Assembly (NCBI RefSeq): GCF_000421645.1
Contig: NZ_ATXK01000002.1
Location: 558,001 to 622,000, forward strand
Length of the DNA: 64,000 nucleotides
Direction: 5' to 3'
Source of the DNA: Aurantimonas coralicida DSM 14790
GTDB lineage: Bacteria > Pseudomonadota > Alphaproteobacteria > Rhizobiales > Rhizobiaceae
In this document: positions 1 through 64,000 of the stretch, in pieces
Layout of the letters: each line of letters opens with the position of its first letter
Position numbering within the stretch: position 1 is the stretch's first letter
Notes under the pieces: model-generated
Databases searched by the model: none
What the model was told of the DNA's origin: nothing
The model's input: only the letters and a program-made list of their open reading frames with translations
Made by a program: the position numbers and the translations under genes

Positions 1-57
1 GCTTCGCCTGAAGCATCCGCCGGGCCTGGCGGACCGGCGCTCCCCTGAAAGCGAAGC

Positions 58-963
58 ATGTCGACGCTGTTCCTCACCCTGTGGCCGCTCTTTGCCCTGA
101 TCCTGGCGGGCCTGGGCTTCCGCCGCTCCGGCTTTCCGGGCGAGGGCTTCTGGCCCGCCGCCGAGAAGCTCAACTACTTCGTGCTGTTTCCGGCGCTGCT
201 GTTCTCCAGTCTCGCCAACGCACCGCTGGCCGATCCGTCGATCCTCAAGCTGGCCGGCGCGATCTTCGCGGTGCTGGTCGCCGCATCGCTTGTCATGCTC
301 GCCTTGCGCCGGGTCTTCGCCTGGCCAGCCGCGCGCTACGGGCCGATCGTCCAGGGCATCACTCGGTTCAATACATATCTCGGCCTTGCCATGGTCGCGA
401 GCCTCTATGGTCCCGACGGCTTGGCCCGTGCTGCGGTCATCCTCGCGGTCATGGTGCCGACGGTGAACGTCCTCTCGGTGATTGCGCTGACATCGGAGCG
501 CCATACCAGCGCGCGCGAACTGGTCATGCCGGTCCTCCGCAATCCGCTGATCCTCGCCTGCCTCGCCGGCGCGGTCGTGGCGGCGCTCGGCCTCGGCATG
601 CCCTTCGGTATCGATCGGCTGCTCGGTCTCATGTCTGCGGCCAGCCTGCCGCTCGGCCTGCTTTGCGTGGGGGCTGCCCTCAAGTTGAAGGCCGCGCGGG
701 CCGAGACGACCATCCTGACCGTCAACAGTCTGGCACGACTGATCGCCATGCCGCTGCTGGCCTTCGCCGTCGCCCGGCTGATGGCGCTGCCGCCCCTCGA
801 CGGCGCGCTCCTGGTGATCTTCTTTGCCCTGCCGACCGCGCCGACGTCCTACGTGCTGACGACCCAGCTGAAGGGCGACGCGACGCTGATGGCGGGGCTG
901 GTCACGTTGCAGACGCTGCTTGCCGCCGCCAGCCTGCCGCTGGTCCTGGCGCTGCTCATCTGA
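58..963 (+). CDS. AEC family (auxin efflux carrier-type) permease
   Basis: A 301-residue, almost wholly hydrophobic protein with about ten predicted membrane segments. It has the two-half layout of the AEC/BASS-like permeases: the second half starts near residue 155, where a conserved run begins RNPLILACLAG. The family exports or exchanges small organic acids and related anions across the inner membrane; the substrate here cannot be read from sequence. Length matches the family norm (about 300-320). The ATG at 58 is the first in frame. Its stop overlaps the end of the convergent DUF3095 gene by 8 nt. Bases 1-48 are open in frame 1 up to a TGA at 46-48 and could be the tail of an upstream gene, but this is too short to support. 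Confidence 0.88.
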   Translation: MSTLFLTLWPLFALILAGLGFRRSGFPGEGFWPAAEKLNYFVLFPALLFSSLANAPLADPSILKLAGAIFAVLVAASLVMLALRRVFAWPAARYGPIVQGITRFNTYLGLAMVASLYGPDGLARAAVILAVMVPTVNVLSVIALTSERHTSARELVMPVLRNPLILACLAGAVVAALGLGMPFGIDRLLGLMSAASLPLGLLCVGAALKLKAARAETTILTVNSLARLIAMPLLAFAVARLMALPPLDGALLVIFFALPTAPTSYVLTTQLKGDATLMAGLVTLQTLLAAASLPLVLALLI

Positions 964-2170
964 CCGGGCCGGCCGTTCTGCCGGCCATGTCGGCCGTGGC
1001 CATTGCCGCCGCCGCCGCATAGCCGCCTGCCGCGCCGTCGACGAAATGGACGTGGTCGCTGCGGCTTGCGGAGGGGACGAAGCAGGTCATCAGCGCCGCG
1101 GCTTGACGATGCGTTCCGGTCCGCGCGAGCCCCGCCGCACGGGCATCACGCAGCCGCGCCTCGATCCGATCGGCCACTGCGGCGGTGCAGTCGAGGGTCA
1201 TGCGCAAGCCGTCGTCGAATTTGCGGAAATCGCTGTTGCGCGCCAGTTCCGACCGATAGCGCGCCGGATCGAAGGCCCCGACCCGCGTGCCGGTCACGAA
1301 GCTGAGATGCGACAGCAACGTGCGGATGCCGACGGAGAGCCGGGACGCCCAGAGCGGAAGCCCGGTCATCGCCTTGCGCACTTCCGCCTCGATGGGAAGT
1401 CCCGCTGGCGGCCAGTGCAGTTCCGGCCCCTCCGGCGGCACGGGATTGCCGTCATGCCCCTCTTCGACGCCGAGCTCCAGGATGTTGCGCGCGAGAGCCG
1501 CGAAGGCATCGGGGGACGCATCCGGTCTCGGCAACAGAACCACCGACAGGATGAGGTCCCGGCGCGCCGGAATCTCGGAGAAGCGGCAGGACAGGCCGGC
1601 GAGGTCCGGGCGGGCCGTCGCCCCGTCTTCCGGTTCGATCCGGAATGCCCCGGCCTTCATCTGCCGTTCGGCCCAGGCGAGCCCACCGCCGGCGAACATC
1701 GCATAGGACACGTCGGGCGAGGGGGCGAAGCGGGCGATCTGCACGTCACGGCCGTTGTCGCGGATCGTCGCGACCGGCACCATCGCCACCCGCAAGGAGA
1801 GGCCAAAGGCACTCTGCGCCCAGCCCGCGACGGATGCGAGCGCGGCCCTGCCGATCTCGGCCTGTGCGGCAGGCAGGGCGAAGCCGGCACCGTCGCCGCC
1901 GAAGACGAAGGGGAATTCGCGGCCATGAAGGCCGTTCGCCACCGCCGCGATCACCGCCGCCGCGACCGTGTTCACGCGCTTGTAGCCGCCCGAACTGACG
2001 GCGTCGGTCGAGCGGACGATGTCGGCAACGCCGACGACCCAGTCTACCGGGAGAGGGCGATAGGCGCTGGCATCGCCGAGGCCGAGAATGCTGCTGGAAA
2101 CGGGAAGGGCTTCGTAGAAGGCAAGGTCGGTGGACGCTGTGCCGCCGTCATCTGGTCCCGTCGCGCCCAT
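956..2170 (-). CDS. DUF3095 family protein
   Basis: A 404-residue soluble protein matching my memory of the DUF3095 family. The run YRPLPVDWVVGVADIVRST near the N-terminus, FPFVFGGDGAGFALP and then RFAPSPDVSYAMFAGGG are its hallmarks. The family is sometimes described as distantly related to nucleotide cyclases, because the GDGAGF turn resembles the second metal-binding region of class III cyclases; no activity is established, so function is unknown. The ATG at 2168-2170 is chosen because AAGGA lies about 7 nt upstream. A longer frame from a TTG at 2215 has no such site. It converges on the AEC permease gene. Confidence 0.82.
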   Translation of the reverse strand: MGATGPDDGGTASTDLAFYEALPVSSSILGLGDASAYRPLPVDWVVGVADIVRSTDAVSSGGYKRVNTVAAAVIAAVANGLHGREFPFVFGGDGAGFALPAAQAEIGRAALASVAGWAQSAFGLSLRVAMVPVATIRDNGRDVQIARFAPSPDVSYAMFAGGGLAWAERQMKAGAFRIEPEDGATARPDLAGLSCRFSEIPARRDLILSVVLLPRPDASPDAFAALARNILELGVEEGHDGNPVPPEGPELHWPPAGLPIEAEVRKAMTGLPLWASRLSVGIRTLLSHLSFVTGTRVGAFDPARYRSELARNSDFRKFDDGLRMTLDCTAAVADRIEARLRDARAAGLARTGTHRQAAALMTCFVPSASRSDHVHFVDGAAGGYAAAAAMATADMAGRTAGPVR

Positions 2171-2337
2171 CCCGATTCCTTGCCCCTTCCCACGGGGCTG
2201 CTGCCCGTCAGGCAATCATCTAGGGCGCAGTGACCAGAGCCGTCCACGACCGCGCGCGCAAAACCGCGTGACGGGATGGCCGCGAACGTTTGGGTCGGCG
2301 GTCCGCCTTCGGCAGTGCGCAGTCGCCGGCGAGCGGC

Positions 2338-2898
2338 CTATTCGGGATCGAGCTCGGAATCCCAGTAGAGATAGTCGAGCCAGCTCTCGTGCAGGAAGTT
2401 CGGAGGGAACAGCCGGCCATTGTTGTGCAGGTCGTGGACGCTCGGCTGGAAGGGCGTCTGGTGAGGGAACATCCGGGCGGCTTTCGGCATCAGGCCGCCC
2501 TTCTTCAGATTGCAGGGCGAACAGGCCGCCACGACGTTTTCCCAGGTGGTCAGGCCGCCGCGCGAACGCGGAATGACGTGGTCGAAGGTGAGTTCGTGGG
2601 GCGAGCCGCAATACTGGCACTGGAAGCGGTCGCGCAGGAAGACGTTGAAGCGGGTGAAGGCCGGATAGCGTGCCGGCTTGATGTAGGTCTTGAGGCAGAC
2701 GACCGAGGGCAGGCGCATCGAATAGGTCGGGCTATGCACCGCACGATCGTATTCGGCGAGGATGGTCACCCTGTCGAGAAACACCGCCTTCACCGCGTCC
2801 TGCCAGGACCAGAGGGACAGAGGATAATAGCTGAGCGGCCGGAAGTCGGCGTTCAGAACGAGGGTGGGGGATAAGTCCTGAGTAACCGCGATCGTCAC
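2338..2898 (-). CDS. HNH endonuclease family protein
   Basis: A 186-residue protein with a complete HNH nuclease core. Zinc-binding pairs are C94/C97 and C126/C129, and the catalytic stretch has D106-H107 (FDHVIPRS) and N130. The N-terminus (residues 10-45, LVLNADFRPLSYYPL) is typical of a chromosomal HNH protein widespread in alphaproteobacteria. It may cut or nick DNA, but its biological role is not established and it is not next to a methylase, so this is not an evident restriction system. The start is GTG at 2896-2898 with AGGAAG upstream. The 121 bases between it and the DUF3095 gene hold nothing recognisable. Confidence 0.9.
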   Translation of the reverse strand: MTIAVTQDLSPTLVLNADFRPLSYYPLSLWSWQDAVKAVFLDRVTILAEYDRAVHSPTYSMRLPSVVCLKTYIKPARYPAFTRFNVFLRDRFQCQYCGSPHELTFDHVIPRSRGGLTTWENVVAACSPCNLKKGGLMPKAARMFPHQTPFQPSVHDLHNNGRLFPPNFLHESWLDYLYWDSELDPE

Positions 2899-3076
2899 AG
2901 GTAGTCTTCCTACCTCCCATCGAGAAAAACCAAGCTGGTGCGAGTATCGTGCGCCATCGTGTCGGGTTTGTGAAGCCTCGTCCCGCAGGGGACGGCGGCG
3001 TCGTCAGGCCGGCATTGCAGCCCCTTGCCGGCGGACGCGACGGAAGATCTGTGGATAAATGCCGCAGCGCGTTACG

Positions 3077-3748
3077 TCAGCTGGTGGGCGCCGCCTCGCG
3101 CCGGGTGATCGCCGCGTAATAGGCCCAGAACAGCCGCGCTGCGACCGAGCGCCACGGCGCCCAGGGCAGGGCGAGCTCAGCCGATTGCCGGGCGCTCGGG
3201 CGGGTGTCGTGTTTGAAGGCGTGCGCCAGGGCCACCTGCAGCGCCAGGTCGCCCGAGGGGAAGATGTCGGGATGGCCGGCGCAGAAGAGGAGGTAGCATT
3301 CGGCCGTCCAGGGGCCGATGCCGCTGACCGCCACCAGCTCGGCGATCGCGGCGGCGGCCGGCGCGGCGTCCAGCCGGGCGAAGTCGAGGACGCCGCCATG
3401 GACTGCTTCGGCGACGGTCCGCATCGTCCGCTGCTTGGGACGTGACAGGCCGGCGCGGCGGTAGGCCGCGTCGTCGGCCGACAGGAAGGCCTGCGGATCG
3501 GCGATGTCGAACGCGCTCTCCAGCCGGGCGAAGATCGCCTCGGCGCTGGCGCGGGATACCTGCTGGGCGACGACGATGCGGGCAAGACCCGGCAGGCCGC
3601 CGGGATCGCGGCGCAGCGGCAGCGGTCCGGCGACCGCGGCAATGGCGCCGAGCCGCGGATCGGCGCACAGCAACGCGGCCAGACCCGCTGCGACATCGGC
3701 GTCGCTGCGAATGATCCCTGCCTTGCCTGGCACATCCTGCGGCCGCAT
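3077..3748 (-). CDS. alkA: DNA-3-methyladenine glycosylase II (AlkA-type)
   Basis: A 223-residue base-excision repair glycosylase of the HhH-GPD superfamily, expected to remove alkylated purines from DNA. The helix-hairpin-helix is visible at residues 141-147 (VSGIGPW) and the catalytic aspartate is D167 in PSGDLAL. It is shorter than E. coli AlkA (about 280) because it lacks the N-terminal extension, which is normal for alphaproteobacterial members. It diverges from gluQRS with 74 nt between starts. No Ada box or other damage-response operator was recognised. The exact subfamily (AlkA versus a shorter Mag-like form) is not certain. Confidence 0.85.
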   Translation of the reverse strand: MRPQDVPGKAGIIRSDADVAAGLAALLCADPRLGAIAAVAGPLPLRRDPGGLPGLARIVVAQQVSRASAEAIFARLESAFDIADPQAFLSADDAAYRRAGLSRPKQRTMRTVAEAVHGGVLDFARLDAAPAAAAIAELVAVSGIGPWTAECYLLFCAGHPDIFPSGDLALQVALAHAFKHDTRPSARQSAELALPWAPWRSVAARLFWAYYAAITRREAAPTS

Positions 3749-3822
3749 GGTCTCGCCCGTCTGTCATGGTGCTTGCCAAAAGCGACCGTAGAAGTCGCGC
3801 CAGACGAGAGGAAGCCGATTCG

Positions 3823-4755
3823 ATGCAGCCAGCGCCAGCCGTTTTCCGATTTGCCCCGAGCCCGAATGGCGAGCTGCATCTCGGCCATGCCTATTCGGTG
3901 CTGGTCAATCACCAGATGGCGCGGGAAGCGGGCGGCGAGTTCCTGCTGCGCATCGAGGATATCGACCAGGCCCGCTGCACCCGCGAATACGAACGCCAGA
4001 TCGAAGACGACCTCGCCTTTCTGGGCGTCGACTGGGACGCGCCGCCGCGCCGCCAGTCGGAGCATTTTGCCGACTACGCCGCCGCGCTGGAAGCGCTGGC
4101 CGATGCCGAGCTGATCTATCCGGGCTTCATGTCGCGCGGCGAGATCCGGGCCTTTGCCCAGCGCTACGAAGACGACGAAGCGACGCCCTGGCCGCGCGAT
4201 CCGGACGGGGCGCCGCTCTATCCGGCGCTCGACCGTGACCTGTCGAGCCGCCAGCGCGAGCGGAAAATGCGCGACGGCGAGCGCTTTGCCTGGCGGCTGG
4301 ACACGGCCAAGGCGGTCGCCACGCTGGGCACGCTGACCTTCGCGGAAACCGGCCTTGCGCCTGAAGCGGGTGGCGGCGAAGTCGTGGCGCAGCCGCTGGA
4401 ATGGGGCGACGTGGTGCTCGGCCGCGTGGAGACGCCGACGAGCTACCATCTGTCGGTGGTGGTCGACGACGCGGTTCAGGGCGTGACCCATGTGGTGCGC
4501 GGCCGCGACCTGTTCCCGGCGACCAGCATCCACCGCCTCTTGCAGGCGCTGCTCGGCCTGCCGGTGCCGCGCTACCACCATCACGAGCTGATCCTGGGGC
4601 CCGACGGGCGCAAGCTGTCGAAAAGCGCCGGCGACACCGCGATCCGCGCCTTGCGCGAGGCCGGGCTCGGCGCCGAGGACATTCGCCGCATGGTCGGCCT
4701 GCCGGCTGCGCCGCCGGCCCATGACGTCGGCCGGTCGGCCAGACGCTCCGGCTAG
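3823..4755 (+). CDS. gluQ: tRNA glutamyl-Q(34) synthetase (GluQRS)
   Basis: A 310-residue truncated glutamyl-tRNA synthetase paralogue. It keeps the class I catalytic core, with HLGHA (HIGH-type motif) at residues 19-23 and KLSKS (KMSKS-type) near residue 265, but ends without the anticodon-binding domain. Such proteins attach glutamate to queuosine at position 34 of tRNA-Asp instead of charging tRNA-Glu. The ATG at 3823 is preferred over an upstream in-frame ATG at 3766 because GAGAGGAAG precedes it and family homology starts at once (FRFAPSPNGELHLG). Its presence implies the cell makes or imports queuosine precursors; see the VUT transporter at 45.0 kb. Confidence 0.93.
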   Translation: MQPAPAVFRFAPSPNGELHLGHAYSVLVNHQMAREAGGEFLLRIEDIDQARCTREYERQIEDDLAFLGVDWDAPPRRQSEHFADYAAALEALADAELIYPGFMSRGEIRAFAQRYEDDEATPWPRDPDGAPLYPALDRDLSSRQRERKMRDGERFAWRLDTAKAVATLGTLTFAETGLAPEAGGGEVVAQPLEWGDVVLGRVETPTSYHLSVVVDDAVQGVTHVVRGRDLFPATSIHRLLQALLGLPVPRYHHHELILGPDGRKLSKSAGDTAIRALREAGLGAEDIRRMVGLPAAPPAHDVGRSARRSG

Positions 4756-4921
4756 CGGCCCCGCGCTTGCCGGCCCGCGGACATCCCGGCGCTGCGTCGG
4801 CGCCCGAGCGCAAACACCGCCGGCGCGATTTCGTCATCCCGCCTGACGGTTCCGCCTTTCGGCGCGACCGTGGCCCTGCTAACCAGTGGCCGATCCCCAT
4901 GACAAGAAGGCCGACCCGCCC

Positions 4922-5812
4922 GTGCAAAGGCTGCTTCCATTCTTTCCGGTCGTCTTCGTCCTGCTCTGGTCGACCGGCTTCATCGGCGCGCGCTATGCGA
5001 TGCCCTATGCCGAGCCCTTCACCTTTCTGAGCCTGCGCTATGCGCTGGCGCTGGCGATCCTCGGCACGCTGGTGGTCGCCATGCGGGCACCCTGGCCGGG
5101 CCGCTGGCCGGCCATGCACGCGATGATCGCCGGCAGCCTGATCCACGGCGTCTATCTCGGCGGCGTATTCTTCGCCGTTCGCCATGGCCTGAACGCCGGC
5201 ATCGCGGCGCTGATCGTCGGGCTGCAGCCGATCCTGACGACGATCCTGGCCGCCAGCTTCCTCGGCGAGCGGGTCCGGCCGCGCCACATTATGGGCCTCG
5301 GCCTCGGCCTTCTCGGCGTCGCGCTGGTGATCCTGCCCAAGCTCGACGGCGACGGCGCCTATGGCGTCCTGACGCTCGGCCCGGTGTTCCTGTCGGCGAT
5401 CGCCATCTCGGTCGGCTCGGTCTGGCAAAAGCGCTTCGTCGGCGGCGTCGACCTTCGCACCGGCACGGCCCTGCAATATCTCGGCGCCTTCGTGCCGACG
5501 CTGATCCTCGCCATGACCGTCGAGACCATGGACGTGACATGGTCGGGCGAACTGGTCTTCGCGCTGGCCTGGCTGACCATCGTCCTGTCGATCGGGGCGG
5601 TGTTCCTGCTGCTCTTCCTGATCCGCGAGGGCGCCGTCTCCTCGGTCGCCTCGCTGATGTATCTGGTGCCGGGCGTCACGGCGGTGACGGCCTGGCTCCT
5701 GTTCGGCGAGACGCTGACGGCGATCCAGCTCGCCGGGCTGGTGCTGGCCGGCGTCGGCGTCGCCGCCGCCACCCGCGGCGGGCGGGCCCGGGCGATTTCC
5801 AAGAGCGTCTGA
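4922..5812 (+). CDS. DMT superfamily transporter, EamA domain
   Basis: An inner-membrane drug/metabolite transporter of about 296 residues with ten predicted membrane segments in two EamA repeats. The first repeat opens with VVFVLLWSTGFIGARYAMP and the second begins around residue 150. EamA proteins usually export amino acids or metabolites; the substrate is unknown. There is no in-frame ATG at the start. GTG at 4922 has AGAAGG 11 nt upstream and is preferred; GTG at 4886 would add 12 hydrophilic residues. It runs in the same direction as gluQRS, with about 165 nt between them. Confidence 0.88.
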   Translation: MQRLLPFFPVVFVLLWSTGFIGARYAMPYAEPFTFLSLRYALALAILGTLVVAMRAPWPGRWPAMHAMIAGSLIHGVYLGGVFFAVRHGLNAGIAALIVGLQPILTTILAASFLGERVRPRHIMGLGLGLLGVALVILPKLDGDGAYGVLTLGPVFLSAIAISVGSVWQKRFVGGVDLRTGTALQYLGAFVPTLILAMTVETMDVTWSGELVFALAWLTIVLSIGAVFLLLFLIREGAVSSVASLMYLVPGVTAVTAWLLFGETLTAIQLAGLVLAGVGVAAATRGGRARAISKSV

Positions 5813-5975
5813 GACGCCTGAGGCGCGCACGGCCCGAAGCGCCCGCACAAACCGGCCCGGCCCAACCGGCCCGGAGGCTGCGACCGATCGCCGGGGCCGC
5901 CGCCCTTCGCCTCGGCGGGCGGCATGCCTATATGAGACCCGCACACACGCAAACCGAACCGCCACAAGGGCCGGC

Positions 5976-6164
5976 ATGTCCGACTTCCTCACCTATATCG
6001 CCCTGGCCGTCATGATCGCGACGGCCGGCGTCCTGATCGCCGGCCTGTTCAACATGATGAAGGGCGGCGACGGCAATCGCTCGCAACGGCTGATGCGCGC
6101 CCGCGTCATGCTGCAGGGCGTCGCCGTGATCCTCATCGTCGGCGTGCTGCTGCTCGCCCGCTAG
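5976..6164 (+). CDS. Twin transmembrane protein (HIG1-like)
   Basis: A 62-residue protein made of two membrane helices (about residues 5-27 and 42-60) joined by a short basic loop containing GGDGNRSQRLMRARV. This matches the small bacterial twin-transmembrane/hypoxia-induced HIG1 family, whose bacterial role is unclear (in mitochondria, HIG1 proteins associate with respiratory complexes). From memory, in related genomes this gene lies directly beside the PduO-type adenosyltransferase. Here about 4.1 kb separates them, which points to an insertion. Confidence 0.75.
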   Translation: MSDFLTYIALAVMIATAGVLIAGLFNMMKGGDGNRSQRLMRARVMLQGVAVILIVGVLLLAR

Positions 6165-6282
6165 CCGCTCCCATCGCCAGGCAGCAATCCCCGGACGGAC
6201 GCACGCGCCCCGGCCGCTGTTGCCCCGCGCCCATGCGGCCGCGGCCTCGCGCCCGGACGGGCCGAAGGGATGGAGCAGGCAA

Positions 6283-6344
6283 CGGGACGCCGGAGGCGAA
6301 CCCCTCGACGGTTTAATGTCATGCGGTTCGCCTCCGGCATCCCG
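6283..6344. repeat. 20-bp imperfect inverted repeat (REP-like)
   Basis: The arm at 6283-6302 pairs with 6325-6344 at 19 of 20 positions, around a 22-nt spacer. The core is GCCGGAGGCGAACC. No T-run follows, so a simple intrinsic terminator is unlikely. The size and palindromic form resemble short intergenic repeats scattered in rhizobial genomes, but no second copy was found in this window. Confidence 0.55.
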
Positions 6345-6597
6345 CGCGGCGTCTTGAGCAACCCTTCGGCACGGGACCCGCAAGGGCGATCCGTGGCTGC
6401 CGGCTCTTCACGCCCGAAGGCGCTCAAGCGGACCGTTCCGCAGCCCCCTCGTAATGGGGGACGGTCCGGCGGTGCGAAGGGCCGTCCGGGCCGGGGCTTC
6501 TCCGGAAGAAGCCCCGTCGCGGACGCCGCCCGCCAGCCCCCGAACGATCCCGGTGATCATTCGCGCCCGTTCCGCGGGCCAGCGGTCAGGGCAGTAT

Positions 6598-6619
6598 GGG
6601 GGAGGGGCGAGGGGTGGGG
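6598..6619 (+). other. G-quadruplex-type motif
   Basis: Four G-runs of 5, 4, 4 and 4 bases are separated by loops of 1, 3 and 1 bases (A, CGA, T). This fits the canonical G4 pattern with very short loops, a combination expected to be stable. It sits at the composition boundary of the accessory insertion, just past the stop codon of the split STAND gene. Confidence 0.55.
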
Positions 6620-6634
6620 ATAAGTTTGGTCCTC

Positions 6635-6650
6635 AGCAGTTAAAACTGCT
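6635..6650 (-). terminator. Short palindrome at stop codon of the STAND gene
   Basis: AGCAGTT (6635-6641) and AACTGCT (6644-6650) form a 7-bp stem with a 2-nt gap. It overlaps the TAG stop at 6649-6651 of the minus-strand gene. It could end transcription or protect the 3' end, but it has no following U-tract on the minus strand. Confidence 0.3.
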
Positions 6651-7212
6651 AACTCGACTTCTTCAGCGACGAGAACATCGACTGAAGGTCATCGTTGGTA
6701 AATGATCCGCTCGAGATTGGTCGCTGGCTTTGAAAATCCGCTCCTGTTTGCGGACGGACATCTTCTTCCCATTGGCTTCTGAGATCTTCTTCGTATTGTA
6801 TAGCTGAAATCCGCTCCTCAAACTCACTTTCCTTTAAGTAATCTACTGGCGCTGAGGTGAAGCTTTTGATGCTTGCGATGTGTTCCAGCCATCCTCCGAT
6901 TACCTCCTCTGGATCGTCGTCGTGACCAATAGCGTCCATGTCGAGTATATCCACCGCATCAACAGCAGCTTGCACGAAATTATCAAATAACACTTCCGGA
7001 ATTTCTATTTGAGAAGATTGGAGGTAGGACGCGAGTGTCGCGAGCTCTTCAAGCTCGATTTCGTGATTCCGTTCGGGGTCTAGGTACCTAGAAAGCTCCA
7101 TACGGAGGTATCTGGCATAGGCCCGCGCGTGGGGCAGATACCTAAATTTCCCCTCCTCAAATGCTTCGATCAGAGAAGGGAGATAGGGCTCATTAATCCA
7201 GAAAAGACTTCT
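6649..7212 (-). pseudogene. 3' remnant of the split STAND gene
   Basis: The frame is open from the IS junction at 7212 to the stop at 6649, though the first ATG lies only at 7101 (150 residues). The codons above that ATG read SLFWINEPYLPSLIEAF and then EEGKFRYLPHARAYARYLR, clearly protein-like, so the ATG at 7101 is internal to the old gene and not a natural start. The remnant is acidic (many D and E) and ends DDLQSMFSSLKKSS. It is unlikely to be made unless the IS element supplies expression signals. Confidence 0.8.
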
Positions 7213-7226
7213 AGAGCAGATCCGGC

Positions 7227-8173
7227 CTATTCCGGTTCATAGCCGGCAGCGGCGAAATAGTTGGCGCATTCGTCTGGCTTGAAGAGCGGGATGACGGCGC
7301 CGACTGCATCCCATAGCCCGTCGACTGTCCTTTCGGCCTTTGATCTCATCACCGCCTTGAGCTTGGAGAAGGCCATTTCGATCGGGTTGAAGTCGGGACT
7401 GTAGGGCGGCAGGTAGCGCAACTCGGCGCCGGCCTGCTCGATCGCGAGGCGGACGCCTTCGGCCTTGTGCGCGGGCAGGTTATCCATGATCACGATGTCG
7501 CCCGGGGTGAGCGTCGGCACGAGCACCTGATCGACATAGGCTCGAAAGGCGATGCCGTTCATGGCACCGTCGAGGACCATCGGCGCGGTCATGCCGGTCA
7601 GGCGCAGAGCACCGGTGAAGGTCGTCGTCTTCCAGTGGCCGTGAGGAACCCCGGCCCGGCAACGTTCACCGCGAGGAGCCCGTCCACGCAGGCGGGTCAT
7701 CTTCGTCGATAGGCCTGTTTCGTCGACGAACACCAGGCGGGCCGGATCAAGATCGAGCTGGTCGTCGAACCACGCCTGACGCCGCTTCAGGAGCTCGGCG
7801 CGCTCCTGCTCCAATGCATGTGCGGTCTTTTTTTGAACGTCCAGCCACGACGGCGGAGCCAGACGCTCAAGGCGCTGCGACCGATCCGGACATCCGCCTC
7901 CGCATCGAGACGGCTCACCATCTCGTCGAGCGTGATGTCCTTCTGCTCCTCGATCATTCCGACGATGAAGGCTTCGTGCGGATCGAGGCTCGACCCACGC
8001 TGCCAGCCCTGTCGCCGGGCCGTCCGTTCGCCGATCCTGGCTCTCCCAATCCACCGGATCGCGGTCGATATGCCGATCCCGAACCGGGCGGCGGCCTGCC
8101 GTGCAGATATCCCGTCCGACGACGCCTTCAAAACCCGTGACCGCAGATCCTCGCTCAACGCTCTGGCCATCAT
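7227..8173 (-). CDS. IS630-family transposase, two frames joined by -1 frameshift
   Basis: The first frame (8173 to 7787) encodes a helix-turn-helix DNA-binding domain (SEDLRSRVLKASSDGISARQ followed by AARFGIGISTAIRWI). The second (to 7227) encodes the DDE catalytic domain: the first Asp in LVFVDETG, the second in IVIMDNLPAH and the Glu in PDFNPIEMAF. The frames overlap around a run of seven A residues on the coding strand (7828-7834), where the first reads TTC AAA AAA AGA and the second CAA AAA AAG ACC. A -1 slip there gives ...WTFKKKTAHALEQE..., the normal continuous family sequence of about 315 residues. Both domains look intact, so the element may still be mobile. Confidence 0.9.
7828..7834 (-). 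other. A7 slippery site for transposase frameshift
   Basis: On the coding (minus) strand this is AAAAAAA between GTTC and GACC. A -1 shift joins the DNA-binding and DDE frames of the IS630 transposase. Homopolymer slippage of this type is a known expression control in IS630 elements. An assembly indel is the alternative explanation. Confidence 0.65.
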
Positions 8174-8218
8174 CCACCTCCATCGAGGTAGAAGTTGAAC
8201 CAGACGTCGGGCACACCG

Positions 8219-9979
8219 TCACTTCACATCCGATTCATCGATCAGAGGATGCGCTCTAATATCTGACACGCGAATGCGCTCACAAAAATGATCGCCACCA
8301 GTTGCTCCGACAAGTTGACCACAAAAATCGGCAATTTCGTCGAGCGGAAGACGTCCGTCAATGCGACCCGCGATCAAGCTTTCTAGCAACTCGTTTGCTA
8401 TTTGCACGCGGACTACGTTATCAACGCTCGTTCTGACGTTATTCCAGAACGAGACGGCGGTAGCTAACGTAGGAACACAGCGCGCGAGCGTTAGGAGTAC
8501 GGTTGCATCGGAGGTCTCGCGAGAAAGATAATCCTGTATTGATGGATTGATGAAGTTGGCTATATTGCAATCAATAATTACAAATGAAGACTTCACCTCG
8601 CGAACTGTCTCGTCGAAGATCGCAGAACGCATTTGCTCCTGGGCGATAATATTGAATCCGACCATAGACTTTTCGAAGAAGATCCGGAGTTTATTTAGAT
8701 TTACGCCGGTTACTGGGTATATATCACGTTCGCAGAAGAAAAGGCAATAAAGCAGAACCTGGGCGCCTGTAGTTATGTGTTTTTTGAATGCCTTATCCCA
8801 AATCTTATCCGGATAATTGAGCGTCTGAAGGAATGCGTTTGGATATTCCGCTGGTGGAGTATCGCGTTGCCTCAATTCGTCGGTCATCCATTGTATTATG
8901 CGCGGCATGTAGTTGCTATGATCAACGATCCTGCGAACAGTATCTCCATCTAAAAGGCTCTGTATAGATTTCTCATCAATCTCTGAATGGTAGAGGTGAT
9001 TGTATAAGATTCTTGCCTTCAGCTCCCTAGTGTAGGTTGCGAGGTTGAGAACCATTTCTGAAAGCTCAACCTCTCTGTCATCAAGCGCTTCTGACTGGGT
9101 GCGAGCTGCGTGAAGGATGTAGGAGCGTGTCGTGAGAACGAATTTCTTTCGTTTGTCCTTATGTACCTTAGACATAAACTTGACGATTTTACTGTCGGCT
9201 CTGCCCAGCGACACGGGGTCGAGTCTGATTTTTCCAAGGAAGTCGTCGAACACAAAGATTTGGGATTTTTCACGGTGAAACGCGCGAAAACCTTCATCTA
9301 TTTTCGAAATCGCAACTAATTCCCAACCCGCTTCAATGTATCGCGCGGCGATAAACTGGGCCAGTGTTGTTTTCCCTACGCCAGGCGGGCCAGATACAAT
9401 CAAGTTGTGTGTCGCTTTGAGAATCTCTTCTGATCTCTGGAGGCTCGGGTTGACTACAAATATCTTGAGTATTCTCTCAATTTCGTCCGCGGTCGCTTCC
9501 GTAAACACGGCAATTTCGTTTGTCAAAAGCCTCTCGAGTACGGTAGCGCTGGACAGCCAAAGCTTGATATTCCGCCTCTCAACATCAGCATGAGCGGTAA
9601 TGTATGCGTTCATTTCTGACCGCCCCCAAACGTTCGGGGCCGTCACAGATGGGTGGTCCAGCAAGGAAACTATAGTAGATTTCCTTGCCACCGTAAGCGG
9701 CTGAGATGTTACGAAATAATATTCGGTCGGGTTCAGTGTGTGGACATTTTTCTTCTCTAGCTTCACGGCTTTCTTTAGATCGGACCATGTACTGTTTTTA
9801 TAGTGCTTAGCTTGTAAGACTATTTCATCACTCGCTCGGCTATGTCGGCCGTCAACTCCGCCGTCAGCTCCGACAGAAAATCTTTCGAACCTGAGGCCAG
9901 TTTCTGCGGAAACGAGATCAACACAGAGGCCTTCGAATTCAATCGGTGACAAGTTGGCGAAATCGTAACGGTCAGACAT
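8219..9979 (-). CDS. Truncated Mrr-like nuclease/STAND NTPase (5' portion)
   Basis: A 586-residue frame; residues 1 to about 575 are native and the last 11 (AHPLIDESDVK) are encoded by the IS630 end. The N-terminal nuclease domain shows D43 (ADGGVDG) and Q56-A57-K58, a PD-(D/E)XK variant of the Mrr type. A P-loop GPPGVGKTT lies at 197-205 with K203, followed by a Walker B-like FVFDD at 242-246 and KFVLTTRS, which resembles the arginine-finger/sensor region of STAND ATPases. About 186 C-terminal residues of the intact protein are missing, probably part of the sensor or regulatory module. A short product could still be made. Low GC and rare-codon use contrast with the flanking chromosome. Confidence 0.82.
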   Translation of the reverse strand: MSDRYDFANLSPIEFEGLCVDLVSAETGLRFERFSVGADGGVDGRHSRASDEIVLQAKHYKNSTWSDLKKAVKLEKKNVHTLNPTEYYFVTSQPLTVARKSTIVSLLDHPSVTAPNVWGRSEMNAYITAHADVERRNIKLWLSSATVLERLLTNEIAVFTEATADEIERILKIFVVNPSLQRSEEILKATHNLIVSGPPGVGKTTLAQFIAARYIEAGWELVAISKIDEGFRAFHREKSQIFVFDDFLGKIRLDPVSLGRADSKIVKFMSKVHKDKRKKFVLTTRSYILHAARTQSEALDDREVELSEMVLNLATYTRELKARILYNHLYHSEIDEKSIQSLLDGDTVRRIVDHSNYMPRIIQWMTDELRQRDTPPAEYPNAFLQTLNYPDKIWDKAFKKHITTGAQVLLYCLFFCERDIYPVTGVNLNKLRIFFEKSMVGFNIIAQEQMRSAIFDETVREVKSSFVIIDCNIANFINPSIQDYLSRETSDATVLLTLARCVPTLATAVSFWNNVRTSVDNVVRVQIANELLESLIAGRIDGRLPLDEIADFCGQLVGATGGDHFCERIRVSDIRAHPLIDESDVK

Positions 9980-10249
9980 CGAAAACTACTCCCAAGCGAG
10001 GAAGCGTAATGCTACCGATAAAGGTGGAACAATCCACCATTTCCTGGTCATTTCGGTGCTTGGGCTCATAGGTTCTGCAGCCGGATTGGCGATAGTGGCG
10101 CTTCAGAGGTCGTCGTTGACTCAAGTCGCGTTCCGGTGACGCCAATTTCGAGCGTGTGCGATTGCGTTAAAAGATTCCGTCGGCGGTACGTTAATTATTG
10201 CTGCTTTAAGTCCTTCTTTGCCCCCCTGTCCTCCGCCCCTCCATCCCCT
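9980..10249. other. Right edge of accessory insertion, no gene seen
   Basis: About 270 bases between the start of the split STAND gene and the adenosyltransferase. It includes a small GGTGGA-ACAA-TCCACC hairpin (10023-10038), 41 nt upstream of the STAND start codon, which could be an operator. Toward the right the DNA becomes C-rich (10221-10248), the mirror image of the G-rich block at the left edge. No open frame is convincing. Confidence 0.5.
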
Positions 10250-10276
10250 ATGATGTCGCCAAACCGGAGACATCAT
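10250..10276 (+). promoter_or_regulatory. Hairpin over the adenosyltransferase start codon
   Basis: ATGATGTC (10250-10257) is the exact reverse complement of GACATCAT (10269-10276), with an 11-nt loop. The downstream arm covers the first two bases of the ATG at 10275 and abuts the GGAGA ribosome-binding site. Such a stem could limit translation. It does not contain a cobalamin riboswitch B12-box. Confidence 0.4.
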
Positions 10277-10847
10277 GGTCAAGCTGAACAAGATCTACAC
10301 GCGCACCGGCGATGCCGGGGAGACGGGGCTCGGCAGTGGCGAGCGGCGGTTGAAGAGTGATCTGCGGGTCGAGACCTACGGCACGATCGACGAGCTCAAC
10401 GCCGTTCTCGGGCTGGTGCGGCTGCATGCCGAGGGCGAGCTCGACGCCATGCTGGCGCGCATCCAGAACGAATTGTTCGATCTCGGCGCGGAACTGGCGA
10501 CGCCGGAGACCGGCGAGCCTCTGCCCTACGAGCCGCTGAAGATCGTCGCCTCGCAGGTCGATGCGCTGGAGCGCGAGATCGACGCCATGAACGCGCGGCT
10601 GGAGCCGCTGAAGAGCTTCGTCTTGCCGGCCGGCTCGCCCGCCGCCACCCATCTGCACCATGCCCGCACCGTGGCGCGGCGGGCCGAGCGGCTGATGGTC
10701 GCTTTGGCGAAGAAGGACGGCGAGACGGTCGCCGAGGTGGCGCTGCGCTACGTCAACCGCCTGTCCGACCATCTGTTCGTCGCCGGCCGCATTGCCAATG
10801 ACGACGGCAGGGCGGATGTTCTGTGGGTGCCCGGCGCCAGCCGCTGA
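10275..10847 (+). CDS. pduO: Cob(I)yrinic acid a,c-diamide adenosyltransferase, PduO type
   Basis: A 190-residue ATP:cob(I)alamin adenosyltransferase of the PduO/MMAB family, which transfers the adenosyl group of ATP to Co(I) to give adenosylcobalamin. The ATP-binding N-terminus is clear (YTRTGDAGETGLGSGERR), as are SFVLPAGSP in the middle and RYVNRLSDHLFV near the C-terminus. Length fits the family. It starts at the first ATG with GGAGA just upstream, inside a small hairpin. CobS/CobT of the same pathway are 36 kb away. The gene marks the right boundary of the accessory insertion. Confidence 0.95.
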   Translation: MVKLNKIYTRTGDAGETGLGSGERRLKSDLRVETYGTIDELNAVLGLVRLHAEGELDAMLARIQNELFDLGAELATPETGEPLPYEPLKIVASQVDALEREIDAMNARLEPLKSFVLPAGSPAATHLHHARTVARRAERLMVALAKKDGETVAEVALRYVNRLSDHLFVAGRIANDDGRADVLWVPGASR

Positions 10848-11045
10848 GGCGGCGGGATCGCCGACGCGGGGCGCACGGCCGGGACGGTTCGCGGCCCGGC
10901 GGCGTCTCCGGGTGAGGGGGCTGGCGTGGCGCGGCGGGCCGGGCGTCGGCGGTGACAGGGGGGCGCGGACGGTCGCGGGCGCAGTGGTTTCGGCTTGCGC
11001 TTTGGTCGGGAGCCCCGGCCTGGAGCCCTCCGGTCGAAAGCCGTT

Positions 11046-11085
11046 GGCCAAAAGCCCCCGGCCAAAAGTCCCCCGGCCAAGAGCC
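11046..11085 (+). repeat. Short tandem repeat before rhomboid gene
   Basis: Nearly three copies of a 14-15 bp unit, GGCCAAAAGCCCCC with small variations (starts at 11046, 11060 and 11075). The third merges into the ribosome-binding region of the rhomboid gene. Confidence 0.5.
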
Positions 11086-11098
11086 TGAAAGGTCCACC

Positions 11099-11836
11099 GT
11101 GTTCGTCCCCTTCTACGACGCCAACCGCCTGCGTCATATCCGCTTCCAGTATGTGACGGTGGGGCTGATCGCGGCCAATGCGCTGGTCTATCTGTTGGCC
11201 AAGGCGAGCGGCGAGACCGGGGCGTTCCTGTCGGCCTTCGAGATCTCCTACGGCTTCATCCCGGCGGTGGTGAACGGCTATGCCGAGCTGCCGCCGGCCT
11301 ATGTGGCGGTGCCGGGCTGGCTGAACTTCCTGACCTATTCCTTCCTGCATCTCGACATCTGGCATATCGGCGGCAACATGCTGTTCCTCTGGGTGTTCGG
11401 CGACAATGTCGAGGACGCCTTCGGCCATGTGAAGTTCCTCGTCTTCTATCTCGCCTGCGCGGCGGCGGGGGCGGGGCTGCATGCGCTGATGTTTCCCGGC
11501 TCGGAGGCGACGCTGATCGGCGCGTCCGGGGCGGTGTCGGGCGTCGCGGCGGCCTATCTGATGCTGCATCCAAGGGTCTGGGTCTGGGTGCTGGCCTTCG
11601 GGCGCATTCCGCTGAACCTGCCGGCCTGGCTGCTGCTGATGGTGTGGATCGGCCTGCAGTTCGTGCTGTTCGCGTCGGGCGCCGAGGACGTGTCCTATGC
11701 CGCCCATGCCGGCGGCATCCTGGCCGGGGCGGCACTGACGCTGGTGCTGCGCCGGCGCGGCGTGGTGCTGTTCGACCGGCAGATCCAGACGCCGCGGGCG
11801 GTGGAGCTGGAGCCCAGCGACACCGGGCGATCGTGA
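11099..11836 (+). CDS. Rhomboid family intramembrane serine protease
   Basis: A 245-residue polytopic membrane protein. The catalytic serine is S143 in GASGAVSG and the catalytic histidine is H203 in AAHAGG; HIGGNMLFLWVFGDNVED near residue 89 is the usual second conserved block of bacterial rhomboids. It should cleave membrane-spanning substrates within the bilayer; targets are unknown. The start is GTG at 11099 with GAAAGG 6 nt upstream; an upstream ATG at 10952 would add 49 implausible Arg/Pro-rich residues. It follows the adenosyltransferase in the same direction with about 250 nt between them. Confidence 0.92.
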   Translation: MFVPFYDANRLRHIRFQYVTVGLIAANALVYLLAKASGETGAFLSAFEISYGFIPAVVNGYAELPPAYVAVPGWLNFLTYSFLHLDIWHIGGNMLFLWVFGDNVEDAFGHVKFLVFYLACAAAGAGLHALMFPGSEATLIGASGAVSGVAAAYLMLHPRVWVWVLAFGRIPLNLPAWLLLMVWIGLQFVLFASGAEDVSYAAHAGGILAGAALTLVLRRRGVVLFDRQIQTPRAVELEPSDTGRS

Positions 11837-11895
11837 CCCGGCACTTGCAAGATCGGCGCGGGAACCGCACAAGGCCGCTACGAGACCGCGAAATT

Positions 11896-11922
11896 TTGAC
11901 CATTACGTAAAAGTCAGATATC
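11896..11922 (+). promoter_or_regulatory. Possible promoter for etfBA
   Basis: TTGACC (11896-11901) is a fair -35. A weak -10-like GATATC or TATCGC lies 15-17 nt later. The region is locally AT-rich and lies about 115 nt before the etfB start. Confidence 0.3.
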
Positions 11923-12036
11923 GCTCGCGGCCAATCGGCTCCGGTCGCCTGCGCGGATATCGCGACGGCGACGCCGGGCCGGGCAGGACATGAGGCTTTC
12001 GGGCGCTCGGCGCCCAAAAAGGGAGAGACACGACCG

Positions 12037-12786
12037 ATGAAGGTTCTCGTCGCAGTCAAGCGCGTCGTCGACTACAACGTGAAGATCCGGGTCAAGCCGG
12101 ACGGCACGGGCGTCGACCTCGCCAACGTCAAGATGAGCATGAACCCCTTCGACGAGATTGCCGTCGAGGAGGCGATCCGCCTGAAGGAAGCCGGCACGGT
12201 GACGGAGATCGTCGCGGTGTCCGTCGGCCCGCAGCAGGCGCAGGAGACGATCCGCACGGCGCTCGCCATGGGCGCCGACCGCGGCATCCTGGTCAAGACC
12301 GACCAGCCGACCGAGCCGCTGGCCGTCGCCAAGATCCTCAAGGGCGTCGTCGAGGCCGAGAGCCCGGACCTCGTCATTCTCGGCAAGCAGGCGATCGACG
12401 ACGACTGCAACCAGACCGGCCAGATGCTGGCGGCGCTGCTCGGCTGGAGCCAGGGCACCTTCGCCAACAAGATCGAGCTGACCGACGGCAAGGCGACCGT
12501 GACCCGCGAGGTCGATGGCGGCCTGCAGACCGTGGCGCTGAAGATGCCGGCGATCGTGACGACCGACCTGCGCCTCAACGAGCCGCGCTACGCCTCGCTG
12601 CCGAACATCATGAAGGCCAAGAAGAAGCCGCTCGAGGAGAAGTCGCCGGACGATTTCGGCGTCGACATCGCGCCGCGGCTGGAAATCCTGAAGACCGCCG
12701 AGCCGGGCAAGCGCGAGGCCGGCATCAAGGTCGAGAGCGTCGACGTTTTGGTCGACAAGCTGAAGAACGAAGCCGGCGTGCTCTGA
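12037..12786 (+). CDS. etfB: Electron transfer flavoprotein subunit beta
   Basis: A 249-residue ETF small subunit, opening [19 protein letters not shown] as in other alphaproteobacterial EtfB. It carries the AMP-binding side of the heterodimer; DDDCNQTGQ near residue 125 is the typical nucleotide-site stretch. Together with EtfA it shuttles electrons from acyl-CoA dehydrogenases to the quinone pool through ETF-QO. The RBS GGGAGAG precedes the ATG. etfA follows after 83 nt. Confidence 0.96.
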
Positions 12787-12869
12787 GCACGCGCCTTGAA
12801 GGATTGGATGCCGGCCGGCCGCGCGCGGAACGCGCAGGCGACCGCCGGATGCCAGGGAGACCCGCGATC

Positions 12870-13799
12870 ATGACCACGCTTCTCATCGCCGAACACGACA
12901 ACCAGACCCTGTCCGAGCAGACCGCCAAGGCGCTGACCGCCGCCGCCCAGATGGGCGGTGACGTGCATGTGCTCGTCGCCGGTTCAGGCTCGACCGCCGT
13001 CGCCGAGGCCGCCGGCCAGCTGGGCGGCGTCGCCAAGGTGCTGCATGCCGATGCCGAGGCTTATGCCCACGGCCTCGCCGAGCCGCTGGCCGACCTCGTC
13101 GTCAGGCTCGCCGAGGGCTACGACGCCATCGTCGCGCCGGCCACCACCGCCGGCAAGAACGTCGCGCCGCGCATCGCCGCGCTGCTCGACGTGATGCAGA
13201 TCTCCGACGTCGTCGTCGTCGAGGGCGCCGACACCTTCCAGCGGCCGATCTATGCCGGCAACGCCATCCAGACGGTGAAGTCGACCGACGCCAAGAAGGT
13301 GATCACCGTGCGCACCTCCGGCTTCCAGGCCGCCGGCACCGGCGGTTCGGCAACTGTCGAGGCGGTTGACGCGGCCGGCGATCCGGGCCTGTCGACCTTC
13401 GTCGAGGAAAAGCTCGCCCACAGCGAGCGGCCGGAGCTGACCAGTGCCAAGATCATCCTGTCGGGTGGCCGCGCGCTGGGCTCCAAGGAGAAGTTCGACG
13501 AGGTGCTGCTGCCCGTCGCCGACAAGCTCGGCGCGGCGATCGGCGCCTCGCGGGCGGCGGTCGATGCCGGCTACGCCCCGAACGACTGGCAGGTCGGCCA
13601 GACCGGCAAGGTCGTGGCGCCCGATCTCTACATCGCCGTCGGCATCTCCGGCGCCATCCAGCACCTGGCCGGCATGAAGGATTCCAAGATCATCGTCGCC
13701 ATCAACAAGGACGAGGAAGCGCCGATCTTCCAGGTCGCCGATTACGGCCTCGTCGGCGATCTGTTCCAGATCCTGCCCGAGCTGAAGGACAAGCTCTGA
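12870..13799 (+). CDS. etfA: Electron transfer flavoprotein subunit alpha
   Basis: A 309-residue ETF large subunit. The C-terminal FAD-binding domain is plain: the conserved run from [19 protein letters not shown] through [18 protein letters not shown] lies at about residues 250-290. The ATG at 12870 has AGGGA upstream and gives the family start [11 protein letters not shown]; an upstream in-frame ATG at 12804 adds 22 unrelated residues. It forms an operon with etfB and probably the following dehydrogenase. Confidence 0.95.
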
Positions 13800-13805
13800 G
13801 CGTCC

Positions 13806-13834
13806 GGCGCGCGGCTTTGACGAAGCCGCGCGCC
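13806..13834 (+). other. Strong 12-bp hairpin between etfA and hbd
   Basis: GGCGCGCGGCTT (13806-13817) is perfectly complementary to 13823-13834 with a 5-nt loop. There is no U-tract, so it is either a Rho-assisted terminator, an mRNA-stabilising stem at the end of etfBA, or a REP-type element. Confidence 0.5.
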
Positions 13835-13878
13835 GCCGCTAGGTTCGCGACGCAACATCGAAGGTGAGCGAAGGCGCG

Positions 13879-14760
13879 ATGGCGGACAGTATCAAGCACG
13901 TTGGCATCGTCGGCGCGGGGCAGATGGGCTCCGGCATCGCCCATGTCTCGGCCCTCGCCGGCTACGGCGTGACGCTCTACGACATCGCCGAGGACCGCAC
14001 GAGCGCCGGCCGCGACAAGATCGCCGCCACCCTCGACCGCCAGCTCGCCTCGCAGAAGATCACGCCGGCCGACCGCGACGCGGCGATGGCGCGGATCACC
14101 ACCACCACCGACACGGCGGCGCTCGGCACCGCCGATCTCGTCATCGAGGCGGCGACCGAGGACGAGACGGTCAAGCGCAAGATCTACCGCGAGATCTGCC
14201 CGCATCTGGCGCCCGGCGCGATCCTGGCCACCAACACCTCGTCGATCTCCATCACCCGGCTGGCCTCGGCCACCGACCGCCCCGAGCGGTTCATGGGCAT
14301 CCACTTCATGAACCCGGTGCCGGTGATGAAGCTGGTCGAGCTGGTGCGCGGCATCGCCACCGAGGACGCGACCTTCGAATCGGCGCGCCACTACGTGACC
14401 GCCCTCGACAAGACGATCAGCGTCTCGGAGGATTTCCCGGCCTTCATCGTCAACCGCATCCTCCTGCCGATGATCAACGAGGCGATCTACGTGCTCTACG
14501 AGGGCGTCGGCTCGGTCGAATCCATCGACACCGCCATGAAGCTGGGCGCCAACCATCCGATGGGCCCGCTGCAGCTCGCCGATTTCATCGGCCTGGATAC
14601 CTGCCTGTCGATCATGCAGGTGCTGCATGACGGGCTGGCCGATTCCAAATACCGGCCCTGTCCGCTGTTGGTGAAATATGTCGAGGCCGGCTGGCTCGGC
14701 CGCAAGGCCGGCCGCGGCTTCTACGACTATCGCGGCGAGACGCCGGTCCCGACACGGTAG
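13879..14760 (+). CDS. hbd: 3-hydroxybutyryl-CoA dehydrogenase
   Basis: A 293-residue NAD(P)-dependent dehydrogenase interconverting acetoacetyl-CoA and 3-hydroxybutyryl-CoA. The Rossmann fingerprint GAGQMGSGIAHV is at the N-terminus. The NTSSIS catalytic-region run, the FMNPVPVMKLVEL block and the C-terminal NRILLPMINEAIYVL dimer domain follow. Length matches stand-alone HBD (about 290). ATG 13879 with GAAGG close upstream is preferred; GTG at 13864 would add 5 residues. The product can feed fatty acid or polyhydroxybutyrate metabolism, with ETF handling electrons from related acyl-CoA steps. Confidence 0.93.
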   Translation: MADSIKHVGIVGAGQMGSGIAHVSALAGYGVTLYDIAEDRTSAGRDKIAATLDRQLASQKITPADRDAAMARITTTTDTAALGTADLVIEAATEDETVKRKIYREICPHLAPGAILATNTSSISITRLASATDRPERFMGIHFMNPVPVMKLVELVRGIATEDATFESARHYVTALDKTISVSEDFPAFIVNRILLPMINEAIYVLYEGVGSVESIDTAMKLGANHPMGPLQLADFIGLDTCLSIMQVLHDGLADSKYRPCPLLVKYVEAGWLGRKAGRGFYDYRGETPVPTR

Positions 14761-14769
14761 GCGGCGCGG

Positions 14770-15027
14770 TCACGGTGCCGCAATCGCCTCGATCGTCAGG
14801 GGCGGACCGGCATGATGCGCGTTGAGCGTCCCGAACGTGTCTTCGAGACTGCCGAGCGGCCGACTGGGATCCGGGCGGGCTCCGGGCGCTGCGGCGCTGA
14901 GGCTGACCCTGCCTTTCGGATCGAGCTTCACGGCAAGACTTTCGCCAGGATTCACGCCGAGATGGTCGAGCACAGTCCGGTCGAGGGTGACCGCGCCTCT
15001 CTTCGTGACGGTCAGGAAGGTTGTCAT
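14770..15027 (-). CDS. AbrB/SpoVT-type DNA-binding protein (antitoxin-like)
   Basis: An 85-residue protein whose first 45 residues form a swapped-hairpin AbrB domain (TVTKRGAVTLDRTVLDHLGV and then GESLAVKLDPKGRVSL). Proteins of this size are usually antitoxins that repress their own operon. No toxin gene (PIN or MazF type) is adjacent, so it is an orphan or a free-standing regulator. The C-terminal 35 residues, rich in Pro and Gly, could be a degraded toxin-binding tail. ATG at 15027 with GGGAGA upstream is chosen over an earlier in-frame ATG at 15069. The stop lies 10 nt from that of the convergent hbd. Confidence 0.7.
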   Translation of the reverse strand: MTTFLTVTKRGAVTLDRTVLDHLGVNPGESLAVKLDPKGRVSLSAAAPGARPDPSRPLGSLEDTFGTLNAHHAGPPLTIEAIAAP

Positions 15028-15146
15028 CGCGCTTTCTCCCGGTAGTCCGGAAGCGTAAGCCGCCAGCATGTCAGGACAACAGGCTCGCGAGGATGCTGGT
15101 GTGGCCGGTCGCTATTGCGAGGGCGCAGCAGCCGAAGGGTGATGAA

Positions 15147-15173
15147 CCGGGCGACCGGAAGAAGACCGCCCGG
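15147..15173 (-). terminator. Terminator-like hairpin after the 67-residue HTH gene
   Basis: CCGGGCG (15147-15153) pairs with CGCCCGG (15167-15173) around a 13-nt loop, 12 nt beyond the stop on the minus strand. Only a short T pair follows. Confidence 0.35.
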
Positions 15174-15184
15174 AACAATCAGGG

Positions 15185-15388
15185 CTAGGCTGCTCGTCGG
15201 CGCATCACCGCCTCGTCGTAGCTGCCTACGTGGGTCTTGTGGTTCTTGATCTCGCTTACCCGATCCTGGTCCACATCGAAGTGGGCTGCGATCCTGTTCA
15301 AGAACCAGCCATCCATAATCATGAGATGAATCTGGATGGCCCCCTCTCTCGTGATGGTACGAGAAGGTTTGTTGTGGTCATGCGTCAT
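15185..15388 (-). CDS. Small HTH-like protein, function unknown
   Basis: A 67-residue basic protein. Residues about 12-55 (EGAIQIHLMIMDGWFLNRIA then HFDVDQDRVSEIKNHKTH) have the spacing of a homeodomain-like helix-turn-helix: a helix, a turn at FDVDQ and a recognition helix RVSEIKNHK. I recall similar short proteins in rhizobial accessory DNA, with no known function. ATG at 15388 has AAGGAAC upstream; the longer frame to 15652 is not protein-like. It lies in the second accessory patch. Confidence 0.6.
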   Translation of the reverse strand: MTHDHNKPSRTITREGAIQIHLMIMDGWFLNRIAAHFDVDQDRVSEIKNHKTHVGSYDEAVMRRRAA

Positions 15389-15867
15389 CGTTAGAGTTCC
15401 TTGACTCTTGCAACGATGCCGAGCTTGACGAGTTGGGACAATTGACTCACAAAGGAGTCGGCAACAGCCCACTACCCCGCGCGCGGCACCAACCACGCGG
15501 GCTAAATGAGAAGGCTCCGTAGCTTGCCGGCGCGGAGCCTTTTTCATTTCATCAAGCAAAGACGTAGCCGGAGTCCGGATGAGTTGGCAAGGCGCGCGGA
15601 GGCGCGCCCCCAACCTAGACCGGCGACGTTCGCATAACCTCTTGATACTCATAAAGGTTCGGTGGTTCCTCCCAGCCCAACCTGCTGTTGCGTCACGTGC
15701 AACAACGCTTCTTCATACGCCGGACCTGCCTGATTCGCCAGCCATGCTGCGACGCACCCGATTCGCGAGCGCACTCAGATTGATAGCCCCCTCCTGCGAG
15801 TTTGGGGTCAGTGAGGCTGACCATGGGGCAACCAATCGCCGGCGAAGACAGCAATTCGCGCTTCGAC
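15389..15867. other. Gene-free accessory stretch
   Basis: About 480 bases without a convincing gene. It contains a plus-strand intrinsic terminator (15511-15544) with no identifiable gene in front of it and a GGCGCGC-type hairpin near 15590-15604. Short frames on both strands lack ribosome-binding sites and family resemblance. Confidence 0.5.
15511..15544 (+). terminator. Intrinsic terminator with no evident gene
   Basis: AAGGCTCCG (15511-15519) pairs exactly with CGGAGCCTT (15533-15541), giving a 9-bp stem with a 13-nt loop, followed by a T-run to 15544 on the plus strand. No coding gene ends upstream on that strand, so it may close a small RNA or be left over from a deleted gene. Confidence 0.65.
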
Positions 15868-16146
15868 CTATCGCTGGGTCCAGATGGCATTTATCGCGTC
15901 GATGGGAGGGCGATCCCAAGTGGTGACTACCCCGCCTGCGGCGTCGATAACCGCGAGTTTGTCGTTGCCGTCCATCACAGCGATGATGTGGTTGTAAGCC
16001 GCTACGGGATCATAGGTGGTGTTGACGTAGAAAAGGGATAGCTGGAACTGGTGCCACTGTCCCAAGTCTTTGATGCGGGTTCGAACCTCATCATAGTTCT
16101 GCCCCGGCGTGTGCAAGTCGTAGGCGATGAACAGATTGAAGGCCAT
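15868..16146 (-). CDS. Small Cas2/VapD-like (SinR-type) protein, function unknown
   Basis: A 92-residue protein beginning MAFNLFIAYDLHTPGQNYDE. The predicted order of strands and helices (strand ending in YDL, helix at EVRTRIKDL, strand at FQLSLFYV, helix at AAYNHIIAVM, strand at DKLAVI) fits the ferredoxin-like fold of Cas2, VapD and the so-called SinR family. The Asp after the first strand matches the metal-binding Asp of Cas2. There are no other cas genes and no CRISPR repeats, so a CRISPR role is not supported; an RNase or toxin-like role is only a guess. ATG at 16146 lies 6 nt after GGGAGG; an ATG two codons upstream touches that site. Confidence 0.6.
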   Translation of the reverse strand: MAFNLFIAYDLHTPGQNYDEVRTRIKDLGQWHQFQLSLFYVNTTYDPVAAYNHIIAVMDGNDKLAVIDAAGGVVTTWDRPPIDAINAIWTQR

Positions 16147-16235
16147 CCGCATCCTCCCGTTGTGAAGCGATCACTCTACGCGACATCCGTGTGGTGTGTG
16201 AAGTATAATACCGCCTCGATGTCATATGCTTTAGA

Positions 16236-16408
16236 TCAAACTGTCCCCCCGCTGGCCTTCACCGCGTCGATCAGCCGGATTGCGTCTGGGCGAGCCCATT
16301 CGGCCGGACCGTTGATGGCGGCGCGGGCGCAGCCGTCGGGGCCGACGAGAGAGATCGGCAGGCCGAAGGCAACGCCGCGCGCTTCAGGTCGTCGAACATG
16401 CCCGTGGC
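16236..16408 (-). pseudogene. Decayed copy of the 3' end of tlpA
   Basis: This stretch aligns with the last about 170 nt of tlpA (18682-18860) at roughly 90% identity, in the same orientation. Compared with tlpA it has lost 3 nt in the run corresponding to LVVGPDG and 1 nt near GVAFG, so the frame is broken. Similarity ends abruptly just after 16408. The remnant and the intact tlpA end flank the LysR/MFS pair on both sides, which suggests the pair arrived or was rearranged by recombination at the tlpA 3' end. Confidence 0.85.
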
Positions 16409-16446
16409 ATCCCGGCGGTGGATGAGTCAGCGCCGGTCTATCCGCT

Positions 16447-17355
16447 TCAGCTGACCTGTCCGTGCTCGGCCAGGAAGTCGAGCAGGGCGCGGGCGCGGGC
16501 GGGGAGGCTGGCGGACTGGCCGATGAAGACGGCGTGGAACGCCTCCTTGTCGCCCGGATTGGCGTCTTCGAGGAGCGGCACCAGCCGGCCTTCGGCGATG
16601 TCGGCGCGGATGGTGAAGGCCGCCAGCCGTGCCGGTCCGACGCCGGCGAGGGCCAGGCGCCGCAGGCCTTCGCCGTCATTGATCTGGACGCGGCCGAGCG
16701 TCGGCAGGGTGACGTCCTCGCCGGCGTCGCTCCTGAGCGGCCAGCCCTTCATCGCCCGCGCATAGCCGAAGCCCAGCCGTTCATGCGCTTCCAGATCCGC
16801 GATCGTGCGCGGCAGGCCGTGGCGGGCGACCCAGCCGGGCGCGGCAACGATCATCATGCGCGTCTGGCCGAGCTTGCGCGCCATCAGGTTGGAACTGGGC
16901 ATGGGACCGGCGCGGATGGCGATGTCGGTGCGCTCGGCGACGAGGTCGACGACCTGATCGGTCTGCACGATGTCGAGGCCGATCTCGGGATAGCGGGCGA
17001 GGAAATCCGGCAGGATCGGCGCCAGGACATGGCTGATATAGGAGGCGCTGGAATTGAGCCGCACGCGCCCGGCGGGCCGTTCGCCGGCGCCCGCCGCCCG
17101 TTCGGCGTCGGAGAGATCGGCGAGGATCCCCACGGCCCGCTCGTAGAAGCCCTGGCCCTCCGGCGTGAGCTGGAAACGCCGGGTGGTGCGATGGACGAGC
17201 CGCGTTCCGAGCCGCGCTTCGAGGCGCGCGACGAGTTTCGAGACCGCCGAGGCCGACATGCCCGAGACCCGCGCCGCCGCCGAGAAGCCGCCGCGCTCGA
17301 CCACCGTGGCGAACACCTCCATCTCGGCAAAGCGATTGGCGTCGGGACGCGGCAT
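16447..17355 (-). CDS. LysR family transcriptional regulator
   Basis: A 302-residue LysR-type regulator. The winged HTH lies at residues about 8-65 (MEVFATVVERGGFSAAARVS and KLVARLEARLGTRLVHRTTR), followed by a periplasmic-binding-protein-like effector domain. It diverges from an MFS efflux gene with 99 nt between starts, the classic arrangement in which the regulator controls both promoters and responds to the exported compound. TGAAGT and ACTTCA form a loose inverted pair in the intergenic region, a weak operator candidate. The effector is unknown. Confidence 0.92.
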   Translation of the reverse strand: MPRPDANRFAEMEVFATVVERGGFSAAARVSGMSASAVSKLVARLEARLGTRLVHRTTRRFQLTPEGQGFYERAVGILADLSDAERAAGAGERPAGRVRLNSSASYISHVLAPILPDFLARYPEIGLDIVQTDQVVDLVAERTDIAIRAGPMPSSNLMARKLGQTRMMIVAAPGWVARHGLPRTIADLEAHERLGFGYARAMKGWPLRSDAGEDVTLPTLGRVQINDGEGLRRLALAGVGPARLAAFTIRADIAEGRLVPLLEDANPGDKEAFHAVFIGQSASLPARARALLDFLAEHGQVS

Positions 17356-17454
17356 TTGTGACGTGAAGTCCTGAATGTTGTTCCTGGCGGCAGTCTACTT
17401 CATCAAAGCACAAGCTGTCATCTGACGGCCCTGTTCATCATCAGGGATTTCGTC

Positions 17455-18642
17455 ATGCCTCTTGCTCTCTACGCGTTGACCGCCGGTGCCTTCGGCATCG
17501 GGGTCACCGAATTCGTCATCATGGGCCTGCTGCTCGATGTCGGCGCCGATCTCGGCGTCTCGACCAGCGCCGCCGGCTTCCTGATCTCCGGCTATGCCAT
17601 CGGCGTCGTCGTCGGCGCGCCGCTCCTGACCATCCTGACCAGCCGCTGGCCGCGCAAGACCGTGCTCCTGGCGCTGATGGCGATCTTCATCGCCGGCAAT
17701 GTCGCCTGTGCGCTGGCGCCCAGCTACGGCCTGCTCATGGGCGCGCGAGTGCTGACCGCCTTTGCCCACGGCACATTCTTCGGCGTCGGCTCGGTCGTCG
17801 CCACGAAGCTGGTGCCCGCCGACAAGCGCGCCTCGGCCATCGCGCTGATGTTCACCGGCCTGACCGTCGCCAACATCCTCGGCGTGCCGCTCGGCACCTG
17901 GCTCGGGCAGGCGGCCGGCTGGCGCGCCACCTTCTGGGCCGTCGCGATCGTCGGCATTCTCGCCGCGGCCGTCATCGCCTGGGCGGTGCCCCGGGACGGC
18001 AAGCCGGAGGCCGCCGACGACTGGCGCGCCGACCTCAAGGCGCTCGGCCGTCGCCCCGTGCTGCTCGGCCTGCTGACAACGGTTCTCGGCTATGCCGGCG
18101 TCTTCGCGGTCTTCACCTATATCGCGCCGCTCCTGACCGGCATCACCGGCTTCGGCGAGGCGGCGATCTCGCCGATCCTGCTGCTCTTCGGCGCCGGGCT
18201 GGTGGCCGGCAATCTGCTCGGCGGGCGTCTCGCCGACAAGGCACTGGTGCCCGCGATGATCGGCAGCCTCGTCGTCCTGTTCGTGGTGCTCGTCCTGATG
18301 GGACCGGCGCTGCAGGGGACGGTGACCGCACTCGTCGCCGTGACGCTCCTGGGGGCGGCGGCCTTTGCCACCGTGCCGCCGCTGCAGATGTGGGTGCTGT
18401 CCAAGGCGGACGGCGCCGGCGAAAGCCTCGCCTCGTCCTTCAACATCGCCGCCTTCAATCTCGGCAATGCCGTCGGCGCCTTCGCCGGTGGCCTGGTCAT
18501 CGATTCCGGCCCGGGCCTCGGCTACGTCACCTGGACCGCGGCGCTGTTCCCGCTGGCAGCCCTGGCGGTGGCGCTCACCGCCGTCCGGCTGGACCGGGCG
18601 GCCCCGGAGCGGCAGCCGGCGCAGATGGGCTATGCCGGCTGA
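17455..18642 (+). CDS. MFS efflux transporter, AraJ/DHA1-like
   Basis: A 395-residue major facilitator protein with 12 predicted membrane segments. The N-terminus (LYALTAGAFGIGVTEFVIMG) and the second-helix motif GYAIGVVVGAPLLT are characteristic of the AraJ/sugar-efflux/chloramphenicol-resistance branch of DHA1. SRWPRKTVLL is the cytoplasmic loop motif A. It is expected to export small molecules by proton antiport. AGGGA precedes the ATG. It is divergent from the LysR gene and convergent with tlpA, 39 nt away. Confidence 0.92.
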   Translation: MPLALYALTAGAFGIGVTEFVIMGLLLDVGADLGVSTSAAGFLISGYAIGVVVGAPLLTILTSRWPRKTVLLALMAIFIAGNVACALAPSYGLLMGARVLTAFAHGTFFGVGSVVATKLVPADKRASAIALMFTGLTVANILGVPLGTWLGQAAGWRATFWAVAIVGILAAAVIAWAVPRDGKPEAADDWRADLKALGRRPVLLGLLTTVLGYAGVFAVFTYIAPLLTGITGFGEAAISPILLLFGAGLVAGNLLGGRLADKALVPAMIGSLVVLFVVLVLMGPALQGTVTALVAVTLLGAAAFATVPPLQMWVLSKADGAGESLASSFNIAAFNLGNAVGAFAGGLVIDSGPGLGYVTWTAALFPLAALAVALTAVRLDRAAPERQPAQMGYAG

Positions 18643-18681
18643 GGCGCCGGCCGACACCTGCCGGAAGGGACGTCGTGCCGA

Positions 18682-19353
18682 TCAGGCCGACGTCCCGCTC
18701 GCCTTCACCGCCTCGATCAGGCGGATGGCGTCGGGGCTGGCCCATTCGGCCGGGCCGTTGATCGCGGCGCGGGCGCAGCCGTCGGGGCCGACGACGAGGG
18801 AGATCGGCAGGCCGAAGGCGACGCCGGCGCGCTTCAGGTCGTTGAACACCCCCATGGTCTCGTCGCGATAGAAGGGCAGGGCGGTCAGATCGGTCTCGGC
18901 GTAGAAAGTCTTCGGCTTCTCGATGTCGCCCATGTCGACATTGATCGGCACCACGGCGAAGTCGTCGCCGCCTTCCTGGCGCTCCAGCTCGTCCAGCGCC
19001 GGCATCTCCTGGCGGCACGGCACGCACCAGGTGGCCCACAGATTGACCAGCAGCGTCCTGCCGGAGAAGTCGGCCAGCGTCACGGCGGCGCCGTCGCCGT
19101 CGGAAAAGGCGATGGCCGAGACGTCGAAGGGCGTTTCCAGCGCCTGCACCGCGGCCACCTCGCCGCGCGCCTCGGCATCCACCGCCGCGGTGATCGCCGC
19201 ATCGGCCGGACAGGCGCTGGCGGTTTCGTTGCCAGACCCGCTCTCGCTCACGTATAGGACGACACCACCCGCCGCGATGCCGCAGACCAGCGCGACCGCG
19301 GCGATGAGACCGAGCCGCCGCCCGTTCGAAGTCGATCGTTTTGCTTCGGACAT
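18682..19353 (-). CDS. tlpA: TlpA family thiol:disulfide interchange protein
   Basis: A 223-residue membrane-anchored, periplasm-facing thioredoxin-like protein. A single N-terminal membrane segment (about residues 13-35) is followed by a thioredoxin fold with active site W109-C110-V-P-C113. TlpA reduces periplasmic disulfides, classically in cytochrome c oxidase (Cu-A) assembly. It is divergent from argH with only 26 nt between starts, an arrangement common in rhizobia. Its 3' end has a decayed second copy at 16.2-16.4 kb. Confidence 0.93.
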
Positions 19354-19379
19354 GTCGTCAAGAGCCCTTTCGAGTGTCC

Positions 19380-20801
19380 ATGAGCCAGAATCCCGACAAC
19401 GTCCCCGGTGCCGCCAACGCGATGTGGGGCGGACGCTTCGCCTCGGGTCCCGACGCGATCATGGAAGAAATCAACGCGTCGATCGATTTCGATCGCCGGC
19501 TTTATGAAGAGGATATCGCCGGTTCGAAAGCCCATGCCGCCATGCTGGCGCAACAGGGCATCATCACGGCGGATGACGCAGAAAGTATCATTGCGGGTCT
19601 GGAGGAGATCCGCGGCGAGATACAGGCCGGCCGGTTCAATTTCTCGCGAGAGCGCGAGGACATTCACATGAACATCGAGGCGCGGCTGGCCGAACTGATC
19701 GGCCCCGCCGCCGGCCGCCTGCACACGGCGCGCTCGCGCAACGACCAGGTGGCGCTGGATTTCCGCCTGCACGTCAAGACCGCGTTCCTGTCCCTCGACC
19801 GGGCGCTCACCGGCTTCATCGACGCGCTGCTCGCCAAGGCAGAGGACCACGCCGACACGGTGATGCCGGGCTTCACCCATCTGCAGGTCGCCCAGCCGGT
19901 GACCTTCGGCCACCACTGCCTCGCCTATGTGGAGATGGCGGCGCGCGACCTGTCGCGCTGCCGCGACGCGGTGAACCGGCTGGACGAATGCCCGCTGGGC
20001 GCCGCCGCGCTGGCTGGCACCGGCTTCGACATCGACCGACACATGACGGCGAAGGCCCTCGGTTTTCGCGAGCCGACCCGCAATTCGCTGGATTCGGTGT
20101 CGGACCGCGACTTCGCGCTGGAGTTCCTGTCGGTGGCGGCGATCTGCGGCACGCATCTGTCGCGGCTGGCCGAGGAGATCGTCATCTGGTCGACGCCGCA
20201 ATTCGGCTTCGTGCGCCTGTCCGACGCCTTCTCGACCGGCTCGTCGATCATGCCGCAGAAGAAGAACCCGGACGCCGCCGAACTGGTGCGCGCCAAGCCG
20301 GGCCGCATCAACGGCGCGCTGATCTCGCTGCTGACCGTGATGAAGGGCCTACCGCTCAGCTATTCCAAGGACATGCAGGAAGACAAGGAACAGGTCTTCG
20401 ACGCCATCGATTCGCTGGCCCTGGCGCTGGCGGCGGCCACCGGCATGGTGCGCGACATGACCATCCAGACCGGGGCGATGCGCAAGGCCGCCGGCCACGG
20501 CTTCTCCACCGCGACGGACCTGGCCGACTGGCTGGTGCGCGAACTCGGCATGCCGTTCCGCGAGGCCCATCACGTCACCGGCCGGGCCGTTGCGCTGGCC
20601 GAAGCGCGCGGCGTCGGGCTGGAGGAACTGCCGCTGGACAGCCTGCGGGAGCTGGATGCGCGGATCGGCGAGGCGGTGTTCTCGGTGCTCGGCGTCGACG
20701 CCTCGGTCAACAGCCGCACCAGCTTCGGCGGAACCGCGCCGGCCAATGTGCGGGCGCAGGTCGCCTATTGGCGCGAGCGGATGGCGACCGACGCGCAATG
20801 A
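19380..20801 (+). CDS. argH: Argininosuccinate lyase
   Basis: A 473-residue enzyme splitting argininosuccinate into arginine and fumarate, the last step of arginine synthesis. The fumarase/aspartase-superfamily signature [15 protein letters not shown] is present, as are [13 protein letters not shown]-type residues ([10 protein letters not shown]) near residue 110 and TGTGFD-type [13 protein letters not shown] 19380 gives the family N-terminus (ANAMWGGRF at 15-23); the upstream in-frame ATG at 19341 lies inside the tlpA coding region. Confidence 0.97.
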
Positions 20802-20889
20802 CGATCGCGGCGGTGGTGATTTTCCGCCGGGAAATCGCTATGACCGCTGACGGGGAAGCTGACGCCGGGATGCGGCGAGGGGTGACGAC

Positions 20890-21192
20890 ATGACCATTCG
20901 ATCGAGCCGGACCTATCTGCCGCTGCTGCTCGTCGCCGCATCGGCGATGCTGGCGGGCTGCGGCATCAAGAACAATCCGGTGGCGCCGTCCTCCGGGCAG
21001 ACCGGGGCATCGGCCGGTGCCGACGCGGTCGCCGCCAACAACGCCAGCAGCGGCTTCGGCACGGCGGGCTCGGCGGCGGGCGCCGTGCGCGTCTCGCGCA
21101 TCCAGGACGACACTGCCATCGGACCGGCCGAGGTGAGCCGTAACAAGGGCGCCACCAGCAGCGGCTTCATCCTCGATCCGCTGCTGAATTGA
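20890..21192 (+). CDS. lptM: LptM-like small lipoprotein
   Basis: A 100-residue secreted lipoprotein: basic start, hydrophobic core (LPLLLVAASAM) and lipobox LAGC with Cys at about residue 19, followed by GIKNNPVAP. A short lipoprotein with a GCGxK...P start between argH and lysA is the usual position of LptM, which helps oxidative maturation of the LptDE lipopolysaccharide translocon. The remainder is low-complexity, rich in Ala, Gly and Ser. The name rests on position and the lipobox-adjacent motif only. Confidence 0.7.
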   Translation: MTIRSSRTYLPLLLVAASAMLAGCGIKNNPVAPSSGQTGASAGADAVAANNASSGFGTAGSAAGAVRVSRIQDDTAIGPAEVSRNKGATSSGFILDPLLN

Positions 21193-21231
21193 GCCGTTCC
21201 CGCCCCTCTACCGAGTGCCGTCTGACCTGCC

Positions 21232-22506
21232 ATGAACCATTTCGAAATCCGCGACGGCGTCCTGCATGCCGAGGACGTTTCCGTCGAAACGATCGCCCAT
21301 GACGTGGGCACGCCCTTCTACTGCTATTCGACCGCGACGCTGACGCGCCACTACACGGTGTTCGCCGAGGCCTTCGCCGACATCGACGCGCTGGTCTGCT
21401 ACGCCATGAAGGCGAATTCCAACCAGGCGGTGCTGAAGACGCTGGCCGCGCTCGGCGCCGGCGCCGACGTCGTGTCGGGCGGCGAATTGCTGCGGGCGCT
21501 GCGGGCCGGCATCCCGGCCGAGAAGATCATGTTCTCGGGCGTCGGCAAGAGCGTGCCGGAGATCGACCTGGCGCTGGCCTCGGGCATCTTCTGCTTCAAC
21601 ATCGAATCGGAGCCGGAGCTCGAGATGATCTCCGCCCGCGCCGTGGCGGCCGGACGCACGGCGCATGTCTCGTTCCGCATCAATCCCGATGTCGATGCGC
21701 GCACCCACGCCAAGATCTCCACCGGCAAGAAGTCCGACAAGTTCGGCATCGCCTATGAGCGGGCCGAGGCCGTCTACGACCGGGCCCGCGCTTTGCCGGG
21801 CATCGCGGTGTCGGGCATCGACATGCATATCGGCAGCCAGATCGTCGAGCTGGAGCCCTTCGACCAGGCTTTCGAGCGGCTGGCGGGCCTGGTGCGGCGG
21901 CTGCGCGGCGCCGGCCACGACATCGCCCATGTCGATCTCGGCGGCGGCCTCGGCGTGCCCTACAGCCGCACCAACACCCCGCCGCCGGCCCCGCCGGCCT
22001 ATGCCGAGATCGTCAAGCGCCATGTCCGCGACCTCGACTGCAAGGTGGTGTTCGAGCCCGGCCGGCTGATCGCCGCCAATGCCGGCATCCTGGTCACCCG
22101 GGTGGTCTATGTGAAGGAAGCCGAGGGCAAGACTTTCGTCATCGTCGACGCCGGCATGAACGACCTGATCCGCCCGACCCTCTACGATGCCTGGCACGAC
22201 ATCCATCCGGTGCTCGACGATCCGGACGCGCCGCGCCTCGTCGCCGACGTGGTCGGCCCGGTCTGCGAGAGCGGCGACTATTTCGCCCGCGCCCGCGACA
22301 TTCCGGCGGTGAAGGCCGGCGACCTCGTCTATCTGTCCTCGGCCGGCGCCTACGGCGCGGTCCAGTCGGGCACCTACAATTCCCGGCCGCTGATCGCCGA
22401 GGTGCTGGTCAAGGGCGACGCCTTCCACGCCATCCGGCCGCGCCAGACCATCGACGAGATGATCGCGCTGGACCGTCTGCCGCCTTGGCTGGGCGGCGAC
22501 GACTGA
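21232..22506 (+). CDS. lysA: Diaminopimelate decarboxylase
   Basis: A 424-residue PLP enzyme of the alanine-racemase-fold type III group that makes lysine from meso-diaminopimelate. The PLP lysine lies in CYAMKANSN near residue 63. The substrate-binding CESGDYFA motif is near residue 344 and YGAVQSGTYN follows. It lies 39 nt after the lipoprotein gene and probably shares its transcript. Confidence 0.97.
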   Translation: MNHFEIRDGVLHAEDVSVETIAHDVGTPFYCYSTATLTRHYTVFAEAFADIDALVCYAMKANSNQAVLKTLAALGAGADVVSGGELLRALRAGIPAEKIMFSGVGKSVPEIDLALASGIFCFNIESEPELEMISARAVAAGRTAHVSFRINPDVDARTHAKISTGKKSDKFGIAYERAEAVYDRARALPGIAVSGIDMHIGSQIVELEPFDQAFERLAGLVRRLRGAGHDIAHVDLGGGLGVPYSRTNTPPPAPPAYAEIVKRHVRDLDCKVVFEPGRLIAANAGILVTRVVYVKEAEGKTFVIVDAGMNDLIRPTLYDAWHDIHPVLDDPDAPRLVADVVGPVCESGDYFARARDIPAVKAGDLVYLSSAGAYGAVQSGTYNSRPLIAEVLVKGDAFHAIRPRQTIDEMIALDRLPPWLGGDD

Positions 22507-22600
22507 GGCCTTTGGCCGCTTCACAGCTGCGTCACCCGCCTCGTCTTCGCCGCAAAAACTGTTACGCTCGCTGAAACTTGCGACGAACGAGGCTGGCCCC

Positions 22601-25210
22601 ATGGCGCGACACGAGCGGCAGAGCGACTGGACCGCGTCCGGGCGTGTCGCGGCGACGCGGCGCATGGCCTGGGCGGCACTGCTGATCGAGCGCGCCTGGC
22701 CCCTGGTGCTGGGGCTCGCCTGCCTCGTCGCGGTCTTCCTGATCCTCGCCTGGTTCGGCCTGTTCGCCGCGCTGCCCTTCCTGGCCCGCGTCGCGGTGAT
22801 CGCGATTCTCGCCGGGCTCGGCCTTGCGGCACTGTGGCGCAACCGCGGCCTGCGGCTGCCGAGCGCGGCCGCAGTGGATGCGCGCATCGAGGGGGCGAGC
22901 CGGCTGGACCACCAGCCGCTGCAGGCGCAGGACCAGCGCCCCGTCGGCGCCGACCCGTTTGCCGCCGCGCTGTGGCGTGCCCATCAGCGCCGCATGGCCG
23001 AGCGGCTGCGCGATCTCAGCGGCGGCGCGCCGGCCACCCGCACCGAGCGGATCGACCCCTATGGCCTGCGCGCGCTGGTGGCGCTGCTGCTGGTCACCGC
23101 CTTCGCCTTTTCCTTCGGTCCGGGCGGCGGCCGCGTCGTCGATGCGCTGGCGCCGGACGCCGCCGACAGCGTCGCCTCGGCGCGGGTCGACGCCTGGGTG
23201 ACGCCGCCGGCCTATACCGGCCGCGCGCCGATCTTCCTGACCGATGTCGGTGCCTCGGACGCGCCCGTCACCGTGCCCGAGGGCAGCGAGTTGGAGGTGC
23301 GGATTTCCGACGGCTCCAACGCCGAACTGAGCTTCACCCCGGCCGGCGCCGAGCCGATCGCCATCGCCCCGGTCACGGAGAACGAGGGCGAGGTCGCTGA
23401 CGCCGCGGCCGGCGATGCCGAGACCGAGGCCGACGCCCCGGCCGGCCCGCGCGAATATGCCTATGCCCTCGACATGCCGGGCGAGGCGGCGCTGACCACC
23501 ACCTTCACCACCCTCGGCCGCTGGCGCTTCGACGTGACGCCCGATCTCGACCCGGAGATCGCCTTCGAGGGCGAGCCGGGTGTGGCGCGCAATGGCGCGC
23601 TGCAGCTCACCTACAAGGTCACCGACGATTACGGCGTACGGCAGGCCAATGCCGCGATCGCCGTCACCGACGACATCGTGCCGGACGATGCGCGGCCGCT
23701 GATCGCGCCGCCGGAGATCCGGCTGGCGTTGCCGCGCCGCACCAAAGGCACGGCCGAGGGCCGCACCAGCGCAGACCTGACCGAAAGCCCCTATGCCGGG
23801 GCCGAGGTGGCGATGACCCTCGTCGCGGTGGACGATGCCGGGCAGGAGGGCCGCTCCGAGGCGCTGACCCTGACGCTGCCCGAGCGGCGCTTCTCCAACC
23901 CGCTGGCCCGCGCCGTGGTCGAGCAGCGGCGCATCCTGGCGCTGGACGCCGACAGCACGACCCGCGTCGTCCAGATGCTCGACGCGGTGACCCTGCGCGG
24001 CGACGAATTCATCGAGAGCCCGGCGACCTATCTGGCGCTGAAGGCCGTGCGCACCCGCATCGCCACCGCCTATGACGACGCGGCGCTGGTCTCGGCGGTG
24101 GACTTCATGTGGGAGATCGCGCTGGGCATCGAGGACGGCAATCTGTCGCTGGCCGAACGGCGGTTGCGCGATGCCCGCGAGCAGCTCTCCGAGGCGCTGG
24201 AGAACGGCGCGTCGGACGCCGAAATCGACCAGCTGATGCAGGAACTGCGCGAGGCGATGCAGGAATACATGCAGGCGCTGGCCGAGGCGATGCGCAATCA
24301 GCCGCCGATGAACCAGGACCAGATGCAGGCCGGCGACATGCAGGAGCTGCGGCCGCAGGATCTGCAGCGCATGATGGACCGCATCGAGGATCTGGCGAAG
24401 TCCGGGTCCAAGGAGGCGGCCCAGCAGCTTCTCTCCGAACTGCAGCAGATGATGGACAATCTGCAGGCCATGCGCCCCGGCCAGCCGCAGAATGGCGAAC
24501 AGAACGCCATGCAGCAGCAGATGAACAAGATGGGCGAATTGCTGCAGCGCCAGCAGCAGCTGATGGACGAGACCTTCGATCTCGGCCGCCGCCAGATCGA
24601 GCGCGAGCAGCAGCAGGGGCAACAAGGGCAGCAAGGACAGGAAGGCCAACAGGGCCAGCAGGGCGAGCCGCTGACGGCCGAACAGCTACGCGAGATGATG
24701 AAGCAGCTGCAGGAGCAGCAGGGCCAGCTCCAGGAAGAGCTGCAGGCGCTGCAGGAGCAGATGCAGGGCATGGGCATGGAGCCGTCGGAAGGCTTCGGCG
24801 AGGCCGGCGAGGCGATGGGCAAGGCCGAGGGCGCGCTCGGCGAGGGCGAGGATGGCGAGGCGGTCGGCCAGCAGGGCCGCGCCATGGAAGCCATGCGCCG
24901 CGGTGCCCAGGACATGATGCAGCACATGCAGGAGGCCATGCAGCAGGGGCAGGGCCAGCCCGGCATGCAGGGACAGGGCGGCCAGATGGGACAGGGCTTC
25001 AACGGCGCCCAGCAGCGCTCCGGTCGCGATCCGCTGGGCCGCCAGCGCCAGACCCAGGGCCCCGATTTCGGGCAGGATGTCGGCGTGCCGGACGAGATCG
25101 ACACCGAGCGGGCCCGCGAGATCCTCGACGCGATCCGCAACCGGCTCGGCGACGCGCTGTCGCCGCAGATGGAGCGGGACTATCTGGAGCGGCTGCTCGA
25201 GACGCCCTGA
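22601..25210 (+). CDS. TIGR02302 family membrane protein
   Basis: An 869-residue alphaproteobacterial protein of unknown function. Two N-terminal membrane helices (about 33-55 and 60-78) and one near 160-178 precede a large extracytoplasmic part. Residues from about 555 to 800 are extremely rich in Gln, Met and Glu with helical heptads (for example QQLLSELQQMMDNLQ and LREMMKQLQEQQGQLQ), predicting long coiled coils, with a Gly-Gln repeat patch around 668-690. The position directly downstream of lysA is typical. A role in envelope structure is a guess from topology. An intrinsic-type hairpin follows the stop. Confidence 0.9.
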   Translation: MARHERQSDWTASGRVAATRRMAWAALLIERAWPLVLGLACLVAVFLILAWFGLFAALPFLARVAVIAILAGLGLAALWRNRGLRLPSAAAVDARIEGASRLDHQPLQAQDQRPVGADPFAAALWRAHQRRMAERLRDLSGGAPATRTERIDPYGLRALVALLLVTAFAFSFGPGGGRVVDALAPDAADSVASARVDAWVTPPAYTGRAPIFLTDVGASDAPVTVPEGSELEVRISDGSNAELSFTPAGAEPIAIAPVTENEGEVADAAAGDAETEADAPAGPREYAYALDMPGEAALTTTFTTLGRWRFDVTPDLDPEIAFEGEPGVARNGALQLTYKVTDDYGVRQANAAIAVTDDIVPDDARPLIAPPEIRLALPRRTKGTAEGRTSADLTESPYAGAEVAMTLVAVDDAGQEGRSEALTLTLPERRFSNPLARAVVEQRRILALDADSTTRVVQMLDAVTLRGDEFIESPATYLALKAVRTRIATAYDDAALVSAVDFMWEIALGIEDGNLSLAERRLRDAREQLSEALENGASDAEIDQLMQELREAMQEYMQALAEAMRNQPPMNQDQMQAGDMQELRPQDLQRMMDRIEDLAKSGSKEAAQQLLSELQQMMDNLQAMRPGQPQNGEQNAMQQQMNKMGELLQRQQQLMDETFDLGRRQIEREQQQGQQGQQGQEGQQGQQGEPLTAEQLREMMKQLQEQQGQLQEELQALQEQMQGMGMEPSEGFGEAGEAMGKAEGALGEGEDGEAVGQQGRAMEAMRRGAQDMMQHMQEAMQQGQGQPGMQGQGGQMGQGFNGAQQRSGRDPLGRQRQTQGPDFGQDVGVPDEIDTERAREILDAIRNRLGDALSPQMERDYLERLLETP

Positions 25211-25235
25211 GGCGGACCGGCCGTCAGGCGACATC

Positions 25236-25270
25236 GCCGCTGCGACGCCTCAGCGTCGCGGCGGTATTTC
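25236..25270 (+). terminator. Terminator after the TIGR02302 gene
   Basis: A 13-bp stem (25236-25248 with 25253-25265, including G-U pairs) with loop CTCA is followed by ATTTC. It lies 25 nt beyond the stop codon. Confidence 0.5.
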
Positions 25271-25314
25271 TCATCGAATGTCAGGGATAGAGCCCGGCTG
25301 TATTCGCGGTAGCG

Positions 25315-25743
25315 TCAGGCGCAGCGGCGGATATGCGGTGCGGTGGGGGCGTCGGCGGCATCGCCCTTTTGTGCCGCGCGCTCGGCCAGTATGCGGGCGA
25401 CCTCGCGGCGCAGTTCGGCGATCGAGAACGGCTTTTCCACCACGCCCTCGATGATCGCGGTCAGATCCTCTGCCGCTTCCATCTGCTCGGCATAGCCGGT
25501 CATCAGAAGCACCGGCAGATGCGGCCAGGATGCGGCGATCTCGTGGGCGAGCTCGATGCCGGTGAGGCAGGGCATGCGGATGTCGGACAGGACGAAGTCG
25601 AAGGCGCCGTCCCGTTCGACCAGGACGTCCAGCGCCATTTCGCCGTCTTCGGCGACGGTCACCTCGTGACCTTCCAGCCCGAGCGCCCGCGAAACCAGGA
25701 GGCGAACGCCGGCGTCGTCTTCCGCGATCAGAATCCTCGCCAA
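25315..25743 (-). CDS. cpdR: CpdR-like single-domain response regulator
   Basis: A 142-residue stand-alone receiver domain. The acidic pocket is EDD at residues 8-10, the phosphoacceptor Asp lies in FVLSDIRMP near residue 52, Thr in LLMTGYA near 81, and Lys in VVEKPF near 103. There is no output domain. Position (between TIGR02302 and hpt) and form match CpdR, which when unphosphorylated delivers substrates, including factors leading to CtrA removal, to ClpXP during the cell cycle. The tail after residue 120 is longer and more Ala-rich than in Caulobacter CpdR. The start is TTG at 25741-25743 with GGGAGG upstream, so translation may be modest. A generic CheY-like role cannot be excluded. Confidence 0.72.
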   Translation of the reverse strand: MARILIAEDDAGVRLLVSRALGLEGHEVTVAEDGEMALDVLVERDGAFDFVLSDIRMPCLTGIELAHEIAASWPHLPVLLMTGYAEQMEAAEDLTAIIEGVVEKPFSIAELRREVARILAERAAQKGDAADAPTAPHIRRCA

Positions 25744-25894
25744 GAGGGGCCTCCCATCGTCTGCCTACGCAACACCAAATTGCGCTTCTAAGGCACAATC
25801 CTTGCGCAAAGCTTGCGTGTCGAGGCTTTCGATCGTCGCAGCCAGATGGCGGCGGCCGCTCGGGCGGTCGTGCGGCAGGCGATGGTAGGCGCCG

Positions 25895-26431
25895 TCAGTC
25901 GACGACGCGACCGACGAAAGGCAGTTCGCGAAAGGCGTGGCCGACATCCATGCCGTAGCCGACGACGAACTGGTCGGGACAGGAAAAGCCGACATAATCG
26001 GCCTCGATATCCGCCTTGCGGCGCATCGGCTTGTCGAGCAGGACCGCGATCGGCACCTCGGCGGCACCGCGCGACAGCATCAGGTCGCGGGCGAACTTCA
26101 CCGTGCGGCCCGATTCAAGAATGTCGTCGATGAGCAGCACCGTGCGGCCGGCGACCTCGCTCTCCACGTCGCGCAGGACGCGGATTTCGCCGGGTTCGGT
26201 GCCGGCGCCGTAGCTCGACAGGGAGATGAACTCGACCTCGGGCGCAAGCCCGGCATGGTGCAGGGCGCGGATCAGGTCGGCGGCGAAGACGAAGGAGCCC
26301 TTCAGCACCGAGATGACCAGAAGGTCCTTGGCCGGCACGGCCGCGATCTCGCCGGCGACCCGGTCGACGGTCTTCGCGATTTCCTCGACGCTGTAGAGCG
26401 GCTCGATCTGTTTGCCGCGGACGGTAATCAC
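25895..26431 (-). CDS. hpt: Hypoxanthine phosphoribosyltransferase
   Basis: A 178-residue purine salvage enzyme converting hypoxanthine (and guanine) plus PRPP to IMP/GMP. The PRPP-binding motif VLLIDDILESGRT lies at about residues 100-112; the flexible-loop region SLSSYGAGTEPG precedes it. The start is GTG at 26429-26431, overlapping the TGA of the upstream gene by 4 nt (translational coupling). Confidence 0.95.
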   Translation of the reverse strand: MITVRGKQIEPLYSVEEIAKTVDRVAGEIAAVPAKDLLVISVLKGSFVFAADLIRALHHAGLAPEVEFISLSSYGAGTEPGEIRVLRDVESEVAGRTVLLIDDILESGRTVKFARDLMLSRGAAEVPIAVLLDKPMRRKADIEADYVGFSCPDQFVVGYGMDVGHAFRELPFVGRVVD

Positions 26432-27180
26432 CGGTCAGCCGCTCCTGTGTCTTCGAATTCGACCCTGATGTCGCCCGCTGTATCATCCGCGACCGCCAGT
26501 GCCGAGAGGAATCGCACCGATTGTCCCGCCGGCAGGGCGGAAATCTGCGCGTTCAGCGGCTTGCTGCGGGTGATGCCGCCGGCATCGGTCAGCGCGATGC
26601 GGAGCGTCGGAACGGTCAGCGGGCCGGCGGTGTCGTTGGCGATGACGCCGGCGACCGACAGGACGGCGCCGCTGCCGCGCGGCACGACGTTGGCATCGAC
26701 ATTGCGCAGGACGAGGCCGGAGGCGCTGGTGACCGCATAGGGCGCGGCGACCGGCGAATCGGGCATCGACAGGAGAAGGACCGGCGCAGCCAGAAGACCG
26801 ACCAGGAAGCCGCCGACGACGAGGACGGCGCGGCCGGGACTGAGCCGGCGGGCGCGCGCGGCAAGCGACGAGCGGGCCGGGGCGTCCTGCGCGGGCCGCG
26901 AGGCGTGGCGCGACAGCAGGAACGCCTGGCGCAGCAGGTCGCGCTCCTCGGCGGCGGCGTCGGGAAAGCTGCCATGGCCATGACCGCTCGCCCGGCGTCC
27001 GAAGGGACGCCCGCTTGATGTGGGCATCGCTTCGCTTACCGTCGGCTCGTGGGCGATCTGGCGGAGCGTCGAGGCATGGCGCGGCAGCGACTGGCGGCCG
27101 ACGATCTCGGCCTCGCCGTCGATGGTGATGACGCGGCGGGGAGCCCGGCGCGTGTCAGCGTTGGTGCGAAACTCGGTCAT
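26428..27180 (-). CDS. DUF3426-like membrane protein (zinc-ribbon region absent)
   Basis: A 250-residue protein with a disordered basic N-terminal half, one membrane helix at about residues 117-138 (GRAVLVVGGFLVGLLAAPVL) and a C-terminal beta-rich domain of about 100 residues (SASGLVLRNVDANVVPRGSG onward) resembling the DUF3426 fold. From memory, related genomes have an MJ0042-type zinc-ribbon protein at this place beside ftsE. Here no CxxC pair is present, so the ribbon has been lost or replaced. The ATG overlaps nothing; the stop overlaps the hpt start. It diverges from ftsE. Confidence 0.6.
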   Translation of the reverse strand: MTEFRTNADTRRAPRRVITIDGEAEIVGRQSLPRHASTLRQIAHEPTVSEAMPTSSGRPFGRRASGHGHGSFPDAAAEERDLLRQAFLLSRHASRPAQDAPARSSLAARARRLSPGRAVLVVGGFLVGLLAAPVLLLSMPDSPVAAPYAVTSASGLVLRNVDANVVPRGSGAVLSVAGVIANDTAGPLTVPTLRIALTDAGGITRSKPLNAQISALPAGQSVRFLSALAVADDTAGDIRVEFEDTGAADR

Positions 27181-27350
27181 CGCATCCTCTGTGCTTCGGC
27201 GTTCAGCAATCGGTAAGGATTTATGCTTAACAAACCGTGAATCCGGCTGCGGGGTGGCCGTCGCGGCGCGCGCCGGTTAGGACGGCCAACATTCACCACA
27301 AGTCCGGTGCATCTGGACGATCGAGGGCGACAAGACGGGGGCTTTGCGCA

Positions 27351-28010
27351 GTGATTCGGTTCGAGAATGTCGGGCTTCGATACGACATGGGGCCGGAAGT
27401 GCTGCGCGATCTGTCCTTCGAGGTGAAGCGCCAGTCCTTCCAGTTCCTGACCGGGCCGTCGGGCGCCGGCAAGACCAGCTTGCTGCGCATGCTGTTTCTG
27501 GCGCTGAAGCCGACCCGCGGCCTGATCACGGTTCTCGGCCGCGACGCCTCGACCCTGTCGCGCACCGACCTGCCGTCGATCCGCCGGCGCATCGGCGTCG
27601 TCTTCCAGGATTTCCGCCTGCTGGAGCATCTGTCGACCTACGAGAACGTCGCGCTGCCGCTGCGGGTGCGCGGCCGCGAGGAGGCCTCCTACCGGCAGGA
27701 CGTGATCGACCTGATCAAATGGGTCGGGCTCGGCGAACGGCTGCATGCCTCGCCGGTGGTGCTGTCGGGCGGCGAGAAGCAGCGCGCCGCCATCGCCCGG
27801 GCGCTGATCGACCAGCCGGACATCCTTCTGGCCGACGAGCCGACCGGCAATGTCGATCCGCCGCTCGCCCGCCGGCTGCTGCGCCTGTTCATGGAGCTCA
27901 ACCGCACGGGCACCGCGGTGGTCATCGCCACCCACGATCTCGACCTGATGGAACAGGTGGCCGCGCGCCGCCTGGTCCTCTCGGACGGACGCCTCGACAT
28001 CTATGATTGA
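27351..28010 (+). CDS. ftsE: Cell division ATP-binding protein FtsE
   Basis: A 219-residue ABC ATPase. Walker A GPSGAGKTSLL is at about residues 36-46, the signature LSGGEKQRAAIARAL at 138-152 and Walker B ILLADEPTGNVD just after. FtsEX activates periplasmic cell-wall hydrolases at the septum. The start is GTG at 27351, where family homology (IRFENVGLRYDMG) begins; in-frame upstream codons from 27237 are not protein-like. Overlaps ftsX by 8 nt. A TTAAC half-site at 27227-27231 lies in the 170-nt divergent region. Confidence 0.94.
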   Translation: MIRFENVGLRYDMGPEVLRDLSFEVKRQSFQFLTGPSGAGKTSLLRMLFLALKPTRGLITVLGRDASTLSRTDLPSIRRRIGVVFQDFRLLEHLSTYENVALPLRVRGREEASYRQDVIDLIKWVGLGERLHASPVVLSGGEKQRAAIARALIDQPDILLADEPTGNVDPPLARRLLRLFMELNRTGTAVVIATHDLDLMEQVAARRLVLSDGRLDIYD

Positions 28011-28992
28011 TCTCGCCGACCACTGGATCGACCTGCGCGAAACCGTGCTGCGGCTCGTCGGCCGGACCGGCGAGGACAGGCCGGCGCCGATCGTGCCGCG
28101 CGCCAATGTCGCAGGCCGCGCGCTGATGACGGTCATCGCCATCATGACCTTCCTGGCGAGCCTGACCGTCGGCGCGGTGACGCTGGTCTCGGACACGGCG
28201 TCCCAGTGGCAGAACGACATCTCCCGCGAGATCACCGTACAGGTGCTGCCCGACGACGGCGTTGACATGGCCGCGGCGCTGGCCGACGTGCGGCGCATCG
28301 CGCTGACGACGCCCGGGGTCACCGGCGCGACCATTCTCGACGACGCGGCCACCGGCCGGCTGCTGGAGCCCTGGCTGGGCGACGGGCTCAATCTCGACGA
28401 CCTGCCGGTGCCGCGGCTGGTGATCATATCCATCGACCAGGATTCGCCGCCCGACTTCGTCGCCCTCGTGGCACGCCTGCAGAGCGAGGTGCCGGCCTCC
28501 GAGCTCGACGATCACCGCGCCTGGGTGTCGCGGCTGGTGACCATGGCGCGGGCGACGGTGCTGGTCGGCGTCGGCGTCCTGACGCTGGTGCTGGTGGCCA
28601 CGACCCTGACCGTGGTCTTCGCCACCCGCGGGGCGATGTCCGGCAACCGCCACATCATCGAGGTGCTGCATTTCGTAGGCGCCCGCTCCTCCTTCATCGC
28701 CCGCGAGTTCGAGCGGCACTTCCTGCGGCTCGGCCTCGTCGGGGCGGTGATCGGCGGCGCGACGGCGCTCGTCCTCTTCGCGATGATGGGGTTCTGGACG
28801 GCGAGTAACACCGCGACGCCCGAGGCCGACCAGATCAGCGCCCTGTTCGGGTCCTTCTCGATCGGCTGGATCGGCTATGTCGGCGTCGTCGCCCTCGTTG
28901 CAACCGTGGGAGGGCTGACGGCGTTTACATCTCGCCTTACTGTGGTCCGTCATCTCGCGGAGATCGACATGATCTCGCCGGTCGAGCGGTAA
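28003..28992 (+). CDS. ftsX: Cell division protein FtsX (ABC transporter permease)
   Basis: A 329-residue permease partner of FtsE. A cytoplasmic N-terminus, first membrane helix at about 41-63 (LMTVIAIMTFLASLTVGAV), a periplasmic domain of about 110 residues and three C-terminal helices match the FtsX topology. It starts inside the ftsE end (8-nt overlap), indicating coupled translation. Confidence 0.92.
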   Translation: MIDLADHWIDLRETVLRLVGRTGEDRPAPIVPRANVAGRALMTVIAIMTFLASLTVGAVTLVSDTASQWQNDISREITVQVLPDDGVDMAAALADVRRIALTTPGVTGATILDDAATGRLLEPWLGDGLNLDDLPVPRLVIISIDQDSPPDFVALVARLQSEVPASELDDHRAWVSRLVTMARATVLVGVGVLTLVLVATTLTVVFATRGAMSGNRHIIEVLHFVGARSSFIAREFERHFLRLGLVGAVIGGATALVLFAMMGFWTASNTATPEADQISALFGSFSIGWIGYVGVVALVATVGGLTAFTSRLTVVRHLAEIDMISPVER

Positions 28993-29080
28993 GGTCCGGT
29001 TAACCCTGGACTGGAAAGACTGCGTCTCAGGACGAGGACACGGACAAAGCGATGTCGCATTCCGAGAGGAACATGATCCG

Positions 29081-29815
29081 ATGATCCTAGCGTCATCGGC
29101 CCACCCCCATTCTTCCGGCCCCGGCCGCGACGCGCCCGGCGACAAACCGGTGCGCCGGTCGCATCGCTGGATGCCGAGGGGCGTACGGCGGCTGTGCCTT
29201 GCGGCGGTTCTCGTCGGCGTGCTTCTGGGCGGCTATCTGGCCGGCGGCTTCGTGCGCTTTGCCGAGGAGGTGAGCCTTCTCGCCAAGCCGGCGCCGATCG
29301 GCGCGGCGGACGGCATCGTGGTTTTGACCGGCGGCGCGCTGCGCATCGACCAGGCGATCGACCTGTTGAAGGAGGGGCGGGGCCGCCGGCTCCTGATCAG
29401 CGGCGTCAATCCGGGCACCAGCGCCGCGACGCTGGCCCGCATGACCGACACCGACCGCGATCTCTTCGCCTGCTGCGTCGATCTCGACTATGCCGCGCTG
29501 AACACGGTGGGCAATGCCGAGATCGCCCGCAACTGGGCGCGCGAGCAGGGCTTTCGCGACCTCATCCTGGTGACCAGCGACTATCACATGCCGCGCTCGC
29601 TGCGCGAATTCGACCGCATCGGCGAACTGCGCTCCGTGACCCCCTATGCCGTGCGCCGCGACGACCTGTGGTCGGCCGAGCTGATGCCCAACACCGCCGG
29701 GCTGCGCGTGCTCCTGACCGAATATGCCAAGCTGATCGCCGCCCGGGTGCGGCTGGTCTTCGGCGTCGCCCAGACCGACAGCGTCGCCACCGAACTTGCC
29801 GGTCTCGATCCCTGA
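29081..29815 (+). CDS. YdcF/DUF218 family protein
   Basis: A 244-residue protein with one N-terminal membrane helix (about 38-60) and an extracytoplasmic DUF218 domain. The DUF218 marks are DGIVVLTGGALRIDQAIDLL near residue 84 and the NTVGNAEIA and LVTSDYHMPRSLREF blocks. The family includes envelope proteins such as ElyC/SanA linked to peptidoglycan or surface polysaccharide integrity; the exact activity is unknown. The ATG has GAGAGGA 10 nt upstream. It follows ftsX and precedes plsC in the same direction. Confidence 0.88.
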   Translation: MILASSAHPHSSGPGRDAPGDKPVRRSHRWMPRGVRRLCLAAVLVGVLLGGYLAGGFVRFAEEVSLLAKPAPIGAADGIVVLTGGALRIDQAIDLLKEGRGRRLLISGVNPGTSAATLARMTDTDRDLFACCVDLDYAALNTVGNAEIARNWAREQGFRDLILVTSDYHMPRSLREFDRIGELRSVTPYAVRRDDLWSAELMPNTAGLRVLLTEYAKLIAARVRLVFGVAQTDSVATELAGLDP

Positions 29816-29936
29816 GGCCGGCCGCCGACCAGCCCCTCGATTCTCGCCGCCCGACGTCGTATGGCGTCGGCACGTCGCCGGCCTGCAATCCTGTCCGTCC
29901 CTGCCGCGCCGACCCATGCCGGAGGCGCTTCCAGCC

Positions 29937-30698
29937 ATGATCTTCATCCGCTCGCTCGCCTTCAACGTGCTGTTCTACGTCAATCTGATCGTCCAGATGA
30001 TCGTGCTTGGCCCGCTGATGTTCTTCGGCTCGGAGGCGACGGGCTGGTGGGTCGTCAAGAACTGGGCGCGCTCCAGCGTCTGGCTGCTCGAGCATGTCGG
30101 CGGCGTGCGCTCGAAGATCACCGGTACCGAGCATGTGCCCGCGGGCCCGGCGATCATCGCCGCCAAGCACCAGTCCTTCTGGGACGTCTTCGCCATCATC
30201 CCCGATCTCGACCGGCCGACCTTCATCCTGAAGAAGGAGCTGATGCGCATTCCGCTGTTCGGCTGGCTGGCCGGCCATATGGGCATGATCCCGGTGGACC
30301 GGGCCAAGCGCGGCGGCGCCGTCGCCTCGATGATCGAGGGCGCCCGCAAGGCCGTCGCCGAGGGCCGTCAGATCGTCATCTTCCCCGAAGGCACGCGCAC
30401 CGCCCCCGGCGCGATCGCCGATTATCGCCAGGGCGTCTTCCGGCTGTACGAGGATGTCGGCGTGCCGGTCGTTCCGGTGGCGCTGAATTCCGGCCTCTAC
30501 TGGCCGCGCCACGCCTTCCTGCGCCGTCCCGGCACGATCCGGGCCGACTATCTGCCGCTCATCGAGCCGGGGCTGAACCGCGCCGACTTCCTCTCGCATC
30601 TGCGCGATTCCATCGAGACGCGCTCCGCCGATCTGATGGCGGAGGCCTATGCCAGCGACGGCCATCTGCCGGCGTCGCAGGGCCCGCGCGACGTCTGA
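29937..30698 (+). CDS. plsC: 1-acyl-sn-glycerol-3-phosphate acyltransferase
   Basis: A 253-residue inner-membrane acyltransferase converting lysophosphatidate to phosphatidate. The HX4D motif is HQSFWD (catalytic His and Asp) and the glycerol-phosphate-binding motif is FPEGTR. A membrane anchor spans about residues 5-30. ATG 29937 has GGAGG 11 nt upstream; in-frame ATGs further upstream lengthen it with residues unlike the family. Confidence 0.92.
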   Translation: MIFIRSLAFNVLFYVNLIVQMIVLGPLMFFGSEATGWWVVKNWARSSVWLLEHVGGVRSKITGTEHVPAGPAIIAAKHQSFWDVFAIIPDLDRPTFILKKELMRIPLFGWLAGHMGMIPVDRAKRGGAVASMIEGARKAVAEGRQIVIFPEGTRTAPGAIADYRQGVFRLYEDVGVPVVPVALNSGLYWPRHAFLRRPGTIRADYLPLIEPGLNRADFLSHLRDSIETRSADLMAEAYASDGHLPASQGPRDV

Positions 30699-30714
30699 GG
30701 CGCGCGTGGCGGGG

Positions 30715-31233
30715 CTAGCGATGGAGGTGCGCGACCACCTGTTCGAGCCAGGAATCCCGCAGCCCCATCTCGTGGATGTGGTCGAGGGCGCTCGTCACAT
30801 AGTCGACATTGGCGCCGGACTGGCCGTGCGAGCGCTGCACCACCGTGGCGGCATGCTCCACCGTGACACGGCCGGCATACTGGCTGTGGCCGCGATCGAC
30901 CACATAGGTCAGGGCGCGCACGCTGCGGCCGTCGGTGAGGCGGACCGGCAGGGTCATCTCGCGATAGACATGGGTGACCAGCTCGCGCTCGCGCAGATAG
31001 GCAATGGTGGGGTCCCGCTCGGCGGCCGGCACGCGGAACGCCATGCCGACGCAGGAGCCGCCGCGATCCAGGCCGAAGACCAGCCCCGGCTTTTCCGGCG
31101 TGCCGCGATGGACGTGGGAGCGCACGCACAGGGCCCGGTGATAGCCGCCGAGCCGCGCCTGCAGGCGTTCGGTGAAGTCGAAGCCCGGCCGCCAGATCAG
31201 CGAGCCGTAGCCAAATACCCACAAATCGTCCAT
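30715..31233 (-). CDS. chaC: Gamma-glutamylcyclotransferase (ChaC type)
   Basis: A 172-residue enzyme that degrades glutathione (or gamma-glutamyl peptides) to 5-oxoproline. The substrate-binding GYGSLIW motif is at residues 8-14 (preceded by WVF), and RVPAAERDPTIAYLREREL surrounds the expected catalytic Glu. Translation is taken from ATG 31233, where homology begins; the ATG at 31293 would run into the next gene's start. It is convergent with plsC, 16 nt away. Confidence 0.9.
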   Translation of the reverse strand: MDDLWVFGYGSLIWRPGFDFTERLQARLGGYHRALCVRSHVHRGTPEKPGLVFGLDRGGSCVGMAFRVPAAERDPTIAYLRERELVTHVYREMTLPVRLTDGRSVRALTYVVDRGHSQYAGRVTVEHAATVVQRSHGQSGANVDYVTSALDHIHEMGLRDSWLEQVVAHLHR

Positions 31234-31291
31234 TGCCCTCGAAATGCCCCGCCCGTCCGCGATATCGGTCGGGCCCTCAAAGGATAACGCC

Positions 31292-32311
31292 ATGGCGACG
31301 TCAAGCGGCGGCCCCGGGAAAGCCGGTCGCGCCTATCTCTGGATCATCGCGATCGTCGTGCTTCTGGCGGCGGGCCTGTCGGGCGCCTGGTACTATCTGG
31401 CGAACCAGCTCGACACGCGCGTCGCCCGGGTGATCGAGGATGCGCGGGCGCGCGGCACCGCGATCGACTGCGCCAACCAGGCGGTCTTCGGCTATCCGTT
31501 CCGGCTCGGCCTGCGCTGCGACGCGGTGACGCTGGACGCGCCGCGCGACGGCGTGCGGGCGACCTCCGGCGCGTTGCGCACCGCCGCCCAGATCTACCAG
31601 CCCAACCGCGTCGTCGCCGAACTAGACGCGCCGCTGATCGTCGACACGGCGGACGCGCCGCCGCTGGAGCTGCGCTGGCAATTGGCGCAGGCGAGCGCGT
31701 CCTTCTGGACCGAGGGGCTGGACCGGGCGGCGCTGACCATCGAGGTGCCGGTGGTGGCGCTGACCCAGCCGGCTGCCGACCGCCTGCCGCTGGCCGAGGC
31801 CGCGCGGGTCGAGGCGCATCTGCGGCGCCGCGACGGCGATCTCGACGTCGCCCTGTCGAGCCGCGACACCCGCAGCCTGGCGCCGCAACTCTCAGAGGTG
31901 CCGCCGGGTACGGCGGGTCTCGACCTGACGATCCGCGGCGCGGCGGACTGGCTCGGCGGGCGGGCCGCCGGGGCGACGCTGGGCGAGCTCATGGCCGGCC
32001 GCGAGGGCGCGCTGCGGATGCTGTCGATCGATTTCGGCGACGCGGAAATGGCGCTGTCGGGCGAGTTCTCGGTGGGCGTCGACGGCCTGTTGAGCGGCGA
32101 TTTCGAGCTCGCCGTGCAGGACCCCGCGCGCATCGCGGCGCTGGTCGCGGCGGCCGCGCCGGATCTGGCGTCGCCGGCCCAGACCATCGCCACGGCGCTG
32201 TCCTTTGCCGGGCGCAGCGAGAACGGCCGCAGCGTCATCGGCCTCAATGTGCGCAACGGCAATGTCGCCGCCGGCGTCGTGCCGCTCGGCCGGATCCCGC
32301 CGCTGCGGTGA
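31292..32311 (+). CDS. DUF2125 family protein
   Basis: A 339-residue alphaproteobacterial protein with an N-terminal membrane anchor (about 14-36, LWIIAIVVLLAAGLSGAWYY) and a large periplasmic region. The run IDCANQAVFGYPFRLGLRCD contains the paired cysteines and GYPF motif typical of DUF2125. Its function is unknown. AAGGA precedes ATG 31292. It is divergent from chaC and directly abuts the tyrA stop (32311/32312). Confidence 0.85.
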   Translation: MATSSGGPGKAGRAYLWIIAIVVLLAAGLSGAWYYLANQLDTRVARVIEDARARGTAIDCANQAVFGYPFRLGLRCDAVTLDAPRDGVRATSGALRTAAQIYQPNRVVAELDAPLIVDTADAPPLELRWQLAQASASFWTEGLDRAALTIEVPVVALTQPAADRLPLAEAARVEAHLRRRDGDLDVALSSRDTRSLAPQLSEVPPGTAGLDLTIRGAADWLGGRAAGATLGELMAGREGALRMLSIDFGDAEMALSGEFSVGVDGLLSGDFELAVQDPARIAALVAAAAPDLASPAQTIATALSFAGRSENGRSVIGLNVRNGNVAAGVVPLGRIPPLR

Positions 32312-33268
32312 TCAGTCCTTCGGCGTCGGGGTGGGCGCTGCCGCCGGGGCCGGGGAATGGTCGCGGCCGAAATCGGGCTTGGCGGTGTCCTGTCCGGCCT
32401 CGATGACGCCGCGCCGGATCGCCCGGGTGCGGGTGAACAGGTCGAACAGCGTCTCGCCGTCGCCCCAGCGGATCGCCCGCTGCAGGGAGGCGAGGTCCTC
32501 GGAAAACCGCGCCAGCATCTCCAGCACCGCGTCGCGATTGGTCAGGAAGACATCGCGCCACATGGTCGGGTCGGAGGCGGCGATGCGGGTGAAGTCGCGA
32601 AAGCCCGAGGCCGAGAACTTCACCACTTCCGACTGGGTCACCGTCTCCAGATCGGCGGCGGTGCCGACGATATTGTAGGCGATGAGATGCGGCACGTGGC
32701 TGACGATCGCCAGCACCAGGTCGTGGTGCTCCGGCGTCATGATCTCGACGTCCGAGCCGCAGGCCTCCCAGAAGGCGCGCAGCCTGGCGACCGCGTCCGC
32801 GTCGGTGCCCTCGACCGGGGTGAGGATGCACCAGCGATTGTCGAACAATTCGAGGAAACCGGCATCCGGTCCCGACTGCTCGGTACCGGCGATGGGATGG
32901 GCCGGAACGAAATGCACATGGCTTGGCAGATGCGGCTGCATCTGCTGGACGATGGCGCCCTTCACCGAGCCGACATCGCTGACGATCGCGCCGGGCTTCA
33001 GCGCGCCGGCGATCTCCTTGGTGACCGCGCCGCAGGAGCCGACGGGCACGCACAGGATGACGAGATCGGCATCCCGGACCGCGTCCGAGGCGTCGAGATG
33101 GTAGCTGTCGCCCAGCCCCAGCTCCTCGGCCCGCGTGAGCGTCGCGGCGCGGCGGGTGGTGATCGCGACATGGCCGGCCAGCTTGCGGGCGCGGATATTG
33201 TGCGCCAGCGACGAGCCGATCAGGCCGATACCGATCAGCGCGACACGCTGAAACAGCGGCTCGCTCAT
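32312..33268 (-). CDS. tyrA: Prephenate dehydrogenase
   Basis: A 318-residue NAD(P)-dependent enzyme oxidatively decarboxylating prephenate (or arogenate) in tyrosine synthesis. The dinucleotide-binding motif [10 protein letters not shown] is at residues 13-22 and the catalytic His region is [10 protein letters not shown] near 123. It has no fused chorismate mutase or ACT domain; a separate mutase gene lies upstream in the same direction. ATG overlaps the hisC stop by 4 nt. The proline- and alanine-rich tail ([16 protein letters not shown]) appears unstructured. Confidence 0.93.
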
Positions 33269-34362
33269 GGCTGCCCCCGGCCGAGGAAATCGGCAAGGGC
33301 GGCGACGGCGCCGCGATTGGCCTCTTCGGTGCCGATGGTCATGCGCAGCGCATTCGGGAAGCCGTAACCGGCGACCCGGCGCAGGATGAAGCCCTTCGAC
33401 GTCAGGAAGGCGTCGGCATCGGCGGCGGTGCGGCCGGCCTCGTCAGGGAAATGGACCAGGACGAAATTGCCGACGCTCGGCGTCACGGTGAGGCCGAGGC
33501 CTTCCAGCGCGCCGGTCGTCCATTCCAGCCAGCGGGCATTGTGGTCGACGGCGCTCTCGACGAAGGCGCGCTCGCGGATCGCCGCGGCGCCCGCGGCGAT
33601 GGCGGCGGCGTTGAGGTTGAACGGTCCGCGCACCCGGTCCAGCGCATCGACGATCGCCTCGGGCCCGTACATCCAGCCGATCCGCAGACCCGCAAGGCCG
33701 TAGATCTTGGAGAAGGTGCGGGTCATCACGACGTTTTCGGACGACGAGACCAGCTCGATGCCGGCGCCGTAATCATTGCGCCGGACATATTCGGCATAGG
33801 CGGCGTCGAGGACGAGGATGACGTGGCCGGGCAGGCCGGCGTGCAGCCGCCGCACCTCGTCGAAGGGCAGATAGGTGCCGGTCGGATTGTTCGGATTGGC
33901 GAGGAAGACCAGCTTCGTCTTCTCGGTGACGGCGGCGAGGATCGCGTCGACATCGGCGGTGGCGTCGGTTTCCTTCACCGCGACCGGCGTCGCGCCGCGC
34001 GCCAGGATCTGGATGCGGTAGACCAGGAAGCCGTGCTCGGTGTGGATCGCCTCGTCGCCGGGCGACAGATAGCACTGGCACAGAAGCCCCAGCAGTTCGT
34101 CCGAACCATTGCCGCACAGGATATGGCGGCCGTCGAGACCGTGGACCTCGGCGATGGCGTCCTTGAGGGCGGAGGACTGGCCGTCGGGATAGACCTCGAG
34201 CTGCGCCAGCGCGGCCACGGCCGCCTCGCGCGCCGCCGGCGGCGGTCCGAGCGGCGTCTCGTTCGACGACAGCTTGTGCAGCGTCACGCCGGCCGGCGCC
34301 TTGCTCTTGCCGGGGACATAGGCCTCGATGTCGAGGACGCCCTTGGTCGGAACGGGTCTCAT
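33265..34362 (-). CDS. hisC: Histidinol-phosphate aminotransferase
   Basis: A 365-residue fold type I PLP transaminase. The PLP lysine lies in [15 protein letters not shown] and the phosphate/ring-binding NPNNPTGTY motif in the middle. Members located next to tyrA and chorismate mutase often act on aromatic substrates (phenylpyruvate, hydroxyphenylpyruvate) as well as, or instead of, histidinol phosphate; context favours an aromatic role here. ATG at 34362 is preferred over GTG at 34371 for RBS spacing. Confidence 0.92.
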
Positions 34363-34526
34363 CGTCCGCACTCTTTCGCTGCGGCGTCGGCCCCTGGCGC
34401 CGGATCAGCTCCGGCGGGCCCGACGCGTCAATTCAACGACCCGGAGGACGCCCCGTCAGGAGGCGCCGCGATCCGGGGATCGGTCCGGCCGTCCCGGGCG
34501 GCCCGGGCGCGTGGGCGCGATGGTCG

Positions 34527-35324
34527 TCAGGATGGCAGCCGGAAAGGAGCCGCATAGCCCCCGACCGGCCGGATGTCGAGACCGTCGCCCATCGCCGCCT
34601 TCACCGCGTCCTCGCCGCCGGTCGTGGCGACCAGCGCGCTGAAGCGGTCGGCGCCGTAGGGCGCCTCGGCGATCACCGTCACCCCGTCGCCCGGCGTCGC
34701 CATGCCGGTCAGGCCGTCGACGCAGTAACAGGCGATTTCCGGCTGCACCGGATCGGCCAGCGGCGGCGCGACGACGAGGCAGGGCGTGCCGGCGGGACGG
34801 CCCGGCGCGTCGAAGAAGGGCAGCCGTGCGACGATCTGCGCCGAGCGGAAGCCCTGCCACCAGGGCCGGCCGGCCGCGCCGATCGGCACGATGCCGAGGC
34901 GGTCGCCGCCGTCCTCGATCGCCGCGATCACGTCCTGCCTGGAGCCACCGATGGTCATCGGCACCGAGAAGCCGAAATAGAAGCGCGCCGTCTCGACCGC
35001 CGCGACCAGGTCGCCCTCGTCGGCGACATGCACGGCGAACGGCGCCTGCAGGGCGGTGAAGGTGGAGATGATCTCGCGCCACAGATGCTCGATGGCGGTC
35101 AGCGGCAGATGGCCCTGGTGGCGGCCGGCCAGGCGGCGCATCATCTCGGCCTCGCGGCCGGGGCGGAAGGCGGCGCCGTTGCGGGCCGTGCCCTTCACCT
35201 CGATCAGCTCGTCGATGACGGTGGCACGCTGCATCAGAAGCCGGTGCACGGACTCGTCGATGGCGTCGATCTTGGCTCTCAGTTCGGCAAGCCGCGACGG
35301 GTCGGCCTTGGCGGGTCCGTTCAT
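34527..35324 (-). CDS. Chorismate mutase (AroQ type) with C-terminal extension
   Basis: A 265-residue protein. Residues about 8-95 form an AroQ-type mutase ([20 protein letters not shown] opening, later [17 protein letters not shown]) that converts chorismate to prephenate. The remaining 165 residues resemble neither a full prephenate dehydratase nor a dehydrogenase; they loosely recall the periplasmic-binding-like dehydratase fold ([20 protein letters not shown]) and may be a regulatory remnant. This longer form is usual in Hyphomicrobiales. ATG 35324 follows GGGGAG. It is the first gene of the cluster with hisC and tyrA, which follow after a 164-nt gap. Confidence 0.88.
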
Positions 35325-35513
35325 CTGTCTGGCACTCCCCTCCGGCGCCCCTCGCGCGCCATTCTCTACAGTCTGTCGGGCTTGTATCGGGCCGCTGCGC
35401 ACTTGGCAAAGTCATCCCGCCACGGGCCGGCGACGGGCTAACGGGCACGGCCGCCGCGTCGCCGCGATTGCCGCGACGCCTCCCAGTGCGTATCTGTGGC
35501 AGCGAACGACGCG

Positions 35514-35535
35514 CCGGCACCACGAGACGTGCCGG
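35514..35535 (+). promoter_or_regulatory. Hairpin in the metX leader
   Basis: CCGGCAC (35514-35520) pairs with GTGCCGG (35529-35535), about 45 nt before the metX start. I could not fit the leader to the SAM-II consensus, so its role is open. Confidence 0.3.
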
Positions 35536-35580
35536 ACAGCCCGCCCTTTCGCGCCAGCGATCAAGCAGCCGGTAAGACCC

Positions 35581-36762
35581 ATGAGCGCCGAACCTTCCCG
35601 CGAACAGCTCGACTATTCCCTCGGCAGCCGCGAGGCCAACGAACCCTCGAGCCCGGTCGCCCGCTTCGGCCCCGACGAGCCGCTGCATCTGGACGCCGGC
35701 CGCGACCTGTCGCCCTTCCAGATCGCCTACAACACTTACGGCACGCTGAACGCCGACAAGTCGAACGCCATCCTCGTCTGCCACGCTTTGACCGGCGACC
35801 ATTATCCGGCCAGCCGCTCGCCGGTGACCGGCAAGCCCGGCTGGTGGTCCTCGATCATCGGCGAGGGCAAGCCGATCGACACGTCGAAATACTTCGTCAT
35901 CTGCTCCAACGTGATCGGCGGCTGCATGGGCTCGACCGGCCCGGCCTCGATCGACCCGGCGACGGGCAAGCCCTACGGCCTCGGCCTGCCGGTGATCACC
36001 ATCCGCGACATGGTGCGGGCGCAGGCGATGCTGGTGACGCGGCTGGGCATCGACACGCTGTTCGCCGTGATCGGCGGCTCGATGGGCGGCATGCAGGTGC
36101 TGCAATGGACGGTGAGCTATCCCGAGCGGGTCTTCGCCGCGCTGCCGATCGCCACCGGCGCGCGCCATTCCTCGCAGAACATCGCCTTCCACGAGGTCGG
36201 CCGGCAGGCGGTGATGGCCGATCCGGACTGGCAGGGCGGACGCTATTTCGAGTTCGGCAAGCGGCCGCACAAGGGGCTCGCCGTGGCGCGCATGACCGCC
36301 CATGTCACCTATCTGTCGGAGATGGCCCTGCAGCGGAAATTCGGCCGCAACTTGCAGGACCGCGACCAGCTCGGCTTCGGCTTCGACGCCGACTTCCAGA
36401 TCGAGAGCTATCTGCGCCACCAGGGCATGACCTTCGTCGACCGCTTCGACGCCAATTCCTATCTCTACATGACCCGCGCCATGGATTATTTCGACATCGC
36501 CGGGGACTATGAGGGCCGGCTGGCCAACGCCTTCCGGGGGTCGAAGACAAGGTTCTGCATGGTCTCCTTCTCGTCCGACTGGCTGTTTCCGACCGAGGAG
36601 AACCGCGCCGTGGTGCATGCCCTGAACGCCGCCGCCGCCTCGGTCTCCTTCGTCGAGATCGACACCGACCGCGGCCACGACGCGTTCCTTCTGGACGAGC
36701 CGGAATTCTTCGCGGCCATCGACGGCTTCGTGTCGTCGGCCGCAACGGCGCGGGGACTTTGA
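35581..36762 (+). CDS. metX: Homoserine O-acyltransferase (MetX)
   Basis: A 393-residue alpha/beta hydrolase-fold enzyme that acylates homoserine at the start of methionine synthesis. The nucleophile is the Ser in GGSMGGMQ near residue 166, and the catalytic His is in DRGHDAFL near 365. Early block [20 protein letters not shown] and [12 protein letters not shown] are family marks. Whether acetyl-CoA or succinyl-CoA is the donor cannot be told confidently by eye. ATG 35581 agrees with homology. Overlaps metW by 4 nt. Confidence 0.95.
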
Positions 36763-37418
36763 CCATGGCGCTTGCCGACGCACCCCTGCCGACCAGCGAG
36801 AGCGTGTCGAAGGACGCTGCGACGCGCGTCGATCTGGAGATCATCGCCGACCTCGTCACGCCGGGCAGCCGAGTGCTCGACATCGGTTGCGGCGACGGCG
36901 CGCTGCTGGCGCTTCTGGAGCAGCGCCGGCAGGTCGACGGCCGCGGCATGGAGTTGAGCCAGCCGGGCGTCAACGAATGCGTCGCGCGCGGCCTGTCGGT
37001 GATCCAGGGCGACGCCGACCGCGATCTCGTCCACTATCCGGACGACGCCTTCGACTATGTCATCCTGTCCCAGACCATCCAGGCGACGCGCAATCCCAAG
37101 CTGGTCCTGTCGGAGCTTCTGCGCATCGGCAACCGGGCGATCGTCTCCTTCCCGAATTTCGGCCACTGGTCGATCCGCTACTGGGTGGCGCTGCGCGGCC
37201 GCATGCCGGTGACCCGCAATCTGCACCAGGCCTGGTACGACACCTCCAACATCCATTTCTGCACCATCCGCGACTTCGTCGCCCTGGCCGAGGAGGTCGG
37301 CGCGACGGTGGAGACCGCCATGGCGCTGAACTCTACCGGCCAGCGCATCGGCATGAAGCTGCCCTGGGCGTTCTGGAACCTGTTCGGCCAGCAGGCGGTG
37401 TTCGTCCTGAAGCGCTAG
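36759..37418 (+). CDS. metW: Methionine biosynthesis protein MetW
   Basis: A 219-residue SAM-dependent methyltransferase-like protein. The nucleotide-binding motif [12 protein letters not shown] lies at residues 39-50. MetW is nearly always paired with MetX in proteobacteria that use it; it is reported to stimulate MetX, and its own catalytic role is unclear. The 4-nt overlap (ATGA) with metX implies coupled translation. Confidence 0.95.
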
Positions 37419-37465
37419 GGTGAGGATGGGGGCCGGTCGATGGTGAGGCGGGGACAGGCAGGCGC

Positions 37466-38134
37466 ATGACCCGTTACGATTCGCGCCGCTGGTTCCTGGC
37501 CGCCTGCCTTGCGGCGCTCGCCGGCTATGTCGACGCGATCGGCTTTCTGAAGCTCGGCGGCCTGTTCGTCTCCTTCATGAGCGGCAATTCGACCCGGCTG
37601 GCGGTGGGGCTCGCCGAGCTCTCCGGCATCGCCGGGCTGGCCCTGGCGATCGTCGCGGCCTTTGTCGGCGGCGTGGTCGCCGGGTCGCTGACGGCGCATG
37701 TGGCGGGGACGGCCCGCAAGGCCGCCGTGCTGATCCAGGTGGCGGTGCTCCTGGCGGTGGCGGCCGGCCTCGACGCGACGGTCGGGCGGCCTTACGCCTC
37801 GCTGACGCTGGCGGCGGCGATGGGCACGGTGAACTGCGTCTTCCAGCGCAATGGCGAGGTCAGCATCGGCGTCAGCTACATGACCGGTACGCTCGTGAAG
37901 CTGGGCCAGCACATCGCCAATGCCTGCCTTGGCGGCAAACGCTTCGGCTGGGTGCCGTATCTCCTGCTCTGGACCGGCCTTCTGGCGGGCGCCACGCTGG
38001 GCGCCCTGGCGCATGGCGCCTTCGAGGCGGTCAGCCTCGCTCCCGCCGTCGCCGTCGCCGCACTCCTCGCCTGGCTTGCCCATCGCATGGGGCCGGCGGA
38101 GCCGCTGCGCGACATGATCCGGCCGGCCGGCTGA
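37466..38134 (+). CDS. YoaK/DUF1275 family membrane protein
   Basis: A 222-residue inner-membrane protein with about six membrane segments. The family signature AGYVDAIGFLKLGGLFVSFM and then SGNSTRLAVGLA is at residues 19-48, and FQRNGEVSIGVSYMTGTLVK in the middle. DUF1275 proteins are widespread and uncharacterised. It is a separate unit 47 nt after metW. Confidence 0.9.
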   Translation: MTRYDSRRWFLAACLAALAGYVDAIGFLKLGGLFVSFMSGNSTRLAVGLAELSGIAGLALAIVAAFVGGVVAGSLTAHVAGTARKAAVLIQVAVLLAVAAGLDATVGRPYASLTLAAAMGTVNCVFQRNGEVSIGVSYMTGTLVKLGQHIANACLGGKRFGWVPYLLLWTGLLAGATLGALAHGAFEAVSLAPAVAVAALLAWLAHRMGPAEPLRDMIRPAG

Positions 38135-38199
38135 GAGGCATCGCCGCGACGTCCGGAACCGGGGCGCCGTCCGGTTCCGGTGTCCTCGGGAAGACTGTC

Positions 38200-39249
38200 T
38201 CAGTTCGTGATGGCCGGCGGTGCGTCGGCGTCGAGACCGAGGAAGGCCGCGATGAAGGCGGCGATCTCGGCATGGGCGCCGGCCCGGTCGGTGCCGGCGG
38301 GTTCGTCGCAGATCGGGTCCTCGCCCTCGGCGATGAGCAGGGCCGGCGCCTCCGGCTTGCATTCGGCGAGGAAGGTGAAGTGGTTGCCCGGTGCGACCGC
38401 CGCATAGCTGGCGTCGGGCAGGCGGGCGACGAGGTCGCTGCCCGCGGCGCTGACGTCGATGGCGGGCCAGCGGGTCTCGTCGCCGAGATTGACCAGCAGC
38501 ACCGGCAGGGTCATCGCGGCGATGCTGTCCGGCGTGATCGCGTAGCTCATGCCCGGATCGACGGCGACCGCAGCGGCGATCCGCGCGTCGCGCATGTCGC
38601 GCTCCCAGTCGTCGGGCAGGGCGGCGAGATCCACCCCGCCCTGGGCGAAGAACACGCAATCGGCCGCGCGGTCGCCGAGCCGGGCGCAATAGTCGCGATA
38701 GGCCCGGCGATCGAGCCGCGCGCCGGCCAGGTTCAGCGCCGTCGCGCCGCCGAGGGAAAAGCCCAGCGAAGCGATCCGGCCAGCGTCGACATGCGGTGCG
38801 AAGGCGGGATCGGCAAGAATGGCGTCGAGCGCGGCCGTCAAATCGGCGGCGCGTTCGCTGAGCCGGATCGACCGGCGCGGCGAGGAATCGCCGGTGGTGC
38901 TGCCGGGATGGTTGACCGCCAGCACCATGGCGCCGCGGGCGGCGAGCTGCGCCGACAGCCAGGACAGATTGTCCATGTTGCCGCCTGACCCGTGCGACAG
39001 GAGGACGAGGGGGAAGCGGCCCTTGGCAATGGCGGCGCCGACATAGGCTTCGGTGCCCTCGAATACCGCGTTCTCGCCGACGATGCCGCGATAGGTCGGG
39101 GTGCCGAGCGGGTACCAGAGCGAGGCGGCGAGCGGCGCCGGGCGATGCGGCGCCGCGACGGTCAGCCGGTCGTAGCCGGCCAGCGGTTCGGCGATGGCGG
39201 AACCGGTGAGGCCGGCAAGGAGGGCGGCGGCGATGAGCGATCGGGACAT
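38200..39249 (-). CDS. Exported alpha/beta hydrolase (PAF acetylhydrolase/dienelactone hydrolase-like)
   Basis: A 349-residue secreted hydrolase. A signal peptide (residues 1-20, ending GSAIA) precedes a domain with an oxyanion-loop LLSHGSGG and the nucleophile elbow GFSLGGAT. Two internal cysteines (YCARL and DCVFF) could form a disulfide in the periplasm. This outline fits the predicted dienelactone hydrolase/PAF acetylhydrolase-like esterases; the substrate is unknown. AAGGA precedes the ATG. It is divergent from a membrane AraC-type regulator that probably controls it. Confidence 0.82.
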   Translation of the reverse strand: MSRSLIAAALLAGLTGSAIAEPLAGYDRLTVAAPHRPAPLAASLWYPLGTPTYRGIVGENAVFEGTEAYVGAAIAKGRFPLVLLSHGSGGNMDNLSWLSAQLAARGAMVLAVNHPGSTTGDSSPRRSIRLSERAADLTAALDAILADPAFAPHVDAGRIASLGFSLGGATALNLAGARLDRRAYRDYCARLGDRAADCVFFAQGGVDLAALPDDWERDMRDARIAAAVAVDPGMSYAITPDSIAAMTLPVLLVNLGDETRWPAIDVSAAGSDLVARLPDASYAAVAPGNHFTFLAECKPEAPALLIAEGEDPICDEPAGTDRAGAHAEIAAFIAAFLGLDADAPPAITN

Positions 39250-39312
39250 GGGGTGATCCTTTCGGGTTGGACTGACCCGTTCTGCATGGACGGCGCGCCC
39301 CCCGATCGGCGT

Positions 39313-39351
39313 CCGAAAACCGGTTTCAGGTCGAGCCGAACCGGTTTTTGG
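39313..39351. repeat. Inverted repeat with AACCGGTT cores
   Basis: CCGAAAACCGGTT (39313-39325) and AACCGGTTTTTGG (39339-39351) match at 12 of 13 positions across a 13-nt spacer. It lies between the hydrolase and the AraC-type gene. It may be the regulator's operator or a copy of the palindromic AAACCGGTTT intergenic repeats common in rhizobia. Confidence 0.5.
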
Positions 39352-39383
39352 TCTAGGTCGCGGTGAACGGAGGTCGTTTCGCC

Positions 39384-40424
39384 ATGCTCGTTCTGCCGAT
39401 CCCGCTGATCGTCTCCCTGATCCTGGGCTTCCTGCTGCTGCACGCCGCCCTGAAGAAGGACCGGCCGTGGCTATTCCTGCTGCTTTTGGCCGCCTGCGCG
39501 CTGCAGGGAGTGGTGATCTCGCTGGCGCAATATTACGGGCTGACGGGTCTGCGCCTCGTCCAGCCGGTGACCGCGACGATCATCCCGCCGCTGGCCTTCG
39601 CCACCTTCCAGGCGACGGCGGTGCGGCGCTTCGATCCGGGGCGCGCGCTGCCGCATCTGGCGGGACCGGTCTTCACCGCTTTCTGCGTCGCCTTCGCGCC
39701 CGTCCTCCTCGATCTGGTCGTGCCGGGGCTCTTCTCGGCCTATGGCGTCGCGATCCTCGTTGCGGTGCGGGCCGGCGCCGACAGCCTGCCGCTAACCCGG
39801 CTGGAGACCGCCGACCGGCCGGGCCGCGTGTGGAGCGTCATCGCGCTGGCGCTGATCCTGTCCGCCGTCAGCGACGGGCTGATCGGGGTGCTGCAGCTGT
39901 CGGGCGCCGGATGGACGCAGCCGCTGATCATCAGCCTGTTCTCCTCGCTTTCGCTCGGCCTCGTCGGCGCCCTGTGCCTGTCGCAGAGCCTGGCAGGTGG
40001 CGATGCGGCGGCAGCGGCGGAGGAGAAGACGGCGGCCGAGCCGACATCGGAGGATGTCCGGCAGGATGCCGAGATCATGGCGCGGCTCGACGCGCTGGTC
40101 GCCGAGGGGGCGCTCTATCTCGACGCCGATCTCACCCTCGAGCGGCTGTCGCGGCGGCTGCTGGTGCCGGCCAAGCGGCTGTCGACGGCGATCAACCGGA
40201 CCACCGGCGAGAACGTCTCGCGCTACGTCAACGGCTTCCGCATCCGCCATGCCTGCGCGCGCCTGACGGCCGGCGAGAGCGTGACCGCGGCCATGCTGGA
40301 CAGCGGCTTCAACACCAAGTCGAACTTCAACCGCGAGTTCCTGCGGGTGACCGGGATGGCACCGGGGGCGTGGCAGGCGGCCAACGCGCCGGATGCGCCA
40401 CGGCGCGTGACGGCGCCGGCCTGA
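39384..40424 (+). CDS. Membrane-anchored AraC family transcriptional regulator
   Basis: A 346-residue protein of two parts: an N-terminal block of about seven membrane helices (residues 1-205) and a C-terminal AraC/XylS double helix-turn-helix (about 240-335; LSRRLLVPAKRLSTAINRTT, later MLDSGFNTKSNFNREFLRVT). Such regulators may sense a membrane or extracellular signal directly. GGAGG lies 10 nt before ATG 39384; an in-frame GTG at 39363 overlaps that region. The divergent exported hydrolase is its likely target. Confidence 0.87.
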   Translation: MLVLPIPLIVSLILGFLLLHAALKKDRPWLFLLLLAACALQGVVISLAQYYGLTGLRLVQPVTATIIPPLAFATFQATAVRRFDPGRALPHLAGPVFTAFCVAFAPVLLDLVVPGLFSAYGVAILVAVRAGADSLPLTRLETADRPGRVWSVIALALILSAVSDGLIGVLQLSGAGWTQPLIISLFSSLSLGLVGALCLSQSLAGGDAAAAAEEKTAAEPTSEDVRQDAEIMARLDALVAEGALYLDADLTLERLSRRLLVPAKRLSTAINRTTGENVSRYVNGFRIRHACARLTAGESVTAAMLDSGFNTKSNFNREFLRVTGMAPGAWQAANAPDAPRRVTAPA

Positions 40425-40442
40425 GAGCGCGCGGCGTGGCGG

Positions 40443-41201
40443 CTAGCGGAACAGCCGGGCGCCCGCGCCGGCGCCGGCCGGCACCAGCACCGGCTTGATC
40501 GCCCGGCGGCGTTCTCTCGCCATCGAGGTCACCGGCACGCCGCGATAGAGCTGCTTGGTCGCCTCGATGATCACCGCGCCGGCAAAGACCGGCCACAGGT
40601 CGCGGCCGACCCGCTCCAGCGGCGTGGCGAAGCTCAGCATGGACCGCCGCTGGAAGGGCGGGAAGAGCAGCGCCTGCGACCAGGCGGTGGGCGTGAACAT
40701 GGTGGCGCGCAGAAGGCGGGTCAGCTGGCCGCGCGACCACGGCCGGCCCGAGCCGAAGGGCGTATGCTCGAAGCGCGCCCAGATGCCGCGGCGGTGGGGG
40801 GCGACGATGACGATGCGCCCACCCGGCGCCAGCACCCGCCAGGCCTCGGCCAGCATCGCCTCCGGGCTCTCGGCGAATTCCAGCGCATGGACGATGAGGA
40901 CCCGGTCGACCGAGGCGTCGCCCAGCGGCAGATCCTCGATGCCGATCAGCGCGGTCAGCGACGCAGCACCGGCCGGCCAGACCTGCGCCCCCTGGGCCCC
41001 CGGCATGAAGGCCAGCGCCCGCTCGGCGTCGGCGGCGAAGCGGTCGATATAGGGCACCGCATAGCCGAGGCCGACCAGCCGCTCCTGCGAGATCGGCCGC
41101 CACAAGGGCGTCAGCGCCAGCGAGACGGCCCGCGCGGCCGCCGCGCCCAGGGGCGAGGCGTAGAAGTCGCGCAGGTCGACGATGTCGGCATTGGTCGTCA
41201 G
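40443..41201 (-). CDS. Class I SAM-dependent methyltransferase
   Basis: A protein of about 252 residues from the proposed start. VDRVLIVHALEFAESPEAML and EAWRVLAPGGRIVIVAP are the motif II/III region of methyltransferase domain 11. The N-terminal glycine motif is degenerate (VWPAGAASL). The family is common beside gloB in rhizobia and its substrate is unknown. Homology should start at about IVDLRDFYASPLG. There is no ATG, GTG or TTG there; CTG at 41199-41201 has GGAGAG 6 nt upstream and is offered as the start. Otherwise the frame is open back to ATGs at 41324 and 41360, which would run into the gloB promoter. Confidence 0.75.
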   Translation of the reverse strand: MTTNADIVDLRDFYASPLGAAAARAVSLALTPLWRPISQERLVGLGYAVPYIDRFAADAERALAFMPGAQGAQVWPAGAASLTALIGIEDLPLGDASVDRVLIVHALEFAESPEAMLAEAWRVLAPGGRIVIVAPHRRGIWARFEHTPFGSGRPWSRGQLTRLLRATMFTPTAWSQALLFPPFQRRSMLSFATPLERVGRDLWPVFAGAVIIEATKQLYRGVPVTSMARERRRAIKPVLVPAGAGAGARLFR

Positions 41202-41380
41202 TGTGTGCTCTCCGGTTCGGCGTCCGTCCCGCCAGCGATCCTTACATAGAACGATTGCAAGCTGGCTCGAAACTCCCGTCGCGCAATCGGCGGGCGCGAG
41301 CGACCGCCGGATGGCGGCTGACATCGCGCCATGCTGCCCTAACTCGCAGGACAGCATCAATCAGAGGGGGACGAGTGCTT

Positions 41381-42151
41381 ATGGCTTCGATCGAGATCCG
41401 CCAGTTCGGCTGCCGGAGCGACAATTTCGGCGTGCTGGTGCACGACGGGGGCACCGGCACCACGATCGCCATCGACGCGCCTGAGGAACAGCCGATCCTC
41501 GACGCGCTGGAGGCGGCCGGCTGGACGCTGACCCACATCCTGACGACCCACCATCACGGCGACCATGTCGAGGCGAATCAGGCCTTGAAGGCGCGCTTCC
41601 AGGTCGAGATCATCGGCCCGGCCAAGGAGCGCGACCGCATTCCCGGCATCGACCGAACGGCGTCCGGCGGCGACACGCTCGATGTCGGCGGCATCCGCGT
41701 CGAGGCGATCGACACGCCGGGCCACACGCTGGGCGAGGTCTCCTACTACATGCCCGACGCCAAGGCGCTGTTTGCCGCCGATGCGCTGTTCTCGCTCGGC
41801 TGCGGTCGCCTGTTCGAGGGCGATGCCGCGATGATGTGGGACTCGCTGCAGCGGCTGCGCGCCCTGCCGGACGACACGATGCTCTATTGCGGCCACGAAT
41901 ACACCGCCACCAACGCCCGCTGCGCCATCGACATCGATCCGCAGAACCTGGCGCTGCAGGAGCGGGTGAAGGAGGTCGAGCATCTGCGGGTCGAGGGCAA
42001 GCCGACCCTGCCGGTGTCGCTCGGACGCGAGAAGAAGACCAATCCGTTCCTGCGGGCCGACGATCCGGAGCTGAAGGCGGCCATGGGCATGGAAGACGCA
42101 GAACCGGCGGAGGTCTTCGCGGCCATCCGCAAGAAGCGGGATGGTTACTGA
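41381..42151 (+). CDS. gloB: Hydroxyacylglutathione hydrolase (glyoxalase II)
   Basis: A 256-residue metallo-beta-lactamase-fold hydrolase that releases D-lactate and glutathione from lactoylglutathione in methylglyoxal detoxification. The metal motif THHHGDH is near residue 57; further ligands are in TPGHTLG, FAADALFSLGCGRLFEG and YCGHEYT. The C-terminal helical domain with LGREKKTNPFLR identifies glyoxalase II. ATG 41381 follows GAGGGGGA. Stop overlaps the next start as TGATG. Confidence 0.96.
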   Translation: MASIEIRQFGCRSDNFGVLVHDGGTGTTIAIDAPEEQPILDALEAAGWTLTHILTTHHHGDHVEANQALKARFQVEIIGPAKERDRIPGIDRTASGGDTLDVGGIRVEAIDTPGHTLGEVSYYMPDAKALFAADALFSLGCGRLFEGDAAMMWDSLQRLRALPDDTMLYCGHEYTATNARCAIDIDPQNLALQERVKEVEHLRVEGKPTLPVSLGREKKTNPFLRADDPELKAAMGMEDAEPAEVFAAIRKKRDGY

Positions 42152-42603
42152 TGAGCCTGAAAGCGCTGCACCTCGTCCGCACGCTCGACCTGAAGCCGCA
42201 TCCCGAGGGCGGCTGGTATCGCGAGACCTTTCGCGACGAGGCGACCGGGGAGGGCGGCCGGGCCGCCTCCACGGCGATCTACTATCTCCTGGAAGCCGGC
42301 GAGACCTCGGAATGGCACCGTGTGACCGATGCGGCCGAGGTCTGGCACTGGTATGGCGGCGCGCCGCTGGTGATCACCATCTCGCAGAACGGCCACGACG
42401 CCTCGGCGCACCGGCTGGGCCCCGATGTCGAGGCCGGCGAGCGGCCGCAATTCGTCGTGCCTGCCGGCTGCTGGCAGACCGCGACGAGCCTTGGCGAATA
42501 CACCCTCGTCGGCTGCACCGTGGCGCCCGGCTTCGACTTCGCGTCCTTCGAGATGGCGCCGGAGAACTGGCGGCCGACGCCGCGCAAGGCCTCCGGGAAC
42601 TAG
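42151..42603 (+). CDS. DUF985 cupin-domain protein
   Basis: A 150-residue single-domain cupin. The family opening is LKPHPEGGWYRETFRD; the strand WHRVTDAAEVWHWYGGAPL supplies candidate metal ligands and VPAGCWQTA follows. DUF985 proteins are predicted sugar-binding or epimerase-like cupins without firm function. It is translationally coupled to gloB through a 1-nt overlap and overlaps the convergent EamA gene by 4 nt. Confidence 0.9.
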   Translation: MSLKALHLVRTLDLKPHPEGGWYRETFRDEATGEGGRAASTAIYYLLEAGETSEWHRVTDAAEVWHWYGGAPLVITISQNGHDASAHRLGPDVEAGERPQFVVPAGCWQTATSLGEYTLVGCTVAPGFDFASFEMAPENWRPTPRKASGN

Positions 42604-43484
42604 CGCGCCACCGCTTCGCCGCGCCGTAGCAGCCGCCGGAACAGCGGCAGCGCGGCGAGGCAGGCCCCCAGCGTGATGAGGATCGCCGAGATGACGATGG
42701 TGCCCGACAGCGCCGCCTCGCCCGCCGCGATCAGCACCAGCGTCGACAGGAGCGGCGCGGCATAGCTCGCCGCGCCGATGACCTGGATGTCGCCGTGCTT
42801 GACCCCGTAGTCCCAGACATAGAAGGCGCCGCCGACCGGCAGCAGGCCGAGCAGCAGCACCGCGATCCACTCGCCACCCGTCTGCGGCCAGACCGTGGTC
42901 TCGAAGGCGAGATGGGCGAGGAGCGACAGCACCGCCGTCACCGCGCAGAAGCCGGTGACCACGTCGCTGGGCACGTCGCCGAAGCGCCGCGACAGCAGCG
43001 AGTAGCTCGACCATGTGAGGGCGCAGAGCCCGGCGAGGCCGTAGCCGAGCGCATAGTCGGGGGAGAAGGCCAGCGCCCCGCCTCCGGTGACGATCAGCGC
43101 TGCGCCGGCAAGGCCGCAGAGGGCGCCGAGGATGTGGAACCAGCGCAGGCGCTCGCCGGGCAGGGCGGCCGATCCGAGCACGATCAGCAGCGGCCAGAGA
43201 TAGGCGATCAGGCCGGCCTGGGCCGCCGGGGCGTTGCGCAGGGCGGCGAAGTACAGGGCGTGGTAGCCGAACAGCCCGCCGACGCCGAGGAGCCACACGG
43301 CCGGCCGCTGGCGGAAGACCGCGAGGCCGCCGCCGCGCAGCTTGAGGGCGACGACGCCGATGATGGCGGCGATGGGGAAGGTCATGGCGGCCAGCTGGAA
43401 CGGTGGGACCGCGCCGCTGCGCGCCGTCAGAAGCGCCAGGACAGCCCACATCAGGACCGCCGCAAAACCCAGTATCGTGCCCAT
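42600..43484 (-). CDS. DMT superfamily transporter, EamA domain
   Basis: A 294-residue inner-membrane protein with ten predicted helices in two EamA repeats (LAALLTARSGAVPPFQL-type opening; second repeat around GLAGLCALTWSSYSLLSRRF). It resembles the aromatic amino acid/metabolite exporter (YddG-like) branch of EamA; the substrate is unproven. ATG 43484 has AGGAG 5 nt upstream and is preferred over GTG 43490. Confidence 0.88.
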   Translation of the reverse strand: MGTILGFAAVLMWAVLALLTARSGAVPPFQLAAMTFPIAAIIGVVALKLRGGGLAVFRQRPAVWLLGVGGLFGYHALYFAALRNAPAAQAGLIAYLWPLLIVLGSAALPGERLRWFHILGALCGLAGAALIVTGGGALAFSPDYALGYGLAGLCALTWSSYSLLSRRFGDVPSDVVTGFCAVTAVLSLLAHLAFETTVWPQTGGEWIAVLLLGLLPVGGAFYVWDYGVKHGDIQVIGAASYAAPLLSTLVLIAAGEAALSGTIVISAILITLGACLAALPLFRRLLRRGEAVAR

Positions 43485-43615
43485 GTCCACTCCTGCTGCC
43501 GCGGCGATCTATGCTCGCCCCGTGTGCGGCGGGTCAATGGCACGGGGGCGGATCTCGCCGGCGGTGCGGCTGTCGGCGGAACGGCGAGGCGCGGCGGGGC
43601 CGCGCCCGGCCCGTA

Positions 43616-44398
43616 TCAATCGACGGAGACCGACAGGGCCGACAGGGTCAGCGGGCCGACGGTGGTGGGGATATGGGCATAGACCGGGACGTAGACGTCC
43701 TCGCGGGCGATCGGCGCGAACCAGAGTTCCAGCGTCTGGCCTTTCAGGAACTTCAGCCCCTTGGAGGATTTGTCATAGCCGCTGACCGGGTCGATCCGCA
43801 GCTTGCAGACCGCGGCATTGCCCGAAAAGCCGGGCATGTCGAAGCGCCGGGTGCCGGCCGGCGACAGCTTCAGGTCGAGGCGCGACCAGCCGTCATAGAG
43901 CGGCAGGGTCCGGCGGCACACCGAGGCGGCGTCGCCGGTCTTGATCATCAGCCCGCTCAGGGGATCGACCACCGAGCGCAGCTGGGCGCGCTGCACCGGC
44001 ACGTAATCGGGCTTGGCCTTGGCGCGCTTCGGGCCGACCTTCGCCGAGGTCACGCGGCCGCCGCTGAAGGCGACGTCGCTCGACCAGCGCTTGGCGTCGC
44101 TGGTATAGTCGAGGCCGTAGCTTTCGGCCGCAAAGCCGCGGCTGGTGACCTTGCCGGCGACCCGGCTGGTGCCGCGGGTGTTGGAGACGAGGCTGCCGAG
44201 CCCGGCCGAGGACAGGGTGCCCTTCACCGAGAATCGGCTGCCGTCGATGGTGGTGTCGAAGCTCGCCTTGCCGACCGGCAGGCCGATGATCGAGACGCCG
44301 TAGCGCGTCGTAACCGTCTGCTCGGCCCGGACCGGAGCGAGGCCGGCGGCGAGCGTTGCCGCGACGGCGACAAGGGCGAGAATCGGTCTGGACATCAT
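43616..44398 (-). CDS. DUF3108 family exported protein
   Basis: A 260-residue protein with a signal peptide (residues 1-24, cleavage after PVRA) and a beta-rich periplasmic domain of the DUF3108 type: YGVSIIGLPVGKASFDTTID and later ELWFAPIAREDVYVPVYAHI. Two cysteines (SVCRR and AVCKL) may be disulfide-bonded. The function is unknown; a neighbouring rpmB is usual in Hyphomicrobiales. ATG 44398 is the first of an ATG pair, with GAGAGG upstream. Confidence 0.85.
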   Translation of the reverse strand: MMSRPILALVAVAATLAAGLAPVRAEQTVTTRYGVSIIGLPVGKASFDTTIDGSRFSVKGTLSSAGLGSLVSNTRGTSRVAGKVTSRGFAAESYGLDYTSDAKRWSSDVAFSGGRVTSAKVGPKRAKAKPDYVPVQRAQLRSVVDPLSGLMIKTGDAASVCRRTLPLYDGWSRLDLKLSPAGTRRFDMPGFSGNAAVCKLRIDPVSGYDKSSKGLKFLKGQTLELWFAPIAREDVYVPVYAHIPTTVGPLTLSALSVSVD

Positions 44399-44505
44399 GG
44401 GGCGAAGGCCTCTCGCGGCGAAGGGGAACGGGCAGCTTTCGGGCAGACGGGACAAACGGTGCGAATTTGTGGCGATCGGACGGGCAGGTCGCCGCGTCGC
44501 GCGGC

Positions 44506-44534
44506 TTGACGCATCGTCCGGCCCGGACTATAGA
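44506..44534 (+). promoter_or_regulatory. Sigma-70-type promoter for rpmB
   Basis: TTGACG (44506-44511) and TATAGA (44529-44534) are separated by exactly 17 nt and preceded by C, as in the rhizobial CTTGAC-N17-CTATAT consensus. The start codon of rpmB is 96 nt downstream. This is the clearest promoter in the window. Confidence 0.7.
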
Positions 44535-44630
44535 CCCGTTCGAATTTCCGGTCATACCCGATGTCGATGATCGCGCCTGTTGCGGTGGCGCGTCTCGGTC
44601 GGGCGTTACGTTAATCTGAAAGGTGATCCG

Positions 44631-44927
44631 ATGTCACGCGCCTGCGAACTCACTGGCAAGGCTGTCCAGTCCGGCAACAATGTCAGCCACGCGAACAACA
44701 GGACGCGTCGCAAGTTTCTGCCGAATCTGTGCCAGGTCACGCTGATCTCCGACGCGATGGGCCAGCGCTATCGTCTGCGCATCTCGGCGCATGCGCTGCG
44801 TTCGGTCGAGCACCGCGGCGGTCTCGACGCGTTCCTGGCCAAGGCCGACGCGGCCGAGCTGTCGCAGCGCGCCCGTCTGCTGAAGCGCCAGATCGCCAAG
44901 AAGATCGCCGAGACGGCAGCCGCCTGA
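44631..44927 (+). CDS. rpmB: 50S ribosomal protein L28
   Basis: A 98-residue basic ribosomal protein with the L28 run [20 protein letters not shown] at the start, followed by [10 protein letters not shown], and [15 protein letters not shown] later. The length is typical of the longer alphaproteobacterial form. ATG 44631 matches the family start; an in-frame ATG at 44580 adds unrelated residues. Confidence 0.97.
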
Positions 44928-44943
44928 TCAGGCCGTGCTGACG

Positions 44944-44961
44944 GGGGCGCGCCAGCGCCCC
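44944..44961 (+). terminator. Hairpin after rpmB
   Basis: GGGGCGC (44944-44950), loop GCCA and GCGCCCC (44955-44961) form a perfect 7-bp stem 16 nt past the rpmB stop. No U-run follows, so termination may be partial or Rho-assisted. Confidence 0.4.
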
Positions 44962-45007
44962 TGATATCCGACATATCCGGGCCGGTCGCCTTCGGGCGTC
45001 CGGCACA

Positions 45008-45038
45008 AACTGGTTCCATCACCCAGGTTAAAAAAATG
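45008..45038 (+). promoter_or_regulatory. preQ1-I-like riboswitch candidate
   Basis: CTGG (45010-45013) and CCAG (45023-45026) form a short stem around TTCCATCAC, followed by GTTAAAAAA and the ATG of the VUT gene. The order of features (GGTTC, then CACCC, then an A-rich tail of about ten bases) is that of the type I preQ1 aptamer, an H-type pseudoknot of about 34 nt. The loop triplet CAT could pair with the start codon ATG, which would hide it when ligand is bound. VUT/YhhQ transporters of queuosine precursors are known targets of preQ1 riboswitches. The stem is short, so this is a strong candidate and not a certainty. Confidence 0.62.
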
Positions 45039-45728
45039 CAGCTCCTGCGCATCTATCTGCTTCCCGTCATCGCCATGACGGCGATCGTGCTCGCGTCGAA
45101 CGTCGCGGTGCAGTTCCCGGTCTTCGCCCAGATCGGCTCGCTGCAGCTGGCCGACATCCTGACCTACGGCGCCTTCACCTACGCCTTCGCGTTTCTCGTC
45201 ACCGACCTGACCAACCGTCGCTATGGCCCGGCCATCGCCCGGCGCGTGGTCTATATCGGCTTTGCCGCCGCGGTCGCCTGCTCGATCGTCGTGCCGCCGG
45301 TGCTCTACGATCTCGGCTTCCTGGAATATGCGACGGCCGCCGAGCGGCTGCTGCGAATCGCCATCGCCTCGGGCGGGGCGTTCCTGGCCGCGCAGCTCCT
45401 CGACATCGCGGTGTTCAACCGCCTGCGCCAGGAAAGCTGGTGGCGGGCGCCGGCGGCGTCGTCGCTGTCGGGGTCGGTGGTCGACACGATCACCTTCTTC
45501 ACCGTCGCCTTCGCGCCGTTCTTCCTGTTCCTCGGCCCCAATGACGGCTTCGCGCTGGAAAGCGCGCCGCTGCTCGGCCTGATGGCCGTGGAGGCACCGC
45601 GCTGGGTATCCTGGGCGATCGGCGATTTCACGGTGAAGCTGTTCATCGCGGTGTTCGCGCTGGTGCCCTACCGGATCATCATGCAGCATTTCATGCCGGT
45701 CCGGCCGGTGGCGGCCGCCGGCATCTGA
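45036..45728 (+). CDS. VUT family queuosine precursor transporter (YhhQ-like)
   Basis: A 230-residue inner-membrane protein with about six helices. The VUT/YhhQ marks are LLPVIAMTAIVLASNVAVQF at the start, AFLVTDLTNRRYGPAIARR near residue 55, and the late SGSVVDTITFFTVAF motif. E. coli YhhQ imports preQ0/preQ1. The start codon lies inside the candidate preQ1-I pseudoknot, and GluQRS elsewhere in the window uses queuosine-modified tRNA, so function and regulation agree. Confidence 0.88.
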   Translation: MQLLRIYLLPVIAMTAIVLASNVAVQFPVFAQIGSLQLADILTYGAFTYAFAFLVTDLTNRRYGPAIARRVVYIGFAAAVACSIVVPPVLYDLGFLEYATAAERLLRIAIASGGAFLAAQLLDIAVFNRLRQESWWRAPAASSLSGSVVDTITFFTVAFAPFFLFLGPNDGFALESAPLLGLMAVEAPRWVSWAIGDFTVKLFIAVFALVPYRIIMQHFMPVRPVAAAGI

Positions 45729-45734
45729 CACCCC

Positions 45735-46757
45735 TCAGTGGGTGCGCGCCTCGTCCTCGGCGAGGCGGAATTCCAGCACCATGTTGCGCTGGAAATACGA
45801 GCCGTTGTCGTCCGACATGAGCGTCAGCCGGGTCGCGCCGGTGTCGTCGGTCCAGGCGTCGATCGCTTCCATGTTGTCGATCTCCTGGCCGAGATCGAAG
45901 GACGCGATCACCGGGCCGTCGACGAGGGCGCCGGGACGGATGCCGTTTGACGCGACCCGCCGGATCCGGATGCCCAGCCCGCCGACCCAGCCATTGTAGC
46001 GCCGCTCCAGGAGCAGGAGGTCGCCGCCGGCGAGGAACGTGCCGTCCGAGACCTCCCAGTCGGTATCCTTGCGCACCGTGAAGAGACCCGATCGCGGACC
46101 GTCGAGGATTGCGGCGAAGAGATTGCCGGCGCGGTCGATGGAATGCTCGCTCACCGTCACCAGCGCACCGGCCAGCGGCCCCGAGGCCGGTGCGGCCGCC
46201 AGCATCTCCAGCCCCTTGTTGCCGCGCAATTCGCGCCGCGGGATCGGCAAAGCGAGCGGCGAAGGCCGGCTTGCCGCCATGCTGGGGGCGGCAGCGAAGG
46301 CGGCGATGCGGTGATCGCTCTCGAAGGACACGACGACCCTGTCGCCGTCGATCGCCAGCCCTTCGGCGTCGGCATCGCCCTTGCGGCGATGGGCCTGGCC
46401 GTCGGGGGCGAGGATCGGGTCGAGCGTCGCCTCGGCGATGCCCACCGGCCGGCCGTCGGCGTCACGCGCGATGCGCCCGCCCAGCCAGTAGCCGGTGTCG
46501 GAGACCGCGAGGAAGCGGCTGCCGCCGTCGCGGAACCGGAAGGCGGACAGGCCCATCAGCCGGCTGTCATCGGACCAGAAGGAAAAGCCGCCGACGAAGT
46601 CGAGCGCGCCGAAGCGGACGCGGTCGGAGTTCTTGTCGAACCGCGCGACGGGCTTGGCAGCGATGTCGAGGCCGCTGCCCGCGGCGACGGGCGCGGTGGT
46701 GGCCAGGAGGAGGGCGCAGAGCGCCGTGGCACTGATGCGCCGGCTGCGCCCGCCCAT
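45735..46757 (-). CDS. Esterase-like activity of phytase family protein
   Basis: A 340-residue exported protein: signal peptide at 1-27 (core ISATALCALLLATTAPVAAG), then a beta-propeller-like domain with FRDGGSRFLAVSDTGYWLGG, RKGDADAEGLAIDGDRVVVS and a final LMSDDNGSYFQRNMVLEF. It belongs to the esterase-like phytase family found after cobT in Hyphomicrobiales; whether it has phytase or esterase activity is not shown. Its ATG overlaps the cobT stop by 1 nt (TGATG). Confidence 0.87.
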   Translation of the reverse strand: MGGRSRRISATALCALLLATTAPVAAGSGLDIAAKPVARFDKNSDRVRFGALDFVGGFSFWSDDSRLMGLSAFRFRDGGSRFLAVSDTGYWLGGRIARDADGRPVGIAEATLDPILAPDGQAHRRKGDADAEGLAIDGDRVVVSFESDHRIAAFAAAPSMAASRPSPLALPIPRRELRGNKGLEMLAAAPASGPLAGALVTVSEHSIDRAGNLFAAILDGPRSGLFTVRKDTDWEVSDGTFLAGGDLLLLERRYNGWVGGLGIRIRRVASNGIRPGALVDGPVIASFDLGQEIDNMEAIDAWTDDTGATRLTLMSDDNGSYFQRNMVLEFRLAEDEARTH

Positions 46758-48667
46758 CAGCGTCCGGCGCCGCCTGCACGGCGCCGCTGTCCGCGCCGGC
46801 CGCCGGCCTTCTCGTCCTCGAAGAGATCGGCGAGCTGCTCGGTCATGGCGCCGGCCAGTTCCTCGGCATCGACGATGGTCACGGCGCGCCGGTAGTAGCG
46901 GGTGACGTCGTGGCCGATGCCGATCGCCAGGAGCTCGACCGGCGAGCGGGTCTCGATCTGCTCGATGACCGCCCGCAGATGCCGTTCGAGATAGTTGCCG
47001 GGATTCACCGACAGGGTCGAATCATCCACCGGCGCGCCGTCCGAGATCATCATCAGGATGCGGCGCTGCTCGGGCCGGGCGAGAAGCCGGTTGTGGGCCC
47101 AGATCAGCGCCTCGCCGTCGATGTTTTCCTTCAGCAGCCCCTCGCGCATCATCAGGCCGAGATTGCGCCGCGAGCGGCGCCACGGCGAATCGGCGGATTT
47201 GTAGATGATGTGGCGCAGATCGTTGAGGCGGCCGGGCTTCTGCGGCTTGCCGGCCTTCAGCCAGGCCTCGCGCGCCTGCCCGCCCTTCCAGGCGCGGGTG
47301 GTGAAGCCGAGCACCTCGACCTTGACGCCGCAGCGCTCCAGCGTGCGCGCCAGGATGTCGGCGCAGGTGGCCGCGACGGTGATCGGACGGCCGCGCATGG
47401 AGCCGGAATTGTCGATCACCAGCGTCACGATCGTGTCGCGGAAGTCGGTGTCGCGCTCCATCTTGAAGGACAGCGGCTGCATCGGGTCGATGACCATCCG
47501 GCTGAGCCGGGCGGGATCGAGATAGCCTTCCTCCAGGTCGAAGTCCCAGGAGCGGTTCTGCTGGGCCATCAGGCGGCGCTGCAGCCGGTTGGCCAGCCGG
47601 CCGACGACGCCCTGCAGGGTCGAGAGCTGCTTGTCGAGAAAGGCCCGCAGCCGATCGAGCTCGGCCTCGTCGCACAATTCCTCGGCGCCGATGGTCTCGT
47701 CGAAGGCCTGGGTGAAGACCTTGTAGTCGCTGTCGAGATTGAAGCCGTGCTGCGACTGGTTGGGGCGCCGCGACTCGCCCGGCGTCTCGGTGTCCTGGCT
47801 GTCCTCGTCGGAGGGATCGTCGGCGGTCGCCTCGGAGGATTCGGCCTCGGCCGCCTCCTGGTTCTCGCCTTCGCTCTCGTTCTCCTGGGCCTCGGCCTCG
47901 TCGGTGCCGCTCTCCTTCTCGGAGCCGCCCTCGTCGGAATCGCGGGTCTGGTTGTCGCCCTGCTCTTCCTCGCTGTCGGTGTCGTCGCTCTCGTCCTCGT
48001 CGCCGAGGCTCTCGGCCATCTCCAGCGAGACCAGCATGTCGCGCATCGCCCGCGCAAAGGCCTGCTGGTCGCCGACAGTCTCGCTGAGCCGGTCGAACTT
48101 CGCGCCGGCCTTCTCGTCGATGAAGTCGCGCCACACGTCGACCAGCGCCTCGGCGCTGGGCGGGATCGGGCGGCCGGTCAGCTTCTCGCGCACCATCAGC
48201 GCCACCGCGTCCTCGATCGGCGCCTCGGCGCGGTCGGTGACGTCGGCGAGGTTGGAGCGGAAATACTTGTCCTCGAGCATCGTCGCGAGATTGTCGCCGA
48301 CGCCGCGCATGGCATTGGCGCCGATCGCCTCGCAGCGGGCCTGCTCGACGGCGTCGTAGACGGCGCGGGCGCTGCGGCCGTCGGGCGACAGGCTGGAATG
48401 CAGCCGCGAATCGTGGCGCGCCTTGCGCAGCGCCATGGCGTCGGACAGGCCGCGGGTGACGCCGAGATCGGTCTTGGAGACGCGCTTGGGCAGGTCCGGC
48501 AGGCGGGCGCGCTGGCCGCTGAGACCCGGACGCTCGGAGGCGTAGGTGACCTCGAGCTCGGCATCGCCGGCGATCGCCCGCAGGCAGCCGGCGACGGCGC
48601 GCCGGAACGGCTCGCTATCGGCCGGCTTGCGGTCCACAGGACGCGTGTTGTCGCCGATCTTGGCCAT
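46757..48667 (-). CDS. cobT: Aerobic cobaltochelatase subunit CobT
   Basis: A 636-residue subunit of the CobNST chelatase, which inserts cobalt into hydrogenobyrinic acid a,c-diamide. Residues about 215-310 are an extremely acidic linker (Asp/Glu/Ser runs). The C-terminal von Willebrand A domain shows the MIDAS motif [11 protein letters not shown] near residue 420. It lies 6 nt after cobS. CobN, the large subunit, is not in this window. Confidence 0.96.
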
Positions 48668-48673
48668 GGCCGC

Positions 48674-49660
48674 CTAGTCCAGAACGAGGTTGGCGGCGCT
48701 CTCCGGCAGTTCCTCGCCAAAGGCGCGCTGGTAGAACTCGGCGACGAGCGGGCGCTCCAGATCGTCGCACTTGTTCAGGAAGGTGAGCCGGAAGGCAAAG
48801 CCCAGATCGCCGAAGATCTCGGCATTCTCGGCCCAGGTGATCACCGTGCGCGGGCTCATCACCGTCGAGAGGTCGCCATTGACGAAGGCCGAGCGGGTGA
48901 GGTCGGCGACGCGGACCATCTGGGAGACGGTCTCGCGGCCTTCCTTGGTGGCGTAGGTCTTGGCCTTGGACACGACGATCCCGACCTCGTGGTCGTGGGG
49001 CAGATAGTTCAACGTCGTGACGATGGACCAGCGGTCCATCTGCGCCTGGTTGATCTGCTGGGTGCCGTGATAGAGGCCGGTCGTGTCGCCGAGGCCGACG
49101 GTGTTGGCCGTGGCGAACAGGCGGAAGGCCGGATGCGGGCGGATGACGCGGCTCTGGTCGAGCAGGGTCAGCCGGCCGGAGGATTCCAGCACCCGCTGGA
49201 TGACGAACATCACGTCGGGGCGACCGGCGTCGTATTCGTCGAACACCAGTGCGACGTTGTTCTGGTAGGCCCAGGGCAGGATGCCGTCCTTGAACTCGGT
49301 GACCTGCATGCCGTCGCGCACGACGATGGCATCCTTGCCGACGAGATCGATGCGGCTGACATGGCTGTCGAGATTGACGCGCACGCAGGGCCAGTTGAGG
49401 CGGGCCGCGACCTGCTCGATATGGGTCGACTTGCCGGTGCCGTGATAGCCCGAGACCATGACGCGCCGGTTCTTGGCGAAGCCGGCGAGGATCGCCAGCG
49501 TCGTCGGCTTGTCGAACAGATAGTCCGGGTCGATCTCTGGGACGTGCGGGTCGGACGCGGAAAAGGCCGGGACCGTCAGGTCGCTGTCGAACCCGAAGGT
49601 GTCACGCACCGAGACCGTGGTATCGGGCAGGGGGGCCACGTGATGTTCCGCTGCACTCAT
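48674..49660 (-). CDS. cobS: Aerobic cobaltochelatase subunit CobS
   Basis: A 328-residue AAA+ (MoxR-like) ATPase that forms rings with CobT and drives cobalt insertion by CobN. Walker [19 protein letters not shown] is at about residues 72-89 and Walker B region [13 protein letters not shown] near 138. The N-terminus [15 protein letters not shown] is characteristic. It heads the cobS-cobT-phytase-like operon. Confidence 0.97.
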
Positions 49661-49822
49661 ACTACCTCCAACGGTCCGGCGGCTCTCCGGCGAGCCTCGG
49701 GGACCAAGTCATCACTGTCGGTTTGCGGGCGAGAGGGCGGGGCCCCGACGGGCTCCGCGATCATCGCCGCATGGCGTTTGCGCACGCTGGTTTTCGGGGT
49801 GGCCGGCGCGTTCCCCTCGCGC

Positions 49823-50452
49823 TTAGCAAAAACCTGACTGTTTCAAAAGTTTGTAGGCCTGGATCACTTCGCGCAGCTTGTCCTCGGTGCCGCGGTCGCC
49901 GCCATTGGCATCGGGATGCAGCTGCTTGACGAGTTGTTTGTAGCGCGTGCGGATCGCTTCGCCACTCGCCTCGTCGGTGAGGTCCAGCGTCTCGAACGCC
50001 TTGTGCTCCAGCGAGCGGACCTTGGGGCGCCGCGGCTGCGGGCGCCCGCCACCCTCCTCCGGGAACAGGTCGAAGGGGTCGCGCATGCGGCTGTTCCAGC
50101 GCTTGGCCCGCGCGGCGCTGGCCGCCTTGGCGCCGTTGCCGGCGGCCGTGCCATTATGCCCCATGGTCCATGTCGGCCGGTGGCCGGTCATGGAATCCTT
50201 GAGGTGCTGCTGGATGTCCTTGTCGTTCAGACCGGAGAAATAATTGTAGGACTTGTTGTACTGGCGCACGTGATCGACGCAGAAATGCAGGTACTGCCCT
50301 TCGTGATCACGGCCCATCGGCGCCTTGTAGGAGCCCGGCTCGTTACAGCCTTCCCACGCGCAGACTTCGGCCCGGCGTGGCTCCGCCTTGCCCTTGGTCT
50401 TGCGCTTCCCCTTGACGCGGATCGCATCGAAATATTCGGAGTCGAGTTTCAT
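49823..50452 (-). CDS. J domain-containing protein
   Basis: A 209-residue co-chaperone-like protein. The N-terminal half has a cysteine/histidine-bearing stretch (CAWEGCNEPGSYKAP, later HFCVDHVRQYN) that may bind zinc. The J domain is at the C-terminus (about 145-207), with the HPD motif in KQLHPDANGG. It should stimulate a DnaK-type Hsp70. Its place upstream of cobS and divergent from bolA is conserved in this order. ATG 50452 is used; the frame is open further upstream without homology. Confidence 0.92.
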   Translation of the reverse strand: MKLDSEYFDAIRVKGKRKTKGKAEPRRAEVCAWEGCNEPGSYKAPMGRDHEGQYLHFCVDHVRQYNKSYNYFSGLNDKDIQQHLKDSMTGHRPTWTMGHNGTAAGNGAKAASAARAKRWNSRMRDPFDLFPEEGGGRPQPRRPKVRSLEHKAFETLDLTDEASGEAIRTRYKQLVKQLHPDANGGDRGTEDKLREVIQAYKLLKQSGFC

Positions 50453-50594
50453 CGCGTCCAATAATGGTGCCCGGGACCGGTGCGGACAAGAATTGACATC
50501 CCGGAAAAAGCCCGAAAATGCAGAGGGTCCGCCTGCTTCGCGCAAGCTTCGCTTGGCGCGGTGCGGCGACCGCTACTACAGGAGAGTGACTGCC

Positions 50595-50897
50595 ATGAAC
50601 ACCAGGGCGACAATCGAGACCAAGCTGGCCGAGGCGTTTGCGCCGGAGCATCTGGAGATCATCGACGAGAGCCATCTGCATGCCGGTCACCACCACGCCG
50701 ACAGCGACCATCACGCGACATTCGACGGATCGGGCGAGACGCATTTCCGGGTGCGACTCGTGAGCGCGGCCTTTGCCGGCCAAAGCCGGGTGGCGCGCCA
50801 CCGCGCGATCAACCGGGTGCTGCAGGACGAGCTGGACGCCGGCGTCCATGCCCTCGCCATCGAGGTTTCGGCGCCGGGCGAGGCGCGTCGCCGCTGA
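50595..50897 (+). CDS. bolA: BolA family protein
   Basis: A 100-residue BolA-fold protein. HFRVRLVSAAFAGQSRVARH followed by RAINRVLQDEL is the class-II KH-like core. BolA proteins partner with monothiol glutaredoxins in iron-sulfur metabolism and stress responses. An unusual His/Asp-rich run (HLHAGHHHADSDHH) at residues 27-40 may bind metal or an Fe-S cluster with its partner. ATG 50595 has a GGAGAG site upstream. Confidence 0.94.
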   Translation: MNTRATIETKLAEAFAPEHLEIIDESHLHAGHHHADSDHHATFDGSGETHFRVRLVSAAFAGQSRVARHRAINRVLQDELDAGVHALAIEVSAPGEARRR

Positions 50898-50983
50898 GCG
50901 CGGGCCGGCAAAGCGGCGAGCGCGGCGCCTGACAGGAGACCCGACGCCCGGTGCGCCCGCCTGATACCGGCAGGCTGTGCCGC

Positions 50984-52531
50984 TCAGTCGCGGCGCGTCG
51001 CCTCGGGATCGGAGACCGTATCGGCGGCGTCGGACGAGGCGGGCATGTCGTCGGTGTTCGTCAGGTCGGCGTCGACCGGGCGCGGTCCGGGCGACCATTC
51101 GTCCCGATCCGCCGTTTCGGTGACGACCTCGCCAGTCTCGAAATCCGTCGCGTCCGGCTCGATCGTCTCGATGCCGTAATCGTAATCGTCGATCTCCGGC
51201 TCCAGCACGGGCGCGACCTCGCCGCTCGCCAGGGCATGATGGCCACCCTTCTTGGGCGGAACCAGGATGGTGGCCGGCCGGATGCGCAGCTTGGCGATGC
51301 GGTTCTTCTCGCGCTTCAGGACAGTGAAGCGCTTGTGGAAGAAGGTGAAGGCCTGCCGCTCTTCCGGAATCGTCTGGGTCTCGTGGATGACCAGCCCGGC
51401 GATCGTCACCGCCTCCTCGTCCGGCAGGTTCCAGTCCAGCGCCCGGTTGAGATCGCGGATCGGCACCTGGCCGTCGACGATGACCGAGCCATCCGCCTCG
51501 ATCTTGACGCCCTGCATGTCGACATCGTGCTCGTCGGCGATGTTGCCGACGATCTCCTCGAGAATGTCCTCCAGGGTGATCAGGCCTTCGACCTCGCCAT
51601 ATTCGTCGACGACGATGGCGAAATGGGTCTTGCGGCGCAGGAAGGCGTTGAGCTGGTCCTGCAGCGTCGTCGTCTCGGGCACGAACCAGGGCTGGGCGCA
51701 GATCTTGAGGATGTCGACCTTGGCCGGGTCGTTGTCGACCTCGTGCAGCGCCCGCAGGATGTCCTTGGCATGCACCACGCCGACGATGTTGTCGTAATGG
51801 GTCCGCCAGACCGGCATGCGGGTATAGGGGCTTTCCAGGATCTGCCGCACCACCTCGATCGGCCCGTCATCGACATTGACCTGCCGCATGGCGGTGCGGT
51901 GGACCATGACGTCGGAGACCTCCAGCTCGTGCAGGTCGAGCAGGCCGCCGAGCCGGTTGCGGTCAGCATTGACCAGCGAACCCTCGCGGTGGAGCACCTC
52001 GACGGCGCCGCGCAGTTCCTCGTGGGCGGTCAGGAGCGAGGCGCCGGATTCGAGACTCACCCCGAACAGCGCCAGGATGCGGCGGACGATCCAGTTGACC
52101 ACCCGGGTCAGCGGCCCGAGCAGCGCCACCACCCAGCTCACCGGCCGCGAGACGGCCAGCGAGAAGCCGTCGGGCCGGGCGATCGCCGCGGATTTCGGCA
52201 GCACTTCGCCGAAGATCACCACGATGACGGTCATGCCGATCGTCGCGTAGACGACGCCGGCCTGGCCGAACAGGCCGAGAAAGGCCGTGGTCGCCAGCGA
52301 CGAGGCGAGGATGTTGACGAGGTTGTTGCCGATGAGAAGGGCGCCGATCAGCCGGTCCTTCTTCTCGATCAGCGTCTGGACGAGCGTGGCGCGGGCGTCG
52401 CCATTCTTCTCGTAGCTCATCAGCCGGGCCCGCGAGACCGCGGTCAGCGCCGTCTCCGAGCCCGAGAAGAAGGCGGAGATGGAGACGAGGACCAGGACGA
52501 TGCCGAGGAGAATCCAGAGGGTCACGCTCAT
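50984..52531 (-). CDS. HlyC/CorC family transporter (DUF21-CBS-CorC)
   Basis: A 515-residue membrane protein. An N-terminal DUF21/CNNM domain with four helices (about 1-175) is followed by two CBS domains (about 200-320, YTRMPVWRTHYDNIVGVVHA region) and a CorC_HlyC transporter-associated domain (about 335-420). Homologues take part in magnesium or cobalt efflux. The last about 90 residues are acidic and probably unstructured. ATG overlaps the aroB stop by 4 nt, so it is coupled to the shikimate genes. Confidence 0.93.
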   Translation of the reverse strand: MSVTLWILLGIVLVLVSISAFFSGSETALTAVSRARLMSYEKNGDARATLVQTLIEKKDRLIGALLIGNNLVNILASSLATTAFLGLFGQAGVVYATIGMTVIVVIFGEVLPKSAAIARPDGFSLAVSRPVSWVVALLGPLTRVVNWIVRRILALFGVSLESGASLLTAHEELRGAVEVLHREGSLVNADRNRLGGLLDLHELEVSDVMVHRTAMRQVNVDDGPIEVVRQILESPYTRMPVWRTHYDNIVGVVHAKDILRALHEVDNDPAKVDILKICAQPWFVPETTTLQDQLNAFLRRKTHFAIVVDEYGEVEGLITLEDILEEIVGNIADEHDVDMQGVKIEADGSVIVDGQVPIRDLNRALDWNLPDEEAVTIAGLVIHETQTIPEERQAFTFFHKRFTVLKREKNRIAKLRIRPATILVPPKKGGHHALASGEVAPVLEPEIDDYDYGIETIEPDATDFETGEVVTETADRDEWSPGPRPVDADLTNTDDMPASSDAADTVSDPEATRRD

Positions 52532-53685
52532 CGGGTCAACTCTTCAGTCAGGAAGGCCTCGACGGCGGCCGGGTCGACGTCGCTGGCGATGAAGGCCTGG
52601 CCGATGCCGCGGGTGAGGATGAAGGTGAGGCTGCCGCGCCGGACCTTCTTGTCCTGACCGATGCCGGCCATCAGCGTCGCCACGTCGAGCGGCGCACCGG
52701 GAATCTCGGCAATGCGTGTGGGCAGGCCGACGGCGGCGAAATGCGCCGCGCAGCGCTCGGCATCGGCGGGCGGGCAGAGGCCGAGCCTGGCCGAGAAGCG
52801 ATGCGCCAGGACAGTGCCGATGGCGACGCCCTCGCCATGGACGAGGCGCTTTGCGTCGTAGCCGACCGCCGCTTCCAGCGTGTGGCCGAAGGTGTGGCCG
52901 AGATTGAGCAGCGCGCGGCTGCCTTCCTCGCGCTCGTCGGCGGCGACGACGGCGGCCTTGGCGATGCAGCTCTGGCGCACCGATTCGACCCGCTCCGGCC
53001 CGCCGGTGAAGATCGCCTCGCGGTTGGCGTCGAGCCAGTCGAAGAAGTCCGGCCGGTCGATCAGCGCCATCTTGGCGATTTCCGCGTAGCCGGCGGCGAA
53101 CTCGCGCGGGCTCAGCGTGTCGAGGAGGGCGGTGTCGGAGAGGACGAGGGCCGGTTGGTGGAAGGCGCCGATCAGGTTCTTGCCGCGCGGCGAATTGATG
53201 CCGGTCTTGCCGCCGACGGAGGAATCCACCTGCGCCAGCAGCGTCGTCGGCATCTGCACGAAGCCCATGCCGCGGCGCACGATGGCGCTGGCGAAGCCGG
53301 CGAGGTCGCCGATCACGCCGCCGCCGAGCGCGATGACCACGTCGCCGCGCTCGAGGCGGGCGCCGATGATCTGGTCGACGACGTCGGTGAGCTGCGCGAA
53401 GGACTTGGTCGTCTCGCCGGGCGGCACGACGATCTGCACGTGGTCGATGCCGGCGGCCCTGAGCGCAATGGACAGCCGCTCGTAATGCAGGCCGGCGACC
53501 GTCGCGTCAGTGAGGACGGCGGCGCGCACGCCGGGCAGGCGCCGGGCGATCTCCTCGCCGGCGACGTCGATCAGGCCGGGGCCGATGACGATGTCATAGC
53601 CGCGGTCGCCGAGCTCGACACTAACATGGCTGCGGGGCGCGGCCGGCGCGTCGGTGGTGGCAGGGGCGGCGGGAACACTGCTCAT
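52528..53685 (-). CDS. aroB: 3-dehydroquinate synthase
   Basis: A 385-residue NAD- and metal-dependent enzyme forming 3-dehydroquinate in the shikimate pathway. GGGVIGDLAGFASAIVRRG and VDSSVGGKTGIN with KNLIGAFHQP are diagnostic, and HGEGVAIG and NLGHTFGHTLE carry metal-binding histidines. It lies between aroK and corC with 4-nt overlaps on both sides. Confidence 0.97.
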   Translation of the reverse strand: MSSVPAAPATTDAPAAPRSHVSVELGDRGYDIVIGPGLIDVAGEEIARRLPGVRAAVLTDATVAGLHYERLSIALRAAGIDHVQIVVPPGETTKSFAQLTDVVDQIIGARLERGDVVIALGGGVIGDLAGFASAIVRRGMGFVQMPTTLLAQVDSSVGGKTGINSPRGKNLIGAFHQPALVLSDTALLDTLSPREFAAGYAEIAKMALIDRPDFFDWLDANREAIFTGGPERVESVRQSCIAKAAVVAADEREEGSRALLNLGHTFGHTLEAAVGYDAKRLVHGEGVAIGTVLAHRFSARLGLCPPADAERCAAHFAAVGLPTRIAEIPGAPLDVATLMAGIGQDKKVRRGSLTFILTRGIGQAFIASDVDPAAVEAFLTEELTR

Positions 53686-54263
53686 CGGTCGGTCTCCGTG
53701 GCGAGGTGGCGGTCCAGCGCCTCGATGATTTCCTGGGCGATCACGTCCCGCTTCACGTTGCGCGTCGGGATGGTGATGTCGGCTTCGGCATAGATGGGAT
53801 AGCGGGTCTCGATCAGGCCGCGCATCACGGCGCGCGGATCGTCTTGCTTGAGCAGCGGGCGGTTGGCCCGGCGCCGGACGCGATCCATCAGCGTGTCGAG
53901 ATCGGCCTTCAGCCAGACGGTGATCGCCGACTGCTGGAGAAGGCTGCGGGTCTCCTCGTGCATGTAGGCGCCGCCGCCGGTGGCCACGACCTGCGGGCCC
54001 TCGCCGATGAGGCGGCCGACGACGCGGGCCTCCAGCGCCCGGAACTCGGGCTCGCCATAGGCCTCGAACAGCTCAGGGATCGACATGCGCGAGACCAGCT
54101 CGATCTCGTGGTCGGTGTCGTGGAAGGGCAGGTCGAGAAGCGCCGCGACCCGGCGTCCGACCGTGGTCTTGCCGGCGCCCATCAGGCCGACGAGGGTGAC
54201 GGAACGCGTGCCCAGGCGGTCCTGGATGGTGTCGGTTCCGCCCGATGGCAATTCGCTTCTCAT
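53682..54263 (-). CDS. aroK: Shikimate kinase
   Basis: A 193-residue kinase phosphorylating shikimate. Walker A GLMGAGKTTVGRRVA is at about residues 26-40, the shikimate-binding DTDHEIE and GGGAYM motifs follow, and the lid region has RANRPLLKQDD. ATG 54263 has GAAAGG upstream; an in-frame ATG at 54305 lacks a site. First gene of the aroK-aroB-corC operon, divergent from the xerD unit. Confidence 0.95.
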   Translation of the reverse strand: MRSELPSGGTDTIQDRLGTRSVTLVGLMGAGKTTVGRRVAALLDLPFHDTDHEIELVSRMSIPELFEAYGEPEFRALEARVVGRLIGEGPQVVATGGGAYMHEETRSLLQQSAITVWLKADLDTLMDRVRRRANRPLLKQDDPRAVMRGLIETRYPIYAEADITIPTRNVKRDVIAQEIIEALDRHLATETDR

Positions 54264-54433
54264 TGCGCCTTTCGCAGCCGTCCCACCCTTGCCGTATGCA
54301 AACATGAGGAAATCTTAAAGTTCGCCGTTTACCCCGTCAGGGGCTGCCCGTCTCGCTTGCGTTGCGTCCCGTTCGCGTTAGAAGCGGGCGATTGCAAGGG
54401 ACGCCCACACCAAGGTGAGTTCGCCAGACCGCG

Positions 54434-54600
54434 ATGCCGACACTCGTCCGCCTCCTGACGACGCTCCTGATCCTTGCGGCCATCATCTACGGCATCATGG
54501 CGGCGCTCGTCTACTTCGTCGATCCGACCCGCCGGGAAACCACCGTCGAGATTCCGATGCCGTCCACCGAGCCCGCCGGCACGGGCGGCGGCCTGCGGCC

Positions 54601-54604
<4 letters not shown>
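54434..54604 (+). CDS. Small single-span membrane protein upstream of xerD
   Basis: A 56-residue protein beginning [20 protein letters not shown]: one membrane helix (about 4-28), then [12 protein letters not shown] and a Gly/Pro tail. Its ATGA stop/start overlap with xerD (54601-54604) shows coupled translation and supports it as real. Short membrane proteins of this design are common at this place in related genomes, with no known function. Confidence 0.65.
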
Positions 54605-55587
<983 letters not shown>

Positions 55588-55767
55588 TGCGCCGCACGGT
55601 TTTCTTGACAAGGGTGCGGCGCATGGCCAGTTTCCGCCGCAACACAGACGTTGCGCCGCGGGCGGGGCGCATGCGGGCCAGACCCACGTGCGCCGCGCGC
55701 CCTGCGGTCAGTCGGCCGTCGCGTCCGGTCGCCAAAATCTCGAAGGACGGCTCGACGCCGCGCACCC

Positions 55768-56718
55768 ATGCATAATTATCTCGATTTCGAAAAACCCGTC
55801 GCCGATCTCGAAGGCCAGATCCTGGAACTCAAGAAGATCGAGGGCAAGGACGCCGTCGACGTCACCGACGAGATCCAGCGGCTGGAGAAGCGCTCCCGCG
55901 AGGCGCTGGCCGATCTGTATCGCAAGCTGACGCCGTGGCAGAAGACCCAGGTCGCCCGCCATCCCGACCGGCCGCACTGCCTCGACTACATCGCTGCCCT
56001 GATCACCGACTTCGTGCCGCTGGCCGGAGACCGCTTCTACGCGGAAGACCACGCCATCATCAGCGGCTTCGGCCGCTTCGACGGCCAGTCCGTCGCGGTC
56101 ATCGGCCAGGAGAAGGGCTCCGACACCCAGACCCGCCTGAAGCACAATTTCGGCATGGCCCGGCCCGAGGGCTACCGCAAGGCGGTGCGGGTGATGGAAC
56201 TTGCCGAGCGCTTCCAGATCCCGGTGCTGACCTTCGTCGACACCGCCGGCGCCTATCCGGGCATCGGCGCCGAGGAGCGCGGCCAGGCCGAGGCGATCGC
56301 CCGCTCCACCGAGGCCTGCCTCAATCTGCGCGTGCCGATGGTCTCGCTGGTCATCGGCGAGGGCGGTTCGGGCGGCGCCATCGCCATCGCCACCGCCAAC
56401 AAGGTGCTGATGCTCGAGCACGCCATCTATTCGGTGATCTCGCCGGAGGCCGGCGCCTCGATCCTGTGGCGGGACGCGACCCGCGCCCGCGACGTGGCGC
56501 AGGCGATGAAGATCACGGCGCAGGATCTCGCCGGCTTCGGCATCATCGACGGCATCGTCGAGGAGCCGCTGGGCGGCATCCACCGGGCACCCGCCGAGGG
56601 CATCGCGGCCGCCGCCGAGCGCGTGCGCGCCGCCTTCGCCGAACTGGCCGAGCTCGACGGCGACGGCCTCCGCCGCCAGCGCCGCGAAAAGTTCCTCGCC
56701 ATCGGGCGGAATCTCTAA
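55768..56718 (+). CDS. accA: Acetyl-CoA carboxylase carboxyltransferase subunit alpha
   Basis: A 316-residue subunit that, with AccD, transfers CO2 from carboxybiotin to acetyl-CoA in fatty acid synthesis. The family N-terminus (YLDFEKPVADLEGQILELKK) and the crotonase-fold core are clear, with oxyanion-forming GEGGSGGAIAIA near residue 195 and TFVDTAGAYPGIGAEERGQ before it. ATG 55768 is where homology begins. It follows xerD after 180 nt with no gene between. Confidence 0.96.
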   Translation: MHNYLDFEKPVADLEGQILELKKIEGKDAVDVTDEIQRLEKRSREALADLYRKLTPWQKTQVARHPDRPHCLDYIAALITDFVPLAGDRFYAEDHAIISGFGRFDGQSVAVIGQEKGSDTQTRLKHNFGMARPEGYRKAVRVMELAERFQIPVLTFVDTAGAYPGIGAEERGQAEAIARSTEACLNLRVPMVSLVIGEGGSGGAIAIATANKVLMLEHAIYSVISPEAGASILWRDATRARDVAQAMKITAQDLAGFGIIDGIVEEPLGGIHRAPAEGIAAAAERVRAAFAELAELDGDGLRRQRREKFLAIGRNL

Positions 56719-57019
56719 AGCCTGTTGCCTGGCGGCAACGCCCTCCCGTTCCCTTGGGCTTCAAGCTCTGCAAGGATGCTCCCGGACGACGTAAGGTGAG
56801 GGGCGAAATCAACGCAGCCTGTCGTCGTCCGGCCTGTCGTCGGCAATCGATCTAATTTTGAACATTAACGATTGCTTAACGACGGTTGCGGCAGAACGGG
56901 GAAAGGCATGCGACGGGATATCCGACTGGGATATGGCCGCCGCGATGGTCCGGGCGCTTCGCAGGCGCCGGTCCGAGTGGGGACGGCCGATGTGCCGTCA
57001 ATGCGATGGGGATGAGGGG
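56719..57019. other. Intergenic region upstream of the L,D-transpeptidase
   Basis: About 300 nt. It starts with a small GTTGCC-TGGC-GGCAAC hairpin (56724-56739) that may follow accA transcription, and carries an AT-rich island with a CtrA-type box (56865-56880). The frame open from 56858 has no ribosome-binding site before it and is not called. Confidence 0.55.
56865..56880 (+). promoter_or_regulatory. CtrA-type binding box
   Basis: The sequence TTAACGATTGCTTAAC has two TTAA half-sites separated by exactly 7 nt and a following C, a perfect match to the alphaproteobacterial CtrA consensus TTAA-N7-TTAA(C). It sits in AT-rich DNA 140-155 nt before the L,D-transpeptidase start, a normal promoter distance. 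It is the only full site I found in the window. Confidence 0.62.
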
Positions 57020-58012
57020 ATGTTGTTTCGACGCCTCGTGACGGCCGCCGCGCTTGCGACAGCCATGTTCGCAGTTTCCGCCTGCCAGTACGAAGATCTG
57101 CTGCCCGCCGAAGCGCCGCTGCCGGCCGCTCTCGTGCAGGCGATCAAGTCCAACGGGATGGGCGTCAAGTCGCCGATCCTCGTCCGCCTCTACAAGGAAG
57201 AGTCGGACCTCGAGGTCTGGAAGCAGAAGACCGACGGCACCTACGCGCTCCTGAAGACCTACGAGATCTGCGCCTGGTCCGGGAAGCTCGGCCCGAAGAA
57301 GAAGGAAGGCGACCGTCAGGCGCCAGAGGGCTTCTACACGGTGACGCCGGCGCAGCTGAACCCGAATTCCAATTTCCATCTCGCCCTCAACATGGGCTAT
57401 CCGAACACCTATGACCGGGCCAATGGCCGGACCGGCTCGCATCTGATGATCCACGGCTCGTGCAACTCGTCCGGCTGCTATGCCATGGACGACGAGCAGG
57501 TGCAGGAAATCTATTCGCTCGCCCGCCATTCCTTCGAGGGCGGCCAGCGCGCCTTCCAGATCCAGGCCTATCCCTTCCGCATGACGCCGAAGAATATGGC
57601 GCGGCACCGCAATTCCGAGCATTACGACTTCTGGAAGATGCTGAAGAAGGGCTCGGACTATTTCGAGATGACCCGCCAGCAGCCCAATGTCGGCGTCTGC
57701 GACCGCCGCTACGTCTTCGACCAGAGCGCCGAGACGGTCGCCGGCCTGTCGGCCACGGGCGCTTGCCCGGACTTCTCCCTGCCGGCGCAGGTCGTCGCCA
57801 AGGTGGAAGCCGACCATGCAGAGGAGGAGAAGATCGCCTCGAGCTTCTCGCCGAGCGACTTCGCCGAGACCTCGACCTTCAGCTACCGCACCGGCCAGCC
57901 GATCACGCCCGAGGCCTATGCCCAGGAGCAGCATCGCCGCGAGGGCTATGACCGCGAAGGCAACCGCGTCGGCGGCGGTGGCGGCTCGATCTTCTCGAGC
58001 TTCCTGAAATAG
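57020..58012 (+). CDS. L,D-transpeptidase family lipoprotein (YafK/DpaA-like)
   Basis: A 330-residue cell-envelope enzyme. Signal sequence with lipobox VSAC (Cys22) predicts a lipoprotein. The YkuD catalytic motif is H145-G-S-C148...S-G-C153 (MIHGSCNSSGC). In this family the nucleophile is the Cys in the SxGC part (C153). YafK/DpaA members cut the link between peptidoglycan and Braun-type lipoprotein; other L,D-transpeptidases make 3-3 crosslinks important for polar growth in rhizobia. A Gly-rich tail follows residue 310. ATG 57020 gives a proper signal peptide. A CtrA-type box upstream suggests cell-cycle control. Intrinsic terminator downstream. Confidence 0.85.
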   Translation: MLFRRLVTAAALATAMFAVSACQYEDLLPAEAPLPAALVQAIKSNGMGVKSPILVRLYKEESDLEVWKQKTDGTYALLKTYEICAWSGKLGPKKKEGDRQAPEGFYTVTPAQLNPNSNFHLALNMGYPNTYDRANGRTGSHLMIHGSCNSSGCYAMDDEQVQEIYSLARHSFEGGQRAFQIQAYPFRMTPKNMARHRNSEHYDFWKMLKKGSDYFEMTRQQPNVGVCDRRYVFDQSAETVAGLSATGACPDFSLPAQVVAKVEADHAEEEKIASSFSPSDFAETSTFSYRTGQPITPEAYAQEQHRREGYDREGNRVGGGGGSIFSSFLK

Positions 58013-58065
58013 CGCAGCCGGACGGCGGCGGGGCGATCAGGCCCTGCCGAACCATCCGGTTTAGG

Positions 58066-58096
58066 AAAAGCCCGCGGCATCCGTCGCGGGCTTTTT
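58066..58096 (+). terminator. Intrinsic terminator of the L,D-transpeptidase gene
   Basis: AAAAGCCCGCG (58066-58076) pairs with CGCGGGCTTTT (58085-58095) and is followed by T and C. An 11-bp stem with 8-nt loop and U-tract, 54 nt past the stop codon. Confidence 0.82.
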
Positions 58097-58225
58097 CGTG
58101 TTCGGGCAGGAGCCGCAGGGCCATTCGGAGGCGCGGCCACGGTCGGTGAGAGCGGGCTGCCTGGTGGGGTCTGTACCGCGACCCTCACGGCGACGCGCGC
58201 CCCAGCGCAAGACACACAAGGCACG

Positions 58226-58259
58226 AAAAAGGCCGCCGGACCTTTCGGATCCGGCGGCC
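58226..58259 (-). terminator. Intrinsic terminator of secA
   Basis: On the minus strand a 10-bp stem (58259-58250 with 58240-58231; GGCCGCCGGA arms) is followed by five T residues (58230-58226). It lies 23 nt beyond the secA stop. Confidence 0.82.
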
Positions 58260-58282
58260 TCGATGTGTCGCTGCGGTCTGCC

Positions 58283-61012
58283 TCAGACGAAGGCGCCGTG
58301 GCAGTGCTTGAACTTCTTGCCGGACCCGCAGGGGCAGGGCTCGTTGCGGCCGACCTGGCCCCAGCTGTCCGGGTTCTCCGGATCGCGGCGCAGGCCGTCG
58401 GCGGCGGCCGGGGTGAAGTTGGCGGTCAGCCGCGCGGCGCCATCGCCCATCTCGTCCACGCCGGTCGTGGCGTCGACATGATGCGCCTCCATCGGCGGGA
58501 CCTGCGGCGCCGGCTGGCGCTGCTCCGGCTGGACGATCTCGACCCGGGTGAGCTGCGAAGTGGTGCGCTCGCGCAGATTGCCCAGCATCGCCTCGAACAG
58601 CTCGAAGGATTCCGACTTGTACTCGTTCAGCGGATCGCGCTGGGCGTAGCCGCGGAAGCCGACGACCGAACGCAGATGGTCGAGATTGACCAGATGCTCG
58701 CGCCACAGGGCGTCCAGCGTCTGCAGGACGATGTTGCGCTGGACATAGGTCATCACCTGCGGGCCGAAGCGCTCGGCCTTCTCGGCGGCGGCGCGGTCGG
58801 CATGCTCGCGGATGCGCTCGCGGATGTCGTCCTCGGCGATGCCTTCCTCGTTCGCCCATTCCGTGATCGGCAGGTCGAGATTGAGGTATTCCAGCGTCTC
58901 CGCCTTCAAAGCCTCGGTCTCCCACTGCTCGGGATAGGCCTTTTCCGGAATGTGACGCGAGACGATGCCCTCGATCGTGGCGTGGCGCATGTCCGCCACG
59001 GCCTCGTCGAGTTCCTCGGAATCCATCAGCTCGATGCGCTGCTCGAAGATGACGCGACGCTGATCGTTCATCACGTCGTCGTATTTCAACAGGTTCTTGC
59101 GGATGTCGAAATTGCGCGCCTCGACCTTCTTCTGGGCCTTTTCCAGCGCCTTGTTGATCCACGGATGGACAATGGCCTCGTCCTCCTTGAGACCCAGCTT
59201 GGTCAGCATCGAATCCATGCGGTCGGACCCGAAGATGCGCATCAGGTCGTCCTGCAGGGACAAATAGAACTTGGAGCGGCCCGGATCGCCCTGGCGGCCG
59301 GAGCGGCCGCGCAGCTGGTTGTCGATGCGCCGGCTTTCGTGGCGCTCGGTGGCCAGCACGTAGAGGCCGCCGGCCTCGATGGCGATTTCCTTCAGCCGCT
59401 TGATGTCGGCCTTGATGGCCTCTTCCCTGGCGGTGCGCTCCGGTCCCTCGGCCATGTCGGCGAGTTCGCGGTCGATGCGCATCTCGGCATTGCCGCCGAG
59501 CTGGATGTCGGTGCCGCGGCCGGCCATGTTGGTGGCGATCGTCACCGCGCCCGGCACGCCGGCCTGGCTGACGATATAGGCCTCCTGCTCGTGGTAGCGG
59601 GCGTTGAGGACCTGGAAGTCCTTGAGCCCATCCTTGCGCAGGCGCTCGGCCAGAAGCTCGGACTTCTCGATCGAGGTCGTGCCGACGAGGATCGGCTGGC
59701 CGCGCTTGGCGCAGTCCTGGATCTCGCGGCTGATCGCCCGGAACTTCTCCTCGACCGTGCGGTAGACCTCGTCGTCCTCGTCGATGCGCTGGATCGGCAG
59801 GTTGGTCGGGATCTCGATGACGTCCAGGCCGTAGATGTCGCCGAACTCGGCCGCTTCCGTCTGGGCCGTGCCGGTCATGCCGGCCAGCTTGTCGTACATG
59901 CGGAAATAGTTCTGGAAGGTGATCGAGGCCAGCGTCTGGTTCTCGGGCTGGACGGTCACGCCTTCCTTGGCTTCCAGCGCCTGGTGCAGGCCTTCCGAGA
60001 AGCGGCGGCCCGGCATCATGCGGCCGGTGAACTCGTCGATGATGACCACTTCGTCGTTGCGCACGATGTAGTCCTTGTCGCGCTGGAACAGCGCGTGGGC
60101 CTTCAATGCGTTGTTGACGTGGTGGACGATGGCGACGTTCTCGATGTCGTAGAGCGAATCGCCGACGAGATGGCCGGCGGCCTCCAGAAGCCGCTCCAGC
60201 TTCTCGGTGCCGTCCTCGGTGAAGGTCACCGTGCGCTGCTTCTCGTCGATGTCGTAGTCGCTCTTGTCGAGCTGCGGGATGAACCCGTCGATCGTCATGT
60301 AGAGCTCGGACCGGTCGTCGAGCGGACCGGAGATGATCAGCGGCGTGCGCGCCTCGTCGATGAGGATCGAATCGACCTCGTCGACGATGGCGTAGCGATG
60401 GCCGCGCTGGACCATCTGGCTGCGCTCGTACTTCATGTTGTCGCGCAGATAGTCGAAGCCGAGCTCGTTGTTCGTCGCGTAGGTGACGTCGCAGGCATAG
60501 GCCGCGCGGCGCTCCTCGTCGGACATGCCGTGGACGATGATGCCGACGGTCAGGCCGAGGAAGCGGTAGAGACGCCCCATCCATTCCGCGTCGCGGCGGG
60601 CGAGGTAGTCGTTGACGGTGACGACGTGGACGCCCTTGCCCTCGAGCGCGTTCAGATAGACGGCGAGGGTGGCGACGAGGGTCTTGCCTTCGCCGGTCTT
60701 CATCTCGGCGATGGCGCCCGAATTGAGCACCATGCCGCCGATCATCTGGACGTCGAAATGGCGCATGCCGAGGGCACGCTTGGCGCCCTCGCGCACCACG
60801 GCGAAGGCCTCGATCAACAGATCGTCGACGGTCTTGCCGGCGGCGATCTCGCTGCGGAACGTCTCGGTCCGCGCCCGCAGCTCGTCGTCGGTGAGGGCGG
60901 CGATGTCGGCTTCGCGTGCCGCGACCGCCTTGACCCGGGCGTCGTAGCGTCGAACGACCCGGTCGTTCGCCGAACCCAACAACTTACGGGCGAGCCCGCC
61001 AATACTGACCAT
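58283..61012 (-). CDS. secA: Preprotein translocase ATPase SecA
   Basis: A 909-residue motor of the Sec export pathway. Walker [14 protein letters not shown] is near residue 104, the DEAD-type [16 protein letters not shown] near 207, and helicase motif [14 protein letters not shown] near 505. A C-terminal zinc motif [14 protein letters not shown], which binds SecB, ends the protein. ATG 61012 is the family start; the frame is open to 61087 without homology. It is divergent from the parvulin gene. Confidence 0.97.
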
Positions 61013-61316
61013 AACCGGTCCTTCCAAAAGATATCGCACCGTCGATGCCGTGGCCGGCTTGCAGGCCGATGCCACCGATCCTACCAACTTGCAGAATTTC
61101 GGGAGGCTTCAAACTTTGCGGAAGTCGGCTGGACTTTCGGTTGGCGCGAGAGATAAGAGGGGGCCAAACCGATGTCAACGGCGCGCCCGGGAGGCGACCG
61201 CGCCGTCGAGGCGGGACGAACAGAAGCGGCTGCATCTCTTGCCGCAGGCACCTTCGGCCCTCTCTCCCGTTCCCTCGGACTGCCCATCCAACGCTATCGC
61301 AAGGACGTTCTTTGCC
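61013..61316. other. Divergent region between secA and the parvulin gene
   Basis: About 304 nt holding promoters for both directions. No convincing -35/-10 pair, riboswitch or secM-like frame was recognised. In-frame codons upstream of the parvulin ATG (from 61050) are Arg/Pro-rich and not called. Confidence 0.45.
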
Positions 61317-62201
61317 ATGAACACCGCTTTTCGTTCGACCCTTCTGGCCGGCGCGCTGGTCTTCGCCGCATTCGGCACCGCTGCCCATGCCGCCGACGAG
61401 GACGTCGTCGCCCGGGTCGGATCGGAAGAGATCACCGAGCGCGACCTGAAGGCGGCCGCGGCCGAGGTCGGCGAGCAGTTCGCCCGCCTGCCGGCCGACC
61501 AGCGCAAGCTCGCCGTCCTGTCGGCGCTGATCGACATCAAGGTGCTGGCTCGCCAGGCCGAGGCCGAGACGCTGCAGGACGATCCCGAGGTCGCCGCGCA
61601 GATCGACTTCCTGCGCGAGCGCACGCTGCACAACGCCTATTTCGCCCGCAACGGCGTCGCCAACATCACCGAGGAGGAGCTGAAGGCGCGCTTCGACAAG
61701 GAAGTCGCGGCGATGCCGGCGACCGAAGAGGTCCATGCCCGCCACATCCTCCTGAAGACCGAGGAAGAGGCCAAGGCGGTGATCGGCAAGCTCGACGGCG
61801 GCGCCGACTTCGTCGAGCTCGCCAAGGAAAGCTCCACCGGTCCGTCGGGCCCCGAGGGCGGTGACCTGGGCTTCTTCAGCGCCGGCCAGATGGTGCCGGA
61901 ATTCGAGAAGGTGGCCTTCACCATGGAGCCGGGCACCTACACCAAGGAGCCGGTCCAGACCCAGTTCGGCTGGCACGTGATCAAGGTCGAGGAGAAGCGC
62001 GAGGCGCCGAAGCCCGAATTCGACGCGGTGAAGGACCAGGTCCGCCAGGTCGTGCTGCGCGAGAAATATATGGGCCTCGTCCAGAAGGCCCGCGACGAGC
62101 TGCCGGTCGAATATGTCGACCCGGCGATGAAGAGCCAGGTCGAGGCGCTGGAGAAGTCGATGGATCCCGCGGCCGCTCCGGCCGCGCCCGCCGAGCAGTA
62201 A
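61317..62201 (+). CDS. Exported parvulin-type peptidyl-prolyl isomerase
   Basis: A 294-residue periplasmic foldase. Signal peptide 1-25 (cleavage after AHA), a SurA/PrsA-like N-terminal helical domain (about 30-130), a parvulin rotamase domain (about 139-235; [19 protein letters not shown] through [20 protein letters not shown]) and an Ala/Pro-rich tail. It should isomerise prolyl bonds and chaperone exported proteins; gene order next to secA and argJ is usual in rhizobia. AAGGA lies about 12 nt before the ATG. Confidence 0.92.
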
Positions 62202-62217
62202 GCGGTCGGCGATCCCC

Positions 62218-63465
62218 ATGGCCCAGTCCACCCCGGTCTCGCCTCTCGCCCCCACGGAACTGGCTGCGCTGCCGCCGATCGACGGCATGCGCATCGCCAC
62301 GGCCGCGGCGGGGATCAAGTACAAGGGGCGCACCGACGTCCTGATGATGGTGTTCGACGCGCCGGCCGCGGTCGCGGGCGTCTTCACCACCTCGCGCTGC
62401 CCGTCGGCCCCGGTCGACCATTGCCGGGCAAGCCTTTCCGGCGGCACGGCGCGGGCCGTCGTGGTCAATTCCGGCAATGCCAACGCCTTCACCGGCCGCC
62501 GCGGCCGGCAGGCGACGGAGGCGACAGCCGAGGCCGCCGCCGACGCCGTGGGTGCGACGCCGCGCGAGGTGTTCCTGGCCTCGACCGGGGTGATCGGCGA
62601 GCCGCTCGACGCCCACAAGTTCACCGGCCTGCTGGCAGGTCTTGCGGAAACGGCGGGCGCCGATGGCTGGCGCTCTGCGGCCGACGCGATCATGACCACC
62701 GACACCTATCCCAAGCTCGCCACTCGCCAGGTGGCGATCGACGGGGTGACGGTGACGATCAACGGCATCGCCAAGGGCGCCGGCATGATCGCCCCCGACA
62801 TGGCGACGATGCTGTCCTTCGTGGCGACCGACGCGGCGATCGCCGCGCCGGCCTTGCAGGCGATGCTCACGGAAGCCGTCGCGCCGAGCTTCAATTCGGT
62901 GACGGTGGACAGCGACACCTCGACCTCCGACACGCTGCTGCTGTTCGCCACCGGCGCGGCCGCGGCGCGCGGCGGCGCTACGATCGAGACCGCCGACGAT
63001 CCGCGGCTCGACGGTTTCCGCGTGGCGCTGAGCGAGCTGCTTCTCGATCTCGCCCGGCAGGTGGCACGGGACGGCGAGGGCGCCCGCAAGGAGATCCAGG
63101 TCACCGTCGAGGGCGCGACCAGCGACGCGGCGGCCAAGCGCATCGCCCTGTCGATCGCCAATTCGCCGCTGGTCAAGACCGCCGTCGCCGGCGAGGACGC
63201 CAATTGGGGCCGCGTGGTCATGGCCGTCGGCAAGGCCGGCGAGGAAGCCGACCGCGACCGGCTGGCGATCCATTTCGGCGACATCCGCGTCGCGGTCGAC
63301 GGCGAGCGCGACCCGGACTATTCCGAAGACGCCGCGGCGGCCGTCATGCGCCACGCCGAAATCCCGATCCGGGTCGATCTCGGCCTCGGGCAGGGGCGCT
63401 GGACCGTCTATACCTGCGATCTCACCAAGGAATATGTCGCGATCAATGGCGATTACCGAAGCTGA
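62218..63465 (+). CDS. argJ: Bifunctional ornithine acetyltransferase/N-acetylglutamate synthase
   Basis: A 415-residue enzyme recycling the acetyl group in arginine synthesis. The self-cleavage site is ahead of Thr in [16 protein letters not shown] near residue 190, giving alpha and beta chains, with the new N-terminal Thr as nucleophile. [13 protein letters not shown] and a late [18 protein letters not shown] tail are diagnostic. Whether it is bi- or monofunctional cannot be told from sequence alone. It follows the parvulin gene by 16 nt. Confidence 0.96.
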
Positions 63466-64000
63466 GAAGATGCGGCAGCTGGCCGTGGTGCGACGCCTGG
63501 AGGCGGCGGGCTTTCGCGCCTGGCCCGCCTCCTCGACCGGGTTCGACGGCACCTGGGCGGTGCGCGTCACCGCCTCGTTCCCGGCCAAGCGGCTGAACTC
63601 CGTCAATCCGCTCGACCCGTCCGACAATTCCGACATTCCTTCGCGCCTGCAGCGGGCGGCCAAGACCTTTGCCGAGCATGGCCGCTCGATCATGGTCCGC
63701 CAGTCGCCGCTGGCCCCGCCCGACCTCGTCGCCCATCTCGACGAGAAGGGCTGGTCGCGCTTCGACGAATCCCTGGTGATGACCGCCGATCTCGACAGTC
63801 TCGACCTCGCCGGGCAGGTGGATCGCATCCCGATCCGCGACATGAGCCGCTATGTCGAGGCGAGCCTGGCGGTACATGAGCGCGCGGCCGCACTGCGCTC
63901 GGGCCTGACCGGGGTGCTGGAATCGATCCGCCCGCCGACAGGGCTGTTCATCCGCGAGAACAAGGACGGCTCGCCGGTCGCCGTGGCGCTGGCGATCCAC
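63446..64000 (+). CDS. GNAT family N-acetyltransferase (partial, runs off the window)
   Basis: An open frame from ATG 63446 to the last base (185 codons, no stop). It overlaps the argJ end by 20 nt in another frame. The sequence ([20 protein letters not shown] opening, then [20 protein letters not shown], later [16 protein letters not shown] and a [11 protein letters not shown] beta strand reaching the edge) fits the acetyltransferases that sit between argJ and a mutT gene in rhizobia. The acetyl-CoA-binding motif is mostly beyond the window. Confidence 0.82.

Follow-up and report, generated by a model that had tools for sequence, protein, structure and literature searches.

How might a bacterium regulate a transporter gene whose start codon appears to lie inside the RNA structure that precedes it? 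This question is raised by positions 45008-45038 of the window, the whole stretch of 64,000 nucleotides analyzed here, in which a preliminary description noted a preQ1-I-like order of sequence elements running into the start of a YhhQ-type gene. We found that order at the same place: positions 45010-45038 read CUGGUUCCAUCACCCAGGUUAAAAAAAUG, and the 3′ end of this element is the VUT/YhhQ start codon. The gene assignment also stands, as the ATG at 45036 opens a 230-amino-acid reading frame that matches Pfam Vut_1 (PF02592; 90.9 bits, cut-off 27.2) and NCBIfam TIGR00697, “queuosine precursor transporter” (88.4 bits, cut-off 50.95). The frame does not reach NF008406, a preQ0/preQ1 transporter model (111.4 bits versus a cut-off of 252). 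The parts of the element and the neighboring genes are collected in Table 1, in which numbering follows the E. coli crystal construct and position n corresponds to window position 45008+n.

Table 1. Parts of the candidate element at the VUT start, with adjacent genes
Feature	Window position	Strand	Basis
P1 5′ strand, C2-U3-G4-G5	45010-45013	+	No variation among the 60 distinct rows of alignment A1, the rows having been picked beforehand by a pattern with the P1 stem
Aptamer loop, U6 U7 C8 C9 A10 U11 C12 A13 C14	45014-45022	+	Eight of nine letters as in E. coli type III
Putative anti-start strand CAU, C9-A10-U11 of the loop		+	Role by analogy with PMC10622847
C14, presumed preQ1 specificity base		+	Role by analogy with PMC10622847
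P1 3′ strand, C15-C16-A17-G18	45023-45026	+	Alignment A1 and E. coli comparison
Shine-Dalgarno-like AGGU, half within P1	45025-45028	+	Sequence; AGG kept in 142 of 151 rows
L3 tail, GUUAAAAAA, A-rich strand predicted to lie in the minor groove of P1	45027-45035	+	A-tract conserved in A1; role by analogy with PMC10622847
A25-A27 of the L3 tail	45033-45035	+	
AUG start codon, predicted P2 3′ strand A28-U29-G30, opposite U11, A10 and C9	45036-45038	+	Compensatory change relative to E. coli; in-frame counts
Position 31, first base of codon 2, C opposite C8; no pair in the UUC loop type of the window	45039	+	
VUT/YhhQ/QPTR queuosine-precursor transporter gene	45036-45728	+	Open reading frame and Pfam/NCBIfam matches
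rpmB (ribosomal protein L28), nearest upstream gene on the same strand	44631-44927	+	TIGR00009, 80.5 bits, cut-off 48.3; the scanned stretch began one codon earlier

The element had been described as a type I aptamer, an assignment that we rejected on the basis of its AC motif and loop; it resembles instead preQ1-I type III, the type reportedly defined in the McCown 2014 survey and represented by E. coli yhhQ. The E. coli yhhQ riboswitch has a crystal structure and reporter data (PMC10622847), and it provides a reference against which each position can be read. The MAFFT alignment (A2) misplaces the E. coli tail, and the comparison was made by hand-anchored numbering. The two elements share the gene family downstream, a loop of the form UUCC-N-UCAC that begins with UU, is rich in pyrimidines and places AC before the P1 3′ strand, an A-rich L3, and a P2 composed of U11-A28, N10-N29 and C9-G30. 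Loop positions 6 to 14 agree in eight of nine letters, the exception being A10, in the anti-start strand, and the nine pocket positions U6, U7, C8, C12, A13, C14, A25, A26 and A27 are identical, as is the G5-C15 pair under the ligand. Three pairs have changed on both sides from E. coli to the window: 2-18 from U-A to C-G, 3-17 from G-C to U-A, and 10-29 from C-G to A-U. The last of these changes turns AAGG, the Shine-Dalgarno sequence that forms the E. coli P2 strand, into AAUG, which carries the start codon. Because the 3′ strand of P2 is AUG and not AAGG, we regard the element as a variant of type III and not as a plain member. This comparative evidence favors the earlier suggestions that the element overlaps the start codon and that the loop CAU pairs with AUG. 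Among members of the phylum outside the Alphaproteobacteria, 27 of the 30 best yhhQ leaders carry a UUCCCU loop (25 by pattern, and two with longer tails, L262 and L280, by reading), and the remaining three (L279, L281 and L282) do not.

Membership in type III rests on this position-by-position comparison because model scores do not decide the matter. At gathering threshold, Rfam had no match in the 64-kb window. A permissive scan of 44800-45150 gave five sub-threshold matches, one of which was PreQ1 (RF00522), aligned at 45004-45043 with 12.6 bits (E 6.3, cut-off 39). RF00522 had no match at E≤10 in the window's own genome, nor did Rfam PreQ1 in 20 further leaders of the family searched in permissive mode. 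With the same library, the experimentally studied type III leader of E. coli yhhQ had no Rfam match at E≤10 either, so a low Rfam score cannot refute membership in type III. The preliminary description held that a poor covariance score would count against it; the score is indeed poor on paper, but it has no refuting force, given that the E. coli control was missed too. A covariance model built from 20 type III leaders of non-alphaproteobacteria, with no alphaproteobacterial row (R2), ranks the element first in the window, yet weakly (14.5 bits, E 0.46; next match 12.2 bits). Of 24 family loci, R2 recovers two at E≤1, and one site among ten control loci scored 13.9 bits. Conversely, the family model (R1) matched A-tracts in the E. 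coli stretch and missed the yhhQ leader, and under strict filters its class-wide search gave matches in two of 385 genomes, namely the window's own and one place that reads as the interior of another gene. Single-sequence folding lends the element no support: the 61-nucleotide fold of the leader is no more stable than its shuffles (z 0.14), and in the lowest-energy fold the P1 5′ strand pairs with an upstream CCGG instead.

The distribution of the element among relatives is considerably more informative than these scores. A VUT homologue is present in 188 of 199 genomes of the window's family (Rhizobiaceae, order Rhizobiales, GTDB). We compared 70 VUT leaders from the family, comprising the 30 best matches and 40 picked by hand from further down the list, and found the motif CUGG-U[UG][CG]CAU-NN(N)-CCCAG-NN-U-A-tract-UG in 65 of them, each with the loop CAU. 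Leaders L013, L031, L052, L058 and L059 are without the motif. The preliminary description would have been undermined had the stem and the A-rich tail varied among relatives, and both are kept. A strict pattern, in which codon 2 does not end in T, occurs in 255 of 394 family genomes, and among the matches listed there was none to the reversed control. Across the order, 18 of 397 genomes match it: 18 of the 21 that belong to the window's family and none of the other 376. By eye, the start-codon form appears in none of 29 VUT leaders from alphaproteobacterial families other than the window's, taken from the best matches among 76 genomes (the position of L234 is unsure). Two of the leaders examined, L210 and L211 (both of family f74), have a different preQ1-I-like pseudoknot candidate that precedes the start codon, roughly 10 to 40 bases ahead of VUT; its P1 would be CAAG/CUUG, its tail is A-rich, and CGG lies opposite CCG. 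In L211 it reads GGCCAAGUCGCCGCACCCUUGCAAAAAACGG.

A scan of named genomes returned at least 118 stretches with the motif, and carriers among the matches listed include Mesorhizobium, Rhizobium, Sinorhizobium meliloti, Neorhizobium, Shinella, Brucella, Bartonella, Aureimonas and Aurantimonas. A VUT frame follows the motif in 104 of 118 such stretches (71 of 80 plus 33 of 38). Two others, L152 and L174, end before the gene, L174 beginning like VUT, and 12 are pattern matches in other groups, without VUT. In Bartonella L110, L117 and L137, P1 starts with U rather than C (UUGG/CCAG), which gives a U-G closing pair. At loci L100, L103, L108, L149 and L167, a GC-rich hairpin with a U-run, terminator-like by eye, ends directly at the 5′ side of P1, and VUT may therefore need read-through from the preceding gene.

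Across alignment A1, the sequence of the element is near-invariant, A-tract included, and in its 62 rows P1 and the three P2 pairs with AUG never vary. A1 thus gives no covariation in P1 or P2, since its rows were picked by a pattern that holds the stem, CAT and ATG and makes them invariant. In the whole-structure shuffle control of A1, three cells changed on both sides, a value matched in 102 of 500 shuffles. The whole-structure shuffle controls are not impressive, and the case for covariation rests instead on a rule that concerns loop base 8.

This rule links loop base 8 to position 31, where codon 2 begins. Positions 7, 8 and 31 are free in the strict pattern, whereas CAT and ATG are fixed, and the 150 matches listed (more matched) fall into three loop types. 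All 68 UGG-CAU loops are followed by AUGC, and all 13 UGC-CAU loops by AUGG, such that position 31 is complementary to loop base 8 in both types. Among the 69 UUC-CAU loops, the base after AUG is A in 45, C in 14, U in 10 and G in none. As a rough background, G follows ATG in 32% and C in 27% of 255 long reading frames in these genomes, taken with mechanically assigned starts. The rule is obeyed by all 100 loci of a set used for tree building (UGG/C 34, UGC/G 7, UUC/A 30, UUC/C 18, UUC/U 11) and by all 33 further named VUT loci (UGG/C 18, UGC/G 2, and UUC with A 8, U 3, C 2); AUGG follows none of the UUC loops in either set (0 of 59 and 0 of 13). Codon 2 of the UGG type is CTG, CAG, CTC, CCC, CAA, CGA, CGG or CTA and encodes Leu, Gln, Pro or Arg, which indicates that the base is kept, not the residue.

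The best tree, built from 100 VUT proteins, implies 7 changes of loop type and 25 of the base that follows AUG. If just the well-supported branches are counted, fewer changes of loop type are required (UUC 3, UGG 2, UGC 2), and an independent-pairs test yields two usable pairs (three or four on all branches) with none opposed, too few for significance. These sequences suggest that, in some members of the family, the pseudoknot helix takes in the first base of codon 2. Read most simply, base 8 of a G7 loop would pair with base 31, and that of a U7 loop would be held in a base triple as in E. coli.

The ribosome-binding sequence is part of the same arrangement. The element reads CCCAGGA or CCCAGGU, in which the final G of AGGA or AGGU precedes AUG by eight bases and P1 includes A17-G18; a reading of the leader as one without a Shine-Dalgarno sequence was accordingly rejected. 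Of 151 rows (146 distinct), 117 have AGGA. AGG is retained in 142 rows; the frame could be assessed in 139 of these (all but L060, L070 and L152), and in every one the motif AUG is in the VUT frame. The other nine rows, from eight genomes of Aureimonas and a relative, have AGCC in place of AGG, and in eight of the nine the motif AUG is out of the VUT frame, L016 being the one in frame. In these eight rows, the closest ATG or GTG that is in frame with VUT is found 13 to 16 bases downstream. All nine AGCC rows are of the UGC/AUGG type, and AUGGA could therefore now act as a Shine-Dalgarno sequence. This change of frame where AGG is lost supports two conclusions: elsewhere AUG is the genuine start, and the P2 strand is retained for the sake of the RNA even when it is not the start codon. 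In L156 (Aureimonas ureilytica), the motif AUG opens a five-codon frame whose stop overlaps a VUT-frame GTG, as in translational coupling.

We consider it highly probable that the element is a preQ1-I type III-like translational OFF switch in which P2 buries the start codon. What argues for this in the sequences is the element itself, its conservation, its association with VUT, the compensatory change relative to E. coli, the covariation between loop base 8 and codon 2, and the altered frame in rows that have lost the Shine-Dalgarno sequence; the identity of the ligand, the direction of control and the three-dimensional fold are what we infer. Under this model, the leader mRNA would fold P1 (CUGG/CCAG), preQ1 would bind between P1 and P2, and the loop CAU would then pair with the start codon AUG to form P2; in some members of the family, loop base 8 would also pair with codon 2 at its first base. 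Because the Shine-Dalgarno AGG overlaps the P1 3′ strand, the bound form would mask the ribosome-binding sequence together with the start codon and prevent synthesis of the preQ0/preQ1 importer. Without ligand, P2 would open and translation would begin.

Is the natural ligand necessarily preQ1? The genome around the window speaks to what its bacterium may need to take up. GluQRS, which the preliminary description had placed at 3.8 kb, is indeed encoded at window positions 3766-4755 (378.5 bits, cut-off 250), and the genome contains QueF (129.6 bits, cut-off 86.9) and TGT. By TIGR00364, its best score for QueC is 29 bits against a cut-off of 150.3, and the sole PF06508 match (22.9 bits, cut-off 22), considered as a QueC candidate, was rejected as MnmA. 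With QueF present and no QueC by TIGR00364, the bacterium probably imports preQ0, and with QueF, TGT and GluQRS present as well, import matters. QueC exceeds the TIGR00364 cut-off in 20 of 60 genomes searched and in 10 of 36 of the window's family, leaving 26 of 36 without it, the window's included; import of preQ0 or preQ1 may thus be common in the family (QueF was sought in the window's own genome). The VUT protein QPTR of Bartonella henselae, expressed in E. coli, is described as carrying preQ1 and preQ0, and queuine at high concentration, in a paper whose main text is without the word “riboswitch” (PMC11570991), and for Sinorhizobium meliloti queC and queF mutants an effect on HeLa cells is described as restored when preQ1 is added (PMC3568095).

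Some of these observations lend weight to an alternative that we nonetheless regard as unlikely, namely that the same riboswitch fold has another 7-deazapurine (preQ0 or queuine) as its natural ligand in all or some lineages, likeliest in those with the G7 loops UGG and UGC. A window genome that looks like that of a preQ0 importer would fit it, as would the range of compounds carried by B. henselae QPTR. So would position 7: in E. coli, U7 is reported to touch A27 and the ligand edge in a U7-A27-preQ1 triple (PMC10622847), and this position is G in 81 of the 150 matches listed. Opposing it, the window and A1 alike retain U6, C14 and A25-A27, the E. coli relative is reported to prefer preQ1 over preQ0 about 138-fold (PMC10622847), and the window element itself has U7.

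The remaining alternatives dispense with a ligand, with the pseudoknot or with the element altogether. Since the comparison reveals pairing around the start codon, one might imagine a fixed structure of the loop CAU against AUG that sets basal translation with no response to a ligand; the unpaired U6, U7, C8, C12, A13, C14 and A25-A27 match the E. coli ligand pocket region, and the element precedes a queuosine-precursor importer, which makes this improbable. Even less plausible is a conserved sequence with no pseudoknot that serves as an operator for a protein or as a ribosome contact: near-invariance of the element across the family is what such a site would produce, but it would predict neither the joint changes of loop base 8 and codon 2, which give G-C as well as C-G, nor the compensatory pairs relative to E. 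coli. That the leader resembles preQ1-I by chance, as the low Rfam score and the lack of a folding signal might suggest, is scarcely credible given the strict pattern in 255 of 394 family genomes with no reversed-control match among those listed and the single occurrence of GGTTCCNTCACCC on both strands of the window, ahead of VUT.

We return to the type III-like OFF switch, which seems reasonably likely to represent a fourth preQ1-I subtype, one in which the whole start site serves as the aptamer. P1 would contain the Shine-Dalgarno sequence and P2 the start codon, and in two of three interchanging loop types P2 would also draw in the coding sequence through the first base of codon 2, such that an RNA sensor would constrain the second codon of the protein. 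One lineage would have moved its true start downstream and used the P2 strand AUGGA as a Shine-Dalgarno sequence, making the two signals interchangeable as the sequestered strand, and the G7 types may have altered ligand specificity. Our literature search, mostly at the level of titles and abstracts, found no alphaproteobacterial or start-codon form, and the sequence list of the 2014 survey may include such leaders. If this reading is correct, at least 255 species (one genome each), with nitrogen-fixing rhizobia, Bartonella and Brucella among the carriers, would control queuosine-precursor import by a riboswitch that goes unreported at Rfam thresholds in the window. The element would be a compact natural case of a ligand-bound pseudoknot that sequesters the start codon directly, with a sensor that reaches codon 2. 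The P2 strands AAGG of E. coli, AUG of the family and AUGGA of Aureimonas would form a natural series in which the expression platform changes while the pocket stays, and which 7-deazapurine these bacteria sense would become directly testable.

Set beside known systems, the element shares with preQ1-I types I and II (Carnobacterium, Thermoanaerobacter and B. subtilis; RF00522) the H-type pseudoknot plan and the A-rich tail, and with type II, as described in PMC11625349, the AC before the P1 3′ strand. Types I and II differ from it in having another loop and no start codon in P2, and the window element is sub-threshold to RF00522. Its departures from E. coli type III are a P1 of CUGG/CCAG with an overlapping Shine-Dalgarno sequence, an L3 of 9 nucleotides as opposed to 14 in the natural E. 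coli leader, and, in the G7 variants of relatives, a P2 that seems to extend into codon 2. SAM-II and other “direct occlusion” riboswitches are likewise described as using a ligand-stabilized pseudoknot in which the P2 3′ strand is a translation signal (PMC10907184, PMC9373788). Those riboswitches have a different aptamer and embed the ribosome-binding sequence, whereas the window element would embed the start codon.
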